From positions 558,001 to 622,000 of the forward strand of contig NZ_NIDE01000008.1 of the NCBI RefSeq assembly GCF_002197845.1: DNA of 64,000 bases. The letters run 5' to 3'. Origin of the DNA: Fimbriiglobus ruber. GTDB lineage: Bacteria; Planctomycetota; Planctomycetia; Gemmatales; Gemmataceae. This document shows, piece after piece, positions 1-64,000 of the stretch (position 1 is its first letter; every line of letters begins with the position of its first letter). Under the pieces are notes generated by a model, which searched no databases, was not told where the DNA came from, and saw nothing but the letters and a program-made list of their open reading frames with translations. The position numbers and the translations under genes are program-made.

Positions 1-198
1 GAGTTGGTGGATCGCCTCCCGCACTCGGCCCCGGCCCACCTCGAATCGCTGACTCAGGCTCAGTTCGGTCAGCCGGTGGCCGACCTGGAGGCGGCCGGAA
101 AGGATGTCGTCTCGCAGTTGATCAGCCACGTCCGTGGTGGTGATCTCCGCGGAATTTCGTGGCTGATCCGCAGCCGGGCCGCGGCGTTTCGCAGGCAT
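1..198 (-). CDS. GntR-family transcriptional regulator, N-terminal part (cut by window edge)
   Basis: Reading the minus strand from an ATG at 196-198 gives an open frame of 66 codons that runs off the window start. After a short basic leader it shows the GntR winged-helix pattern: a helix reading VADQLRDDILSGRL, then VGHRLTELSLSQRFEVGRGRVREAI, where the recognition helix normally lies. The style matches the FadR/VanR (FCD) branch, but the effector domain is outside the window, so the subfamily is inference. It is divergent from the DUF1549/1553 gene cluster, which fits a local regulator of that cluster. No strong ribosome binding site precedes the ATG. Confidence 0.8.
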   Translation of the reverse strand, partial: MPAKRRGPAADQPRNSAEITTTDVADQLRDDILSGRLQVGHRLTELSLSQRFEVGRGRVREAIHQL

Positions 199-522
199 GG
201 CGGGACTCGAAGAGGTTGGAGGGCGAACACCAACACTGGTCTCGCGTTCCCGTCACAACGGGTCGAACCAGAAAACTCACGTCGCGGGGTTGACGGGCTC
301 CCGCGGATTGTCGACATTATTGTAAACACACCGACCGGGACCGTCGAGGCTGAGTCCAAACGGACACCGCTCGCGGTTTGAACCTGGATCGATCCAGCCT
401 CAGTGACTCTTTCTCCCGACGCCTTGTGTGAACCATCCGAGGCAGTGCGGTCCGCAGAACGGTTTTTCCGTTCCAGGCTCCTTCCTGACAACTTTCCGTG
501 AGACGCGACCTCTGGAGACATC
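199..522. promoter_or_regulatory. Divergent intergenic region between GntR gene and DUF1549 gene
   Basis: This 324-bp stretch has no convincing gene. It separates two divergent starts and so must carry both promoters and probably the operator of the GntR-type regulator. A GGAG at 514-517 serves as ribosome binding site for the rightward gene. I saw no clear -35/-10 pair or strong palindrome. Confidence 0.4.
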
Positions 523-3879
<3,357 letters not shown>

Positions 3880-3893
3880 ATCCCGGAGGCCGT

Positions 3894-5279
3894 ATGCCGT
3901 CGTTCACGCACCCCATGAGCCGCCGGGAATTGTTGCAACGGTCCGGTCTCGGCTTCGGCGCGCTTGGGCTCGCCGGATTGCTGGGATCGGACGCAGCGCT
4001 CGCCGCTCCCGCGGATTCGATGGCCCCGAAGGCGCCGCACTTTCCGGGCAAGGCCAAGCGGGTGATCCACTTCTTCCTGAACGGCGGGCCGTCCCACGTC
4101 GACACGTTCGACCCCAAGCCGGCCCTGGCGAAGTACGCCGGGAAACCACTGCCACAAACCTTGCTAACGGAGCGGAAGACCGGCGGGGCGTTCCCGTCGC
4201 CGTTCAAGTTTCAGAAGTACGGCAAGTCCGGCATCGAGGTGAGCGAACTCTTCGCCAAGACGGCCGCCCACATCGACGACGTGGCCGTGATCCGGTCGAT
4301 GAAGGCCCAGGTGCCGAACCACGAACCGTCGCTGATGCTGATGAACTGCGGCGACGGCGTCCAGGCCCGGCCGAGCATGGGGTCGTGGATTCTCTACGGC
4401 CTCGGTAGTGAAAACCAGAATCTGCCGGGGTTCGTGGCCATGTGCCCGGGCGGGTATCCGATCAAGGGGCCGGACAACTGGCAAGCGGGCTTCCTTCCGG
4501 GAGCCTTTCAGGGAACGTACATCGACCCCCGCAACGAAGCCCTCGACAAGCTGATTGAGAACATCGAACACCGGCACACCACGACGCCCGCCCAACGCCG
4601 GCAACTCGACCTCCTGGCCGCCCTCAACGCCGAACACCGGCAAGGGAAAGCCGACGCCCGCCTGGACGCCCGCATCCAGTCATTCGAGTTAGCCTTCCGG
4701 ATGCAGACGGAAGCGGCCGACGCGTTCGACATCTCGCGCGAGACTCAGGTTACCCGCGACCTGTACGGCGCGGGCGTCCACGGCCGGCAGACGCTAATCG
4801 CCCGCCGACTGTTGGAACGCGGCGTCAGGTATGTGCAACTCTGGCACGGGGCGTCCCAGCCGTGGGACCACCACGCGAACATCGCCAAGGACCACAAGAA
4901 ACTCGCCGACGAGATCGACGGCCCGATCGCCGCCCTACTGACCGACCTGAAAACCCGCGGCATGCTCAACGACACTCTCGTCGTCTGGGGCGGCGAGTTC
5001 GGGCGGACGCCTACGAGCGAAGGAAGCGGGCGGGACCACAACCACTACGGCTTCACCATCTGGATGGCCGGTGGAGGGATCAAGGGCGGTACGGTGTACG
5101 GAGCGACCGACGAGTTCGGTTTCAAGGCCGCCGAGAACCCGACGAGCGTTCACGATCTCCACGCCACGATCCTGCACCTACTCGGGTTCGACCACGAGAA
5201 GCTGACCTACCGGTACGCCGGTCGCGATTTCCGGCTGACCGACGTTCACGGCCGCGTGATCCGCGACATCATTGCCTGA
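3894..5279 (+). CDS. DUF1501 protein with Tat signal
   Basis: A 461-residue protein starting at ATG 3894, with GGAGG at 3884-3888 deciding this start. The N-terminus carries a twin-arginine signal (SRRELLQ, residues 9-15) and a hydrophobic stretch, so it is exported folded. The body has the sulfatase/alkaline-phosphatase-like DUF1501 fold, with an early FLNGGPSHVDTFDPKP segment and a late GGEFGRTP motif. It follows the DUF1549/1553 gene by 14 bp, the standard planctomycete pairing, which implies co-translation and a shared role. The substrate is unknown. Confidence 0.93.
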   Translation: MPSFTHPMSRRELLQRSGLGFGALGLAGLLGSDAALAAPADSMAPKAPHFPGKAKRVIHFFLNGGPSHVDTFDPKPALAKYAGKPLPQTLLTERKTGGAFPSPFKFQKYGKSGIEVSELFAKTAAHIDDVAVIRSMKAQVPNHEPSLMLMNCGDGVQARPSMGSWILYGLGSENQNLPGFVAMCPGGYPIKGPDNWQAGFLPGAFQGTYIDPRNEALDKLIENIEHRHTTTPAQRRQLDLLAALNAEHRQGKADARLDARIQSFELAFRMQTEAADAFDISRETQVTRDLYGAGVHGRQTLIARRLLERGVRYVQLWHGASQPWDHHANIAKDHKKLADEIDGPIAALLTDLKTRGMLNDTLVVWGGEFGRTPTSEGSGRDHNHYGFTIWMAGGGIKGGTVYGATDEFGFKAAENPTSVHDLHATILHLLGFDHEKLTYRYAGRDFRLTDVHGRVIRDIIA

Positions 5280-5315
5280 TCGTTCTCCCACCCTCCTGAA
5301 ATCGAAAGGCCGCCC

Positions 5316-6344
5316 GTGACCCGCCGCACCGTCCGCCCCGAAAAACTCGACCTCGATTCCCCCGGCCGTCGCGACTACTGGCTCGCGCTGGAACACGACA
5401 GCATCTGGGGCGATCACCTCATTCCGCTGACCGTGTTCGTCGGCCCTAAGGCGAAAGACGGGGAGGGGCTCGTCGCCTTCGGCTCGAACCACGGCAACGA
5501 GTACGAGGGGCCGGTCGCGATCAAGCACCTTCTTCGAGAGTTCAAAATCGAGGACGTGGTGGGTCGGATCATCCTGATCCCGGTGTTGAACCCGGCCGCG
5601 TTCCGCGCCGGAACTCGCGAAAGCACCCTGGACGACGGCGTGAACCTGAACCGGGCGTTCGTCCCCGGCGCGGGCACCACACCGGCCCTGGCGGGGATCA
5701 CCCACCGGATCGCCGGATTCGTTCGGGAGTACATTTGGCCGCGGGTCCACGTCGTTCTCGACCTGCACTCCGGGGGCGATGTGGCCCGGTTCTCCATCTG
5801 CGCGAACTACCATCCTGTCGACGACCCCGACCTCGCCCACCGGATCGAAGACACGGCCCGCTGGTTCGGGACGCCGAGCCTCATGGTCTACCAGAACCAG
5901 ACCCCCGGTCTGCTCCCGAGCGAGGCCGAACGGCTGGGCAAAATCACCGTCGGGACCGAACTGGGCTGGGGTAGTGCAGTCTGCACCGACGGCGTTCGCT
6001 ACGGCCGTCAGGGTGTCCGGGCCGCGGCGATCAACCACGGGCAGATGTTGGGCACGATCGAGCCGATCGACTTTCACAAAGCGGGCACGCAGCGGAAGCT
6101 GGAAATGGTCGACCGCGAGTGCTTCACGGTCGCCCCGTTCGCCGGCCATTACGAGCCGATCATCGATTGCGGCAACCCCGTCAAAGCCGGGCAGACGGTC
6201 GGCTTGCTCCACGACTTCGACCACATCGACATGGACCCGTGGCCGGCGGTCGCCGGGGTCGACGGGGTGGTCCTTGCGCAAGCCTGGCGGGCGCCGATCT
6301 TGCGTGGCCAGCACATCGTCGTGGTCGCCCGTGAGCGGGCGTAG
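5316..6344 (+). CDS. Succinylglutamate desuccinylase/aspartoacylase family protein (M14-like)
   Basis: A 342-residue zinc hydrolase of the AstE/AspA group, starting at GTG 5316. Zinc ligands are visible as H59 and E62 in SNHGNEYEG and H151 in DLHSGG, and NLNRAF corresponds to the substrate-carboxylate-binding segment. The family removes acyl groups from N-acyl amino acids or related amides; the substrate here cannot be deduced. It lies 36 bp downstream of the DUF1501 gene in the same direction, so it is probably in the same transcript. Confidence 0.88.
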   Translation: MTRRTVRPEKLDLDSPGRRDYWLALEHDSIWGDHLIPLTVFVGPKAKDGEGLVAFGSNHGNEYEGPVAIKHLLREFKIEDVVGRIILIPVLNPAAFRAGTRESTLDDGVNLNRAFVPGAGTTPALAGITHRIAGFVREYIWPRVHVVLDLHSGGDVARFSICANYHPVDDPDLAHRIEDTARWFGTPSLMVYQNQTPGLLPSEAERLGKITVGTELGWGSAVCTDGVRYGRQGVRAAAINHGQMLGTIEPIDFHKAGTQRKLEMVDRECFTVAPFAGHYEPIIDCGNPVKAGQTVGLLHDFDHIDMDPWPAVAGVDGVVLAQAWRAPILRGQHIVVVARERA

Positions 6345-6377
6345 GCGGGAGTCTCGGGGCGCGGGAGGGCGTCGTCG

Positions 6378-6537
6378 GCAGGTGTCCCCGGGCTCCCGCC
6401 CGGGTCTACGTTAGGTCGCCCCGGAGGGGCTCAAATACCAAGAATTGCCCGGCGGTAGTTGTGAGTCCAACGGACCTGTTTTAAGCCCCTCCGGGGCGAC
6501 CTACCGTAGACCCGGGCGGGAGCCCGTGGACACCTGC
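6378..6537. repeat. 54-bp-arm inverted repeat between aspartoacylase and enolase genes
   Basis: Arms at 6378-6431 and 6484-6537 are reverse complements with two mismatches in 54 positions, separated by 52 bp. Each arm contains its own small palindrome (CCCGGGCTCCCGCCCGGG). In RNA this would form a very stable long hairpin. Its place right after a stop codon suggests a transcription-ending or mRNA-stabilising role, but it may also be a small mobile repeat. Confidence 0.85.
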
Positions 6538-6596
6538 CCGTGACGCCCCTCCCACATCCGAGAACACCAACCAACAACTCTAACCGGAACTCGCGA

Positions 6597-7718
6597 ATGA
6601 AGATCACCGAAGTCGTCTGTCAGGTGTTGCGGATCAAGAACGTCGTGGCCAAGACGGCCAGCAGCCAGGACTCGGTACTCGTTCGCGTTCGCACCGACAC
6701 GGGGCTCGAAGGGATCGGCGAAGCCGATTCGTCGCCCGAGGTGGTCAAGGCGATCGTCGACGCCCCGTTCAGCCACAACATCGCCTGCGGGCTCCGACAC
6801 CTCCTCGTCGGGGAAAACCCGCTTGAGACCGAACGACTCTGGCAGAAGATGTACCGCAAGACGATGTACTTCGGCCGTCGCGGCGCCGGGATCACGGCGA
6901 TGGCGGCCATTGATATGGCCCTGTGGGACTTGAAGGGAAAACACTTCGGCGAACCGATCCATCGGCTGCTCGGCGGCAAGCAACACGACCGTATTCTCGC
7001 TTACGCCTCGATCCTCTTCGGCAAGACCGGCGACGAGACGGCCCGCATCGGCTCGCGGTGGCGAGAAGCCGGGTACAAGGCCGTCAAGTTCGGGTGGGAG
7101 CCGATGGGGGAAAATGAGGCGTTGGATGTGGACCTCGTCCGCGGGGCGAGGAAGGGCGTCGGGGTGGACGGGACGGTGCTGATCGACGCCGGCTGCGTGT
7201 GGGACGCGCGGACCGCCCTCCAGCGGGCCAACGCCTTCGCCGACTTCCGGATCGGCTGGCTAGAAGAACCGCTGCACCCGGACGACTACGACGGCTACCG
7301 CTGGCTCCGCGACCGCTCGCCCGTTCCGATCGCGTCCGGCGAAGAGGAGTGCGGCCGGCAAGCGTTCCGCCCGCTGATCGACGGCCATTGCCTGGATGTT
7401 TACCAGGTGGATCTGTCGCGGAACGGGTTCACGGACTCGCTCTATATTCGGCAGCGGGTCGAAGAGATCGGCGCCCGGCTATGCAACCACTGTTACACCA
7501 GCCCCGTGACCGTCGCCGCCAGCCTGCACTGGCTAAGCACTTGCCGCGACGCTTTTCTGTTCGAGGACTGTGTCGAGGATTCCCCACTGCGCCACGAACT
7601 GACGCACGAGAAAGTGCAAGCCGTGGACGGATGGATCACGGTTCCCGATCGGCCCGGGCTCGGGGTTACCTTAGACGAGCAATTCGTGCAAAAGCACCTG
7701 ATTGCGGAGTCGCGGTAG
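6597..7718 (+). CDS. Mandelate racemase/muconate lactonizing enzyme family protein (probable sugar-acid dehydratase)
   Basis: A 373-residue enolase-superfamily enzyme starting at ATG 6597. Metal ligands are D197 (LIDAG), E223 (WLEEPL) and E249 (ASGEEE). K164 in AVKFGW and the D272/H298 pair (QVDLS, CNHCY) match the acid-base residues of the mandelate racemase subgroup, which abstract the alpha proton of carboxylate substrates. Most members act as acid-sugar dehydratases; the exact sugar acid is unknown. It lies beyond the 54-bp inverted repeat, so it may have its own transcript or be a distal member of the upstream cluster. The divergent GntR-type regulator would fit sugar-acid control. Confidence 0.9.
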   Translation: MKITEVVCQVLRIKNVVAKTASSQDSVLVRVRTDTGLEGIGEADSSPEVVKAIVDAPFSHNIACGLRHLLVGENPLETERLWQKMYRKTMYFGRRGAGITAMAAIDMALWDLKGKHFGEPIHRLLGGKQHDRILAYASILFGKTGDETARIGSRWREAGYKAVKFGWEPMGENEALDVDLVRGARKGVGVDGTVLIDAGCVWDARTALQRANAFADFRIGWLEEPLHPDDYDGYRWLRDRSPVPIASGEEECGRQAFRPLIDGHCLDVYQVDLSRNGFTDSLYIRQRVEEIGARLCNHCYTSPVTVAASLHWLSTCRDAFLFEDCVEDSPLRHELTHEKVQAVDGWITVPDRPGLGVTLDEQFVQKHLIAESR

Positions 7719-8015
7719 TTCGCAACGTGTTCTGATTTGGCAGGCGAGACCGTTTGTCGTGGCGATCTGGGACAGGCAAGACGCTTGTCCCAAGCAGGTT
7801 ACGAACATTTCTTGAGTAAATTCACCCGTTGTACCGCCTTCTCACAGCGTTTCTGGCACGCATTTCTTGCCCAACCCGCGTATCCTGTACTGTCGGTCTA
7901 ATGTGTGTGGAAGAAAGCGGGCCGTTGCCTCACTGTGGCATTGCGATTGCTTTTATCTTCTTCCCCGCGTGGAATAGCCGTGCTTTTCGGCACCCACTAT
8001 CGATCGGAGTTCGCC

Positions 8016-8849
8016 ATGACACGTTACATGTTGGCCGCACTAGCCATTACCGGCTATTGGGTCTCGGCGGCTCGGGCCTTACCGCCGAGCCCCCAGCAAA
8101 CCTTACGAGAGGCCACCGAAACGCTCGAAGAACTCGCGACGATCCCCAACAAAGGCATCCCGACCGCACTCTTGTCCGAGGCCCACGGGGTGGCGATCAT
8201 CCCGCGCGTGATCAAAGCCGGCTTCGTGTTCGGCGGTTGCGGCGGGCACGGGCTAGTCCTGGCGAAGGACAAGGCCGGGAACTGGGGCGAGCCGGTCTTT
8301 ATCAACATCGGCGGGGCCAGCGTCGGGTTGCAGGCCGGGGTCGAATCGACCGACGTGGTTCTCGTTTTCCGCTCCCGAAAGAGCCTCGATCGGTTGTTCG
8401 AAGGGAAAGGCAAGATCACGCTCGGGGTCGATGCGGCGGTGGCCGCTGGGCCGGTCGGTCGGACGGCCGCGGCCGCGACGGACGCGAAGCTCCAGGCCGA
8501 GATCATGTCGTATTCCCGGAGCCGCGGGTTGTTCGCCGGGGTGTCGCTGGACGGAGCCGCGATCCACGCGGACGCGAACAGCAATGCGCAATACCGAAGA
8601 GACGTCAGCCCGATGGACCGGAAATTGGCGGACGGGCTGAGGGCCAAATTGGTCGAACTGAGTGGGCCGCCGCCGGTGGTGGAAATCCGGCCCGGCCAAC
8701 CGGCTCCGCCCGTCATTTACCCGCCCGTATCCCCGCTGCCGCCACGAGTTCCGCCGGTGCCAATGCCGCCGATGCCGGTGCCCCCCGGTGTCCCGCCGAC
8801 GGTCCCGGTGCCGCCCGGCGTCCCGCCGACGGTTCCGACCCAGCCGTAA
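8016..8849 (+). CDS. SYLF (Ysc84-like) lipid-binding domain protein, secreted
   Basis: A 277-residue protein with start at ATG 8016 preceded by CGGAG. Residues 1-21 form a signal peptide ending in SAARA. A SYLF/Ysc84 domain follows, recognised by HGVAIIPRVIKAGFVFGG, then GGHGLVLAKD and SRSRGLFAGVSLDGA. This domain binds phospholipids or phosphoinositides in eukaryotes; in bacteria it is envelope-associated and uncharacterised. The last ~60 residues are a proline-rich tail with VPPGVPPTVP repeats, probably a spacer through the cell wall. It stands 96 bp before the DUF2171 gene in the same direction. Confidence 0.9.
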   Translation: MTRYMLAALAITGYWVSAARALPPSPQQTLREATETLEELATIPNKGIPTALLSEAHGVAIIPRVIKAGFVFGGCGGHGLVLAKDKAGNWGEPVFINIGGASVGLQAGVESTDVVLVFRSRKSLDRLFEGKGKITLGVDAAVAAGPVGRTAAAATDAKLQAEIMSYSRSRGLFAGVSLDGAAIHADANSNAQYRRDVSPMDRKLADGLRAKLVELSGPPPVVEIRPGQPAPPVIYPPVSPLPPRVPPVPMPPMPVPPGVPPTVPVPPGVPPTVPTQP

Positions 8850-8945
8850 ACGAATCTCTCCCGGCACGTGACTTGCAACTTTAATCTCGTGTTCGGGTAG
8901 GTTGCCTGCCCGCTTCTTGTGTCACACCGATTGAGGAGACCTCTC

Positions 8946-9329
8946 ATGGCCGATATCAAAGGCAAAGTCGAAGACGTGGGCCAAAAGATCAGCGACGCCG
9001 CGAAAGCTGCCGGGCACAAGATTGCCGACGGGGCCGAACAAGCAGCCGACTGGGTCGGCGAAAAGACTGGTCTCGGCAGCAATAAAGAAGCCTGTGGCAC
9101 CGCCAAATCGATCACCGACATCCGCGAGCACATGGACGTCATGGGGTCCTGTGGGAACAAGCTCGGGACGGTGGATCACGTTCAAGGCAGTTCGATCAAG
9201 CTGACCAAGAGCAGTAGCGCGGACGGCCACCACCACCTCATCCCGATGAGCTGGGTGTCCCGCGTCGACACGCACGTTCACCTGAATAAGAACTGCGGCG
9301 AAGCCAAGAAGGAATGGCAGCCGGCGTAA
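8946..9329 (+). CDS. DUF2171 domain protein with amphipathic N-terminal region
   Basis: A 127-residue soluble protein, start at ATG 8946 with GAGGAG just upstream. The first ~50 residues form an Ala/Lys-rich amphipathic helix (VEDVGQKISDAAKAAGHKI), resembling stress-associated CsbD/LEA-like helices. The C-terminal half matches DUF2171: IREHMDVMGSCGNKLGTVDHVQG, then HHHLIPMSWVSRVDTHVHLNK. The domain is common in stress-induced bacterial proteins, with no known biochemical role. A strong hairpin follows the stop codon. Confidence 0.85.
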   Translation: MADIKGKVEDVGQKISDAAKAAGHKIADGAEQAADWVGEKTGLGSNKEACGTAKSITDIREHMDVMGSCGNKLGTVDHVQGSSIKLTKSSSADGHHHLIPMSWVSRVDTHVHLNKNCGEAKKEWQPA

Positions 9330-9362
9330 CCGCAGGCTGGGAAGTGCGGATAGAAACGCAAT

Positions 9363-9405
9363 GCGCGGGCGGCGCGGGTCAACAATTGATCCGCGCCGCC
9401 CGCGC
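9363..9405. terminator. Bidirectional hairpin between DUF2171 and bestrophin genes
   Basis: Arms 9363-9382 and 9386-9405 pair over 20 bp with one mismatch around a 3-nt loop. The stem is almost pure GC at its base. It sits between two convergent stop codons, where a shared terminator is expected. No long T-run follows on either strand. Confidence 0.75.
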
Positions 9406-9459
9406 CCGTTACGTAGGAGACGGGAGTAGGTTCTCCCCCGGTGTTCACGCACGTCACGG

Positions 9460-10335
9460 TCACGTCTCTTCCTTCGTCTGCTCTTTTGCCGCTTTCTGAT
9501 CCGCGTCGAGCAAGTCGAGTAAGTTCGTCTCGATCGTCTGGCAGTAGGTGTCGAGTGGAAGGTGGGTGAGGTTGTAGACCGAGAACGGGCTCTGCAACTC
9601 GCGGCCGATTTGGTCGAGGGCGAGAATCGGGTACGCGACGAACAGCGTCACCAGTGGCGTCAGCCAGCCGACCCGTGTGATCAATGCGAACGGTAGGGCC
9701 AGCAGGAACAGGGCGATGAACTGGTGGATGGATACCGCGTAAGCCCGCGGGAGCGGGGTTTTGAGAATCCGCTCGCACCCGCCGAGGTGGTCGACGAGGG
9801 CAGCCCGTTCGCGCTCCGCCCGCTGAAACGCGAACGGGCTCATCCCGCCCGCGTCGACCGCTTCCCGGAGCATCCGGGCAACGGCGGTCATGACATTGAG
9901 TGCGGGGTGTCCGCTTCCGCCCGTCGCTCCCGGTGGTTGGCAGAGTACCTCTCGGGCGGCCGGGGCGAAGGCGGCGACCTTGCGGACGAAGTTGGCCCGC
10001 CAGGCCGCGTCGGGCGGACCGTAGGCGAGGGCGATTACGACCAGGTTGCGGGACTGGTTGACGATCCCGCCCCACAGCTTCCGGGCCTCCCACCAGCGGT
10101 CATATCCGGCGTTCGTGCGAAGAACGAGCAGCAGGCTCAAGGCCGCTCCACTCACCTCGTAAGGCGCGACGGCGATACTCAGGTCGGTCACGATCGCCCA
10201 ATCGAGCAGGTAAATCAGGGCGGCGGCGATCGCGAACACGGCTGCTTGCCGAAACACCCGCCAGAGGTACATGAGGGCCGGACGGTCCAGCGGGAACACG
10301 TCGGTCCAGAATTCCGTCGGCAACGTCACTCTCAC
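9460..10335 (-). CDS. Bestrophin-family anion channel
   Basis: A 291-residue integral membrane protein of the bestrophin (UPF0187/YneE) family. The hallmark is RTNAGYDRWWEARKLWGG near residues 73-90, preceded by two hydrophobic helices; further helices lie near residues 205-240. Bacterial homologues are pentameric ion channels, usually anion-permeable, in the inner membrane. It starts 55 bp after the stop of the kinase-UrtA fusion on the same strand, so the two may be co-transcribed, which hints at a sensor-channel link. Confidence 0.9.
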   Translation of the reverse strand: MRVTLPTEFWTDVFPLDRPALMYLWRVFRQAAVFAIAAALIYLLDWAIVTDLSIAVAPYEVSGAALSLLLVLRTNAGYDRWWEARKLWGGIVNQSRNLVVIALAYGPPDAAWRANFVRKVAAFAPAAREVLCQPPGATGGSGHPALNVMTAVARMLREAVDAGGMSPFAFQRAERERAALVDHLGGCERILKTPLPRAYAVSIHQFIALFLLALPFALITRVGWLTPLVTLFVAYPILALDQIGRELQSPFSVYNLTHLPLDTYCQTIETNLLDLLDADQKAAKEQTKEET

Positions 10336-10390
10336 GAATTCCCTCGCAATCCCGTTCCGGTAAATCCGACACCCAGGGGGGCCAGGGGGG

Positions 10391-12790
10391 TCAGCGGCGG
10401 GAGCCTTCCCACCGATTCCCCCACCCCTTGTACAACGTGTCCAGATAGGTTTCCCACGCGGCCCGCGGCCGGGAACTCGGAAACGGTTCCGGAGAAACCG
10501 GCCCGGGCGAGGTGTAAACGATCTCGAACGCCGGGCCGGTTTTGACGCACGCGATGCGGGCCGTTCGCCAGGCGTGCATCGTCTCCGGGTCGATGCGGAT
10601 TTTGCCCTCCGGGGCCTCGTACTCCTGGCCCTTGAACGCCTCCCGGACGCGCGGCGGGTCCGGGACGCCGGCCGCCTCGACCGCCTGCTTCCACAGGTAA
10701 ACCGCCGCGTACGTCGCCTCGGCCGCGTCGCCGACCCGACGGGCCGGGTACTTCTCCCGGTGCCGCTTGACGAACGCCCGGTTGACCAGCGTGTCGATGC
10801 TCTCGAAGTACGGCGCGACGACGTAATCCCCGACCAACTCTTGCAACCGGAGGACCCGCATCTCCGACTCGTCGGCCGCGATCCAGAACGTCGGGACGCG
10901 GTCCGGCTTCACCCCGGCTGTCCACATCGCCTGGAAGTAGGCGATGTTGCTGGTCCCGTCCACCGTGTTCATCACGACGTCCGCCCCGGTATCCTGGATC
11001 TGTTTGACGATCGCACCGAAATCCGTTCCCTCCGGCGGGACGTAGGCTTCGCCGACGACGGTGGCCCCCAACTTCTTCAAATCGTCTGAGAGGATCTGGT
11101 GGGCCGCGTGGGAATAGACGTAATTAGAGCCGACGAGGAAGAACTTCCGCTTGTGCAGGTACGCGTAAGCCCAGCGGGTGGCCGGTTCGAGTTGCTGATT
11201 CGGGGCCCCGCACACGTAGACTACGGCCGGCTTCTGCTCCAAGCCTTCATACGTGGAGGAGAACACCAACAAGTTCCCCTTCTTCTCGCAAACGTCGGCC
11301 ACCCGCTTGCGGCTCGGCGAGTTCCAACAGCCGAACACCACCGCCACTTGGTCTATGGTAATCAATTCCTCGGCCAGTTCTCCGGCCCGCAGTTCGTCGG
11401 AATGACCGTCGACGATCAACGGCACGACCTTCCGACCCAGGATGCCGCCCGCATCGTTGATCTCGTCGGCGGCCAGCGTCACGGCCTCGACCATCGACCG
11501 CCCGCTTTCCGAAAACGTGCCGCTGAGGGAGTGCAGCACGCCGACCTTGATGGGGTCGCCGGTGAACGGCCTGCCGTCGGGGTTCTCGTCGTCGGGATTC
11601 GCGCGGTGAATCGCGGAGAACGCGATCGCGGCGGCGAGCAGGACCACGAGAACCGCTGCCCCGATCAGGGGCCAGCGGTCCGCCCGCGCCTTCGGCGGCC
11701 CGTCGCCCCCGCCGGGGACGATTTCCCGCAATCGCTCGACCACCTCGGCCGCGCTCGCCGGCCGCTCGTCGGGGTTGCGACTGAGGAGCCGGCGGACAAG
11801 AGCGGCGGCCGGGCCGGGGAGCCGGGCGGTTGCTTCGTCGAGGTCAGGTACGTCGGTGTAAACGACCGCGTCGAGCAACTTCATCGTGTCCGGTTCGTGG
11901 TAGGGAAAGCGGCCCCAGAGCGACCGGAACAGGACACACCCGAGGGCGTACAGGTCGGTGCGGCCGTCGAGCGGGCCGCCGTAAATCTGTTCGGGGGCCA
12001 TGTACCCCGCGGTGCCGATGGCCGCCTCGTCGCCGGTCAGGGCGGGGCCGGGGGTCAGTGTCTTGGCCAGGCCGAAGTCGAGGAGCTTGACCCGGCGGAA
12101 GGGTTGGCCCGGGCCGTCAGCATCGAGCCAGATGTTCGCCGGCTTGACGTCCCGGTGGATCAGCCCCCGCGCGTGGGCGTCCCGCAACCCTTCGGCCGCC
12201 CCGAGGGCGATCCGGAACGCCTCATCCGGGCGGAGACTAACACTCCGTTGGAGCCGGTCTTCCAGCGATTCGCCTTCGAGGTATTCCATCACCAGGTACG
12301 GCAAGCCGTTGTGCTCCCCGACCTGATAGATGGTGACGACGTGGTCGCTTTTGAGCGAGGCGGCCAGTTGGGCTTCGCGGAGGAACCGCGTGCGGAATTG
12401 CTCGTTGACCAGTTCGGGCAGGATCACCTTCACGGCCACCCGCCGCTTCAGCGCGATGTCTTCCGCCTCGTAAACCACGCCCATCCCGCCCCGGCCGATT
12501 TCGCGAACAATGCGGAACCCGCCGAGCCGTCCGAGTTCGTCCGGCCCTTGCGGTGGGGACAGCCCAGGAACGTGTACGGGATCTTTTCCAGCCTGGGCCC
12601 AGGGCCTGGTGTCAGCGTCTGGCACGGAGGCGAGGAGCCGGCGGCGTACCTCGGCGATCAATTCGGGGCAGTCCCGGCACAGGTCCTCGACGTCCGGCGC
12701 GTGTCCGGCGCGGCGGCCCTCCTCCCAGCGGGCGAGCAGGGCCTCCAGGCGCGGGTCCTCGGAAATCGGTTCGCCGGGAAGGCTAGACAT
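10391..12790 (-). CDS. Ser/Thr protein kinase fused to a UrtA-like periplasmic binding domain
   Basis: A 799-residue protein in three parts. Residues ~93-357 are a Hanks-type kinase: GRGGMGVVYEA loop, K121 (AVKVIL), HRDVKPANI with D214, DFG at 238-240 and APE at 265-267, so it should be active. Residues ~373-394 form one transmembrane helix. Residues ~412-770 are a type I periplasmic binding fold of the urea/short-chain amide kind (UrtA/AmiC/FmdD): IKVGVLHSLSGTFSESG, ADEINDAGGILG, GTDFGAIVKQIQDTGADVV. No signal peptide is expected, because the kinase stays in the cytoplasm. The layout suggests a one-protein receptor that phosphorylates cytoplasmic targets on ligand binding; the ligand is inference. 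The bestrophin gene follows. Confidence 0.93.
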   Translation of the reverse strand: MSSLPGEPISEDPRLEALLARWEEGRRAGHAPDVEDLCRDCPELIAEVRRRLLASVPDADTRPWAQAGKDPVHVPGLSPPQGPDELGRLGGFRIVREIGRGGMGVVYEAEDIALKRRVAVKVILPELVNEQFRTRFLREAQLAASLKSDHVVTIYQVGEHNGLPYLVMEYLEGESLEDRLQRSVSLRPDEAFRIALGAAEGLRDAHARGLIHRDVKPANIWLDADGPGQPFRRVKLLDFGLAKTLTPGPALTGDEAAIGTAGYMAPEQIYGGPLDGRTDLYALGCVLFRSLWGRFPYHEPDTMKLLDAVVYTDVPDLDEATARLPGPAAALVRRLLSRNPDERPASAAEVVERLREIVPGGGDGPPKARADRWPLIGAAVLVVLLAAAIAFSAIHRANPDDENPDGRPFTGDPIKVGVLHSLSGTFSESGRSMVEAVTLAADEINDAGGILGRKVVPLIVDGHSDELRAGELAEELITIDQVAVVFGCWNSPSRKRVADVCEKKGNLLVFSSTYEGLEQKPAVVYVCGAPNQQLEPATRWAYAYLHKRKFFLVGSNYVYSHAAHQILSDDLKKLGATVVGEAYVPPEGTDFGAIVKQIQDTGADVVMNTVDGTSNIAYFQAMWTAGVKPDRVPTFWIAADESEMRVLRLQELVGDYVVAPYFESIDTLVNRAFVKRHREKYPARRVGDAAEATYAAVYLWKQAVEAAGVPDPPRVREAFKGQEYEAPEGKIRIDPETMHAWRTARIACVKTGPAFEIVYTSPGPVSPEPFPSSRPRAAWETYLDTLYKGWGNRWEGSRR

Positions 12791-12971
12791 CGTACTCCGG
12801 ACGAAAACGGGAGACCCGCGTTCGCAAACGAGTCGTGGGCGAACGTCCGGTTAGTCTACCGCACGAACGGATGAGTAAGGAGGGGCATCCCCAATACGAT
12901 AGGCGGCGGCGGCAATAAAATACCAGGGTAGCCAGGCCTCTCCGTACCCTGAAACCCAGAGTTCCGATCAC

Positions 12972-13673
12972 ATGTCGAATTTCCTTCACGGCGGGGCCAC
13001 GCGACTGATCGAGGGGGTGGGGAAGTTCCGAAGGGGCGTATTCGGGACGAAGAAGAGCCTGTTCCACCGGCTCAAGGACGGACAGTCGCCGCTGGCCGTG
13101 TTCATCACCTGCTCCGACTCCCGGATCAACCCGAACCTGCTCACCCAGACCGAGCCGGGCGAACTGTTTATCCTGAGGAACGCGGGCAATCTCGTGCCCC
13201 CGCACTCGGCCGGCCCTTCGGGCGAAGGGGCCACTGTCGAATATGCCGTGACCAATCTGAAAATCCACGACGTGGTCGTCTGCGGCCACTCGCACTGCGG
13301 GGCCATGCAAGGCCTGCTATCCCCGGAAGCCCTGGAGAAGATGCCGACCGTCCGCGAATGGCTGCGGAACGCGGCTGCGGTCGTCACGGCCGTTGAGGCC
13401 AAGGGGCCGGGCCTGACCCCGGCCCAGAAACTGGAGTTGGCCGTCCAACAGAACACCCTGGTCCAGATCGAACACTTGAAGACGCACCCCGCGGTGGCCG
13501 AGGCGATGGCGGCCGGCCGCCTCCGGTTGCACGCCTGGGTGTACCACTTTGAAACCGGCGAGGTCGACGCGCACGACGCGGGATTGCAGCGGTTCGTGCC
13601 GCTCGCCGAGGCCACCCGCCCCCACTGGACCCCGGCGGACAAGCCTGCGGGACCGCTGGGCTCGATGATCTGA
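12972..13673 (+). CDS. Beta-class carbonic anhydrase
   Basis: A 233-residue enzyme converting CO2 and water to bicarbonate. Zinc ligands C47, H106 and C109 and the D49-R51 dyad are visible in FITCSDSR and CGHSHCG, so the site is complete. It starts at ATG 12972, in a 181-bp divergent region shared with the kinase-UrtA gene. It could be cytoplasmic, since no signal is seen. If the neighbouring receptor senses urea or amides, bicarbonate metabolism would fit, but that link is speculative. Confidence 0.95.
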   Translation: MSNFLHGGATRLIEGVGKFRRGVFGTKKSLFHRLKDGQSPLAVFITCSDSRINPNLLTQTEPGELFILRNAGNLVPPHSAGPSGEGATVEYAVTNLKIHDVVVCGHSHCGAMQGLLSPEALEKMPTVREWLRNAAAVVTAVEAKGPGLTPAQKLELAVQQNTLVQIEHLKTHPAVAEAMAAGRLRLHAWVYHFETGEVDAHDAGLQRFVPLAEATRPHWTPADKPAGPLGSMI

Positions 13674-13824
13674 CAGGGAAGAAAAGCCCAACCGTTGCGC
13701 GCCGGAGTGCGAGTTCGTCGCCCCGCACCATCTCGCCCGGGTTGCCCCCCCGGGCCGGTTTCCGGTAGTGTGAAGACATGGCGCCGGTCTCGGCGCTCAG
13801 AAAACCCGCTTTAAAGGACTGCCG

Positions 13825-15390
13825 ATGCCCGCCGCGCCACTCTCTCAATACGCCGTTCAACTCCGCCCCACCGATAACATCGCTGTCGCCGCCAAACCGA
13901 TCCCGGCGGGAACCGAAATCACGTTCGAAGGCGCGACCCTGAAAGTCCCGGGCGCCGTCAAGATGGGCCACAAGTTCGCGGTCCACCCGATCAAAGAAGG
14001 CGACCCCGTTCTCAAATTCGGGCAGATCATCGGGTTCGCCGGGCGGAAAATTGTGGTCGGGGAGCACGTCCACGTCCAGAACGTCAAGGCAGAGAAGTTC
14101 GAGCGGGACTACGCGTTCGGGGTCGACCGGCCCGCGCCGCTGCCGCCGCCGGCCGAGTGGCTGAGTTTCATGGCCTACGACCGCGGGGCCGACCGCCCGG
14201 ACCACCAGCGGTACGGGACGCGAAACTACGTGGCCATCATCAGTACGGTGAACTGCTCGGCCAGCACGAGCAAGTACATCGCCGAGCGGGTTCGCGCGTC
14301 GAACATCCTGGCCCAGTTCCCGAACGTGGACGGGGTCGTGCCGATCGTCCACCGCGGCGGCTGCGCGATGCAGTACGAGGGGCCGGACCACAAGCAGCTC
14401 GAGCGCGTCCTGGCCGGTTTCGCCAAGCACCCGAATATCGGGGCGTACATCCTGGTCGGCCTCGGGTGCGAGATCGTCCAGGCCACGCACCTGGTCGAAC
14501 ACGAAGGATTGATCCAGATCGGCGGCACCAAAAATGCGCCGATCATCCTGACCATCCAGGAGTCCGGCGGGATCGGCAAGACGGTGGAGGCCGGCGTCAA
14601 GGCGGTCCAAGACCTGCTCCCGCGCGTCAACAACGCCCGGCGGGTGCAGGTGCCGGCCAAGCACATTATCCTGGGCACCAACTGCGGCGGGTCGGACGGC
14701 AACAGCGGCGTGACCGCGAACCCGGCTCTGGGCGTGGCGTCGGACCTGATCGTGCAGCAGGGCGGCACCACCATACTCGGCGAAACGACCGAGATTTACG
14801 GGGCGGAACACATCCTGACCCGCCGGGCGGTGAGCAAGGAGGTGGGCGAAAAGCTCGTCGAGCGGATCAAGTGGTGGGAGTGGTACACGGGCGTGTTCGG
14901 GGCCGAGATCAACAACAACCCGTCGCCGGGCAATAAAGAGGGCGGGCTGACGACGATTTACGAAAAGTCCCTCGGCGCGATCGCCAAGGCGGGCAGCACG
15001 GCGATGGTGGACGTGGTCCAGTACGCCGAGCCGGTGCGGGCGAAGGGCTTCGTGGTCATGGATACACCGGGGTACGACCCGGTGAGCATGACCGGGATCG
15101 TAGCCGGCGGGGCGAACGTCGGCGTGTTCACGACCGGCCGCGGCTCGGTCTACGGGTGCAAGCCGGTCCCCTCGATCAAGGTATCCACGAACACGCCGCT
15201 GTTCGTGAAAATGGAATCCGACATGGACCTGGACGCCGGCAAGATTCTGGACGGCGTGACGGTCGAGAAGGTCGGCCGCGAGCTGTTCGACCTGATCCTC
15301 GACACCGCGAGCGGCAAGAAAACGAAGAGCGAGATCCACGGCGTCGGCGAGGAAGAATTCGCCCCGTGGTCGATCGGCCCGACGTTGTAA
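13825..15390 (+). CDS. UxaA-family altronate/galactarate-type dehydratase
   Basis: A 521-residue enzyme of the UxaA/GarD family, which dehydrates sugar acids such as altronate to 2-keto-3-deoxy acids, typically iron-dependent. An N-terminal SAF-like domain (residues ~1-100) is followed by the catalytic part with GTRNYVAIISTVNCSAS, HRGGCAMQYEG, LGTNCGGSDGNSG and GGANVGVFTTGRGS. The conserved Cys and His residues are in place. It encodes both halves found separately in some archaea. Its nearest metabolic relative in the window is the enolase-superfamily dehydratase near 6.6 kb, though they are not one operon. Substrate is undecided. Confidence 0.9.
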   Translation: MPAAPLSQYAVQLRPTDNIAVAAKPIPAGTEITFEGATLKVPGAVKMGHKFAVHPIKEGDPVLKFGQIIGFAGRKIVVGEHVHVQNVKAEKFERDYAFGVDRPAPLPPPAEWLSFMAYDRGADRPDHQRYGTRNYVAIISTVNCSASTSKYIAERVRASNILAQFPNVDGVVPIVHRGGCAMQYEGPDHKQLERVLAGFAKHPNIGAYILVGLGCEIVQATHLVEHEGLIQIGGTKNAPIILTIQESGGIGKTVEAGVKAVQDLLPRVNNARRVQVPAKHIILGTNCGGSDGNSGVTANPALGVASDLIVQQGGTTILGETTEIYGAEHILTRRAVSKEVGEKLVERIKWWEWYTGVFGAEINNNPSPGNKEGGLTTIYEKSLGAIAKAGSTAMVDVVQYAEPVRAKGFVVMDTPGYDPVSMTGIVAGGANVGVFTTGRGSVYGCKPVPSIKVSTNTPLFVKMESDMDLDAGKILDGVTVEKVGRELFDLILDTASGKKTKSEIHGVGEEEFAPWSIGPTL

Positions 15391-15712
15391 AGGATCGCCC
15401 CAGAGGGCCTTGAAACTTCTGGCCGTCGTATGGCCCAGGGCGTTGCCCTGGGCTGAGAACTACCAGCCCTTCAGGCTGAAAACCAGCCCGTCACCACCGC
15501 GCAACATCTCATTTTTGCCCGCGTGAAGTGTAACAGTGCTTGTCATCCTCGCCATCGAACCCGTCTTGTCCAGATTTTTCGGTTTGGCTATAAGGGCTTG
15601 CCAATTGTAGAACTTACAAACGCGGTCGGTGGTGAATACCGGACCGAAGTGACGGTCGGCAAACCGTCACGCCGACACCCGAGCGAACAAAGCCGCGAAG
15701 CGGGCACCCGTT
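15391..15712. repeat. Gap with REP-like small palindromes
   Basis: This 322-bp gap holds no supported gene. It carries a perfect 9-bp hairpin (15433-15441 with 15445-15453, loop GTT) and a 5-bp one at 15464-15478. The CCCAGGG...CCCTGGG core reappears in the arms of the 25.1-kb inverted repeat, so it looks like a dispersed repeat family that may also help end uxaA-like transcripts. Confidence 0.6.
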
Positions 15713-18082
15713 ATGAATAACCGGAACTTCTTTCGCGCCCTCAGATATTCGGCCCCGTACCGCAACCAACTCATCGTTTCCGCCGTGGCCGCGCTCTGTG
15801 TGGCCGGGCTCTGGAGCCTCAACCTCTCCGCGATTTACCCCGTTCTCCGCATCTTCAGTGATAACAAAAACTTGCAGGAATGGGTCGACGAACGAATCGC
15901 CGAGAGCCGGAAGAAAGCGGAAGACCCGGAACGCCTCAAGCAGATTGAGGAAAACCGCCGGTTTCTCACATTTCTGGGCCAAAGTTCTCCGGAGCGGCAC
16001 CGGGACCAGGCACTCCAGGATCGCGCCCGCGAGTTGGCCCGGATGGAAGGCGAACTGGAGCAGTTGAATACGCAGATTTACCGTTACCAACTTCTCAAGT
16101 CGTTGGTCATCGAACATTTGCCCACGAACCGCTTCGAGACCTTCCTTTGGATCATGGCCGCGCTCATTATCGGCGTGGCAATCAAGGGCGTGTTTGAATT
16201 CTGGCAGGATTACCTCGTCGGGGCGGTGGTCAGCCGGTCGCTGTTCGACATGCGGAACCGCTTCTACCGCGCGGCCGTCCACCAGGACACGCGGCAGATT
16301 CAGGAAGTCGGGACGCCGGAACTCATGTCTCGCGTGACCAACGACATGGAGCAGATCGGAACCGGGATGAAGATCCTGTACGGGAAGATGGTGGTCGAAC
16401 CGCTCAAGGCGGCCGGGTTCATGATCTTCGCGTGCATGATTAGCTGGAAGCTGACGCTGGTGTTCGTCGTCCTCGTACCCCCCGCGCTGATCGCGCTGAC
16501 GCGGGTGAGCCGGCTCATGAAGAAGGCCGCCCGGCGGGTACTCGAACGCATGTCCGAGATGTACAAGGTTCTCCGCGAGACGTTCGACGGCATCAAAGTC
16601 GTGAAGGCGTTCACGATGGAGCCGGCCGAGCGGCGGCGGTTCCGCAGGGTCACGCACGACTACTACCGGCGGTCGATGCGGGTCATCATCCTCGACGCGA
16701 TCACCGGCCCGATCGTCGAACTGTTCGGCGTCGCCGGCGTCGGCCTCGCGCTCGTCGCCGGGGCGTATTTGGTGCTGGAAGTTAAGACGGAGATCACCAT
16801 TTTCGGCTTCGCGATCGAGATGACCGATCAGCAGATGGACTTCCAGACCCTGCTCACCCTCTACGCCTTCCTGGCCGCCATCGCCGACCCGGTCCGCCGG
16901 CTGTCCAGCGTGTACAGCAAGATCCAGTCCGGGTCCGCCGCGGCCGACCGCGTATTCGCCCTGTACGACAAGATCCCGAAGATCACGCCGAACGCCGACG
17001 GTCCCGTCGTCCCGCAGCACGCCGAGACGATCGAGTTCCGCAACGTCTGCTTCTCCTACGTTCCCGGGCACGAGCCCGGCACGCTGAACAACATCGATTT
17101 GTTCGTCCGGGCCGGCGAAACCATCGCCATCGTCGGGCCGAATGGCTGCGGGAAATCGACGCTGCTCGGACTCCTCGCCCGGTTCTACGACCCGGACTAC
17201 GGCAGCGTGTACGTCGACGGCGTGAACTTGCGGGCGGCCAACCTCCGCAGCCTGCGGAAGCAGATCGGCCTGGTCACGCAAGACACGGTGATGTTCAACG
17301 ACACGATCGCGAACAACATTGCCTACGGGCGTCCGGGCGCGACGCGGGAAGACATCGAAGCGGCGGCGAAGAAGGCGTTCGCCCACGAGTTCATCGTCCT
17401 CAAGCCTGGCAAGTACGACGAGCAGGTCGGCGAATCCGGCTCACAGCTCTCGGGCGGCCAAAAGCAGCGGCTCGCGCTCGCCCGCGCGATCCTCCGCGAC
17501 CCGCGGATTCTGATTCTGGACGAGTTCACGAGCCAGATCGACGCCGAGAGCGAGATCAAAATTCATCAAGCCCTGAAAGAATTCGTTCACGGCCGAACGA
17601 CATTCCTCATTACCCACCGGCTCAGCACGCTCGAACTGGCTGACCGGATCGTAGTCATGGACCGCGGCAGCGTGATCGCCGTGGGCACGCACGATGAATT
17701 GCTCGAGACCTGCCCCACGTACTTCCGGCTGCACGAGAGCCAGATCAACGGCCAGTGGCCGGAAGATTCCCCGCTTCATGCGCGCATTCCGAAACCGGAA
17801 GCGACATCCCGTCTCGCCCTCCCGCCGGTGCCGGTTCGCCCGCCGGTTACGCCTCCCGCACCGAACCCGCCGCCGGGGCCGGACGGGTCTGGCGGCTCCG
17901 GCGGGACGACCAACGGCAAGCCTCGGGATGACTCCGCGCTGCCGCCGCGGGCGCCGACCTCGAAGCCGGATACGCCCCGTCTCGCCATCCCGTCCGCGCC
18001 GGTTACGCCTTCCGCACCGAACTCGCCGCCGGGGCCGGACGGCTCCGGCGGTATGACCAACGGCAAGCCTCGGGCGGCCTGA
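15713..18082 (+). CDS. ABC transporter, fused permease and ATPase (MsbA/MDR-like exporter)
   Basis: A 789-residue half-transporter. The membrane domain covers about residues 1-350 and includes an unusually long charged insert between the first two helices (~45-130). The ATPase has Walker A GPNGCGKST (475-483), signature LSGGQKQR from 579, Walker B LILDEFTS and the switch histidine in THRLS, so it should hydrolyse ATP. The architecture matches lipid or drug exporters that work as homodimers. After ~residue 700 comes a proline/glycine-rich tail made of an internal duplication. It starts at ATG 15713 and precedes a glycosyltransferase gene, which would suit export of a glycolipid precursor, but the substrate is unknown. 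Confidence 0.92.
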   Translation: MNNRNFFRALRYSAPYRNQLIVSAVAALCVAGLWSLNLSAIYPVLRIFSDNKNLQEWVDERIAESRKKAEDPERLKQIEENRRFLTFLGQSSPERHRDQALQDRARELARMEGELEQLNTQIYRYQLLKSLVIEHLPTNRFETFLWIMAALIIGVAIKGVFEFWQDYLVGAVVSRSLFDMRNRFYRAAVHQDTRQIQEVGTPELMSRVTNDMEQIGTGMKILYGKMVVEPLKAAGFMIFACMISWKLTLVFVVLVPPALIALTRVSRLMKKAARRVLERMSEMYKVLRETFDGIKVVKAFTMEPAERRRFRRVTHDYYRRSMRVIILDAITGPIVELFGVAGVGLALVAGAYLVLEVKTEITIFGFAIEMTDQQMDFQTLLTLYAFLAAIADPVRRLSSVYSKIQSGSAAADRVFALYDKIPKITPNADGPVVPQHAETIEFRNVCFSYVPGHEPGTLNNIDLFVRAGETIAIVGPNGCGKSTLLGLLARFYDPDYGSVYVDGVNLRAANLRSLRKQIGLVTQDTVMFNDTIANNIAYGRPGATREDIEAAAKKAFAHEFIVLKPGKYDEQVGESGSQLSGGQKQRLALARAILRDPRILILDEFTSQIDAESEIKIHQALKEFVHGRTTFLITHRLSTLELADRIVVMDRGSVIAVGTHDELLETCPTYFRLHESQINGQWPEDSPLHARIPKPEATSRLALPPVPVRPPVTPPAPNPPPGPDGSGGSGGTTNGKPRDDSALPPRAPTSKPDTPRLAIPSAPVTPSAPNSPPGPDGSGGMTNGKPRAA
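17812..18078 (+). repeat. Internal duplication in ABC transporter tail
   Basis: Two diverged copies of a ~100-bp unit encode the tail: the protein reads PAPNPPPGPDGSGG...TNGKPR and then PAPNSPPGPDGSGG.TNGKPR. The second copy lacks a few codons. This is an in-frame tandem duplication in a low-complexity region. Confidence 0.75.
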
Positions 18083-18169
18083 CCCGCGTTGTCTGCCCGC
18101 ATGCCGCTTCCACTTCGTCGACCGGGTTCGTAACTTGTCGGGAGAGATCCTCCCGAACCCGAGCCGCCG

Positions 18170-19045
18170 ATGCCGCCACCGCCCGCCGAACCTGCCGAGC
18201 CGGTCAGCGTCGTAATTCCCGTTCACAACGCCGCGGTCGTGCTGCCCGCGGTCGTGGACGGGTGGGTGGCGGAACTCGGCAAACTCGGCCGCGAATACGA
18301 AGTCCTGATCGTCGACGACGGCAGCACGGACGAGTCGGCGGCCCGAGCCGACGAGGTGGCCGCCCGTCAGACCAAAGTCCGGGTGCTCCGTCACGAGACC
18401 CACCGGGGTTTCGGCGCCTGTCTCAGAACCGCGCTCGCCGAGGCCGCGCACCCGCTCTTTTTCTACACCGCCACGGATTACCCTTACACGCCCGCCGATC
18501 TCGCGAAGTTGCTCGACCGCATCAAAGACACCGACGAGATGATGAGCCGAAAGATCGACGTGGTGAGCGGGTGCCGCACGGGGCGGCCGTTGCCGGCGTT
18601 CTGGAAAGGGCTCGGGCTCACCTACCGCGTGTTTTGCCGGGTCGCTTTCGGGCTGAGCCTGGAACCGCTGCCGGGGTGGTTCGGGTTCCGCGAACACTTG
18701 CGGTCGTGGTTCGCGTGGCTGGTATTCGGGGTGCCACTGACCGACCCGCACAGCGCGTTCAAGTTGTTTCGGAAAACAGTCTTCGACCGCTTTCCGATCC
18801 AGTGTGACGGCGATCTCGTTCACATCGAACTGATCGCCAAGGCGACGTTCACGATTTGTCTGATGGACGAACTCCCGTTGACGCCGAAACCCGATCCGAT
18901 CCCGAAGGCCCGTTGGACCGAGTTCTGGAAGCTGTTCAACAATCCGAAGTTCACCCCGCCGGCTGCCCCCACCCAGCCCGCCCCGGTTGTGGCTCCGGAG
19001 CCACCCCCCGAACCATTCGTCGCGTCCGCCCCGATCCAGTCGTAG
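18170..19045 (+). CDS. Family 2 glycosyltransferase
   Basis: A 291-residue GT2 (GT-A fold) enzyme, recognised from SVVIPVHNAAVVLPAVV, the nucleotide-binding VLIVDDGSTDES and a polyprenyl-phosphate-sugar-transferase-like HRGFGACLRTAL segment. The usual DxD metal motif is replaced by ATDYPYTPAD, so metal binding must use this variant. The hydrophobic segments (~140-190) suggest membrane association without a full transmembrane domain. The C-terminus is proline-rich. It lies 87 bp after the ABC exporter and 27 bp before the next gene, so the three genes probably form one transcript. Confidence 0.85.
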   Translation: MPPPPAEPAEPVSVVIPVHNAAVVLPAVVDGWVAELGKLGREYEVLIVDDGSTDESAARADEVAARQTKVRVLRHETHRGFGACLRTALAEAAHPLFFYTATDYPYTPADLAKLLDRIKDTDEMMSRKIDVVSGCRTGRPLPAFWKGLGLTYRVFCRVAFGLSLEPLPGWFGFREHLRSWFAWLVFGVPLTDPHSAFKLFRKTVFDRFPIQCDGDLVHIELIAKATFTICLMDELPLTPKPDPIPKARWTEFWKLFNNPKFTPPAAPTQPAPVVAPEPPPEPFVASAPIQS

Positions 19046-19072
19046 GCCCGCGGGCTCAGAACCTGGCAGCGT

Positions 19073-20458
19073 ATGGCCGATGTCCCGCGCATCCTGTTCG
19101 TCACCGGCAAGCTCGCCGAGCCGGCGCTGCGGCGGGTACTCGCTGACCTCGCCCCGCGGGCCGGCTTCGAGGCCGAAATCGCCGTCTTACCCATTACTGT
19201 CGCAGCCTTGATGACGACCGATTGGGTTTCGCGGCACCTTCCACCTTTTCAGCCGGTGAGCCGCGTGGTCCTGCCCGGGTACTGTCGTGGGGAGACTGAG
19301 CCGGTGGCCAAGGCGACCAGCGCGCCGACCGAACTCGGCCCGAAAGACCTCCGCGACCTGCCCGAACACTTCGGCAAGCGGTCCGGTCCACCCGCGGGGT
19401 ACGGCACGTTCGACATCGAAATCCTCGCCGAGATCAACGGCGCGCAGAAGATGACACGGGACGCCCTCGTGGCCCTCGCCCGCCGGTATCGCGCCGACGG
19501 GGCGGACGTGATCGACTTCGGCTGCGATCCTGGGGCGACGTGGACGGGCGTGGGCGACGCGGTCCGCGCCCTACGGGACGACGGCGCGCGGGTATCGATC
19601 GACAGCTTCGACCCCGCCGAGGTGGAATCCGCGCTGGCCGCCGGCGCGGAACTCGTACTGAGTGTCAAAGGCATCAACCTGGCCGACGCCCGGCGGTGGC
19701 ACGAACAGTTCGGGAACGTCGAAGTTGTCGCGATCCCCGACACGCCCGACGACCTCGCCAGCTTGGACCGCACGGTCGAACAACTGGCCGCGTGGGGCGT
19801 GAAATTTCGCATCGACCCGATCCTGGAACCCATCGGGTTTGGCTTCGCAGCCTCGCTCGGGCGGTACATCGAAGTCCGCAAAAAGTACCCCGACGCGGAA
19901 ATGATGTTGGGCGTCGGCAATCTCACCGAGTTGACCGACGTGGATTCCGCGGGTGTGAACGTGATCCTCGCGGGATTTTGCCAGGAACTCGGGATTCGCA
20001 GCGTGCTGACGACCGAGGTGATTAACTGGGCGCGGTCGTCGGTCAAGGAATTCGATTTCGCCCGCCGGCTCGTCCACCACGCCATCGCGGAACGGGTGCT
20101 GCCGAAGCGGGTCGAGCCGAATCTGGTCCTGTTGCGCGACCCCAAACTGCAAGAACTCGGCCAGGAAACGCTCGAGGAACTGGCCCGCCGGGTGACGGAC
20201 CGGAACTATCGACTCTTTGCCGAGCGCGGCGAACTGCACGTCATCAACGGGCAAATGTACCTACGCGGCACCGACCCCTTCGCGCTGTTTGCCGAGATGC
20301 AGGCCCGCGATCCGAAGCTCGACGCGGCACACGCGTTTTACCTGGGCTACGAGTTCGCGAAAGCCGTGACGGCGCTCACGCTCGGGAAGAACTACACGCA
20401 AGACCAGGCGCTCCGATGGGGCTTCCTGACGATTCCGGAAGTCAGCCGACATACGTGA
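19073..20458 (+). CDS. Dihydropteroate-synthase-related protein (DUF6513, TIGR00284-like)
   Basis: A 461-residue two-domain protein. The N-terminal ~120 residues match the DUF6513 type (ILFVTGKLAEPALRRVL). The rest is a TIM barrel related to dihydropteroate synthase (DGADVIDFGCDPGATW, RVSIDSFDPAEVESALAAG). Such proteins occur in methanogens, methylotrophs and planctomycetes that use tetrahydromethanopterin-type C1 cofactors, and probably join a pterin to an arylamine. The pABA-forming PabB gene follows after 83 bp, which supports a cofactor-synthesis role. Assignment to methanopterin rather than folate is inference. Confidence 0.82.
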   Translation: MADVPRILFVTGKLAEPALRRVLADLAPRAGFEAEIAVLPITVAALMTTDWVSRHLPPFQPVSRVVLPGYCRGETEPVAKATSAPTELGPKDLRDLPEHFGKRSGPPAGYGTFDIEILAEINGAQKMTRDALVALARRYRADGADVIDFGCDPGATWTGVGDAVRALRDDGARVSIDSFDPAEVESALAAGAELVLSVKGINLADARRWHEQFGNVEVVAIPDTPDDLASLDRTVEQLAAWGVKFRIDPILEPIGFGFAASLGRYIEVRKKYPDAEMMLGVGNLTELTDVDSAGVNVILAGFCQELGIRSVLTTEVINWARSSVKEFDFARRLVHHAIAERVLPKRVEPNLVLLRDPKLQELGQETLEELARRVTDRNYRLFAERGELHVINGQMYLRGTDPFALFAEMQARDPKLDAAHAFYLGYEFAKAVTALTLGKNYTQDQALRWGFLTIPEVSRHT

Positions 20459-20541
20459 TATGGCCCCGGACTCCGCGTTTTTCCCGGCTACGACCTTCAC
20501 AGGAGAGACCGCTTCCGCCACCCCACCGATATACTGGACAT

Positions 20542-22020
20542 ATGAGCGCGTCGGCCCCGCACGTCACCGAACCGCACCCGGTTCCGCCACTGGTCGAGGA
20601 GTTGATCCCGTGTCCCGATCCATGGGACGTGGCCCGGCGACTCGCGCACCTGCCACGCCTCTTGTTTCTCGACAGCGCCGACCGCCACCCCGAACGCGGG
20701 CGGTATTCGTATGTGATGGCGGACCCGGTCGAGTGGCACGGCGGAGGCGGGCAACGATTTGGCGTCGGCACCGTATTCGATAACCTGTCGCGCTCGTTCG
20801 ACAACTTCCGGCGCGCACCTCACCCCGACCTGCCGCCGTTTCAGGGCGGCCTCGGTTTCGTATTGGGCTACGAGCTGAACCGGCAAACCGAAGAGCGAGT
20901 ACCGGCTCCGCGAAACGACGAGTTCGGCCTCGATCCCGTCGGCGGGCTATCCGCCGCGGGGCTCTACGACTGGGTCGTCAGCTTCGACCACAAACAACAA
21001 CGGGCCTGGCTCGTCGTCCACGGGCGGCCGGAACTCGACCGGTCGCCGAAACGCCGGATCGCCATCGAAAAGCTGAACGAGATCCGGGCCGCTCTTCGGC
21101 GGGGCAGGCAGCCACTGAAGCATGTTCCCACAAGAAGCCCACTCCAAGCGACGCTCGTTCCCCAGCACCCACTGCCGGGATTCCCCGGCGTCACGAGCAA
21201 CTTCAGCCGCGCCGGCTACCTCGCCGCCGTCCGCCGTGCGATCGAGTACGTTCACGCGGGCGACTGCTTCCAGGTCAACCTGTCGCAGCGCCTGCTCGCG
21301 CCGCTCGCCGAACACCCGCTGGAACTCTACGGCCGGCTACGCGCGACGAACCCCGCGCCGTTCGCCTGCTACTTCGACGCGGGCGACTTCCAGGTTGTCA
21401 GCGCATCGCCGGAACGGTTCTTGAAGTTGACCGACGGCGGCGTGGTGACGCAACCGATCAAGGGAACGCGCCCCCGCGGGACCACGCCCGAAGCAGACGC
21501 CGCAAACATTCGCGAGTTGACCACCAATCTGAAGGACCGTGCCGAAAACGTGATGATCGTCGACCTGCTGCGAAACGACCTCGGCCGGGTCTGCGAATAC
21601 GGCTCGGTCGTGGTGCCGAAGGTTTGCGCGGTCGAAACCTACCGGTACGTTCACCATCTCGTTTCCGAGGTTCGCGGCCGGTTACGCGATCACCTCGGCC
21701 CGTTCGATCTGCTCCGCGCTGCATTCCCGGGCGGGTCGGTGACGGGAGCCCCGAAAGTCCGCGCGATGGAGATCATAGCCGAACTCGAACCGACGGCGCG
21801 GGGACCGTACTGCGGTAGCGTGGGATTTGTCGGGTTCGACGGGGCGATGGATACGAACATCCTGATCCGCACGTTTACCGCGGGTCGCGGCTATGTGCAA
21901 TTCCCCGTCGGCGGTGGGATCGTGGCCGACTCGGACCCGGAACGCGAGTACGAAGAGACCCTGCACAAAGCCGCGGGATTACTGAAATCCTTAAAACTAG
22001 CCACGGATGAATACGGATAA
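20542..22020 (+). CDS. pabB: Aminodeoxychorismate synthase component I
   Basis: A 492-residue chorismate-utilising enzyme that makes 4-amino-4-deoxychorismate for pABA synthesis. ATG 20542 is chosen because the homologous region starts soon after it. The C-terminal catalytic domain shows PIKGTRPRGTTPEAD (the Lys is typical of PabB rather than TrpE), ENVMIVDLLRNDLGRV and PGGSVTGAPKVRAMEII. No glutamine amidotransferase partner (PabA) is seen in the window. The final codons are inside the left arm of a long hairpin. Its position after the dihydropteroate-synthase-related gene points to a shared pterin-cofactor pathway. Confidence 0.92.
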   Translation: MSASAPHVTEPHPVPPLVEELIPCPDPWDVARRLAHLPRLLFLDSADRHPERGRYSYVMADPVEWHGGGGQRFGVGTVFDNLSRSFDNFRRAPHPDLPPFQGGLGFVLGYELNRQTEERVPAPRNDEFGLDPVGGLSAAGLYDWVVSFDHKQQRAWLVVHGRPELDRSPKRRIAIEKLNEIRAALRRGRQPLKHVPTRSPLQATLVPQHPLPGFPGVTSNFSRAGYLAAVRRAIEYVHAGDCFQVNLSQRLLAPLAEHPLELYGRLRATNPAPFACYFDAGDFQVVSASPERFLKLTDGGVVTQPIKGTRPRGTTPEADAANIRELTTNLKDRAENVMIVDLLRNDLGRVCEYGSVVVPKVCAVETYRYVHHLVSEVRGRLRDHLGPFDLLRAAFPGGSVTGAPKVRAMEIIAELEPTARGPYCGSVGFVGFDGAMDTNILIRTFTAGRGYVQFPVGGGIVADSDPEREYEETLHKAAGLLKSLKLATDEYG

Positions 22021-22091
22021 ACACGGATCAGAAGAGATAAATCTCTGCATCTCTTTTCTGATCCGTGTTTATCCGTGTTCATCCGTGGCTA
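21998..22091. terminator. Long inverted repeat shared by convergent genes pabB and TIGR03000 gene
   Basis: Arms 21998-22039 and 22049-22091 pair over ~41 bp with one mismatch and a small bulge. The arms consist of a CACGGAT/ATCCGTG-type reiterated motif. The left arm includes the pabB stop codon and the right arm ends 5 bp from the stop of the opposite gene, so it probably ends transcription from both sides. Its AT-richer sequence differs from the surrounding genes. Confidence 0.8.
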
Positions 22092-22095
22092 AATC

Positions 22096-23421
22096 TTACC
22101 GGCTCGTGAAATCGACGGTCACGATTTCGCCGGCGCGGAACGTCACCTTCGTGACCTGGTATTCCGGCCGTCCGTCCCGCGTCGTCTCGGCTCGCATCAG
22201 GTACGCGAACTCCTGACCTTGCGGCAACGGCGGTGTGTTGAACTCGCGAACGAGGTCGGTCCGCTCGTTTTTCTTGCCGTCGACGAACAACGTGGTCCCC
22301 GAGGGCAGCTTGACCGTGATCCGCGCCCGTTCCGGCGTGTTTACGGCCGGCCTGACGATCGGGGGGAACGGGGTCGTCGGCTTGCCAGTCAAATCTCCGA
22401 CCGACGGCGTGGTGAACGGGTTCGTCGGCGTTTTGGACGCCGTATTTCCGTCGACCGATGGGGCGGGGTGGACCGGCACCGAGACCGTTTTGCTGGCCAG
22501 GTCGACCGGTTCTTTGGACACGGGCGCGGCACTCGCTTGCGTACCGTCGGCGAATTCGACCAGGGAGGCGGTCCCCGCCCGGATGGCGATCCGCTTGCTC
22601 CGGGTGATCGTCTCGCCGTCGCGAACGTATTCGGCGCGGAACGTGTACGTGAAGTCCAGACCGCCCGGTAGCGGCGGCGAAACGAATGTGCGCTCGGTCG
22701 ATGCCAGCGACAGTAACCGCCCTTCGGCGTACAACCGGGCGTCGGCCGGCAGCCGGACCACGACAGTCGCCCGGCCCATCGCCCCGCCCGCGCGAGCATA
22801 GCCCGACTGATAGTAAGGGCTGTCCCGCACTTCGGACGGGATCGCCGGGGTCGGCGGAGCGATCGTGGCTGGTGGGCCGCTCGGGTACGACCCGCCGGGG
22901 ATGGTGTCGCCCATCACCGCGGGGGCACCCATGATCGGGGCACTGCCCATGCACGACGCACCCGAGTACGAACGGTAGGGGTAGCCGCCGTAGTAGTAGT
23001 AAGAGTCGGGCGAAGCCGGGGCCGGTACGGCGCTACCGGGACCGGGGTCGTACCTGCCGGGCGGCAGCGTGTAGCCCCCGCCACCACCGCTTCCGCCACA
23101 GCACGACGAACCGTAACAGGACGCGCTAGTACTCCCGTTGCAAGTCGCGCTCACGCGGCCCGAACACGACCCGTAACACGAGTTAGAGTTAAAGGCCCGG
23201 AGCCGGCTGCCGTAGCACCCGGAACTGCTGCTGCCGTAACACCCGGAACTGCTCGAACTTCCCGAGCAGCCGGTGCAACCGGAACATCCCGAACACGAGC
23301 CGGAACACCCCGAACAGGAGCCCCAGAACCCTTTGAAGCTAAACAGATCCTGGAAAAAGCCGTTGAACTGCGTGGTGTCCGGCGCGGACGTCATCGCAGT
23401 CATGAGGATCAAGCTGTACAT
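22096..23421 (-). CDS. TIGR03000 protein with Cys/Ser/Gly-rich N-terminal repeats
   Basis: A 441-residue protein of a planctomycete-specific type. The ATG at 23421 has a GAGAGGGA ribosome binding site. Residues ~33-112 are extraordinarily rich in Cys, Ser and Gly, with GCSG and CYGS units. A Pro/Gly/Tyr-rich linker follows. Two TIGR03000 domains come last: one from RATVVVRLPADARLYAEG to AGTASLVEF, and one from RARITVKLPSGTTLFVDG to the C-terminus, each ~75 residues. The N-terminus is only weakly hydrophobic, so the export route is uncertain. Function is unknown; a disulfide- or metal-crosslinked surface component is a guess. Confidence 0.85.
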   Translation of the reverse strand: MYSLILMTAMTSAPDTTQFNGFFQDLFSFKGFWGSCSGCSGSCSGCSGCTGCSGSSSSSGCYGSSSSGCYGSRLRAFNSNSCYGSCSGRVSATCNGSTSASCYGSSCCGGSGGGGGYTLPPGRYDPGPGSAVPAPASPDSYYYYGGYPYRSYSGASCMGSAPIMGAPAVMGDTIPGGSYPSGPPATIAPPTPAIPSEVRDSPYYQSGYARAGGAMGRATVVVRLPADARLYAEGRLLSLASTERTFVSPPLPGGLDFTYTFRAEYVRDGETITRSKRIAIRAGTASLVEFADGTQASAAPVSKEPVDLASKTVSVPVHPAPSVDGNTASKTPTNPFTTPSVGDLTGKPTTPFPPIVRPAVNTPERARITVKLPSGTTLFVDGKKNERTDLVREFNTPPLPQGQEFAYLMRAETTRDGRPEYQVTKVTFRAGEIVTVDFTSR

Positions 23422-23673
23422 CAGGATTCCCTCTCAAGCCCGCGCCGGTCGTCGCGCACCGGTGAAATTTGTGTCGTCCGCGCCGAGCTTGATGGAAAGG
23501 TAAAATGGGAAAGACAGGTGGTCAAAAGCAGTTAAGGAAAACTTTACAACCTGACCCAGTCTCCGCATCTCGGCTCCCGTGCGTCGAGAATGAAGGCTAT
23601 AATCCTAAAAACCGGACCGCGATTTCCGTGTGAAAATAGGCAAGTTGTACGGGTTGTAATCAAGGGGGTCGGG

Positions 23674-25083
23674 ATGTCTCGGTGGAACCTCGCGTGGCTG
23701 CTGGCTGTGCCGGCCCTGGTGGCCCTCGGGCTGGCCGCGAGCTTCAGCGCTCCGCCCCCGGATAAGGACTACCAACTCGTCCGCACCATCGTGGACGTTC
23801 TCGCGGAAGTCGACCGGAACTACGTCCGCGAGTTGACCGACGACGAAAAGAAGAAATTGGTCGAGGAAATGATCAACGGCGGTCTCGAACGGCTCGACCC
23901 GCACTCGCAGTACTTCAACGAAGAAGAACTCACCGCGTTCGAGACGCAGAGCGAAGGCCAGTTCGGCGGCGTCGGGATTCTGTTAACGAAAGACGCCAAG
24001 ACGCCATACCTGAAGGTCGAGGCGCCGATGCCGGGCACCCCGGCCTACGAAGCCGGCATCCAGGCCAACGATCTGATTCTTAAGGTGAAGTTCGAAGGCG
24101 GGGAGAAATCGACCGAGAACCTGCGGATCGACGAAGTCCGCAAGTTCATCATCGGGCCGGCCGGCACCCAGGTCACGCTCACCATCGTTCACGACGGCGC
24201 GACGAAAGAAGAAGACGTCACCCTGACCCGGGCGATCATCGTCCAGCACCCCGTCCAGGGCATTGCTCGCGACGCGGCCGACCCCACGAAGTGGGACTTC
24301 ATGGCGGACAAGGAGAACAAGATCGCTTACGTCCGCCTGACCGGGTTTAGCGAACAGAGTGACAAGGAACTCCGGGCGGCCGTGGAGCAGGCCGAGAAGG
24401 ACGGCGCCCGCGGCCTGATTCTGGACCTCCGGGACAACCCCGGCGGCCTGCTCAACCAGGCCGTCGCCATCTCCGACTTGTTCCTGAAGGAAGGCACGAT
24501 CGTCAGCACCAGGGACCGCAACGGCGGCGGCCGCAAGTGGGTGGCCAAGCCCGAGAACACGCTGTTCGAGCCGGCCGACAAAAAGCCGATCGTGGTTCTG
24601 GTCAACCGCAACAGCGCGAGTGCGAGCGAGATCGTGGCGTCCGCGCTGCAGGATAACAAGCGGGCCGTCGTGATCGGCGAGCGGAGTTACGGCAAGGGGA
24701 GCGTCCAGAAGGTGTTCAACATGCCGAACCGCAAGGCGGCCGTCAAACTGACGACGGAAACCTGGCTGACACCGGCCGGCAAGAACATCCACCGCTGGCC
24801 CGATTCCAAGGAAACAGACGAGTGGGGCGTCAAGCCGGAACAGGGTTTCGAAGTGAAGCTGACCGACGACCAGCGCCGCGAGTACTTCACCCACCTGCTG
24901 TCGCTCGACCGCGTCCGCGGCAAGCCCGGAGCCAAAGACGGCAACAGCAAGGACAAACCCGAGCAGCCCAAGGCGGCCAAGCCGTACAAAGACCCGGTGA
25001 TGGAAAAGGCCCTCGACTACCTGCGCGGCAAGGTCAAGGAAGTCGGGGCGGTCGGGGTGGTGGAGCGGAGCGTGGCGGCGTAA
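23674..25083 (+). CDS. S41-family C-terminal processing protease
   Basis: A 469-residue exported serine protease. ATG 23674 is preferred over an earlier in-frame start because AAGGGGG precedes it and a signal/anchor (residues 5-25) follows at once. A PDZ domain (~95-190) binds substrate C-termini. The Ser/Lys catalytic pair lies in NSASASEIV (314-321) and GERSYGKG (K341). These enzymes degrade or trim periplasmic proteins. The C-terminal ~90 residues are Lys-rich and less conserved. It is convergent with the prolyl oligopeptidase gene across a long inverted repeat. Confidence 0.93.
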   Translation: MSRWNLAWLLAVPALVALGLAASFSAPPPDKDYQLVRTIVDVLAEVDRNYVRELTDDEKKKLVEEMINGGLERLDPHSQYFNEEELTAFETQSEGQFGGVGILLTKDAKTPYLKVEAPMPGTPAYEAGIQANDLILKVKFEGGEKSTENLRIDEVRKFIIGPAGTQVTLTIVHDGATKEEDVTLTRAIIVQHPVQGIARDAADPTKWDFMADKENKIAYVRLTGFSEQSDKELRAAVEQAEKDGARGLILDLRDNPGGLLNQAVAISDLFLKEGTIVSTRDRNGGGRKWVAKPENTLFEPADKKPIVVLVNRNSASASEIVASALQDNKRAVVIGERSYGKGSVQKVFNMPNRKAAVKLTTETWLTPAGKNIHRWPDSKETDEWGVKPEQGFEVKLTDDQRREYFTHLLSLDRVRGKPGAKDGNSKDKPEQPKAAKPYKDPVMEKALDYLRGKVKEVGAVGVVERSVAA

Positions 25084-25113
25084 GGACGGGGTTGTGGATT
25101 GGGGCGAAAGTCA

Positions 25114-25282
25114 GCCCCCGGGGTGCCCAGGGTTCACACCCTGGGCTATTCTCTTCCGCCCCGTTGGGGCTCAAATCAGATACCCGTCGGAACCACAAAC
25201 CGCCCAAAGAAGCACCGGTTTGGAGCCCCAACGGGGCGGCAGAGAATAGCCCAGGGTGTGAACCCTGGGCGTCGCCGGGGGC
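25114..25282. repeat. 59-bp-arm inverted repeat between S41 and S9 protease genes
   Basis: Arms at 25114-25172 and 25223-25282 pair with only a few mismatches across a 50-bp spacer. Each arm includes a smaller hairpin (GCCCAGGG/CCCTGGGC around TTCACA). It lies between convergent stops 218 bp apart, so a bidirectional terminator role is plausible. The core motif is shared with the small palindromes near 15.44 kb. Confidence 0.85.
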
Positions 25283-25301
25283 AGGCTTCCTACCTTCTCG
25301 G

Positions 25302-27449
25302 TCACTTCATCAGCGTCGGCTTGAAGTCCAGGTTCTTCACCAGGAACGCCCACTGGTCGGCCACTTCCTCGATGACCTTGGTCGTCGGCTTGCCTGCGCC
25401 GTGACCGGCTTTGGTCTCGATTCTTGCGAGAACTGGGGCCGAGCCAGTTTGACACGCCTGGAGACGGGCGATGAACTTGAAGCTGTGCCCGGGGACGACG
25501 CGGTCGTCGGTGTCGGCCGTGGTCACGAGCGTCGCCGGGTACTTCGTGCCGGTCTTCAGGTTGTGGTACGGGCTGTACGCGTACAGGGCTTTGAACTCGT
25601 CCGCGTGGTCGCTCGCGCCGTAGTCGTCGACCCAGAACCGGCCGGCCGTGAACTTCTGGAACCGGAGCATGTCCATCACGCCGACCGCGGGCAGGCACGC
25701 CCCGTACAGGTCCGGCCGCTGCGTCAGGCACGCACCGACGAGGAGCCCGCCGTTGCTGCCGCCTTGAATCGCCAGCTTCTTCGGCGTCGTGTACTTTTCC
25801 TTAATCAGGTACTCGGCCGCGGCGATGAAGTCGTCGAACACGTTCTGCTTCTTGAGCTTGGTCCCGGCGCGGTGCCACTCGTCGCCGTACTCGCCGCCGC
25901 CGCGGAGGTTCGCCACCGCGAGGACGCCGCTCATTTCCATCCATTGTACCCGGCTGATCGAGAACGCCGGCGGGAGCGAGATGTTGAAGCCGCCGTAGCC
26001 GTACAGCAGGGTCGGGTTCGTGCCGTCGAGTTTCAAGCCTTTCTTGTGCGCGAGGAACATCGGAATCCGGGTGCCGTCCTTGCTCGCGTAAAAGACCTGC
26101 TTGACCTCGTAAGCCGTCGGGTCGAACTTCACCTTCGCCTGCCGGAGCAGTTTACTTTGTCCGGTCACGATGTCGTACCGGAACGTGGTCGGCGGCGTGG
26201 TGAAGCTGGCGAACGTGTAGAAGGTCTCGGTGTCCGTCCGCTTGCCGTGGAATCCGGACGCGGTGCCGATGCCGGGGAACTGGACGTCGCGGACGAACTT
26301 GCCGTCCATGTCGTAGAGTTTCACCACCGTCTTGGCGTCTTGCAGGTAGCCGCAGACGAACAGGTTGCCCACGAGGTCGACTTCTTCTAGCGTTTCTTTC
26401 GATTCCGGGACAATCGTTTTCCACGCCTTCTTGTCCGGGTTCCGCGTGTCGATCGAGATCACCTGCTTTCGCGGCGCGTTCCAGTCGGTGACGAAGTAGA
26501 AAACCGGGCCGTCGTTGCCGAGGAAGCCGAACTTGTTGTCGTGGTTGTCGATCAGGTCGGTCGGCAGGCCGTATGGTTCGAGGAGATCCTTGTAAACAAC
26601 CCGGACTTTTCGGCTGGTCGTGCCGTCGCCGATGCTGATGATGAGGTACCGGCCGTCCTCGCTGACGCCGCCGCCGACCGTCCATTTCGGGTTGTCCGGC
26701 CGCTGGTAGACGAGAACGTCGTCCGCTTGCGGGGTACCGAGCCGGTGGTAGTAGAGCTTCTGGTTTTCGTTGAGTGCCTGGAACGTCGCTTCCGACTTCG
26801 GCTCGGGGAAGCGGCTGTAGAAGAACCCTTTACCGTCCGCCGTCCACGACGCGGACGAGAACTTGACCCACTTCAACTCGTCGACCAGGGTTTTGCCCGA
26901 GGCGACGTCGAGAACCTTCCAGGTATTCCAGTCGGACCCGGCTTCGGCGATGCCGTAAGCGGCGTACTTGGCGTCGTCGCTCGGGATGAAGCCGGCGAGG
27001 GCGACCGTGCCGTCCTTCGACAATGTGTTCGGGTCGAGCAGCACGCGGGGTTCGCTGTCGAGGGTGTCCTGCACGAGCAGGACGCTCTGGTTCTGGAGGC
27101 CGTCGTTTCGGCTGAAGAAATACTTGCCGCCCTGCTTGGAGGGGGCGGAGATCTTCTCGTAGTTCCAGAGTTCGGTGATCCGCGCCTTGATGGCGTCCCG
27201 CTCGGGGATGGCGTCCAGGTAGGTGGCTGTGACTTTGTTCTCGGCGGCCACCCAGTCGGCCACGTCCTTGGACTTCCGCACGTCGTCTTCGAGCCACCGG
27301 TACGGGTCGTTGACGGTGGTCCCGTGGTAGGTGTCGGTGTGGTCGACGGTGCGGGTCTCGGGGTAGTGCAACTTCGGCTCCTGGGCGATCACGACCGCCG
27401 CGGCGGCCAACCCGGCCACGACCGCGGCAACGAAGCAAATCCGACGCAT
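25302..27449 (-). CDS. Prolyl oligopeptidase (S9A), exported
   Basis: A 715-residue serine peptidase. ATG 27449 is chosen for the perfect AGGAGGAG upstream and the immediate signal peptide (residues 1-22, ending in VIAQ). The N-terminal part is the seven-bladed propeller, beginning DPYRWLEDD. The catalytic domain has S565 in GGSNGG, an Asp in TADTDDRVVPGHS and H683 in KAGHGAGK, so the triad is complete. The family cleaves short peptides after proline; with a signal peptide this one acts outside the cytoplasm. Confidence 0.95.
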   Translation of the reverse strand: MRRICFVAAVVAGLAAAAVVIAQEPKLHYPETRTVDHTDTYHGTTVNDPYRWLEDDVRKSKDVADWVAAENKVTATYLDAIPERDAIKARITELWNYEKISAPSKQGGKYFFSRNDGLQNQSVLLVQDTLDSEPRVLLDPNTLSKDGTVALAGFIPSDDAKYAAYGIAEAGSDWNTWKVLDVASGKTLVDELKWVKFSSASWTADGKGFFYSRFPEPKSEATFQALNENQKLYYHRLGTPQADDVLVYQRPDNPKWTVGGGVSEDGRYLIISIGDGTTSRKVRVVYKDLLEPYGLPTDLIDNHDNKFGFLGNDGPVFYFVTDWNAPRKQVISIDTRNPDKKAWKTIVPESKETLEEVDLVGNLFVCGYLQDAKTVVKLYDMDGKFVRDVQFPGIGTASGFHGKRTDTETFYTFASFTTPPTTFRYDIVTGQSKLLRQAKVKFDPTAYEVKQVFYASKDGTRIPMFLAHKKGLKLDGTNPTLLYGYGGFNISLPPAFSISRVQWMEMSGVLAVANLRGGGEYGDEWHRAGTKLKKQNVFDDFIAAAEYLIKEKYTTPKKLAIQGGSNGGLLVGACLTQRPDLYGACLPAVGVMDMLRFQKFTAGRFWVDDYGASDHADEFKALYAYSPYHNLKTGTKYPATLVTTADTDDRVVPGHSFKFIARLQACQTGSAPVLARIETKAGHGAGKPTTKVIEEVADQWAFLVKNLDFKPTLMK

Positions 27450-27660
27450 CGGCTCCTCCTTCATCGGAATAGTCTGTCCGCCGGACACGGACTCGGAGAG
27501 AGTTGGTGTAAGCGAAGATTGCGAGAAGGGAAGTCCGATTGCCCGAAGGCGAGTGGGGGCAGTCGGGTGGCTGGAGATTCCGGGCGGGGTGGAGTCTTGG
27601 GGCTCTGCCCCAAACCCCGCTGGAGGGCCGTGGGCCCTCCAGACCTCCCCTCTTGCTCCC

Positions 27661-27700
27661 GATCAGTGGGCCGATCCCAAAGCGGATCGGCCCACTGATC
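27661..27700. repeat. Perfect 17-bp hairpin at left inner end of the large inverted repeat
   Basis: A 17-bp arm (27661-27677) pairs exactly with 27684-27700 around a 6-nt loop. The sequence is unrelated to the hairpin at the right inner end. Confidence 0.9.
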
Positions 27701-27774
27701 GCTCGCGGGACCGTTTCTGGAACCGCGAGAAGAGTCGCTGCCTTCCCGCCGCAATCAACCCCGGCCCCTGCGAG

Positions 27775-27816
27775 CGACACGCGGACGAATCCGCTCTGGG
27801 ATTCGTCCGCGTGTCG
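27775..27816. repeat. Perfect 18-bp hairpin at right inner end of the large inverted repeat
   Basis: An 18-bp arm (27775-27792) pairs exactly with 27799-27816 around a 6-nt loop. Length and loop size mirror the left hairpin although the sequence differs. Confidence 0.9.
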
Positions 27817-27939
27817 GGAGCAAGTGGGGAGGTCTGGAGGGCCCACGGCCCTCCAGCGGGGTTTGGGGCAGAGCCCCAAGACTCCACCCCGCCCGGAATC
27901 TCCAGCCACCCGACTGCCCCCGCTCGCCTTCGATCGAAG

Positions 27940-29160
27940 TCACGTCGCGGCCGGATCGAACTCGGGGATCTGGCTGAATGCGATCCGCGTCGGCGCGGCG
28001 TCCTCCATCCCGTAAGCGGCCCCAAAGTGGACGGCGTGCTTGCCGAAGGTTCGGTTCACGCGGTCCATCGCGTGCGACAGGTCGGTCACCTGCCGGTCGA
28101 AGTCGAAGAGCGACGGAGTCGCCCCGCGGGTCGGGACGAGGTCCGAAAGGACCATGCTCACCTTCTTGGGCTCCCCACTGGTCGGCCGCCGGAGCCAGAG
28201 CGCGCCGAAGGCCCGGAGCAGGTTGAGCGTGTCCTGGCACTGCGGCAGCTTGCAGCCGACCTCCCACCGCGCACCGTCCTCGTAGCGGACGGCGATCCCC
28301 AGCGCCCCCGCCCAATAGTCGATCGACCGGAGGCGGGCTGCCGCCTTGTGGACCAGCTTCGACATCACCCCGTACGCCCCGGCATCGGTCCGCAGGTTCG
28401 GGGGGAGGACGTGCGAGTGCCCGACGGTCCGCCGGCGGGTCGGCTTCGAGGCCAGGTCTTCCCCGCGGAGCAGGAAATACCACCGTTCCCCGTGAACCTT
28501 GCTCCCCCAGACGTTCGACATGTCCTTGACCGTGAGCCCGATCAACTGGCGGACGTTCGTGATCCCGAACCGGTGGAACCGCTTTTCCATCCGCGGCCCG
28601 ATCCCGGGGAAGTCGGTCAGCTTGAGAGAGTAGAGCCTTCCCGGCAGGTCGCTCCCCCGGATCAGGGTCAAGCCGTCCGGCTTCTGCATGTCCCCAGCCA
28701 CCTTCGCCAGCATCGTGTTCGGGGCGATCCCGATGGAGCAGCGCAGGTAATCGCCCACGGTGTCGCGAATCTCGGCCTTAATCTGCCGGGCGATGGCGGT
28801 GGCCTTCTCGGGCGTCCGCTCGTCGCCCATGAGGTCGCAGGCCATCTCGTCGATGGACATCACGTTCGTCACAGGGATGCACCGCCCGACCGCGCGGACG
28901 ATCTGGTGGTGGACCTCGGTGTACCGCTCGTGCCGGCCCACTATCCGTTCTAACCCGGGGCAAAGCTGTTCCGCCTGCCACACCGGCATGCCCGTCTTGA
29001 CGCCCTTTGCCTTGGCCTCGTAACTGGCGGCCAGGCAGCACGTCGTCCGGGCGTCGACCGGCACCACCGCCACCGGCTTGCCGCGCAAGTCCGGGTTGTC
29101 CTGCTGCTCCACCGACGCGAAGTACGCGTTCATGTCTACGAACAGACGGCGCAGGGTCAT
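27940..29160 (-). CDS. Y-family translesion DNA polymerase (DinB/UmuC-like)
   Basis: A 406-residue error-prone polymerase that copies damaged DNA. The preferred start is ATG 29160 because the conserved LFVDMNAYFASVEQ (first metal Asp, D9) follows directly; an in-frame ATG at 29211 is possible. The second acidic site is in MSIDEMA. A helix-hairpin-helix segment (LTDFPGIGPRMEKRF) and little-finger domain follow. No beta-clamp motif was identified with confidence. No other SOS gene is adjacent and no clear LexA box was seen. Confidence 0.9.
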   Translation of the reverse strand: MTLRRLFVDMNAYFASVEQQDNPDLRGKPVAVVPVDARTTCCLAASYEAKAKGVKTGMPVWQAEQLCPGLERIVGRHERYTEVHHQIVRAVGRCIPVTNVMSIDEMACDLMGDERTPEKATAIARQIKAEIRDTVGDYLRCSIGIAPNTMLAKVAGDMQKPDGLTLIRGSDLPGRLYSLKLTDFPGIGPRMEKRFHRFGITNVRQLIGLTVKDMSNVWGSKVHGERWYFLLRGEDLASKPTRRRTVGHSHVLPPNLRTDAGAYGVMSKLVHKAAARLRSIDYWAGALGIAVRYEDGARWEVGCKLPQCQDTLNLLRAFGALWLRRPTSGEPKKVSMVLSDLVPTRGATPSLFDFDRQVTDLSHAMDRVNRTFGKHAVHFGAAYGMEDAAPTRIAFSQIPEFDPAAT

Positions 29161-29403
29161 GACGGACCTACGTGAACGGGTGAACAGATTTGCCCCCATC
29201 AGGAAATACATGATTATTTGTTCACTATCAATCCGGTTGTCGCCCGTCGGCCGTGGAATTTCGGATCGGGGTGCGGAATTCGCGATTCTTCCGCCAGCTG
29301 CTTTCGCCGGTCACGACTTCGGCACGCGATTTCGTCCCCGCCGCGCTGGCTCCTATACTTAAAGAAGCGATTCTTCGTTGGGTGATGTTGGAGGGCGGTT
29401 GTA

Positions 29404-30495
29404 ATGCCGGGCCGGGTCGTATTGGCGATGAGCGGGGGCGTGGACAGTTCGGTGTCGGCCGTGCTGCTGAAGCGGCAGGGGTACGACGTCGTCGGTATGT
29501 TCATGCGCACCGGCGTCCACAGCGACGCGACCGACCACCGCCCGGACAACAAGAAGGGCTGCTGCTCCGCCATCGACGCCGGCGACGGCCGGCGGGTCGC
29601 GGACAAGTTCGACATCCCGTTTTACGCCCTCGATTTCGAGCGCGAGTTCGGCAAGATCATCGACTACTTCGCGGACGAATACCTCAAGGGCCGCACGCCG
29701 AACCCGTGCGTGGTCTGCAACAACTGGCTCAAGTTCGGCCAGCTCTGGGAGTTCGGCCGGCAGCTCGGGGCGGACTTCATCGCCACCGGGCACTACGCCC
29801 AGGTCGTTCGCGGGCCGGACGGGGCCGCACAACTGCACGCGGGCCTCGACCCGGACAAGGACCAGTCCTACGTGCTGCACGGGATCAAGCGGGACGTCCT
29901 CCCGCACCTGTTGTTTCCGATTGGCGGGATGACGAAGCCCGAGGTGCGAGAAATTGCCCGGGAAGCGGGCCTGCTCGGGGTGGCGGACAAGCCGGATAGT
30001 GTGGAGATTTGTTTCGTCCCGAGCGGCAACCACGTTGATGTGGTCCGCGAGCGACGGCCCGCCGGCGCGGGCGCCCGCGCGGGCTTGATCCGCGAAAAGG
30101 ATGGCTCCGTCCTCGGCGAACACGACGGCATCGACCGCTTCACCGTCGGCCAGCGCAAGGGCTTGGGCGTCGCGGCCGGGAAGAAGCGGTTCGTTCTGGA
30201 AATTGTCCCCGAAACGAACACGGTCGTGGTCGGCGACCCCGCCGATCTGCTCGCGGGCGGACTGGTCGCGTCGCGGATAAACTGGCTCGTCGACCCGCCG
30301 ACCGAACCGCTCGCCTGCGCCGCCAAGATCCGCTACCGACATTCGCCTTGCGCCGCCACCATTCGCGCGACCCCGGACGGCGGGGCCGAGGTGCGGTTCA
30401 GTGAACCGCAGACGGCTGTCACACCGGGGCAGGCGGTCGTCTTCTACGACGGCGCCCGCGTTCTCGGGGGCGGGTGGATCGAAACGGCGACGTGA
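29404..30495 (+). CDS. mnmA: tRNA-uridine 2-sulfurtransferase
   Basis: A 363-residue enzyme that adds the 2-thio group to wobble uridine 34 of Lys, Glu and Gln tRNAs. It has the PP-loop SGGVDSS (10-16), the catalytic C102 in TPNPCVVCN and the second C203 in SVEICFVP. KDQSYVLHG and the C-terminal beta-barrel region also match. It is full length and starts at ATG 29404. The neighbouring Y-family polymerase is divergent. The DUF5076 gene follows after 73 bp. Confidence 0.96.
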   Translation: MPGRVVLAMSGGVDSSVSAVLLKRQGYDVVGMFMRTGVHSDATDHRPDNKKGCCSAIDAGDGRRVADKFDIPFYALDFEREFGKIIDYFADEYLKGRTPNPCVVCNNWLKFGQLWEFGRQLGADFIATGHYAQVVRGPDGAAQLHAGLDPDKDQSYVLHGIKRDVLPHLLFPIGGMTKPEVREIAREAGLLGVADKPDSVEICFVPSGNHVDVVRERRPAGAGARAGLIREKDGSVLGEHDGIDRFTVGQRKGLGVAAGKKRFVLEIVPETNTVVVGDPADLLAGGLVASRINWLVDPPTEPLACAAKIRYRHSPCAATIRATPDGGAEVRFSEPQTAVTPGQAVVFYDGARVLGGGWIETAT

Positions 30496-30568
30496 TCCGC
30501 GATTCCGGCGGCCCGATTTCCTGATTTTTCACCCGACATTTCTTTCCGTTCCCGACCACGAGGCGGCT

Positions 30569-30874
30569 ATGGCCGATGATCGCGCGTACCGAGAACTTCC
30601 TAAACCCGACGACGCGGACACCGCCCAGGAGGCGATCGAAGTCTTCCGCGGCTGGCTTATCGACCAGCGGTTTCAGTGTACTCTGAGGACCGACTTGTTC
30701 GACGACCCGGATGTCTGGGGCATCCTGCTCGCCGACGCCGCCCAGCACCTCGCGCACGCGACGGAGGAACTCACGGGGGTGGACGCGGCCGAGACGCTGA
30801 AGAAGATCGCCGCCGCGTTCGACCGCGAAATGGAAGCTCCGAGCGACGAACACACGGGCGAATTCAAAGAGTAA
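30569..30874 (+). CDS. DUF5076-like small protein
   Basis: A 101-residue soluble protein starting at ATG 30569. The pattern, with EAIEVFRGWLIDQRFQCTLR, then DVWGILLADAAQHLA and a C-terminal helix reaching FDREME, fits DUF5076, a small helical family of unknown function. It follows mnmA in the same direction and is probably in the same transcript. A palindromic repeat lies about 95 bp downstream. Confidence 0.7.
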   Translation: MADDRAYRELPKPDDADTAQEAIEVFRGWLIDQRFQCTLRTDLFDDPDVWGILLADAAQHLAHATEELTGVDAAETLKKIAAAFDREMEAPSDEHTGEFKE

Positions 30875-30968
30875 CCCGCGGACGATCAGACCGAGACCGG
30901 ATGCTCGGGCAAAACGCTTGTCGTATTTCACCGCGAAAGCCCGCGACCCTCCCGCACGAAGCGACACA

Positions 30969-31042
30969 ATTTGGAGTGCGGCGCTTGACCGCCGCTTTAG
31001 TTTTTAAAAGCAAAAGCGGCGGTCAAGCGCCGCACTCCAAAT
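30969..31042. repeat. 30-bp-stem palindromic repeat
   Basis: Arms 30969-30999 and 31012-31042 are reverse complements over about 30 bp with a 12-nt AT-rich loop. It has the look of a dispersed repeat and would fold into a strong hairpin downstream of the DUF5076 gene. The remainder of the 319-bp gap (30875-31193) shows no gene. Confidence 0.85.
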
Positions 31043-31193
31043 TCCCTGACTGCTTTCGGGTGGTGGGAATCGAATGGACTGTTTCATATCTTTTACTGTG
31101 CCGGCCCGTTCGTTGGACCGCCGGGCGGATAGAACCCGGGCGGGCCGATTCATGCCACCCTCCTCAACACTCCTTCACAACAGGAGCCTCTCA

Positions 31194-31799
31194 ATGACGC
31201 GGATGTTACAACTGTGGGCGCTCGGACTCGGTCTGGGTGCCGGGGCGCTCGGGATGACCGGTTGCGAAAAGGCCAAGGAAGAAGCCAAGAAAGCGGCCCC
31301 CGAGGTCAAGAAGCTGGAAGACGGGGCCAAGAAAGTGGCCAACGAAGTCAAGGACGAAGTCAAGAAAGACACGAAGAAGGTTGTCGACGAAGTCAAAACC
31401 GACCTCAAGAAGGCGGAAGACGGGGCCAAGAAAGTCATCGACGACGTGAAGAAGAAGGCCGACGACGCCAAGAAACCCGACGATGCCAAGAAGATTGATG
31501 ACGTGAAGACGAAGGCCGCCGATGAGATCGCGAAAGCGAAAGACACCTTCGTGAAGTCGGTTAACGACTCTCTCGCCGCCGCGGACAAGGACATCACCAA
31601 ACTGGAAGAAAAGGCCAAGACCGCGACCGGGGACGACAAGACGAAGCTCGAGGAGCGCGTGACCAAGGCGAAGGCCCACCTAGCTAAGATCAAGGACAAG
31701 GTCGCCAGCGCCCCGACCGCGGGCGACAAATGGGATACGCTGAAAGCCGAGATCGAAAAGTCGGTCGCCGACTTGAAGGCCCACCTCGAAGCAAAGTAA
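31194..31799 (+). CDS. Lys/Ala/Asp-rich helical lipoprotein
   Basis: A 201-residue protein with AGGAG at 31182-31186 before ATG 31194. Residues 1-24 form a lipoprotein signal ending in GMTGC, although the lipobox is not ideal. The mature part is almost wholly amphipathic helix, with repeated KKVxDEVK and ADDAKK units reminiscent of LEA or apolipoprotein-like coiled coils. No enzymatic motif is visible. Function is unknown; an envelope spacer or stress-protective role is inference. A hairpin follows the stop codon. Confidence 0.75.
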   Translation: MTRMLQLWALGLGLGAGALGMTGCEKAKEEAKKAAPEVKKLEDGAKKVANEVKDEVKKDTKKVVDEVKTDLKKAEDGAKKVIDDVKKKADDAKKPDDAKKIDDVKTKAADEIAKAKDTFVKSVNDSLAAADKDITKLEEKAKTATGDDKTKLEERVTKAKAHLAKIKDKVASAPTAGDKWDTLKAEIEKSVADLKAHLEAK

Positions 31800-31815
31800 C
31801 CACAGCCTCGTCAGG

Positions 31816-31853
31816 CAATTCCCCGGACGAACGATCCGAAAGTCCGGGGATTG
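31816..31853 (+). terminator. Hairpin after the lipoprotein gene
   Basis: Positions 31816-31828 pair with 31842-31853 over ~12 bp with one bulged base and a 13-nt loop. It begins 17 bp after the stop codon. No T-run follows. Confidence 0.55.
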
Positions 31854-31854
31854 T

Positions 31855-32072
31855 GCCGAGATCATGCTTCCAGACGGTCGCCGAGACCGCTATCAATTCA
31901 AGGCGATCCCGGGACTCTCATCCGTCTCGGGTACATGCGGATCGCCCAAGAATTGGGAAGAGACATTTCGCTTTTCAAACTTTGGCACGCCGAGTGCATT
32001 GTTTATCTTCGGCGGGATAACATATTGTGAACCGAGTGGGCGACGGTTCGCGGTGGTTATCCCGCCTTTTTT
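31855..32072 (+). ncRNA. Candidate structured RNA ending in an intrinsic terminator
   Basis: This stretch has no convincing coding frame but several nested pairings. CGGTC/GACCG lies near 31876-31891, GGCGATCC pairs with GGATCGCC around 31902-31948, and an 11-bp stem with a T-run closes the 3' end. It starts just after the hairpin that follows the lipoprotein gene. It could equally be an extended 3' untranslated region, so the call is tentative. No known RNA family was recognised. Confidence 0.25.
32011..32072 (+). terminator. Intrinsic terminator, plus strand
   Basis: GGCGGGATAAC (32011-32021) pairs perfectly with GTTATCCCGCC (32056-32066) and is followed by six T. A second small stem (GAACCG/CGGTTC) sits inside the loop. 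This is the clearest rho-independent terminator in the window and points rightwards, although the nearest annotated rightward gene ended 210 bp earlier. Confidence 0.8.
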
Positions 32073-32349
32073 CGTTTACTGACATGGTTTTTCGATCTTT
32101 TCCGAATTTTCTCGCGTAGACATCCTCGTTGCATTCGATTGCGTCTTTCTCAGTGCGCAATTTGCACCAATTTGTCGGTAATACCCCTGCAATTGATGTT
32201 TTTTTTCACAATGATCGCGTGCGTGTGTTGATGCACACTCCGCGTCGCCATGCGTGGTGTTTTCCAACCTCATTCATGTCATGGAGTCAGTGCGCAGCAA
32301 TGATCGCATCGGTGAGAAGTTTGTTTCCTATGCACGGTCCGCACTGAGA
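32073..32349. other. Lower-GC intergenic stretch
   Basis: This stretch is visibly less GC-rich than its surroundings and contains several T-runs and overlapping TGCGTG/CACGCA-like words. No gene, origin motif or phage-like sequence was recognised. It lies downstream of the minus-strand membrane protein. Confidence 0.4.
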
Positions 32350-34242
32350 TCAGGGGGCTTCCCAAATCAGTGTCAGGCGAGAGATTCCGCCAGGGAGCTG
32401 AAGTTTGATCATGGGGACGGGATCGAACAAATCCTTATCTCCCGTTGCGCGGATGATCGACGGCGCGACCTGTAGCCCGGGTTGGTAGTGGTAGCTCAGA
32501 ACCACTTCGCCGGCTTCGTTCGGGGTCACATCCGTCAGAACTAATTTCCTCCGATCCGTCCGCTCGATCGTCGCCGACCCAGACAAAACGAACGACGGCT
32601 TTCGGTCGATGGCAAACAGGACGACTTCGCCGACATCCCGGAAGCGGCCGATCTCGCGCGCCCCCGGGTGTGTGGACCACCACGCCACGGCAGCCGACGA
32701 CCGGCAGACCACCCACCCGATGTTGTACCGGCGGCAGACCTCGACCCGCTCCGCCGGCGTCCAGTCCGCGAACGCGCGGCCGTTCATTCGGCCGCCCCGG
32801 AGTCCGCAGAAGACGTGATCGACGCACGCGTCCGGGTCGAGCCCACCGATGTACGCGCGGTCGGTGAGTACAGGGAGGAGAGCCGTCCAGTTCCACCCGG
32901 CCTGCCGGTCGACCAGGTCTTCGATCAGGATGCGGGCGTTCGGGGTCGTCTGGTCTTTGAGCGCGGCGACCAGTCGCTCCTGGTCCTGCGTCAGCCCGAG
33001 CGGGAGAGGGGTCAGGTGTAGGCCGAGGGTCGTCGTGAGCGGGACCACGGTCGGGCCGCCCCAGCCGAGCAGGAGCGGGCCGGCCGAGACGACCACCACG
33101 GCCAGCGTTCCGAGCTTGGCCCGATCCCACCACCGGGCCAGAACCCCGGCCGCCGGGATCACCAGAACCGCGACCGCGAACGGGGCGGCCCGGTCGGTGG
33201 CAAAAATTTGCAGCGGGGACCAGGTTTTCCCTAGGCGGGCCGCGACGACGGCGAGCAGGGCGGCCGCGGCGACGACCCCGGTCGTCACCCGCGGGCCCGT
33301 CCGCAGCATTTGCGCGAGCCCGCAGAGGCCCAGCCCGAGTACCACCCAACCGACCGGACTGCCACCGAGTAGTGCGGTGTACGTGTCTGACGTGCCGACG
33401 AATTGCTCCCACGGCGGGAGCGGGGCGATGTCGTCCGTCGCCGGGTGGCGGAGCCACCAGAACCGTGCCCAGTCGGTCAGCCACCACAGGTTGGGGGTCA
33501 CGCCCGCGACCCCGACCCCGATTAGCCCGAGGTGCCACGCGAGCCCGTGCCGCGGGGCCTCGATGACGTAGTACAGTACGACCACGGCCGCCAACCCGAA
33601 CCAGAGGACCGGGTGCGCGTACCACCCTGTCACGGCAGACGCGGCGAGGATGACCCAGGCGGGCACGCCGGGGTGCGTCGCGTACCGCACCAGTCCGCCG
33701 ACGAAAACCAGGCCCGTTAAGCCGGCGATGAGGTGATCTGTACTACCGGCGTTCAGGATCGCGCGGACCGGCTCGGACCACCAAACCAGGCAGCCACCGG
33801 CCCCCGCCAGGCACGCGCCGGGCGCCGAGACCCCGGCCCCGCGCGCCGCGAGGAGGAACGCGAGCGGGGCCAAAACGCAGGTGGCGAATAGCCCGAACTT
33901 GTACGCCCGCGGGTCGTACCGGCCGCCGTCGAGGGTGAGGAACAATTCGGCCGGCCGACAGCCGCCGTCGAACACGGGCGTCTTCGGGTAGCCGGCCTGG
34001 AAGTTCGGGTCGTAGCACGCGGTCGCGTACCGGTCCCGGAAGGAGGCCGCGCCCAGGGTACCGTGGTAGAGGTGGAGGGGGTGCCGCCCGGAGACGACGG
34101 GGCGGGCGTCGGTCAGGCCGACGAGCGGGTCGGTCGGCCCGAACAGCTTGAGGGCGAGGCCCGTTTGGCCGGCCACGATCGCGACAACGGCGAGCAGCCA
34201 CCAGGGCTGTTCCCGGAACCCCCGGGCAGGCGGTCCGTCCAT
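32350..34242 (-). CDS. Multi-pass membrane protein, glycosyltransferase-like architecture
   Basis: A 630-residue protein. About ten to twelve hydrophobic segments span residues 15-430; a soluble domain of ~190 residues follows. The layout (first loop after helix 1 with many aromatic and charged residues, then a C-terminal outer domain) resembles YfhO or GT-C membrane glycosyltransferases, but I do not recognise a family-defining motif. The soluble tail contains ILIEDLVDRQAGWNWTALLP and a beta-rich end. A role in glycosylating lipids or surface polymers is inference only. Start is ATG 34242. Confidence 0.8.
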   Translation of the reverse strand: MDGPPARGFREQPWWLLAVVAIVAGQTGLALKLFGPTDPLVGLTDARPVVSGRHPLHLYHGTLGAASFRDRYATACYDPNFQAGYPKTPVFDGGCRPAELFLTLDGGRYDPRAYKFGLFATCVLAPLAFLLAARGAGVSAPGACLAGAGGCLVWWSEPVRAILNAGSTDHLIAGLTGLVFVGGLVRYATHPGVPAWVILAASAVTGWYAHPVLWFGLAAVVVLYYVIEAPRHGLAWHLGLIGVGVAGVTPNLWWLTDWARFWWLRHPATDDIAPLPPWEQFVGTSDTYTALLGGSPVGWVVLGLGLCGLAQMLRTGPRVTTGVVAAAALLAVVAARLGKTWSPLQIFATDRAAPFAVAVLVIPAAGVLARWWDRAKLGTLAVVVVSAGPLLLGWGGPTVVPLTTTLGLHLTPLPLGLTQDQERLVAALKDQTTPNARILIEDLVDRQAGWNWTALLPVLTDRAYIGGLDPDACVDHVFCGLRGGRMNGRAFADWTPAERVEVCRRYNIGWVVCRSSAAVAWWSTHPGAREIGRFRDVGEVVLFAIDRKPSFVLSGSATIERTDRRKLVLTDVTPNEAGEVVLSYHYQPGLQVAPSIIRATGDKDLFDPVPMIKLQLPGGISRLTLIWEAP

Positions 34243-34504
34243 GGCCTAGTCCTTTGGTGGGCAAGGGGCGCGGATGTTACACCGACCGGGCGGCCGTAGA
34301 CAAGACGGGTTTCGGGGAGGGGGATTTCGTGGGGTACAGTACATGGTTTGCTGTCAGATTCTGCCCCGCTAAATCGCGTGGTCCAACTTCGCTTTCTCAC
34401 CAAGGATTTCGGAAACGGGTTCCCCATTTTAACAGGCCTATTTTTCTCGAAGTCGTTGCGCTACCCTATTGCGAACCGATGAGATGGCTTTTAGGATCGT
34501 GGTC

Positions 34505-34538
34505 GGGTGTCGGGCGCGCAATAGCGCGCCCGACACCC
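34505..34538. terminator. Perfect 15-bp hairpin after the beta-helix/FG-GAP gene
   Basis: Arms 34505-34519 and 34524-34538 pair perfectly around an AATA loop, 20 bp past the stop codon at 34558 on the minus strand. There is no T-run. The rest of the 315-bp gap (34243-34557) shows no gene. Confidence 0.7.
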
Positions 34539-34557
34539 AACCGACAGTTGCTGACGA

Positions 34558-36996
34558 TCACCCGACGTAAACGCCGTCACTGAGCGTGGCACCGCCGAAC
34601 GCATTGAGGAACGAGGTCACGGTCGGAGTGCCCGTGACGAGACTCGTGCCCAGGTAGCCGACGACGTTGGCCATATCCCCTTGACCGCTGCCGACCATCA
34701 AGTCGGCCAGGTCGTCGCCGTCCGCGTTGACCGCCGCCACGCGAATGCCCCCGCGGTCGAGGCTGCTGCCGGCGAAGAAGTTGTCGATTGGTGCGTCCTG
34801 CGCCCCTTGCAGATTTCCCTGCGCGACCAGCAGGCCCGAAAGAATGAGTACCCGCGGGGCGCCGCCGGGACCGCCGCCGAAAATCAGATCGGCGTGCCCG
34901 TCCCCGTTCACGTCCCCCGCGGCCACGTACACCCCGTTTCGCAGGGTGGCCGCGTCGTCCGGGAAGGCGAAGAAATCCGCCATGACCGTCGGCGAGCTGT
35001 TTTCGATGGTCTTCCCGTTGAACACGGTCACCCGCGGCCCGCCGCCGGTCCCGGCCGCCACAATCAAGTCCGGCACCCCGTCGTCGTTCACGTCGCCCAC
35101 GGCGGTCCGCGCCCCGCCGCGGAAGTTCGGGTCGGCGATCCCGAAGAAGTTGGCGATCGTGACGAGATTGCCGCTCGATGCCAGCGCATAAACGCTGACC
35201 CGCGGCCCGCCGCCTTCGTCCGGGGAGACGACGATGTCGGCCCGCCCGTTACCCAGGAAGTACCCGGCGGAGACGAACCCGCCGCCGGTGAAACTCGATT
35301 CGAACGGGAAGAACGGCTGCACGAGGAACGTGCTATTATCGGCACCACTCACGACCGCGACCTGGAACGGGACGCCCGGGCCGGTCGCGAAGATGGTGTC
35401 CGGCGTGCCGTCGCCGTTCACGTCGGCCGTCGCCACCCGCACGTCGGTCCCGATCGGGCCGAACGGCTGGAGGGTCGCCGTCGGGGTACTGTTGTAGATG
35501 CCGCCCGCACCCGGCGAGTAGAGTTGTGCGGACCCGTCCGACTGGCCCGATACCGCGATCGGCGACAATTTCGGGTTGGTCAGGGGGACCGGCGGGGGGG
35601 GCACAGTGTAGTAAGTAGGCGGCGACGGCGGATTGGGTTGGACCTCGACCGCGCCGATGTCCACCGTGCCGTTGTACACGCGGAGGAAGTCGGTAAATCG
35701 TTGGTCCGTCGTCAGTCCCGCCGCACTGGCCGCCGCGTTGCTCCCGGCGTCGATCGCCGGACTCCCGGTCTTCGGGACCATCGTTTCCGTCGGGCCGAAG
35801 TTGTATCCGAGCGCTCCGAGGTCCGGGTTCGTGGTCGTGAACGCCGTCCCGGACACGGTTCCGCCGAGGTTCTGGGCCGCGAATTCGACGATGTTCGGCC
35901 CGGTCGCGTTGACCGTTGCGGTCCCGTCCGTCTGCTGGTTGGTTAAATCGGAGACCGCGCTCGAATTATCCAGGATGGTATTCGCGATGGTGAGCGTGGC
36001 GGTCGTGGCCGGCGTGGAGCCTCCCAGAGAGATCGCGAGGGAGAGATTTTCGACTTCGCCGCCGGCCGGCGTCCCGCCGACGGTGTCCCCGACGAGGGTG
36101 TCGTTGACCAGGGTGGCGGACCCATCCAGGTTGAGGATGGCGCCGCCGAACCCGGTGCCGACCGCACTCAGATTCCCTTCGCCGCCGACCGCACTGTTGC
36201 CGGTGAACGTGGAGTTCACGACGGTCAGGCTTCCGCCGAAATTGAACACGGCACCGCCCCACCCGTCTCCGCCCGGCAGGTCGTTGAGGTTTGACCCGTC
36301 TGCCGGGGTGGCGTACCGGGTGCTGCCGCCGCCGCCGGTGTACCCGGCGTTGGGCGACATGGTCGCGGCGTTCTGGAAGTCGACCGTCATCGCCGACGGG
36401 TTGTTCGAGGCTTGCCCACCGCTAGTGAATCCGCCCCCGCCGCCGCCCGTGTTGCCGGTCGGCGGGTTGACGTCGCCGGTCGCGGCCCCGCCGAGCGCGC
36501 TGTTGTTCGTGAGGGTGCAGCCGTTGAGGGTGAGCTGTCCCGTGTTGTAGATGGCACCGCCGATTCCGTCCGACCCGGTGAACGCGCTTCCCGTTCCGCG
36601 GGCGGCGCCGTTGCTCAAGGTCAGATTATCGAGGGTCAGGCTGCCCGATCCGGCGACGGAGAACAGGCGCATGTCTGGGGCGGTTGGAACCCCCGGTACA
36701 AATGGGGGCTCCCGTTCGATCGTTTCCCCCGTCCCCTGGATGGTGATCGGCGTTTTGATCAGAAACGCGGCCGGCCCGTAAGTCGTGTCGCCTTCGGTGG
36801 TCAAGAAAACTGTCGTGCCCGTGATCGTCGGGCTAAAAACAATCGTATCGGCGCCGCCGTCGGCCGTCGCCTGGGTGATCGCGTCGCGGAGGCTCCCGCT
36901 GCCGGAGTCGTTCGAGTTCGTAACCGTAAAGGTGGTCGGGGTGTCCCGGCTTTCGAGGACTTCTGCCGCGAGCCGGACGGACTTGCGCTTACTCAT
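34558..36996 (-). CDS. Large surface protein: choice-of-anchor-Q/beta-helix region plus FG-GAP repeats
   Basis: An 812-residue extracellular protein. ATG 36996 is chosen because the characteristic planctomycete leader RLAAEVLESRDTPTTFTV follows; this is not a normal hydrophobic signal peptide. Residues ~24-430 form a right-handed beta-helix-like region with SLRDAI and repeated TNNSALGG/TGNSAVGG motifs. Residues ~480-812 are FG-GAP/VCBS propeller blades with calcium-type loops such as DVNGDGTPD and DVNDDGVPD. It ends in GVYVG, the same motif that precedes the end of the giant protein at 56.4 kb. Adhesion or calcium binding at the cell surface is likely. Confidence 0.88.
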   Translation of the reverse strand: MSKRKSVRLAAEVLESRDTPTTFTVTNSNDSGSGSLRDAITQATADGGADTIVFSPTITGTTVFLTTEGDTTYGPAAFLIKTPITIQGTGETIEREPPFVPGVPTAPDMRLFSVAGSGSLTLDNLTLSNGAARGTGSAFTGSDGIGGAIYNTGQLTLNGCTLTNNSALGGAATGDVNPPTGNTGGGGGGFTSGGQASNNPSAMTVDFQNAATMSPNAGYTGGGGSTRYATPADGSNLNDLPGGDGWGGAVFNFGGSLTVVNSTFTGNSAVGGEGNLSAVGTGFGGAILNLDGSATLVNDTLVGDTVGGTPAGGEVENLSLAISLGGSTPATTATLTIANTILDNSSAVSDLTNQQTDGTATVNATGPNIVEFAAQNLGGTVSGTAFTTTNPDLGALGYNFGPTETMVPKTGSPAIDAGSNAAASAAGLTTDQRFTDFLRVYNGTVDIGAVEVQPNPPSPPTYYTVPPPPVPLTNPKLSPIAVSGQSDGSAQLYSPGAGGIYNSTPTATLQPFGPIGTDVRVATADVNGDGTPDTIFATGPGVPFQVAVVSGADNSTFLVQPFFPFESSFTGGGFVSAGYFLGNGRADIVVSPDEGGGPRVSVYALASSGNLVTIANFFGIADPNFRGGARTAVGDVNDDGVPDLIVAAGTGGGPRVTVFNGKTIENSSPTVMADFFAFPDDAATLRNGVYVAAGDVNGDGHADLIFGGGPGGAPRVLILSGLLVAQGNLQGAQDAPIDNFFAGSSLDRGGIRVAAVNADGDDLADLMVGSGQGDMANVVGYLGTSLVTGTPTVTSFLNAFGGATLSDGVYVG

Positions 36997-37181
36997 GGAC
37001 GTTCCGCTACCTTGGTGTGGGATAAGCAGGGTGGGTCTGTCGTCACGAGATTGATGCAATTTTTACGAGGACTTGCGTTAAGACTTTAGAAAATTGTGAG
37101 GGATTTCATTTTTCGCCTCGCTCGGGCGCATTTTTCGCCAACCGGCCGCCCGCGGGCGTATTTCACGCGAGTCAATCGGCT

Positions 37182-39398
37182 ATGCAAACCCCATTCGCGA
37201 CGGCCGTTCAGTTACTCCGGGCCGGCCGTCGTCAGGAAGCCGCCGCGGTGTGTGAAAAAATCCTGGCGGCCGACCGCGGACATTCGGACGCGGCCCACCT
37301 GCTCGGCGTCTTGCGACTCCAGGACGGCGCGGCCGCGGAGGCCGCCACTTTGATCGAACACGCCGTGGCCGTGCGGTCGGACGTTCCGGACTACTACCTG
37401 GATTTGGCCGAGGCGTATCGGGCGAGCGGTCGGGCCGGGGATGCGGTCGATTGCTGTCAGACCGCTCTCCGCCTCCGGGCTGCCGACCCGGCCGCCCTGA
37501 ACACTCTCGGGCTCGCGCTGCTGGACGCGGGCCGTCCCGAGGAAGCGATCGAGGCGTTTCGGAAAACGCTCGACCTCCGGCCCGATTTCGCCCCGGCACA
37601 CAACAATCTGGGCGTCGCGCTGCGGGCGTCGGGTCGGCCGGACTCTGCCCTCGAACACTTCCGCCGGGCGGCCGAACTGGCCCCGGATTTTGCGCCCGGT
37701 CGGGCAAACCTGGGGCGAGCGCTCCTGAACAATAACCGGCCGGAAGAGGCGCTGCCTCACAACGAAGCCGCGGCGCGACAGCAACCGAACGCGGACACCT
37801 TCACCGACCTCGCCAACGTCTTGTGGGCTTTAAAGAAGGTTGAAGAGGCGGTGGCGAAATATTTGGACGCGATCCGGCTCGGCCCGGACCGCGCCGTGCC
37901 CCACGCCAACCTCGGCCGGCTCTTGCGGGACGAAGGCCGGACGTGGGAGGCGATCTCTTGGTTGAAAACCGCGACCCGGCTCGCCCCCGAGAACGTGGAT
38001 TATTGGGACGACCTGGCCGGCGTCTACTGGGCGAACGACGGCGCCGCCGACGCGATGGCAGCCTGGGAGCGGGTTCTCGCCCTGGCCCCGCGCCGGGTGG
38101 CAGCCCGGACCTCGCTCGGGTGGGCCTTGCAAGAGGACGGCCGTCAGGCAGAGGCCGCCGAGTGTTATCGACTCGCCCTCGGTGTCCAGCCCGATTACGC
38201 GCCGGCTCACCTCAACACCGGCGTGCTTCATGAAGAGAAAGGGGAGATGACTGAAGCGGAAGCGGCGTACCGCGAAGCCATCCGGCTTCAGCCATCCTTC
38301 GCCCTCGCCCACTCCCGGCTCGCGACCCTCCTCCGCGGCCGGTTCCCGGCCGCCGACCAGGCCGCGCTCGACGAGTTGCTCGCAAGTCCAAATTTGGGGG
38401 ACGAAGGCCGCGCCCGCCTGTTGTTCGCCACCGCCCATGTGGCCGACGCCCAGGGTGATGCGCCCCGTGCGGCCGAGTGCCTTCGGACGGCCAACGCCCT
38501 CTGCCAGGGCCAGGAAGATCGAAAGAAACAGGGCTACAAGCCGGCCGAACACGACCGCTACGTCGGCCGAATCATGGCCAGCTTCGGCCCCGAGTGGTTT
38601 GCGCGGACCGCTGGTGCCGGGTCGTCGAGCCGGCGTCCCGTTTTCATTTTCGGGCTGCCGCGGTCCGGCACGACATTGGTCGAGCAAATCTTGGCCAGTC
38701 ACCCGGCGGTACACGGGGCCGGGGAACTTTCGCTGGCGCGACGAGGATTCGAGTCGCTACCCACCGTACTAGGCCGTACCGATTCTCCGTTCCAGTGCCT
38801 GTCGCATTTGGATTCCGCCGGCCTCAGGCGGTTCGCGGAAAAGCATCTTGAACAACTTCAAGCAATCGCGCCGGCCGCGGCCGACCGGGTCGTCGACAAG
38901 ATGCCGGACAACTACCTCTACCCCGGCTGGCTGGTCGCCCTGTTCCCGAACGCGACGTTTATCCATTGCCACCGCGACCTGCGCGACATCGCCCTGTCGT
39001 GCTGGATGACGGACTTCCGCTCGCTCAAGTGGACCAACTCGATCGAATCCATCGCCGGCCGCTTCCGGGCGTATCGCCGACTGATGGGCCACTGGGAAGC
39101 GACGTGTCCGGTGACGATCCACCGGGTTCGGTACGAGGACACGGTCGCCGACCTGGAGTCCGTAGCCCGGCGGATCATCGCGGCGTGTGGCCTGGACTGG
39201 AACCCGGCGTGCCTCGAATTCCACCGCAGCAAGCGAACAGTCCGGACCGCCAGCGTGACCCAGGTGCGGCAGCCGATCTTTACTACCTCTGTCGCCCGCT
39301 GGAAGAGGTACGAGCCGGACCTAGCTGCCCTCTTTGACGCATTGCCGGAGCCGGTTGACGCGCGGGAAGTGCATCAGACGGGGCCGGCGAGCGTTTAA
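37182..39398 (+). CDS. TPR-repeat sulfotransferase
   Basis: A 738-residue protein. Residues ~1-400 are roughly eleven tetratricopeptide repeats (AAHLLGVLRLQDG, APAHNNLGVALRASG). The C-terminal part from ~485 is a sulfotransferase: the 5'-phosphosulfate loop is FIFGLPRSGTTLVEQIL, and IHCHRDLRDIALSCW covers the 3'-phosphate site. It transfers sulfate from PAPS to an unidentified acceptor, which the TPR part may recruit. Planctomycetes carry many such genes, often linked to sulfated polysaccharides. The 185-bp divergent region upstream is shared with the FG-GAP gene. Confidence 0.93.
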   Translation: MQTPFATAVQLLRAGRRQEAAAVCEKILAADRGHSDAAHLLGVLRLQDGAAAEAATLIEHAVAVRSDVPDYYLDLAEAYRASGRAGDAVDCCQTALRLRAADPAALNTLGLALLDAGRPEEAIEAFRKTLDLRPDFAPAHNNLGVALRASGRPDSALEHFRRAAELAPDFAPGRANLGRALLNNNRPEEALPHNEAAARQQPNADTFTDLANVLWALKKVEEAVAKYLDAIRLGPDRAVPHANLGRLLRDEGRTWEAISWLKTATRLAPENVDYWDDLAGVYWANDGAADAMAAWERVLALAPRRVAARTSLGWALQEDGRQAEAAECYRLALGVQPDYAPAHLNTGVLHEEKGEMTEAEAAYREAIRLQPSFALAHSRLATLLRGRFPAADQAALDELLASPNLGDEGRARLLFATAHVADAQGDAPRAAECLRTANALCQGQEDRKKQGYKPAEHDRYVGRIMASFGPEWFARTAGAGSSSRRPVFIFGLPRSGTTLVEQILASHPAVHGAGELSLARRGFESLPTVLGRTDSPFQCLSHLDSAGLRRFAEKHLEQLQAIAPAAADRVVDKMPDNYLYPGWLVALFPNATFIHCHRDLRDIALSCWMTDFRSLKWTNSIESIAGRFRAYRRLMGHWEATCPVTIHRVRYEDTVADLESVARRIIAACGLDWNPACLEFHRSKRTVRTASVTQVRQPIFTTSVARWKRYEPDLAALFDALPEPVDAREVHQTGPASV

Positions 39399-39494
39399 TC
39401 CTCGTGGGCGCCGCGATTAATCAATTCCTGATCGGGTCCGTAGAACCTCCCCCGACACGGGTACTACTACTGTGAACCCACCCGGAGGCCGAAC

Positions 39495-41339
39495 GTGAAC
39501 CGTCTCCACCTTCAAGCGCTGTTGCGGACCGTCGCCGACGGGACCAACGGCGTGTCCGACGTCGAACTGCTGGCGCGATACCGGCACAACCGGGACGACG
39601 CGGCGTTCACCGAACTGGTAGCGCGGTACGGCCGACTGGTGTGGTCGGTCTGCCGGCACTTGACGCGGTCCGACGCGGACGCCGAGGACGCGTTCCAGGC
39701 GACATTCCTGGCCCTCGCCCAGGGTGCCGATCGTGTTCGCAAGGGGGACAAGCTGGGGGCGTGGCTGCACGGCGTCGCGTACCGCGTGTGCATGAAGCTT
39801 CGGCGTGCTGAGCAGCGCCGCGCGGCCCGGGAGCGGGCGGCCGCGCCGCGGGAGGCGGCGAGCGACGTGCCGGAATCGGCCTGGGACCGGGCGCTCGCGG
39901 CCGTCCACGAGGAGCTGGCGAAGTTGCCGGACACGCTCCGAGTGCCGTTCATCGTCTGCTGTCTGGAAGGGAAAGGGACGTCGGCCGCGGCCGAGTCGCT
40001 CGGGTGGAAACTCGGCACCCTGTCGGGTCGGCTCACGCGGGCGAAAGACCTGCTCGTGGCCCGGCTCGAAGCGCGAGGTTTCGCGGCCGGGGTCGTGGCG
40101 GCGGCGGCCGTGACCGGCGGGGCGGCCAGCGCGCCGGCCGCGGTCACCGGCCGCGCCGTCGAGGCGGCCGCACCGGGGGCCACCATTTCACCATCCGTTC
40201 TTCACCTGTCACATGGAGTCATCGGGATGAGTATCAATCGCGTAAAACTCCTCGCCGCAGCCGTCATGCTGGCGTGCGGCCTCGGGACCGGGGTCGGCAC
40301 GATGTGGGTGGCCAACGCCCAACCACCGACGAAGTCCGACGAGGCAGCTGCCGCAGCCGCGAAATACAAACAAGCAGTGGAGTTGTATTACCGCGCGGCT
40401 GAAAAGGTCGCCCAGCCCGCCAAATGGGAGTACCGGTACAAGCCACTGACCGGCCGCGGAACGACACAATCCGTGTTTGAAAAATTGGTGCAGGAAAACG
40501 AAACGGACGGCTTCGCGTTCTTCGCCGTGATCAACATGGAATGGTCGGACCAAGGCGGGAAGCTCGAACCGAGCGCGGATGGGAAATCACCGGGTACAAC
40601 CTTGCCGACGCTCGCGTTCCGTCGAGCCCTTCCTCCGGGCCAATCCGCAAAGAGTCCGCCACAGGGTGCGAAGCCGGAAGTTCGGCGAATCGAGGGTTTC
40701 AAGATGCTAATGGAGGAATCCAGACTCAAAGACCGGACGGCTCAGGGCGCCAAGGAGTTGGAAGCGGCCGTCGAACAACTCCGAGCCACGGTCAATAAAC
40801 TTCAAATGGAAAAGGCCAAGTTGGAGGCCCAACTCAAGGCTGTTGCTGACCCGACCTTGGCCCAAAAGAAATTGGAGTTGGAGACTCTCCTCGAACAGAC
40901 CATGAAAGCACTCGGTGATCCCGTCCAGAAGCAGAGGCTGGCGGCCGAGCAAGCACTCCGCGCGCAACAAGAGGCAAAGGCGGCGGAAGAGGAAGCGCAT
41001 CGCGCAAAACAAGAGGCAAAGGCGGCGGAAGAGAAGGCTCTTCGCTCGCAACTTCAAGAGATGAGGACTCAAATCGAGAAGCTGAAAGCACAACCCGCTC
41101 CGAACAAGGGTATCTTTAAACTCGAAAAAGGTGGAAAGGTCCAGAAGACATACACGCAACCCGAACTTCCGCTTGGAGTTTCTGAATTGAAGGACGTTCT
41201 CGGCCGGCTCGCGGCGAAGCGATTCGGCGACCGGGTGACTTTCCAGGTCAGCGGCGAAGGTGCCACGTTGGTTGTTAGCGGCGACAAGGAAGCCATCGAA
41301 TGGGCCGGTACCGTCATCCAAACGATGTCGGGCAAGTGA
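39495..41339 (+). CDS. ECF sigma factor with transmembrane helix and long C-terminal extension
   Basis: A 614-residue protein. Sigma region 2 lies at ~35-105 (DAEDAFQATFLALAQ) and region 4 at ~135-190 (LPDTLRVPFIVCCLEGKGTS, then GTLSGRLTRAKDLL). An Ala-rich linker leads to one transmembrane helix at ~250-272 ending in an AQP signal-like site. The rest is outside: a ~100-residue globular part, a coiled coil (~400-530, QQEAKAAEEEAHRAKQEAKAAEE) and a short beta-rich end. This matches the Gemmata-type ECF01-like sigma factors with C-terminal sensory extensions. No anti-sigma gene is adjacent, so the extension probably controls activity. GGAGG precedes the start. Confidence 0.9.
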   Translation: MNRLHLQALLRTVADGTNGVSDVELLARYRHNRDDAAFTELVARYGRLVWSVCRHLTRSDADAEDAFQATFLALAQGADRVRKGDKLGAWLHGVAYRVCMKLRRAEQRRAARERAAAPREAASDVPESAWDRALAAVHEELAKLPDTLRVPFIVCCLEGKGTSAAAESLGWKLGTLSGRLTRAKDLLVARLEARGFAAGVVAAAAVTGGAASAPAAVTGRAVEAAAPGATISPSVLHLSHGVIGMSINRVKLLAAAVMLACGLGTGVGTMWVANAQPPTKSDEAAAAAAKYKQAVELYYRAAEKVAQPAKWEYRYKPLTGRGTTQSVFEKLVQENETDGFAFFAVINMEWSDQGGKLEPSADGKSPGTTLPTLAFRRALPPGQSAKSPPQGAKPEVRRIEGFKMLMEESRLKDRTAQGAKELEAAVEQLRATVNKLQMEKAKLEAQLKAVADPTLAQKKLELETLLEQTMKALGDPVQKQRLAAEQALRAQQEAKAAEEEAHRAKQEAKAAEEKALRSQLQEMRTQIEKLKAQPAPNKGIFKLEKGGKVQKTYTQPELPLGVSELKDVLGRLAAKRFGDRVTFQVSGEGATLVVSGDKEAIEWAGTVIQTMSGK

Positions 41340-41404
41340 GTACGGTTTGTTGCACATGGCGGTCCGTGCTTTATCCCAGCTGAAATTCTTCTGATTAGCA
41401 AATC

Positions 41405-41443
41405 CGAGCGCTGCCGGGCGGTCAATCCTCCCGGCAGCGCTCG
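41405..41443 (+). terminator. Hairpin terminator of the sigma-factor gene
   Basis: Arms 41405-41418 and 41430-41443 pair perfectly over 14 bp around an 11-nt loop, 66 bp after the stop codon. No T-run follows. The remaining part of the 315-bp gap (41340-41654) shows no gene. Confidence 0.7.
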
Positions 41444-41654
41444 CGGCGTTCGCAAACGCGAAGTGCCTCCCACAGATCCTCTCTCGGCGACATCTCTGTT
41501 TTTCAAGCAACAACAATTCTCCAGTTCGTATCCCTCGCCGACCGCGAGAAAGGAGGGACCGCGGCTGTCCTGTTCGTAAAACGATTCTCGGTACCCGCTC
41601 GTATCATTCTCGGGGCTGAGCCGGTCCGGGCATTTTCTTCTGACGGGAACGGAC

Positions 41655-43439
41655 GTGTCGCAAATTGGCAATCAATGGGTGGTTCCGCCGGCTCCGTGGT
41701 CGTGGGCGGCCGCCCGTCCTGCTGTCCTCGCGGCTCTGTGGGTTGTTTGTCTCGTCGTCGCGTGGGGACGGTGGGATCACGCGCGGCACGAATTCGATAC
41801 GGCGGCCGGACCAACCGATCGCCGGCGGGTGGATAACAATTCCGGGCACGCCCAGATCGACTTTGGCGGCCAGTGGATGATGGGCCGGCTCGTGGCCACC
41901 GGGCACGCCCGCGACCTGTACCACCGGGGCACTCAATGGAAGCTCGCTTGGGCCGGGTTTCCCCCGGAAAACGAGTCTCCTTACATCCGCCGCAATGTGT
42001 TCCCGCATTTCCTCCGGGAACCGGGTGAGGAATCGGCCCAGATCCGCCACGACGCCGAATGGATGATGTACTGGTTCATGGGCGAAGACTCCGACCGCTG
42101 GCCCACCGCGGCCGGTGGTGCCGTCCTCCCGCTCGGGGCGGACGCCCTTTGCCCGAATCCGCTCGCGACCGCGGCGCTGGTTGTCGCCGCGCGCGACCAG
42201 ATCACCCCGGAAGTCGTCGCGGCCGTCGACCGGCCGGCGGTCGGCGGCCCGCTTTACCCGCCGATCCACGGCTTCCTGTACGCCCCTCTTGGCCTCTTCG
42301 ACCGCCCCCAGGAAGCGTACTTCGCATTCCAACTGCTGTCGCTCGGCTTGACGTTCGTCGCCGGGCTTGGCGTCAATGTTCTGAGTCGGGGATGGATCTG
42401 GTGGCCGGTGGCGACGACCGTGATTTTGCTTTTCCCTGGCTACCGATGTGGTCTGGATCTCGGGCAGAACCAAATTGTGACGCTGACCATCCTGATATGG
42501 GGGTGGGTGTTGGCTGCCCGGGGGCGGAGCGGATGGGGCGGAGTGGTGTGGGGGTTGCTCGCGTTCAAGCCGGTCTGGGCACTGGCCTTTTTCCTGGCCC
42601 CGCTCCTGATGCGCCGGTGGCGGTTCTGTGCGACGATGGCGGCGACCGGAATCGTACTCGGGGCGGCGACCTTGCCGTTCGTGGGTTTACAGACCTGGTT
42701 CGAGTGGCTGGACGTCGGCAAAGAAGCGTCCGAAACGTATCGGGTGAACGAGAACTGGATCAAACTGAGCCGGGATCTCGGCGGGCTGATTCGTCGAGCG
42801 GCAGTCGATTTCTCGGTTCCAGAGGCCAACCGGGGCGACAAAAAAATCGACGCGGCCGCCTGGGGAATGTGGGCTGTGGTATTTGCAACCACGGTTGGCG
42901 TATACCTCTGGCGCGGCCGCCAGCGGGCGCCTGTGGGTTTTGCAGCCGGGTTCTTGTTTCTCGGTGCGTACCTGTGTTGCTATCGGTTCATGTATTACGA
43001 CATCATCCTCGCCCTGTTACCGATGGCCGTTCTGTTCGCCGACCCGCGGCGTTTCTCCCGCGCGACCGTGTTTGAACCGCGGCAGGTTGAGATTGCTGCC
43101 GATAGTAAGCCGCGACCGGTACCTGTGCCCGTTCCGTCCGATCAGCGGTGTGTCGGGTACATCAACTCCGCCCTGCTAACGGTGTTGGTAGCATTATTAT
43201 TGGTGGAGAACATGCTCCCGAGCTTCCCACTCGAAGGCAGCATCGGGTTCGGATATCTGGCACGCGAAACGCGGGCGACCAACGGCACGACTACCGTTTA
43301 CGTTCCGAAGTTGACGATCGAAACGTCGGTTTACTATGCCTGGGAAACGATGCTTTTGCTCGTGTTGTGGGCGTGGTGCGGATGGCGGCTGTTGCTGAAT
43401 GGGGATTGTGAGGACGCCACTTCTACGGACGTTTCTTAA
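41655..43439 (+). CDS. GT87-type (DUF2029) membrane glycosyltransferase
   Basis: A 594-residue multi-pass protein starting at GTG 41655. About ten transmembrane helices, a long extracytoplasmic first loop with DFGGQWMMGRLVATGHARDLYH, and GLDLGQNQIVTLTILIWGW resemble the GT87 mannosyltransferase family that uses polyprenyl-phosphate sugars. The acceptor is unknown. Its TAA stop overlaps the TAA stop of the opposing NHL gene by four bases with no terminator between. Confidence 0.8.
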   Translation: MSQIGNQWVVPPAPWSWAAARPAVLAALWVVCLVVAWGRWDHARHEFDTAAGPTDRRRVDNNSGHAQIDFGGQWMMGRLVATGHARDLYHRGTQWKLAWAGFPPENESPYIRRNVFPHFLREPGEESAQIRHDAEWMMYWFMGEDSDRWPTAAGGAVLPLGADALCPNPLATAALVVAARDQITPEVVAAVDRPAVGGPLYPPIHGFLYAPLGLFDRPQEAYFAFQLLSLGLTFVAGLGVNVLSRGWIWWPVATTVILLFPGYRCGLDLGQNQIVTLTILIWGWVLAARGRSGWGGVVWGLLAFKPVWALAFFLAPLLMRRWRFCATMAATGIVLGAATLPFVGLQTWFEWLDVGKEASETYRVNENWIKLSRDLGGLIRRAAVDFSVPEANRGDKKIDAAAWGMWAVVFATTVGVYLWRGRQRAPVGFAAGFLFLGAYLCCYRFMYYDIILALLPMAVLFADPRRFSRATVFEPRQVEIAADSKPRPVPVPVPSDQRCVGYINSALLTVLVALLLVENMLPSFPLEGSIGFGYLARETRATNGTTTVYVPKLTIETSVYYAWETMLLLVLWAWCGWRLLLNGDCEDATSTDVS

Positions 43440-44365
43440 AACCGCACTCGCTGCACCCGGTGGTTTTCGGTGTCGATGACGTGAAGCCGCCCGCGGCGGT
43501 CGACGACGATCGCCCACGGGTCGGCGAGTTGTCCCGGTCCGTGGCCCGGGGAACCCCAGGTGCCGAGCGATTTCCCGTCCGGGGTAAACTTCTGAACGCG
43601 GCCGTTGCCGCGCTCGACGACGTACAGGTCGCCCGCGGGTCCGAAGGCCAGATCGTAGGGGTATTGCAACTGGCCCGGGCCGCTACCCGGTTCGCCGAAC
43701 GCGCGAACGAACTGCCCGTCGCGGGTGAAGACCTGGATGCGGTGGTTGCAGGCGTCGGCCACGAACAGCAACCCGTCCGGCGAGAACGCGAGCGCCCTGG
43801 CGCGGTTCAACTGGCCCGGTTCCTGGCCTTGCTCGCCCCAGCATGCGACGAACTTCCCGTCCTGATCGAGTTTCGTGATCCGGTCATTCTGCCCGAATTC
43901 TGCAACGTAGTAGTAGCCTTCGGCGTCTTGCACGCAGTCCGAAACATACCCCCATTGGCCCGGTTTCGTGCCCGCCTCGCCGCCGAAGGTTTTGAGCAAA
44001 GTTCCGTCGTGCGTGTAGATGCGGACGCAGTGATAGTGCGAGTCGCAGACGATGAGATTGCCTTCGCGATCGATACCCAGTCCGCTCGGCCGGCCGTTGC
44101 GAAAATCGGGCGTAGTCCAGGTGAAGCCGAGGTGTTTGCCGTCCAGGTCGTAACACTGCACGCGGGCGGTGAAGTCGACGATGAACAGCCGGTCTTCGTG
44201 GTCGATGGCGGCGGCCCGTGGGCGGGCGAAGTCGCCGTCGCGGACGCCACGCTTGCCCCACACGAGATCGGGCGCGCCCCCGGTCCGGGACGGCCCGAAC
44301 ACGAACAATCCGGCCCCAACGATGAGGAAGAGGATTCCGAGCACGGCTGCCAGCCGACGATTCAC
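43436..44365 (-). CDS. NHL-repeat beta-propeller protein, membrane-anchored
   Basis: A 309-residue protein with an N-terminal anchor (residues 5-24) and about six NHL blades, with repeated units like ADACNHRIQVFTRDGQFVRAFG and VERGNGRVQKFTPDG. NHL propellers mediate protein or ligand binding, and some are lyases, but no catalytic residues are evident. It ends inside the last codons of the GT87 gene. It faces the esterase gene across a 212-bp divergent region. Confidence 0.9.
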   Translation of the reverse strand: MNRRLAAVLGILFLIVGAGLFVFGPSRTGGAPDLVWGKRGVRDGDFARPRAAAIDHEDRLFIVDFTARVQCYDLDGKHLGFTWTTPDFRNGRPSGLGIDREGNLIVCDSHYHCVRIYTHDGTLLKTFGGEAGTKPGQWGYVSDCVQDAEGYYYVAEFGQNDRITKLDQDGKFVACWGEQGQEPGQLNRARALAFSPDGLLFVADACNHRIQVFTRDGQFVRAFGEPGSGPGQLQYPYDLAFGPAGDLYVVERGNGRVQKFTPDGKSLGTWGSPGHGPGQLADPWAIVVDRRGRLHVIDTENHRVQRVRF

Positions 44366-44577
44366 GATCGGCCTTTTTTGAATTGTGGAGACTGTTTGCC
44401 GAACAGGGTTACGTTATCAAGCCGAGCCGTCCGGAACAAACGGTTGCCCGGGTGAAGTCGGAACCTCACCCATCCCTTCGACCCTCACGCCACCGTGCGA
44501 TCTGGCGGGTTTTCTGTTGGCCGTCGCCCGCCCGTCGCGTAGATTTTTTTCATTCCCACCCCCCGGAGACACTTCTC

Positions 44578-46617
44578 ATGCTCGTGTTCGGCCGCCCTCG
44601 CTATCTCGCATCACTCGGCCTGTGTGCCGCACTCGTCGCTTCGGCCGTGCCCCGCTCCGCCGCCGACGGGCCGCCTGACAATAGCTCGGAAAAAGTTCGC
44701 CAGGTTCCGCCCAAGGGCGTCGCGGTTCCACCCGCCGACGCGGCGGAACTCAAGGCCGGTCTCGCCGACATCAAGAAAGAACTCGATGCGCTGCCCGAAG
44801 CGCTCAAGGACAAACCCGCCCTGCTCGACCTCATCCCGGACGTCGAGATCTATTACACCGCCGTCCGCTACGCCCTGGATTACGACGAGTTTTTCAACGC
44901 GAAGGAAATCCCGGCCGCGAAAGCCCTGCTCAAACAAGGGATCGCCCGCGCGAAAGACCTGAAAGAAGGCAAGTCGCCGTGGACCACCGCGACCGGCCTG
45001 GTCGTCCGCGGCTACCGGTCCAAGATCGACGGCAGCGCGCAGCCCTACGGCCTCGTCGTCCCGAAAAACTACGACCCGAAAGCCGCGACCAAGCACCGGC
45101 TCGATTTCTGGTGGCACGGCCGCGGGGAAAACCTCAGCGAAGTGAACTTCATCGACGGCCGGCAGAAGTCCTCCGGAGATTTCACGCCCGTTGGCGCCTT
45201 CGTCCTCCACCCCTACGGGCGGTATTGCAACGCGAACAAGTTCGCGGGCGAGATCGACACCCTCGAATGCCTGGCCCACGCGAAGAAGCATTACCCGATC
45301 GACGATTCCCGCATCGTCGCCCGCGGGTTCAGCATGGGCGGGGCCGCCTGCTGGCAGTTCGCCGTTCACTACCCGACCCTGTTCTGCGCCGCCGCCCCGG
45401 GTGCCGGGTTCAGCGAGACGCCGGAGTTCCTGCACGTTTTTCAACACGAAAAAGTCGAGCCGACGTGGTACGAGAAGAAGCTCTGGCACATGTACAATGC
45501 CTCCGACTGCGCCCAGAACATCTTCGACCTGCCGACCGTCGCCTACAGCGGCGAGGTCGACAGCCAGAAGCAGGCGGCCGACGTGATGGCCCGGGAAATG
45601 AAGAAGGTCGGGCTGGAACTGACACACCTGATCGGGCCCAAAACCGGCCACTCGTACCACCCGGAAACGAAGAAAGAAGTCATCGCGAAGGTCGACGCCA
45701 TCGTCGCGAAGGGCCGCGACCCGTTCCCGAAAGAGATCAAGTTCGTCACGTACACCCTGCTTTACAACAAGTGCGCGTGGGTGACCGTGACCGGCCTCGG
45801 CAAGCACTGGGAGGCTGCCCATGTCAACGGGGAGGTCAAGAACGGCGTCGCCACGCTGACGACCGAGAACGTGACCCGGTTACAGGTCGACTTCAAGCAA
45901 GACGCCGGCCACGTGGTTAGCCGGTTGGCGATCGACGGGACGGAATTCACACTGCCTGCGGCCGACGCCGGAGCCTACATCGGCCGGTTCCACAAGGCGG
46001 CCGGCAAATGGGAATCCGGGTCGGGCGTGTCCGACGGCGTACTCGTCAAGAAGCACGGCCTCCAGGGGCCGATCGACGACGCGTTCATGGACAAATTCCT
46101 GATGGTGAAGCCGACCGGGACGCCGCTGAACGAGAAGGTCGGGGCGTGGGCCGCCACGGAGTTCGGCCACGCGGTCGCCCACTGGCGGAAGCAGTTCCGC
46201 GGGGACGCGCCGGTGAAAGACGACACCGCCGTCACCGACGACGACATCGCGCACGCCAACCTCGTCCTCTGGGGCGACCCGGGGAGCAACAAGGTACTTG
46301 CGAAAATCGCCGACAAACTGCCGGTGAAGTGGACGAAAGACGGGCTGACGGTGGGCGACAAGACCTACGACGGCAAGACCCACGCCGCCGTGTTGATCTA
46401 CCCGAACCCGCTGAACCCCAAGAAGTACGTGGTTCTCAACAGCGGCTTCACGTTCCGGGAGTATGATTATCTCAACAACGCCCGGCAGGTGCCCAAACTC
46501 CCGGACTACGCGGTGGTCGACGTGACCAGCCCGCCGACCCCGCGGGTGCCGGGCAAAATCGTCCGCGCCGGGTTCTTCGGAGAGGCGTGGGACTTGCGCC
46601 CCGACGACGGGCAATAG
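44578..46617 (+). CDS. Exported alpha/beta-hydrolase (esterase/prolyl-oligopeptidase-like)
   Basis: A 679-residue protein, start at ATG 44578 with GGAGA upstream and a signal peptide (residues 1-29). Within the ~240-residue alpha/beta-hydrolase domain, GFSMGGAACWQFA gives the nucleophile Ser, and KTGHSYH a likely catalytic His. An N-terminal helical region and a long C-terminal beta-rich region (~400-679) flank it; the latter contains paired TYTLLYNKCAW and YPNPLNPKKYVVLNSG segments typical of planctomycete hydrolases. The substrate is unknown. Confidence 0.85.
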   Translation: MLVFGRPRYLASLGLCAALVASAVPRSAADGPPDNSSEKVRQVPPKGVAVPPADAAELKAGLADIKKELDALPEALKDKPALLDLIPDVEIYYTAVRYALDYDEFFNAKEIPAAKALLKQGIARAKDLKEGKSPWTTATGLVVRGYRSKIDGSAQPYGLVVPKNYDPKAATKHRLDFWWHGRGENLSEVNFIDGRQKSSGDFTPVGAFVLHPYGRYCNANKFAGEIDTLECLAHAKKHYPIDDSRIVARGFSMGGAACWQFAVHYPTLFCAAAPGAGFSETPEFLHVFQHEKVEPTWYEKKLWHMYNASDCAQNIFDLPTVAYSGEVDSQKQAADVMAREMKKVGLELTHLIGPKTGHSYHPETKKEVIAKVDAIVAKGRDPFPKEIKFVTYTLLYNKCAWVTVTGLGKHWEAAHVNGEVKNGVATLTTENVTRLQVDFKQDAGHVVSRLAIDGTEFTLPAADAGAYIGRFHKAAGKWESGSGVSDGVLVKKHGLQGPIDDAFMDKFLMVKPTGTPLNEKVGAWAATEFGHAVAHWRKQFRGDAPVKDDTAVTDDDIAHANLVLWGDPGSNKVLAKIADKLPVKWTKDGLTVGDKTYDGKTHAAVLIYPNPLNPKKYVVLNSGFTFREYDYLNNARQVPKLPDYAVVDVTSPPTPRVPGKIVRAGFFGEAWDLRPDDGQ

Positions 46618-46685
46618 TAAACACCGCCCCGGCCGTGAGCCCGGGGTTTTCCAACAGCGGTGTAGTTTCCGTTAGAGGAATTAAC

Positions 46686-48425
46686 GTGTCCGGATGGCGT
46701 GTCGTTCGGGCCGGGGTGATCCTGGCCCCGGTGTTCGCGCTGGCCGGGGCCGGCATTTGGTTCGTCGCCCGCGAGTTCGGTCCGACCGCGCCCCCGCCCC
46801 ACGCGGAGGGGCGGTTGGTCGTCGTCGCCGTGTTCGACCAGATGCGCGGCGACTACCCGGACCGCTGGGCTCCGCTATTCGAGCGCGAGGGCTTCGAACG
46901 TGTGAAAGCCCACGGCGTCTGGTACTCGGACGCCCATCTCCCCTATGCGTGTACCGAAACCGGTCCCGGGCACGCATCAATCGCCACCGGCGTTCCGCCC
47001 TCGGTGCACGGAATCGTCGGCAACGAATGGTACGACCGGGCGAAGGGAAAGACGGTTTACTGCTCGTATGCCGACCGGGCTTACGAGCGGATTCCCGCCA
47101 ACCCGGCCGCCGGCTCGCGGGCGAGCGCGAAAGCCGGCACCGAGGGCGGGTTAGCCCCGACCCGCCTCCTGGTCCCGACCGTGGCCGACGCCCTCCGCGC
47201 GGCGACGAGCGGGAAGGGCCGGACGTTCAGTATCGCTCTCAAAGACCGCGCGGCCGTTCTGACCGCCGGCAAAGAACCGGACGGGTGCTATTGCTTCGAC
47301 ACCGCGACCGGACAATTTCACACCTCCGCGTACTACCGCGAACGGGTTCACCCGTGGGTCGAGCATTTCAATAAATCAGGCGTCGCCGACCAGTGGTTCG
47401 GCAAAGAATGGGATCCGTTCACGTCCCAGGCGCTTTACAACAAGTATGCCGGCCCGGACGACGTGGTCGGCGAGATGGCGGACGCGACCGGCGCCGGTCG
47501 GACGTTTCCACACCTCCTGAGTGCCGGCCTGACGGAACCCAGCAAGGCGTACTACGCGGCGGTCGAGGCGTCGCCGTTCGGGAACGAACTCGTGTGGTCC
47601 CTCGCGCGGTCCGCGATCGAGCAGGAAGAACTCGGCCGCGGCTCCGCCCCGGACCTGCTCTACCTCGGCTTCTCGTCGAACGACATCATCGGCCACGCCT
47701 TCGGCCCGGACTCGCACGAGGTTCTCGACGTCACCCTCCGGTCCGATAAGCTCGTCGCGCAGATGATCGAATACCTGAACGCGCAGGTCGGCCCGGGCCG
47801 GTACGCCCTCGTCATCACTGCGGACCACGGCGTCTGTCCGATGCCCGAGGTCGCCCAGAAGGATCACCCGGGAGCCGCCCGATTCAACCCGAAAGACTTC
47901 GGCGGACCGCTCGGCAAGGTGTTGGACTCGATGTACGGGGCTCAAGAATTGTCGCCCGGGCGGTGGGTCGAGAGTTATTCTTACCCCTGGGTCTACCTCA
48001 ACCAACGATTGATGACCGCCCAGGGCATCCCCGCCGTGGACGTGGAAGACGCGGCCGCCCAGTGGCTCGGGAATCGAGACTTTGCCAAAACGGCGTACAC
48101 GCGCACCTCCCTGGCAGGCCCGCCGCTCGCCGACCCGATCGGGCGATCGGTTCAACTCGGTTTCCACCCCGACCGCAGCGGTGACGTTTGCATTATTCCG
48201 AAGCCGTACCAGCTCCCGATCGGCGGGCCGATGGGGACCAACCACGGGAGCCCCTGGCCCTACGACACGCACGTACCGATCCTGGCGTGCGGCTGCGGCA
48301 TCCCCGGTCTGGGCAAGCAGACCAAACCCACCAGCGCTCTGCTCGTCGCGCCGATCGTGTGTCGGGCTCTTGGCATCGACCCGCCGGCCATACTAACTGA
48401 GAAGCTGCCGCCCGAGTTTGAATAA
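46686..48425 (+). CDS. Alkaline-phosphatase-superfamily protein (PafA/nucleotide pyrophosphatase type)
   Basis: A 579-residue phosphatase. GTG 46686 is preferred, with AGAGGA upstream and a signal anchor (residues 6-30) right after. It shows the metal ligand D51 in AVFDQMRGD, the probable Thr nucleophile in TETGPGHASIATG (about T92), N113 in VGNEWYD, and ITADHGVCPMPE plus GTNHGSPWPYDTHVPI near the end. These match the PafA-like monoesterase/phosphodiesterase branch, secreted to liberate phosphate. It follows the esterase gene by 68 bp, so the two may be co-transcribed. Confidence 0.92.
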   Translation: MSGWRVVRAGVILAPVFALAGAGIWFVAREFGPTAPPPHAEGRLVVVAVFDQMRGDYPDRWAPLFEREGFERVKAHGVWYSDAHLPYACTETGPGHASIATGVPPSVHGIVGNEWYDRAKGKTVYCSYADRAYERIPANPAAGSRASAKAGTEGGLAPTRLLVPTVADALRAATSGKGRTFSIALKDRAAVLTAGKEPDGCYCFDTATGQFHTSAYYRERVHPWVEHFNKSGVADQWFGKEWDPFTSQALYNKYAGPDDVVGEMADATGAGRTFPHLLSAGLTEPSKAYYAAVEASPFGNELVWSLARSAIEQEELGRGSAPDLLYLGFSSNDIIGHAFGPDSHEVLDVTLRSDKLVAQMIEYLNAQVGPGRYALVITADHGVCPMPEVAQKDHPGAARFNPKDFGGPLGKVLDSMYGAQELSPGRWVESYSYPWVYLNQRLMTAQGIPAVDVEDAAAQWLGNRDFAKTAYTRTSLAGPPLADPIGRSVQLGFHPDRSGDVCIIPKPYQLPIGGPMGTNHGSPWPYDTHVPILACGCGIPGLGKQTKPTSALLVAPIVCRALGIDPPAILTEKLPPEFE

Positions 48426-48526
48426 GAATGACGAGCAAGGTCGAACGACGGCTCGGGAAAAGCGCGTACTCGGAATCGCACTGAGACAGACTCGAATCCG
48501 GCGGCGGTTCGCGACGGGAGACCTGG

Positions 48527-48820
48527 ATGGAAAAGATTAGTGTCGGGATTGGCTTGATAATTGTGACCTGTGTGGTCGTCCTGATGGCTGGTTTCGTGGC
48601 GGCCGCGTGGTTCTTGCTCCGTCCCCTGGCCGTATCGCTCGGTCTCGTACGGTTGACACCCTACGATTACATGGTCCAGGCTTGGAAGGCCGAGCGCGCC
48701 GGACGATGGGAAGACGCCCTGGCAGCCTACGATCAGGCGCTTCGACTCGACCCATCGGATCAGGATACTCACGCCCGCCGCAACACCGTTCTCGAACACC
48801 TTTCGGACTTGGACGAATGA
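48527..48820 (+). CDS. Small membrane-anchored TPR protein
   Basis: A 97-residue protein starting at ATG 48527. One transmembrane helix (residues ~5-33) is followed by a single tetratricopeptide unit (AWKAERAGRWEDALAAYDQALRLDP). Function is unknown. It may be a scaffold for a membrane complex. It lies 101 bp after the phosphatase gene. Confidence 0.75.
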   Translation: MEKISVGIGLIIVTCVVVLMAGFVAAAWFLLRPLAVSLGLVRLTPYDYMVQAWKAERAGRWEDALAAYDQALRLDPSDQDTHARRNTVLEHLSDLDE

Positions 48821-48930
48821 TTGCTGCCTCGGCAATCGCTAGTTGAGACGTCCTTCAGCCCGCCTAGACAGCGTTACCGCGGGTCGGCTAAACTGCCCTC
48901 CTTTGAGATCGACCCACGGAGGGAAGTGCT

Positions 48931-49914
48931 GTGCATGAATTGAGTTTGGTCACGGGCGGGGCCGGGTTCATCGGGTCGCATCTCGTGGACGCGCTCGCTC
49001 GAACCGGCCGCACGGTCCGCGTGTTCGACGACTTCAGCACCGGCCTCCGCAATAACCTGGCTCATCATGAGGGGGGCCGGGTTGATGTCGTTGAAGGCAG
49101 CCTGACCGACCCGGCCGCCGTCGCCCGGGCGGTCCGCGGGGCCTCGGTGATCTACCACCTCGGCGCGCTGGCGTCCGTCGCCCGGAGCGTCGAGAACCCG
49201 ATTGCCACCCACGAAGCCTGCGTCACCGGCACCCTCAACTTGCTCGACGCCGCCCGCAAGAATGGCGTCCGCCGGGTCGTTTACGCGGCGAGTTCCAGCG
49301 CGTACGGCGGGGCGACCCAAGCGGGCGGTTCGGCCGGCGCGCAGTCGGTCGACCAACTCCCGGCCACCCGGTCGCCCTACGCGGCAGCTAAACTGGCCGG
49401 CGAACTGTACATGCAAGCGTTTGCCGCGACCTACGGCGTCGAGACGGTGCGGCTGCGGTTCTTCAACATCTTCGGCCCCCGCCAGCGGGCGGACAGCCCG
49501 TACTCGGGCGTCATCGCCCTGTTCGTGGCCGCGATCGCCCGCGGCGACGTGCCGACCGTTCAGGGCGACGGGTTGCAATCGCGGGACTTCACTTATGTGG
49601 CGAACGCGGTCCAGGCCTTGATGAAAGCGGCCGAGGCACCGGACGTGTCCGGAAACGTCTACAACGTCGGCACCGGGCGGAGCGTGACCGTCCTCCAGTT
49701 GATCGGCGAGTTGAACCGCATCTTCGGCACCGACTACCACCCCGTCCACGGCTCGTCTCGTCCTGGTGATGTTCGCTTCTCCCGTGCCGACATCCGCCGG
49801 ACCCGCGAGGAACTGGGCTACGACCCGACCGCGACATTCGAGGACGGCCTGCGGAAGACGGTGGCGTGGTACCTGGAATCGACCGGGGCGTTTCGCCAGT
49901 TAGCATCGGTGTGA
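48931..49914 (+). CDS. NAD-dependent epimerase/dehydratase (UDP-sugar 4-epimerase-like)
   Basis: A 327-residue extended short-chain dehydrogenase. GTG 48931 is chosen because GGAGGGA lies just upstream and the NAD-binding GGAGFIG (residues 9-15) begins at once. The catalytic residues are Y150 and K154 in SPYAAAK, with a Ser in ASSSAYGG. The closest type is UDP-glucose/N-acetylglucosamine 4-epimerase, supplying activated sugars for surface glycans. The substrate cannot be fixed from sequence alone. Confidence 0.92.
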   Translation: MHELSLVTGGAGFIGSHLVDALARTGRTVRVFDDFSTGLRNNLAHHEGGRVDVVEGSLTDPAAVARAVRGASVIYHLGALASVARSVENPIATHEACVTGTLNLLDAARKNGVRRVVYAASSSAYGGATQAGGSAGAQSVDQLPATRSPYAAAKLAGELYMQAFAATYGVETVRLRFFNIFGPRQRADSPYSGVIALFVAAIARGDVPTVQGDGLQSRDFTYVANAVQALMKAAEAPDVSGNVYNVGTGRSVTVLQLIGELNRIFGTDYHPVHGSSRPGDVRFSRADIRRTREELGYDPTATFEDGLRKTVAWYLESTGAFRQLASV

Positions 49915-49992
49915 ACGCCGGATCATTGGTAGCGCAACGCCCTCTTTGACTGACCACACTGCAATGATCGTAAGGAGTCGCAGGAAGAAGAC

Positions 49993-50253
49993 ATGATGGC
50001 ATCATTGCGACCGTACTCCAGTGAATTGCTCGCTCAGGTGCCAGCGGTCGTGTTCGCGTGCCTTCGTCCGGGGGAGTTACGTATCCTCTTACATCCCGGC
50101 TCCGGCATGGCGAACGGCGGCGCACCACACGACGTGCCGGCCGCTCTCGTACCACCGGACCTGTGGGTGCCTAATACGCCGTTGTGGGTTCAGCTCGACG
50201 TCGACCTTCGTGTTGTTCGGGTCTGGCGTCGTGTGGTGTTGGTGGAAGGGTGA
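49993..50253 (+). CDS. Small hypothetical protein
   Basis: An 86-residue frame starting at ATG 49993, preceded by AGGAAGAAG. It reads as a globular protein, rich in Pro/Val/Leu with VPPDLWVPNTPLWVQLD and a beta-strand-like end. No family was recognised. Good start context and sensible composition support it as a gene. It is followed by a ~330-bp gap. Confidence 0.5.
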   Translation: MMASLRPYSSELLAQVPAVVFACLRPGELRILLHPGSGMANGGAPHDVPAALVPPDLWVPNTPLWVQLDVDLRVVRVWRRVVLVEG

Positions 50254-50351
50254 ACAGGTCGAGTCAACTCATCTAATGGAGCGAACATCGCCTTCATCGG
50301 CGGGGTGGTGTCGGGATCTCGATGCGATCGTGGTCCACGCGCGGATTCGCT

Positions 50352-50407
50352 CACGCACCCCGTTACAGGGCGCGTCGGCGGGCGGCAGGGTACACAGACC
50401 GGTTCTC
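50352..50407. repeat. Direct repeat copy 1 (56 bp)
   Basis: This copy matches 50928-50982 with only scattered differences over ~55 bp. The two copies flank the small gene at 50583-50909. The rest of the gap 50254-50582 shows no gene. Confidence 0.75.
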
Positions 50408-50582
50408 GCGCTCGGTAGAACGCCGCATAGATCTTCCACGAGCATCTCGCTGACGGACACGGGCGATACCGGGGGTGCGCGGGCGTCTCCGGCCGGCTGT
50501 TATGCCTGGAGTTGCCAGTGTGTGGTAGGCCGAGAAGCGGAAAACACACGATCCAAGGCCACTGCAAGCCCCGGCCTCTCTC

Positions 50583-50909
50583 ATGATCAGACACCGACGC
50601 GGTTACCTGCGCAAACACCTGGGGGCGTTCGGGGAGTCGATGCTGGTCCGCGAGGTCGGGCTGTACGAATACCTGGGCCTGCAATATCCGCCCGTGTTGT
50701 GGAATGGATTCCCGGAACAAGCCCTGGCCGACTGGTACCGCGAGCGTGACGCGATTCTGGCCGCGACGTTGCAGACGGATACACTCTGGCTCTGGCGCGA
50801 AGTCGATTGGGATGACATCGTTGACGGAGCACCGTATGATCGTGGCGGACTGGCGGTCATGCGTGCGGGCAGGGTCAACGAGGTTTGGCTGGTCTGGGAA
50901 GGTTATTAA
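50583..50909 (+). CDS. Small hypothetical protein between direct repeats
   Basis: A 108-residue frame starting at ATG 50583. It looks like a folded soluble protein (YLGLQYPPVLWNGFPEQALA, DTLWLWREVDWDDIVDG) with many aromatic residues. The start has only a weak ribosome binding site. No family was recognised. Its position between two direct repeats suggests a small mobile or duplicated cassette. Confidence 0.5.
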   Translation: MIRHRRGYLRKHLGAFGESMLVREVGLYEYLGLQYPPVLWNGFPEQALADWYRERDAILAATLQTDTLWLWREVDWDDIVDGAPYDRGGLAVMRAGRVNEVWLVWEGY

Positions 50910-50927
50910 TCGCGAGCGGTCTTCGCG

Positions 50928-50982
50928 CACGCACCCCGTTGCAGGACGTGTCGGCGGGCGGTAGGGTACAGAGACGGCTCTC
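50928..50982. repeat. Direct repeat copy 2 (55 bp)
   Basis: Second copy of the repeat at 50352-50407, in the same orientation, 35 bp before the start of the TPR/metallopeptidase gene. Confidence 0.75.
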
Positions 50983-51017
50983 CCGTCCACCCAACCGCCC
51001 GCGCGAGATCGTCCCCG

Positions 51018-53741
51018 ATGCGCACCCTGGTTCTCGTCTTTTTCTTCGCCGCATTCGCGATCGTACTTCCCGTTTCCCCGACCCGCACGACGGCCGAAGA
51101 CAAGAAGGCCGCTCCTGGTAAGAAACCGCCTGGCCCGTTGGCCGAAGCCCGGCAGCGGCTTCTCAAGGGGAATTACGAAGAAGCGCGGGAGGCTTACGAA
51201 GAAGTCGCCACCAAAAAAGCCGCAGCCAAGCCCGGGGCGGCCATCGGCATCAGCCGGACGTTCCGAGCCGTCGGTGAATACGACAAGGCCCTCGCGGCAC
51301 TCGACGCGGCGGTGAAGGAATTTCCCGACGACCCGGACGTGACCGCCGCCCGCGCGGACCTGCTCTACGACCTCGGCCGGTGGGACGACGCCGCGAAGGC
51401 TGCGGAAGCCGTGCTAGCCAAGCACCCCGACCACCTCTCCGCCAAGTGGACCCAGGCCCGCGTCCTCCGCGACATCGGCAAGACCGACGACGCCGACAAG
51501 TTGTTCCGCGCGATCGTCCGGTACTACACCGCCCGCAGCAACGCAGACAACGACATCACCGACCCGGACGAACTGCTCGTCGTCGCGGCCGCCGGGGCGG
51601 AGAACGCCCGGTGGCACAACTTGTCCCGGCAGTTCAGCTTCATCCTCAACGAAGTCATCAAGGACGCGCTCCAGTTCGAGCCGGACCTCTGGCCCGCCGA
51701 GGTGATGGCCGGCACGATGCTGCTCGAAAAGTACAACCGGCCTGACGCCGTCGAAGCCTTCGACAAAGCCCTCAAAATCAACCCGAAGTGTGCCGACGCT
51801 CTCGTCGGGAAAGGGCTGGCCGCGCTTCAGAAATTCGAGCTGAAGGACGTCGAACAGTACGCGGACCACGCGCTCAAAATCAACTCGCGCCACACAGCCG
51901 CGCTGCGGCTCAAGGCCGATGTGTACCTGATCGCTAGCGACTGGGCGGCCGCCGAAAAGCTGTTTAACAAGGCCCGGGAGGTCAACCCTCGCGACTCGGT
52001 CACGCTCGGTCGGCTCGCCGCCGTGTACGTTCTCCAACGCCGGACCGCCGACTTCGACAAACTCGTCGCCGACGTCAAGGCGTTCGACCCGCGACCCGGC
52101 GTGTTCTACTACGAACTCGGCGACTGCCTGGAAGAGCGCAAGCGGTACGACAAGGCCGAGGAGTATTACAAGATTGCCGCCGAGCTGCGGCCGATGCTCG
52201 CCGGCCCGCGCACCGGCCTTGCCATGCTCCAGCTCCGGCTCGGCCACGAAAAGGCGGCCCGCGCCCTGCTCGACAAGGCGATCGAAGCCGACCCGTTCAA
52301 CGTCCGCGTGGCGAACTCGATCAAGGTGATGAAGCACATCGATAAGTACGAGACGATCACCACTCCCCACTACGAACTGCGGTACGACCCGACGAAAGAC
52401 AAAATCCTTGCCGAGTTCGTTGCCGACTATCTGGAAGAGTCGCACACCGAACTCAAACGGCAGTTCGGCTACGAGCCCGCGGGCAAGATCCTGATCGAGG
52501 TCTTCAGCACGCACGAAATGTTCAGCGGGCGGACGGTCGGGCTGCCGGACCTGCACACGATCGGCGCCTGTACCGGACGGGTGGTGGCGATGGCGTCCCC
52601 TGCCGCGAAGGGGGTGCGCAAGCCGTTCAACTGGGGCCGGGTGATCCGCCACGAACTCACGCACGTTTTCAACCTCGCCCAGACCGATTTCCAGTGCCCG
52701 CACTGGCTGACCGAGGGCCTGGCCGTCCGCAACGAGGAGATGGCCCGCCCGGTCATGTGGACGACGATCCTCCGCGACCACCTGGCGTCGGACGAACTGT
52801 TCACACTCGACACCGTCATGCTCGGCTTCGTCCGCCCCAAGGGACCGGACGAATGGACGCTGGCATATTGCCAGAGCCAGTTGTACGTCGAGTATCTGGT
52901 CAAGACTTATGGGGAAGCGTGCGTCGGCAAACTGCTCACCGCGTTCCACGACGGGGCGGACACCGGGGCCGCAATCCGGTCGGCGTGCGGCGTGGACAAG
53001 GCGGCCGTCGAGACCGGATACCGGGCTTATATCAAAGAGATCGTGAAGCCGTTCCAGGGAAAGTCGGCGAAGAAGAAAGAGGAGAAGCCGCTCACGTTCG
53101 AGGAGTTGACTGAGGCCCAAGAGAAGGATCCGGACGATCCCGACCTCGCCGCCCGGCTCGCGGACCAACTCTTCCGCCGGAATAAAGCCTCGGAAGCCCG
53201 AAAGCTGGCCGACGCCGCCATCGCCAAACAGAAGGGCCACGCCCTCGCATCGATCGTCAAGTCGCGCCTGCTATCTCGGGCGGGCGACGACGACGCGGCC
53301 AAGGTGGTTCTCGAAGACGCGCTCAAACTGAACCCGGACGAGCCCCGCATCCTGCTCGCCCTCGGGCACCTGTACACGGACGCCAAGGATTACCCGAAGG
53401 CCGCCGAGGTACTCGAACACGGCCGCAAGGTCTCGCCGCTCGACGGGGACTGGCTCGAACAACTCACGCGGCTGTACAAGACGTCCGGCGAAAACGACAA
53501 GCTTCTCGACGTCCTGAAGGAAGTCGTCTCGCACGACCCGGACGAACTCGACGGCCGGATCAAACTCGCCCGCGTGAGTCTGGACGTCGGCAAGCCGGAC
53601 GTGGCGGAGAAGTACGCCCGGGAAGCGATCCAGATCGACGTCAACAACGAAGACGCTCGCAAGGTGTTGATCGAGGCACTGAAGGGGCAGAGCAAGGCCG
53701 CCGAGGTCGAGAAACTGCTCAAACGGTTCGGGACTTCGTGA
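51018..53741 (+). CDS. Secreted TPR protein with zinc-metallopeptidase (peptidase MA-like) domain
   Basis: A 907-residue protein with a signal peptide (residues 1-28). TPR repeats cover ~35-440. A gluzincin domain (~455-680) has H545-E546-L-T-H549 and the third ligand E566 in HWLTEGLAV, so zinc binding looks intact. More TPR units follow to the end. The arrangement resembles the peptidase MA family found in many environmental bacteria. It probably acts in the periplasm on proteins brought in by the TPR arms; substrates are unknown. Confidence 0.9.
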   Translation: MRTLVLVFFFAAFAIVLPVSPTRTTAEDKKAAPGKKPPGPLAEARQRLLKGNYEEAREAYEEVATKKAAAKPGAAIGISRTFRAVGEYDKALAALDAAVKEFPDDPDVTAARADLLYDLGRWDDAAKAAEAVLAKHPDHLSAKWTQARVLRDIGKTDDADKLFRAIVRYYTARSNADNDITDPDELLVVAAAGAENARWHNLSRQFSFILNEVIKDALQFEPDLWPAEVMAGTMLLEKYNRPDAVEAFDKALKINPKCADALVGKGLAALQKFELKDVEQYADHALKINSRHTAALRLKADVYLIASDWAAAEKLFNKAREVNPRDSVTLGRLAAVYVLQRRTADFDKLVADVKAFDPRPGVFYYELGDCLEERKRYDKAEEYYKIAAELRPMLAGPRTGLAMLQLRLGHEKAARALLDKAIEADPFNVRVANSIKVMKHIDKYETITTPHYELRYDPTKDKILAEFVADYLEESHTELKRQFGYEPAGKILIEVFSTHEMFSGRTVGLPDLHTIGACTGRVVAMASPAAKGVRKPFNWGRVIRHELTHVFNLAQTDFQCPHWLTEGLAVRNEEMARPVMWTTILRDHLASDELFTLDTVMLGFVRPKGPDEWTLAYCQSQLYVEYLVKTYGEACVGKLLTAFHDGADTGAAIRSACGVDKAAVETGYRAYIKEIVKPFQGKSAKKKEEKPLTFEELTEAQEKDPDDPDLAARLADQLFRRNKASEARKLADAAIAKQKGHALASIVKSRLLSRAGDDDAAKVVLEDALKLNPDEPRILLALGHLYTDAKDYPKAAEVLEHGRKVSPLDGDWLEQLTRLYKTSGENDKLLDVLKEVVSHDPDELDGRIKLARVSLDVGKPDVAEKYAREAIQIDVNNEDARKVLIEALKGQSKAAEVEKLLKRFGTS

Positions 53742-53798
53742 GAGGTTAATTGACGATATCAAACGAAATTGCGATCGGTTTTCAGTGCGGCCCCGCCT

Positions 53799-54147
53799 CG
53801 ATAGCCGTGGCGCCCCGCTGGCCCCAAAACCGGGGTTTCAGCGCAATAAATGCAAAAAATGCGGCTCATGAGGCGACCGAGGTGGGAGGGCGTAACCATC
53901 GCGCCTCAATAGCCCCCCGCACTCGCGCTCGGCGCGGGTCTCCGACCCCGCCGTTCGGCCCGACCGCAGGTCTCCCTGCCCGACGCACGCCGCACGGGAT
54001 ACCGACCGGATGGGCCGCGCCGTGGGACGTGAGACCTGCGGTCGGGCCGAATGGCGGGGTCGGAGACCCGCGCCGAGCGCCAGTGCGATAGCTGGGGCGC
54101 CCCCGCCGCCCAAAACAGGGGTTTCAGCGCAATAAATGCAAAAAATG
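53799..54147. repeat. Direct repeats flanking MITE-like element copy 1
   Basis: Segments 53799-53861 and 54086-54147 are direct repeats of ~62 bp; their last 37 bp differ by one base and end in an AT-rich GCAATAAATGCAAAAAATG. They bracket the palindromic element at 53862-54085. The 440-bp gap 53742-54181 therefore consists largely of repeats and holds no gene. Confidence 0.8.
53862..54085 (+). mobile_element. MITE-like palindromic element, copy 1
   Basis: The core is an inverted repeat with 50-bp arms at 53925-53974 and 54031-54080 (one mismatch). A conserved left flank begins CGGCTCATGAGGC near 53862. A second, inverted copy is at 56126-56346, and even the spacers between the arms align. 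No protein is encoded, which fits a non-autonomous mobile element or high-copy repeat. Confidence 0.75.
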
Positions 54148-54181
54148 GACCACGTCGGCCACGACTCGACTGCCGAATGCT

Positions 54182-55222
54182 TTACTGGCCGGTTTCGGGC
54201 AACACCTTTTCTGGTTCCGCGAATACGGCCGGGACGCCACCGGTGTGAATGAAAATGAGAACAGCGCCGGGGCGATACCTTTCCGCACGGACATCGGCGA
54301 TCACCGCGGCCAGAGCCTTGGCCGTGTACACCGGGTCGAGGAGGATCGCCTCGGTCGTGGCGCAGAGGCGAAGTGCCTCGCGCCCGGCCGCGGATGGCAG
54401 TCCGTAGCCCGGGGCAATGTACGATTCGTCCGCGTCGATTTCGACGGCCGTTAGGCGGTGGAGTAGGCCGAGCATTTCGGCCGCGCTGTTCGCGTCGGCG
54501 GCGGTCGCCGTCGGGATGTGCCACGGCCAACCCATCGGACAGATGAGGCGGGCCGGGCACGTTAAGCCGAGCAATTTCTTGCCGAGGGCGACACCTGCCC
54601 CGGTTCCCCCGGACGACGACACGTAGAGCGCATCCGGCGTCAGCCCGTTTTCTTTCAGTTGTTCGGCGATCTCGGCCACGCACAGCGCGTAACTGACCGC
54701 AGCCAGCGGTACGACACGGGGGCGGTGCCAGAAGTAGGGCTTCCGTCCGGCGGCCCGGAACTCTTCGGCTTTCGCGGCCAGCAACTCGTCCAGTTCCGGG
54801 CCGATCGCCGCGTCGGTGAATTCGACGTGCGCACCGACCAGGTAATCGAGGAGCAGATTCCCTTGCGGCTCCGTCTTGTAGTTCATTCGGCTCAGGTATA
54901 AACGGCACTCCAGTCCCAGCTTGGCACAGCCGGCGGCCGTCTGCCGGCAATTGTTCGACTGGACGCCCGCCCCCCAAACGAGCATGTCGCACCCGCGGTC
55001 GACGGCGTCGCCGAGCAAGAATTCGTTGTGCCGTGCTTTGTTCCCCCCGAGCAGCAGACCGGTGCAATCGTCCCGCTTGATAAACACGCGCACCCCGCCG
55101 CCGATGGCGGCAGCCAGGCGAGGGGCTTCTTCAAGTGGCGTGGGCAGGTGGGCGAGTCGGACCCGCGGCAACCGCGCGGCCGCGGTGTGGACGTCTCGCG
55201 GCGACAGGACGCGGTCGGACAT
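54182..55222 (-). CDS. PLP-dependent D-cysteine desulfhydrase/ACC deaminase-family enzyme
   Basis: A 346-residue fold-type II PLP enzyme. The cofactor lysine is K62 in LLLGGNKARHNEF; SSSGGTGAGVALG binds the phosphate. The family includes D-cysteine desulfhydrase, L-cysteate lyase and 1-aminocyclopropane-1-carboxylate deaminase; KRDDCTGLLLGGNK is most like D-cysteine desulfhydrase, but the substrate is uncertain. The gene is intact though enclosed by two inverted copies of a repeat element. Confidence 0.88.
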   Translation of the reverse strand: MSDRVLSPRDVHTAAARLPRVRLAHLPTPLEEAPRLAAAIGGGVRVFIKRDDCTGLLLGGNKARHNEFLLGDAVDRGCDMLVWGAGVQSNNCRQTAAGCAKLGLECRLYLSRMNYKTEPQGNLLLDYLVGAHVEFTDAAIGPELDELLAAKAEEFRAAGRKPYFWHRPRVVPLAAVSYALCVAEIAEQLKENGLTPDALYVSSSGGTGAGVALGKKLLGLTCPARLICPMGWPWHIPTATAADANSAAEMLGLLHRLTAVEIDADESYIAPGYGLPSAAGREALRLCATTEAILLDPVYTAKALAAVIADVRAERYRPGAVLIFIHTGGVPAVFAEPEKVLPETGQ

Positions 55223-55359
55223 CGGTTGCTCCGTTGCGGTAGTCGGGATGAATGGTTTCGGGGCATTTTCCGGCGCGGTTCGGATGCGGGCAAGACCCGC
55301 GGCGAAAGAGACGAAACGCGCTCAGAATGGACGTAAAAGAACAACGGCCCGGCAGAAGG

Positions 55360-56125
55360 CTATACGGAGTGCAAGTATTGTTCTTCAAGTGTTTTGAGCA
55401 AAATGGGGCGTTTTTTCTTGGAGCGAGCCTGACGCATCACTTTTCGCCGCTGGATGGCCTCTTGCTCATCTGAGGGGAGCTTGGCGTCGCGGTATCCCAG
55501 CAACTCCGTGGCCGTCAAGGCTTCGCCATCTTTGTGCGCGTCCGGCACGGGCATCAAACTCGCCCCTTCTTGCACCAATCGTACCCCCGCATGCTGTCGA
55601 CCGTGGATGTGACGCGCATGACTTTTGGGCAACCGGAACCAACACTCCAACTCCAGGTTATCCCACGGAAGATTTTCACGTTCCCACCCGCGAACAGGCT
55701 CACCACGAACGACGCCATCATCACCGCCATCCGTTGGCGTCGCGGATCGTTGCGCGACGTCAGGCGACGACTCAAACGATCAAATGGCTTGCGACGCGTG
55801 GCATTGCTTCCACGCGTTGGGTCCAGAGTCGCAGCGATCGTCTTCACTTCCCGAGCGTACTCGCGGATCGTTTTCTGCTCCTGGGCCACCGCTGCCAAAC
55901 CGCGGTCGATGCCGCCCGCCAGACGCTTCAGTTGACCCTCCGCGCGTCCCCCTTTTTTGGCGCCCAGGTTCCGCTGGAGCGACGCGCGAACATCTTGGAG
56001 GGCCTCGGCCATCCGCAACCCGGGTGGGTGCAACGGCCCTCCTTGACTGTCGTTGAGGATACCCCGCACCGCACCACAATAGCGCAACACCACTTCCGCG
56101 GCGACATCCGGGGCTTTGTTCGCCC
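55360..56125 (-). pseudogene. Decayed transposase-like gene, C-terminal part
   Basis: Two overlapping minus-strand frames join into one sensible protein if a frameshift near 55690 is assumed. The first part reads VVLRYCGAVRGILND, then LRMAEALQDVRASLQRN, a helical section and RQRMAVMMASFVVSLFAGG. The second reads ENLPWDNLELECWFRLPKSH, then ARHIHGRQHAGVRLVQEG and ends KKKRPILLKTLEEQYL. The pattern recalls a transposase C-terminus from planctomycetes and cyanobacteria, from memory only. Its N-terminal part is missing, cut by the palindromic element at 56126. No terminal repeats of its own were found. Confidence 0.55.
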
Positions 56126-56346
56126 TCACCGGCGCTTGGCGTGGGTCTCCGACCCCGCCGTTCGGCCCGACCGCAGGTCTCCCGTTCCACGACGTGTGCC
56201 CATCCGGGCGGTGTCCCATACGGCGCGTCGGGAGGTGAGACCTGCGGTCGGGCCGAACGGCGGGGTCGGAGACCCGCGCCGAGCGCCGGTAGGGGTCATT
56301 GCGGTGGGATGGTTACACCCTTCCACCTCTGCAGCCTCGTGAGCCG
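56126..56346 (-). mobile_element. MITE-like palindromic element, copy 2 (inverted)
   Basis: Arms 56131-56181 and 56237-56287 form a ~51-bp inverted repeat with a few mismatches. The spacer and the flank to 56346 align with copy 1 only when reversed. It abuts the truncated transposase-like gene. Two inverted copies thus enclose the PLP-enzyme gene and the transposase remnant. Confidence 0.75.
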
Positions 56347-56357
56347 GACTCTGTTAA

Positions 56358-56396
56358 ACAAGACGGCCGGGGCCTTGATCGCCCCGGCCGTCTTGT
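56358..56396 (-). terminator. Terminator hairpin of the giant surface-protein gene
   Basis: Perfect 16-bp arms (56358-56373, 56381-56396) around a 7-nt loop, 22 bp beyond the stop codon of the giant gene on the minus strand. A short TTTAACAG follows on that strand, so it is a reasonable intrinsic terminator. Confidence 0.8.
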
Positions 56397-56417
56397 GCCT
56401 TTGTCACAGGTCGCCCG

Positions 56418-59325
56418 TTACTTCTTGTTGGCGGCCCCCACGTACACCCCGCCCCGGAAGCCCGGATCGAAGGCCATGAAGGCGTCGAGTTGCTGACCGG
56501 TGATCGGATCGATCGCGATGACTTCCGGACCGCCACCCGCACCCGTCGTGACGATCGCGTCGTCGTTCCCGTCGCCGTTTTCGTCGGCCGAGGCCACGTA
56601 GATGCCGCCCGTGAAATCAGCGCTGAACACGGCCTGGGACGCGAGTTGCTTGCCCGTAGTGGCACTGAAGGTGTTGACCATCGGAGCCCCGCCGGTCCCG
56701 TCGCCCGTGATGACAACGGGCTGGCCGTTGATGATCCCGCCGGTCACCGTGACACCGCCGCGGAGCGAGGAGTCGTAGGCGAAGAAACTCGACAGCGTGA
56801 CCCCGGTCATCGGGTCGATCAACTGGACGTTGGGTCCGCCGCCGTTACCCGCCCCGGCGATGACCTCGACCTTTCCGTTCACCGTCACCGTGCCGACGTT
56901 GACGCCGCCGCGGAATGACGGGTCGTAAGCGAAGAAGGAACTGACCATCGTGCCGTCGGCCTGGAACACGTCGACCCGCGGTCCGCCGCCGTTCCCGGCC
57001 CCGACGATGATCTCGTCCTTCCCGTCGCCGTTGATGTCGGCGGCGGCCACTTGAGCCCCGCCGGTGAACGTCGTTTCGAATGCGAAGAAGTTCCCGATCA
57101 TCTGCCCGGTCGCCCCGTCGAACACCCGGATGTTCGGCCCGCCGCCGGACGCCGGGGCCGTGATGATGTCCGGGACGCCGTCCCCGTTCACGTCGCCCAG
57201 GGCCACGTTGACGCCGCCGCGGAACGACGAGTCATACGCGAGGAACGAAAGCCGGAGTTGACCGGTCGCCCTGTCGAACACTTGAACCAGGGGCAGGTTG
57301 CCCGCCCCCGCCCCCACGACGATGAGGGCGTCGCTGCCGGGGACCGCGGCCGGCAAACTGGTCGGCACGATCGGCGGCAGTGTGGCGGTGTCGGGCGTCG
57401 ACGACAAGTAATCCCGCTTGGAGATCTGCGACGGGTCGATCATCGATGTCAGGACGGTCGCCGAGACGTTATTCGTGTAATCCGTCTCGGACTGGTCGGC
57501 CCCGACGATGGCCTGGCTGGTCAACGTTCCGGGCTGGTTAATCGTCCCGATCAAGCGGAGGACGGCGGTTCCGCCCGCCGGCAGCGTGCCAATACTCCAG
57601 ATTCCGGTGCCGGGGTCATACGCGCCCTGGGATGCCGATACGATCTGGGCGAGCGACACGCCGTTCGGCAGCAGGCTACTGACGATCACGTCAGTAGCGG
57701 TCCCGGGCCCGTTGTTGGTGACGACGATGGTGAACCCGTCCGTCCCGCCCACGCTGACCGACTGGCTGTCCGGCGTCAGGGTGACGGCCAAGTCGACCAC
57801 CGTCTGGACGAAACCGAAGTCCTGGGTCAAGTTGCTGTTGGCGTCCGGAGTCGAGTCCGTGATACCCGGCGTCGGGGCCTCGCCCGTCGGCTCCGCCCCC
57901 GGGGCGAGAGTGATCAGACCGCCGTAAGTGTAGATCCCGGACGTCGTCCCCTTGTCCTGGTTGTCGATGTTATTGTTCGGGGCCGGCTCGAAGGGCCCGG
58001 TCAACGTCCCGTTGCGGCCGGTACTCGACGTATACCCGGCCGGGGTGGTGACCCGGACCTGATACGTGCCCGCGTCCAGGTTCGTGAACAGGTATCCGCC
58101 CTGGGCGTTCGTCGTGGTCGTGGCAATGACGTTCCCGCTCCCGTCGAGCAGGGTTACCGTGACGCCGGCAAGGCCCGGTTCGCCCGGATCGACCACGCCG
58201 TTGTTGTTCGTGTCCTGCCACACGAAATTGCCAACCGACATCGGCTGATAGAGGCCGAAGTCTTGTTGCAGGTTGGCGCCCCCGGTGACCGAGCCGACCG
58301 TGTCCGGGTTCTGGCCGGGGAGCCCCAGAACAATGGGGTTTGTCTTGATCACCGACCCGCTGGTCGTCCCGTGGTCCGTGTTGTTCCCGGTCGTTCCCGT
58401 GGCCGGTTCGTATGGTCCGCTTGCGCTGCCATTGGTCCCGGAACTGGACGCGTACCCGGCGGGCGGCGTGATTTCCACGGTGTAAGTCCCGGGAATGAGG
58501 TCAGTGAACAGGTAATTCCCGTTGGCGTTGGTGGTAGTCGTGGCGACCGTTGCCCCGGTCGCGTCGAGCAGGGTGACGGGGATGCCCGCTAGACCGGTTT
58601 CGCCGTTGTCGAGCTTGCCGTCGTTGTTCACGTCGTCCCACACGGTGTCGCCGATGGACAGCGGTTGGTAGAGACCGAGGTCGGCGTTCGTGTTGCCCGT
58701 CCCGGGGCCGCCCGGGCCGGCGTCGGGGTTAGTGCCCGGGGTAGTCAGGGTGATCACGGTGGTGGTGACGGTCGAACCCGTCTGGGTTCCGTGGTCGGTG
58801 TTGTTGCCGGCGTCGGTGTAGTCGATCGATCCCGGCTCGAACGGCCCGGTCGGGCTGCCGTTGGTCCCGCTGCTGGAGACGAACCCGGTCGGCGGCGTGA
58901 CTTGCACCTGGTACGTACCCGGGATCAAGTCCGTGAACTGGTAGTGCCCGCCGGCGTCGGTTGTGGTCGTCGCGATCGGGGTGCCGCTGGCGTTCAAGAG
59001 GACGACAGTCACGTTCGGGATACCCGTCTCGCCGTTGTCGAGCTTGCCGTCGTTGTTCGCGTCGTTCCAGACGGTGTCGCCGATCGTCAGGGGGTCGTAG
59101 ATGCCGAAGTCGACGTTCAGGTTGGCGTTGCCGGGGCCGCTCGGGCCGGCGTCCGGGTCCGTCCCGGGGGTCGTCAGGGTGACCGGGGTGCTGGTGATGG
59201 TCGCCCCGGTGGTGGTCCCGTGGTCGGTGTTGTTGCCGGCGTCGGTGTAGTCGGTCGAGCCCGGCTCGAACGGCCCGGTGGGGCTGCCGTTGGTCCCGCT
59301 GCTGGAGACGAACCCGGCCGGGGGG
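56418..59325 (-). CDS. Giant SdrD-type surface protein, C-terminal segment
   Basis: This ~970-residue segment continues the same protein after the second frameshift. It holds the rest of the interrupted SdrD B-like repeat, three complete ones (TIGDTVWNDANNDGKLD, SIGDTVWDDVNNDGKLD, SVGNFVWQDTNNNGVVD), a DUF11 domain (DLAVTLTPDSQSVSVGG), then FG-GAP blades such as ALGDVNGDGVPDIIT and AAADINGDGKDEIIV, ending in RGGVYVGAANKK. DUF11 and FG-GAP domains are typical of adhesins. If the frameshifts are real, this part needs its own start or ribosomal frameshifting. Confidence 0.85.
59320..59325 (-). other. Frameshift site 2 in the giant gene
   Basis: A run of six G (plus strand) stands where seven are needed to keep the ThrProPro reading (ITPPAGF). 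One base is missing. Confidence 0.8.
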
Positions 59326-60182
59326 TGATCTGGACCCGGTACGTGCCCGGGGCGAGGTCGTCGAACTGGTAGTGGCCGGCGGCGTCGGTGGTGGTGGTCG
59401 CGACCGGGGCCCCGCTGGCGTCCAGGAGGACGACGGCGACGCCCGGAACCCCGGTTTCGCCGTTGTCCATCTTGCCGTCGTTGTTCGCGTCGTTGAACAC
59501 GAAGTTCCCCAGGCTCAACGGCTGATACAACCCGAGGTCCACGTTCAGATTCGCCGTCCCGGCACCGCCCGAGCCGGCGTCCGGGTTGGTGCCCGGGGCG
59601 GTCAGGGTGACCGGGGTGCTGGTGATGGTCGCCCCGGTGGTGGTCCCGTGGTCGGTGTTGTTGCCGGCGTCGGTGTCGTCGGTCGATCCGGGCTCGAACG
59701 GCCCGGTCAGGCTGCCGTTGGTCCCGCTGCTGGACACGTACCCGGCGGGTGGATCGATCTGGACCTGGTAGGTGCCGGGGATGAGGTCGGTGAACAGGTA
59801 GTGTCCGCCGGCGTCGGTGGTGGTCGTCGCGACCGGGTTGCCGCTGGCGTCGAGGAGTGTGACGACGACGCCCGGGAGGCCGGTCTCCCCGTTGTCGAGC
59901 GTGCCGTCGTTGTTGGCGTCGTCCCACACGGTGTCGCCGAGGGACAGGGGCTGGTAGATGCCGAAGTCGACGTTCAGGTTGGCGTTGCCGGCCCCGCTCG
60001 GGCCGGCGTCCGGGTTCGTCCCGGGGGTCGTCAGGGTGATCGGCTGGCTAGTAACGGTCGTCCCGGTGGTGGTCCCGTGGTCGGTGTTGTTGCCGGCGTC
60101 GGAGTAGTCGGTCGACCCGGGCTCGAACGGCCCGGTCGGGCTGCCGTTGGTCCCGCTACTGGAGACGAATCCGGCGGGGGGG
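59320..60182 (-). CDS. Giant SdrD-type surface protein, middle segment
   Basis: The middle frame lies between the two frameshift sites. It covers the end of one SdrD B-like repeat, a full repeat (SLGDTVWDDANNDGTLD) and most of another (SLGNFVFNDANNDGKMD). The reading ends out of frame at 59174 unless shifted back near 59320. It has no independent ribosome binding site that I can support. Confidence 0.7.
60176..60182 (-). other. Frameshift site 1 in the giant gene
   Basis: A run of seven G (plus strand) at the equivalent codon junction, where intact repeats read ACG CCC CCC GCC on the coding strand. One base is missing here too. Confidence 0.8.
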
Positions 60183-63100
60183 TGATCTGGACCCGGTACG
60201 TGCCCGGGGCGAGGTCGTCGAACTGGTAGTGGCCGGCGGCGTCGGTGGTGGTGGTCGCGACCGGATCCCCGGTGGCGTCCAGGAGGACGACGGGGACGCC
60301 CGGAACCCCGGCTTCGCCGTTGTCCATCTTGCCGTCGTTGTTCGCGTCGTTGAACACAAAGTTCCCGAGGCTCAACGGCTGATACAACCCAAAGTCGACG
60401 TTCAGGTTACCGTTGCCCGCATTGTCCGGATTCCCACCGGGCGGATTGAGCGTCACGGTCGGGCTGGTAACGGTCGTCCCGGTGGTGGTCCCGTGGTCGG
60501 TGTTATTGCCGGCGTCGGTGAAGTTGGTCGACCCGGGCTCGAAGGGTCCGGTCAAAGAGCCGTTCGTCCCGCTGCTGCTGATGTATCCCGCGGGCGGCGT
60601 GATCTGGACCTGATACGTTCCGGGAGCGAGGTTGTTGAACTGGTAGAACCCGTTGGCATCCGTAGTCGTGGTAATCGGATTGTGACTGCTGTCCAGGACA
60701 GGTTGCCCGTTCCCGTCGAGGAGGGTCACGGTCACGTTCGGAATGCCGGTTTCATTCCCGTCAAGTCGGCCGTCGTTATTCGTGTCGTCGAATACCAGGT
60801 TTCCGAGCGACAAAGACTGGTGGATGCCGAAATCGACGTTCAGGTTGGCGTCGCCCGTGCCACTGGGCCCGGCGTCCGGGTTGGTCCCCGCGGCCGTCAG
60901 GGTGACCGGCTGACTGATGATGGTGGCGCCATTCGCCGTCCCGTGGTCGGTGTTGTTGCCGGCGTCGGTGTAGTTCGTCGAACCGGGCTCGTACGGTCCG
61001 GTCGGCGAACCGCTAGTCCCCGTACTCGACGAGTACCCTGGCGGCGGAGTGATTTGAACCTGGTACGTTCCTGGGACGAGGTTGTTGAACTGGTAGTGCC
61101 CGCTGGCGTCCGTGGTCGTGGTGACGGGATTACCGCCGACCAGGATCGGGTGGCCCGTCCCGTCGAGGAGAGTGACCGTGATCCCGCCGATCCCGGATTC
61201 GGCCCCGTCCAAGACGCCATCGTTGTTCGTGTCCCCGAACACGAAGTTGCCGAGGCTGAGCGGTTGATAGAGTCCGAAGTCGACGTTCGTATTGGCCGTC
61301 CCCGCGCCGCCCGGGCCGGCGTCCGGGTTGCTCCCAGGCAGGCTGAGGCTGAACGCGGGGCTGGTGACCGTTGTCCCGGTGACCGTCCCGTGGTCGGTGT
61401 TATTTCCGGCGTTCGTGAAATTGGTCGATCCCGGTTCAAAGGGGCCGGACACGGAAGCGTTGGTCCCGCTACTCGACGTGTACCCGGCGGGTGGGGTGAC
61501 CCGAACCTGATAGGTGCCGGGGATGAGGTCAACGAACTGATAGTTCCCGGAGCCGTCGGTCGTGGTCGTGGCAACCGGTTGGCCGTTTGAATCGAGCAGG
61601 ACGACCGTGACGTTCGCGAGACCCAATTCACCGTTGTCCACCGTCCCGTCGTTGTTGGCGTCGTTCCACACCAGGTTGCCGACGGACAGCGGTGTGAAGA
61701 AACCGAAGTCCTGGGTTGTGTCACTGTTCGCATCGGTCGCCGGGTCGGTAATCCCGGGAGTCGAGCCTTCGCCGGTCGGGGCCGTGCCGATGCCCAGGAC
61801 AATCGGATTGCCGAGTACGACTCCGCCGGACCCGAGGGTGCCGGAGGTCGTCCCGTGGTCCTGGTTGTTCGATCCCGAGGCAAGAGAGGTCGGCTCGTAC
61901 GGCCCGGTCGGGCTACCATTCGTTCCGGTGCTGCTGATTTGACCGGCCAGTGCGCCACCGGCCGCGAAGTTCGATGCGTCGATCTGGACGTGGTACGTGC
62001 CCGGAATCAGGTCGGTGAACAGGTACGACCCCTGGCTGTTCGTGGTCGTCGAGGCGACGACCGCGTTGGACGCATTGAGGAGGCTGACGACCACGCCCGG
62101 GATGCCGGCCTCGCCGTTATCCACCATCCCGTCGTTGTTGGCGTCGTTCCACACCAGGTTGCCGATCGACAGGGGCTGGAAGAGCCCGAAATCGCCGTTC
62201 GTATTAGCCGACCCGACACCACCCGCCCCGGCGTCCGGGTTCGTCCCGGGTGTCGTTAGTGTGACTGGCTGGCTGGTCACAACGGCCCCAGTTTGGGTTC
62301 CGTGATCGGTGTTGTTCCCGGCGTCGGTGTAGTTCGTCGACCCGGGCTCGTACGGCCCAGTCGGGCTGCCGTTCGTGCCGGTGCTACTGGCGTACCCGGT
62401 CGGCGGGGTCACTTGGACCGTGTAAGTGCCAGGGATCAAGTCGGTGAACAAGTAGTGGCCGGTGCCGTCGGTGGTCGTCGTCGCGATCGGATTCCCATTT
62501 GAGAGAAGAGTGACGGTGACGTTCGGTATGCCGGCTTCCGTTCCATCGAGTGTGCCGTCGTTGTTGGCGTCATCCCACACGGTGTCGCCGAGAGACAGGG
62601 GCTGGAAGACGCCGAAGTCGACGTTCAGGTTGGCCGTGTTAGCCCCGCCGGTGCCGGGGTCCGGGTTGCCGGCGGTGCCGGAGGCGGCCAGGGTGACGAC
62701 CCCGCTGGTGATGGTGGTGGGAGTGGTCTGGGTGCCGTGGTCGGTGTTGTTGGTGGCGTCGGTGAAGGTGGCCACCCCGGGCTCGAATGGTCCGGTCGGG
62801 GAGCCATTGGTGCCGGTGCTGGAGACGTACCCGGCGGGGGGCGTGATGCGGACCTCGTAGGACCCGGGGACGAGGTCGGTGAACAGGTAGTGTCCGCTGG
62901 CGTCGGTGGTGGTGGTGAGGGGGTTGCCGGCGACCACGATGGGGTTGCCGTTGCCGTCGAGGAGCGCGACGGTGACGCCCGGGAGTCCGGCCTCACTGTT
63001 GTCGAGTAGTCCGTCGTTGTTGGCGTCGACCCACACGGTGTCGCCGAGGGACAGGGGTTGGAAGACGCCGAAGTCGACGTTCAGGTTGGCCGTGTTGGCC

Positions 63101-64000
63101 CCGCCGGCGCCGGGGTCCGGGTTGCCCGCGTTGCCGGGGGCGGCCAGGGTGACGGGTCCGCTGGCGATGGTGGCCCCGGTGGTCGTCCCGTGGTCGGTGC
63201 TGTTGGTCGGGTCGGTGAACCCGACCCCGGTGGCCGGCTCGTACGGCCCGGTCGGGCTGCCGTTCGTACCCGTGCTGGAGATGTACCCGGCGGGGGGCGT
63301 GATCTGGACGGTGTACGTGCCCGGGATGAGGTCGGTGAACAGGTAGTTGCCGTTGCCGGCGGTGGTCGTGGTGGCGACCGGGGTGGCCCCGCTGAACAGG
63401 ACGACGGTCACCCCGTTGAGGCCCGTCTCGCTGTTGTCGAGTGTGCCGTCGTTGTTGGCGTCGGCCCACACGGTGTCGCCGAGGGATAGGGGTGTGAAGA
63501 AGCCGAAATCCTGGGTGGTGTCGCTATCGGCGTCGGTGGCCGGGTTGGGGATGCCGCCCGGGGTCGGGGCCTCGCCGGTCGGCTCGGTCCCGAGCGCGAG
63601 GGTGACGACCGGTCCGGTCACCGCCCCGCCCGGCTGGGTCGTCCCGTGGTCCTGGCCGTCCGACCCGGACCCGAGCGGGCTGGGCTCGAACGGTCCGGTC
63701 GGGCTGCCGTTCGTCCCGGTGCTATTGATCTGTCCGGCGAGGGGTCCGCCGGGGGCGAAGTTGGCGGCCGGGATGGACACCTGGTACTGTCCGGGGATGA
63801 GGTCGGTGAACAAGTACCCGCCCTGGGCGTTCGTGGTGGTCGTGGCGACCGGGCTGCCGTTCGTGTCGAGGACGACGGTGACGCCGGGGATACCGGCCTC
63901 GCCGTTGTCGAGCGTGCCGTCGTTGTTGGCGTCGGCCCACACGGTGTCGCCGACGGACAGGGGCTGGAAGACGCCGAAGTCGACGTTCAGGTTGGCGTCG
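60176..64000 (-). CDS. Giant SdrD-type surface protein, N-terminal visible segment (5' end outside window)
   Basis: An open frame from the window edge to the first frameshift, with nine SdrD B-like repeats of ~120-150 residues. Each begins SLGDTVWADANNDG or a variant, continues to YLFTDLIPGTYTVQITPPAGY and ends NLNVDFGVFQP. The DxNxDG loops are calcium-type, as in staphylococcal SdrD B domains, giving a rigid rod. The protein probably projects from the cell as an adhesin or stalk. The N-terminus and any export signal lie outside the window. Without correction this frame stops at 60031. Confidence 0.85.

What the first reader, a model, noticed from the sequence alone, without database searches (positions are those of the whole stretch)
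59320..60182. Two frameshifts at the same codon junction of neighbouring SdrD repeats
The giant surface gene loses one base at 59320-59325 and again at 60176-60182. Both fall at the ThrProPro junction, inside C-runs, within two repeats that are ~93% alike by eye. Three explanations compete: a homopolymer sequencing error; decay copied by duplication; or a slippery site for phase variation or ribosomal frameshifting that controls protein length. Intact repeats elsewhere use a G-broken version of the run (ACGCCCCCC).
Basis: partly seen in the sequence, partly recalled or inferred. Interest (0 to 1): 0.65.

Follow-up and report, generated by a model that had tools for sequence, protein, structure and literature searches.

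The report
Assembly errors in a giant gene
The two "frameshifts" in this giant planctomycete surface-protein gene are most likely single bases missed by the sequencing or assembly at C-runs in near-identical repeats, because a second, overlapping contig shows three other single-base losses at the start of the same gene where its own copy reads straight through.

Summary
On the minus strand the giant SdrD_B-repeat gene changes frame twice by one missing base, at a C7 run (60182-60176) and a C6 run (59325-59320), both at the Ile-Thr-Pro junction. The two repeats are about 92% alike but not adjacent: one intact repeat lies between them. Frames stay open to the natural stop at 56418. The most likely cause is a sequencing/assembly error. 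The gene's 5' end lies at the end of contig C8, which dovetails with the start of contig C19, so the same bases were assembled twice. In about 4.1 kb of clean overlap there are no substitutions, but C8 lacks single bases at nine places. Three lie in this gene's coding sequence, at T, C and T runs, and the C19 copy reads through them as one 1280-codon frame. Frame-change calls across 1.19 Mb of the genome are 38 losses to 6 gains, and about 4.6 times denser in repeated coding DNA. The C-run motif exists nowhere else in the genome and is absent from the intact relative, and nothing unusual folds downstream of it. Real decay, phase variation or recoding at these two sites cannot be strictly excluded without reads. 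Nothing new is needed to explain the finding.

The parts
56418..64000 (-). 3' part of a giant surface-protein gene: SdrD_B repeats, then DUF11, then FG-GAP repeats; its 5' end continues past the window to about C8:627,600
   Evidence: translation in three frames, Pfam
60184..63999 (-). first frame: 1272 codons, 9 SdrD_B stretches
60176..60182 (-). first frame change, C7 run, equivalent to one missing base
59321..60175 (-). middle frame: 285 codons, 2 SdrD_B stretches
59320..59325 (-). second frame change, C6 run, equivalent to one missing base
56421..59318 (-). last frame: 966 codons, 3 SdrD_B, DUF11 (about 57794-57456), FG-GAP repeats, natural stop
60177..60264 (-). 88 bases identical to 59320-59407, ending at the C-run
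59320..59407 (-). second copy of the 88 identical bases

Best explanation
Both frame changes are sequencing/assembly errors. One C was lost from a C-run (true lengths inferred to be one longer at each site) in near-identical repeats, where correction by short or mis-placed reads works poorly. In the living cell the gene is most likely one uninterrupted frame encoding a giant SdrD_B / DUF11 / FG-GAP surface protein. Shown: one-base losses exist in this contig and in this same gene where a second contig has the base, and losses dominate frame changes across the sampled genome. Inferred: that the two sites in question are of the same kind, and that incomplete correction of long reads is the cause.
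For: (1) Contig C8's last ~6 kb dovetails with C19's first 5254 bases. C8's last 647 bases occur only there and in C19, and the C19 sequence beyond is unique, so one locus was assembled twice. In the ~4.1 kb of clean overlap there are 0 substitutions, while C8 lacks single bases (one of them a pair) at nine places. Three are in this gene's coding part (T5 to T4 at C8:625611, C4 to C3 at 627143, T3 to T2 at 627315), each breaking C8's frame, and C19 has an open frame of 1280 codons there. C19's own first ~1.1 kb is full of indels. So all five breaks of this gene in C8 are one-base losses at homopolymers, and three of the five are contradicted by the second contig. (2) A frame-change HMM over 1.19 Mb of this genome gives 38 losses to 6 gains without IS copies: 15.0 per 100 kb of repeated coding DNA against 3.3 of unique. 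Every break in the multi-kilobase repeat genes is a loss. (3) The frame stays open for 849 and 2898 nt after the shifts. (4) The closest relative with full-length similarity (62%, G088:C516) has an uninterrupted 2285-codon frame through ten such junctions. (5) Indels in homopolymers are the known residual error of nanopore assemblies and shift reading frames (PMC8011154).
Against: The two sites lie 10-11 kb from the contig end, outside the overlap, so they are not themselves contradicted by a second contig. Outside repeats the assembly reads long C/G runs well: 22 runs of seven and 3 of eight sit inside one coding frame in 748 kb. The sequencing method was not established; the genome paper could not be read. 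One control genome with 72% G+C (G087) gave as many calls per kb as this genome or more, so HMM counts include false positives. At least one call here (UreG/UreD, C8:287944) looks like a gene boundary.
Confidence: 0.87

Rival explanations
1. Genuine recent decay: the bases are missing in the cell, by replication slippage at the C-runs, perhaps copied from one repeat to the other by gene conversion. The gene is a pseudogene or makes a shortened protein.
For: 88 identical bases end at the run in both copies, as gene conversion would leave. Both copies have the same loss at the same junction.
Against: No stop has accumulated in 3.7 kb after the first shift. The copies differ with dS 0.18 and dN 0.06 in the restored frames, so selection held both frames after they diverged. 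The nearby losses in the same gene are contradicted by a second contig.
Confidence: 0.08
2. Phase variation: the C-runs change length by slipped-strand mispairing and switch the full-length protein on and off.
For: C-runs inside a surface-protein gene, with a frame change exactly there.
Against: Runs of 6-8 are short for known contingency loci (general knowledge). 25 other C/G runs of seven or eight sit in intact frames in 748 kb. Two switches in series would rarely both be on. The runs are absent from the junctions of the relative.
Confidence: 0.03
3. Programmed -1 ribosomal frameshifting (or transcriptional slippage) restores the frame at both sites.
For: The direction needed (-1) is the usual one. 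C CCC CCG at the first site is weakly slippery (sequence, general knowledge).
Against: The second site (C CCC CGG) does not allow good re-pairing of the Arg tRNA. Downstream 80 nt fold no better than shuffles (z 0.48 and 0.08) and like intact repeats. The motif occurs only at these two places in the genome and not in the relative. By contrast, the frame change of the IS630-like elements recurs at one T6A4 site in five copies.
Confidence: 0.02

Closest known systems
Residual homopolymer indels in long-read bacterial assemblies (PMC8011154; PMC12007338)
   Same: one-base losses at homopolymers that break reading frames, no substitutions; here also denser in repeats and at contig ends
   Different: read data and sequencing method of this assembly were not available, so the platform is inferred
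Giant SdrD_B / DUF11 / FG-GAP surface proteins of Gemmataceae
   Same: same domain order and repeat junctions as the gene in G088 (62% identity over 963 aa); similar repeats in most family members searched
   Different: here the frame is broken in the assembly, and the full-length relative is in one frame
IS630-like elements with two overlapping frames in the same genome
   Same: a frame change at a homopolymer
   Different: recurs at the same site in five copies, as a programmed site does; the SdrD_B site does not recur outside the two near-identical repeats

Membership tests
Sequencing/assembly homopolymer error | same bases, assembled or read independently, disagree by one base at homopolymers without substitutions | tested here: inconclusive
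   met for the 5' end of the same gene; the two sites themselves lie outside the overlap
Sequencing/assembly homopolymer error | losses dominate and concentrate in repeats | tested here: met
   38 losses to 6 gains; 15.0 versus 3.3 per 100 kb
Programmed -1 frameshift site | slippery heptamer allowing both tRNAs to re-pair | tested here: not met
   C CCC CGG at 59325-59320 fails (sequence); the other site is marginal
Programmed -1 frameshift site | stable downstream structure beyond composition | tested here: not met
   z 0.48 and 0.08
Programmed -1 frameshift site | site conserved in relatives | tested here: not met
   G088 relative uses no C-run at ten junctions and is in one frame
Phase-variable homopolymer tract | run length varies between cells or reads | not testable with these tools
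   no reads held
Pseudogene | relaxed selection and accumulated stops after the break | tested here: not met
   no stop to 56418; dN/dS about 0.3-0.4 between the copies
SdrD_B-domain surface protein | Pfam SdrD_B above curated cut-off | tested here: met
   three segments at 256, 646 and 163 bits against a cut-off of 29.7

The most novel reading that the evidence does not exclude
A real pair of C-run contingency sites in series within a giant planctomycete surface protein, which sets where the protein ends by slippage in DNA or during translation.
Probability: 0.04. Interest if true: 0.5.

Novelty: not a real feature. Interest (0 to 1): 0.07.

Why it matters
Giant repeat genes are easily judged broken, split or phase variable. 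Here the assembly itself carries a control, the same gene end assembled twice, showing that such breaks can be uncorrected one-base losses. Gene counts, pseudogene calls and claims of recoding in the repeat genes of this genome should be checked against reads first.

Tried and rejected
Looked for a depletion of long C/G runs genome-wide, which would show a platform-wide undercall: none, runs of seven and eight are about as common as in relatives, so the error is local to repeats and contig ends. Looked for downstream RNA structure and for further copies of the C-run site: nothing supports recoding. Using the HMM alone as proof was rejected, because a 72% G+C control gave many calls without strong bias (9 losses, 6 gains) and one call here looks like an ordinary gene boundary. 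The idea that C8 and C19 are two real copies was rejected: the match ends exactly at the end of C8, the sequence beyond is unique to C19, and there are no substitutions. The single genome-contig scan gave only distant relatives of the C-terminal part and no second assembly of this strain.

Full report
What is there. The minus strand from beyond the window's end down to 56418 is one giant gene with SdrD_B repeats, a DUF11 domain and FG-GAP repeats. Its frame changes twice by one missing base: at the C7 run 60182-60176 and at the C6 run 59325-59320, both in the Thr-Pro-Pro junction. Without a shift, translation ends at 60031 and at 59174. In the shifted frames the protein continues for 285 and then 966 codons to the natural stop.

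Details of the observation. The two repeats are 857 bases apart with one intact repeat between them, so they are alternate, not neighbouring. They are 91.5-91.7% identical close to the site, with an 88-base exact match that ends at the C-run. Two of the nine intact junctions listed have the ACGCCCCCC form and are read in frame. Between the copies, dS is about 0.18 and dN about 0.06 in the restored frames, so both were under selection as coding sequence after they diverged.

The internal control. The gene's start lies near the end of contig C8, which overlaps the start of contig C19 in dovetail fashion. The last 647 bases of C8 occur only there and in C19, and the next C19 bases occur once. The same locus was therefore assembled twice. 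Across about 4.1 kb of clean overlap the two versions have no substitution at all. C8 lacks single bases at nine places (one of them a pair), and three of these are inside this gene (T5 to T4, C4 to C3, T3 to T2). C8's frame is broken at each, while C19 has an open frame of 1280 codons. C19's own first 1.1 kb is in turn full of indels. One-base losses at homopolymers are thus demonstrated errors in this gene and contig.

Genome-wide view. A codon-model HMM that allows frame changes was run on 1.19 Mb of this genome. Leaving out five copies of an IS630-like element, it found 38 losses and 6 gains. The density is 15.0 per 100 kb of coding DNA that has a similar copy in the sampled sequence and 3.3 per 100 kb elsewhere. 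All breaks in the multi-kilobase repeat genes were losses. In a 940 kb sample not chosen for repeats this genome had 32 calls per 748 kb coding. Controls had 5 per 323 kb (Limnoglobus roseus, G051) and 1 per 163 kb (G010). A third control with 72% G+C had 15 per 182 kb without strong bias, probably false positives of the method. The counts are therefore supportive, not proof. Runs of seven or eight C/G inside intact frames are about as frequent here as in relatives, so the problem is local to repeats and contig ends. That is what incomplete correction of long reads with short reads would leave (inference).

Alternatives. Programmed frameshifting lacks its marks: the second site cannot re-pair well, downstream folding equals shuffles, the motif occurs only twice in the genome, and the relative in G088 has ten junctions without the run and a continuous 2285-codon frame. 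Phase variation cannot be tested without reads, and the runs are short. Decay copied by conversion is compatible with the 88-base identity but fits poorly with the absence of stops and with selection in frame.

Verdict. Observation confirmed; sequencing/assembly error at 0.87; interest low. The step that would settle it is a count of run lengths in reads anchored outside the repeats.

Noticed in passing
beyond the window end; G000:C8:622145-628296 and G000:C19:1-5254 (L077, L083): Contigs C8 and C19 overlap by several kilobases and should be joined; the start of C19 (about 1.1 kb) is very poor sequence and seems to collapse about 0.9 kb of repeats.
   Followed up: yes
G000:C1:115210, C4:620199, C8:226556, C8:303137, C19:16006: Five copies of an IS630-like element (HTH plus DDE_3) change frame at the same TTTTTTAAAAG site, consistent with programmed frameshifting in this IS family.
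   Followed up: partly
G000:C1:176399: A Ser/Thr protein kinase gene breaks frame between HVKL and DYGLV at a G-run (one base short), in non-repeated DNA; another candidate assembly error.
   Followed up: partly
G000:C8:379637, C4:626759, C4:391785, C7:372739-373854, C1:1031602: Other giant repeat genes of this genome also show one-base-loss frame changes, most with long open frames on both sides.
   Followed up: partly
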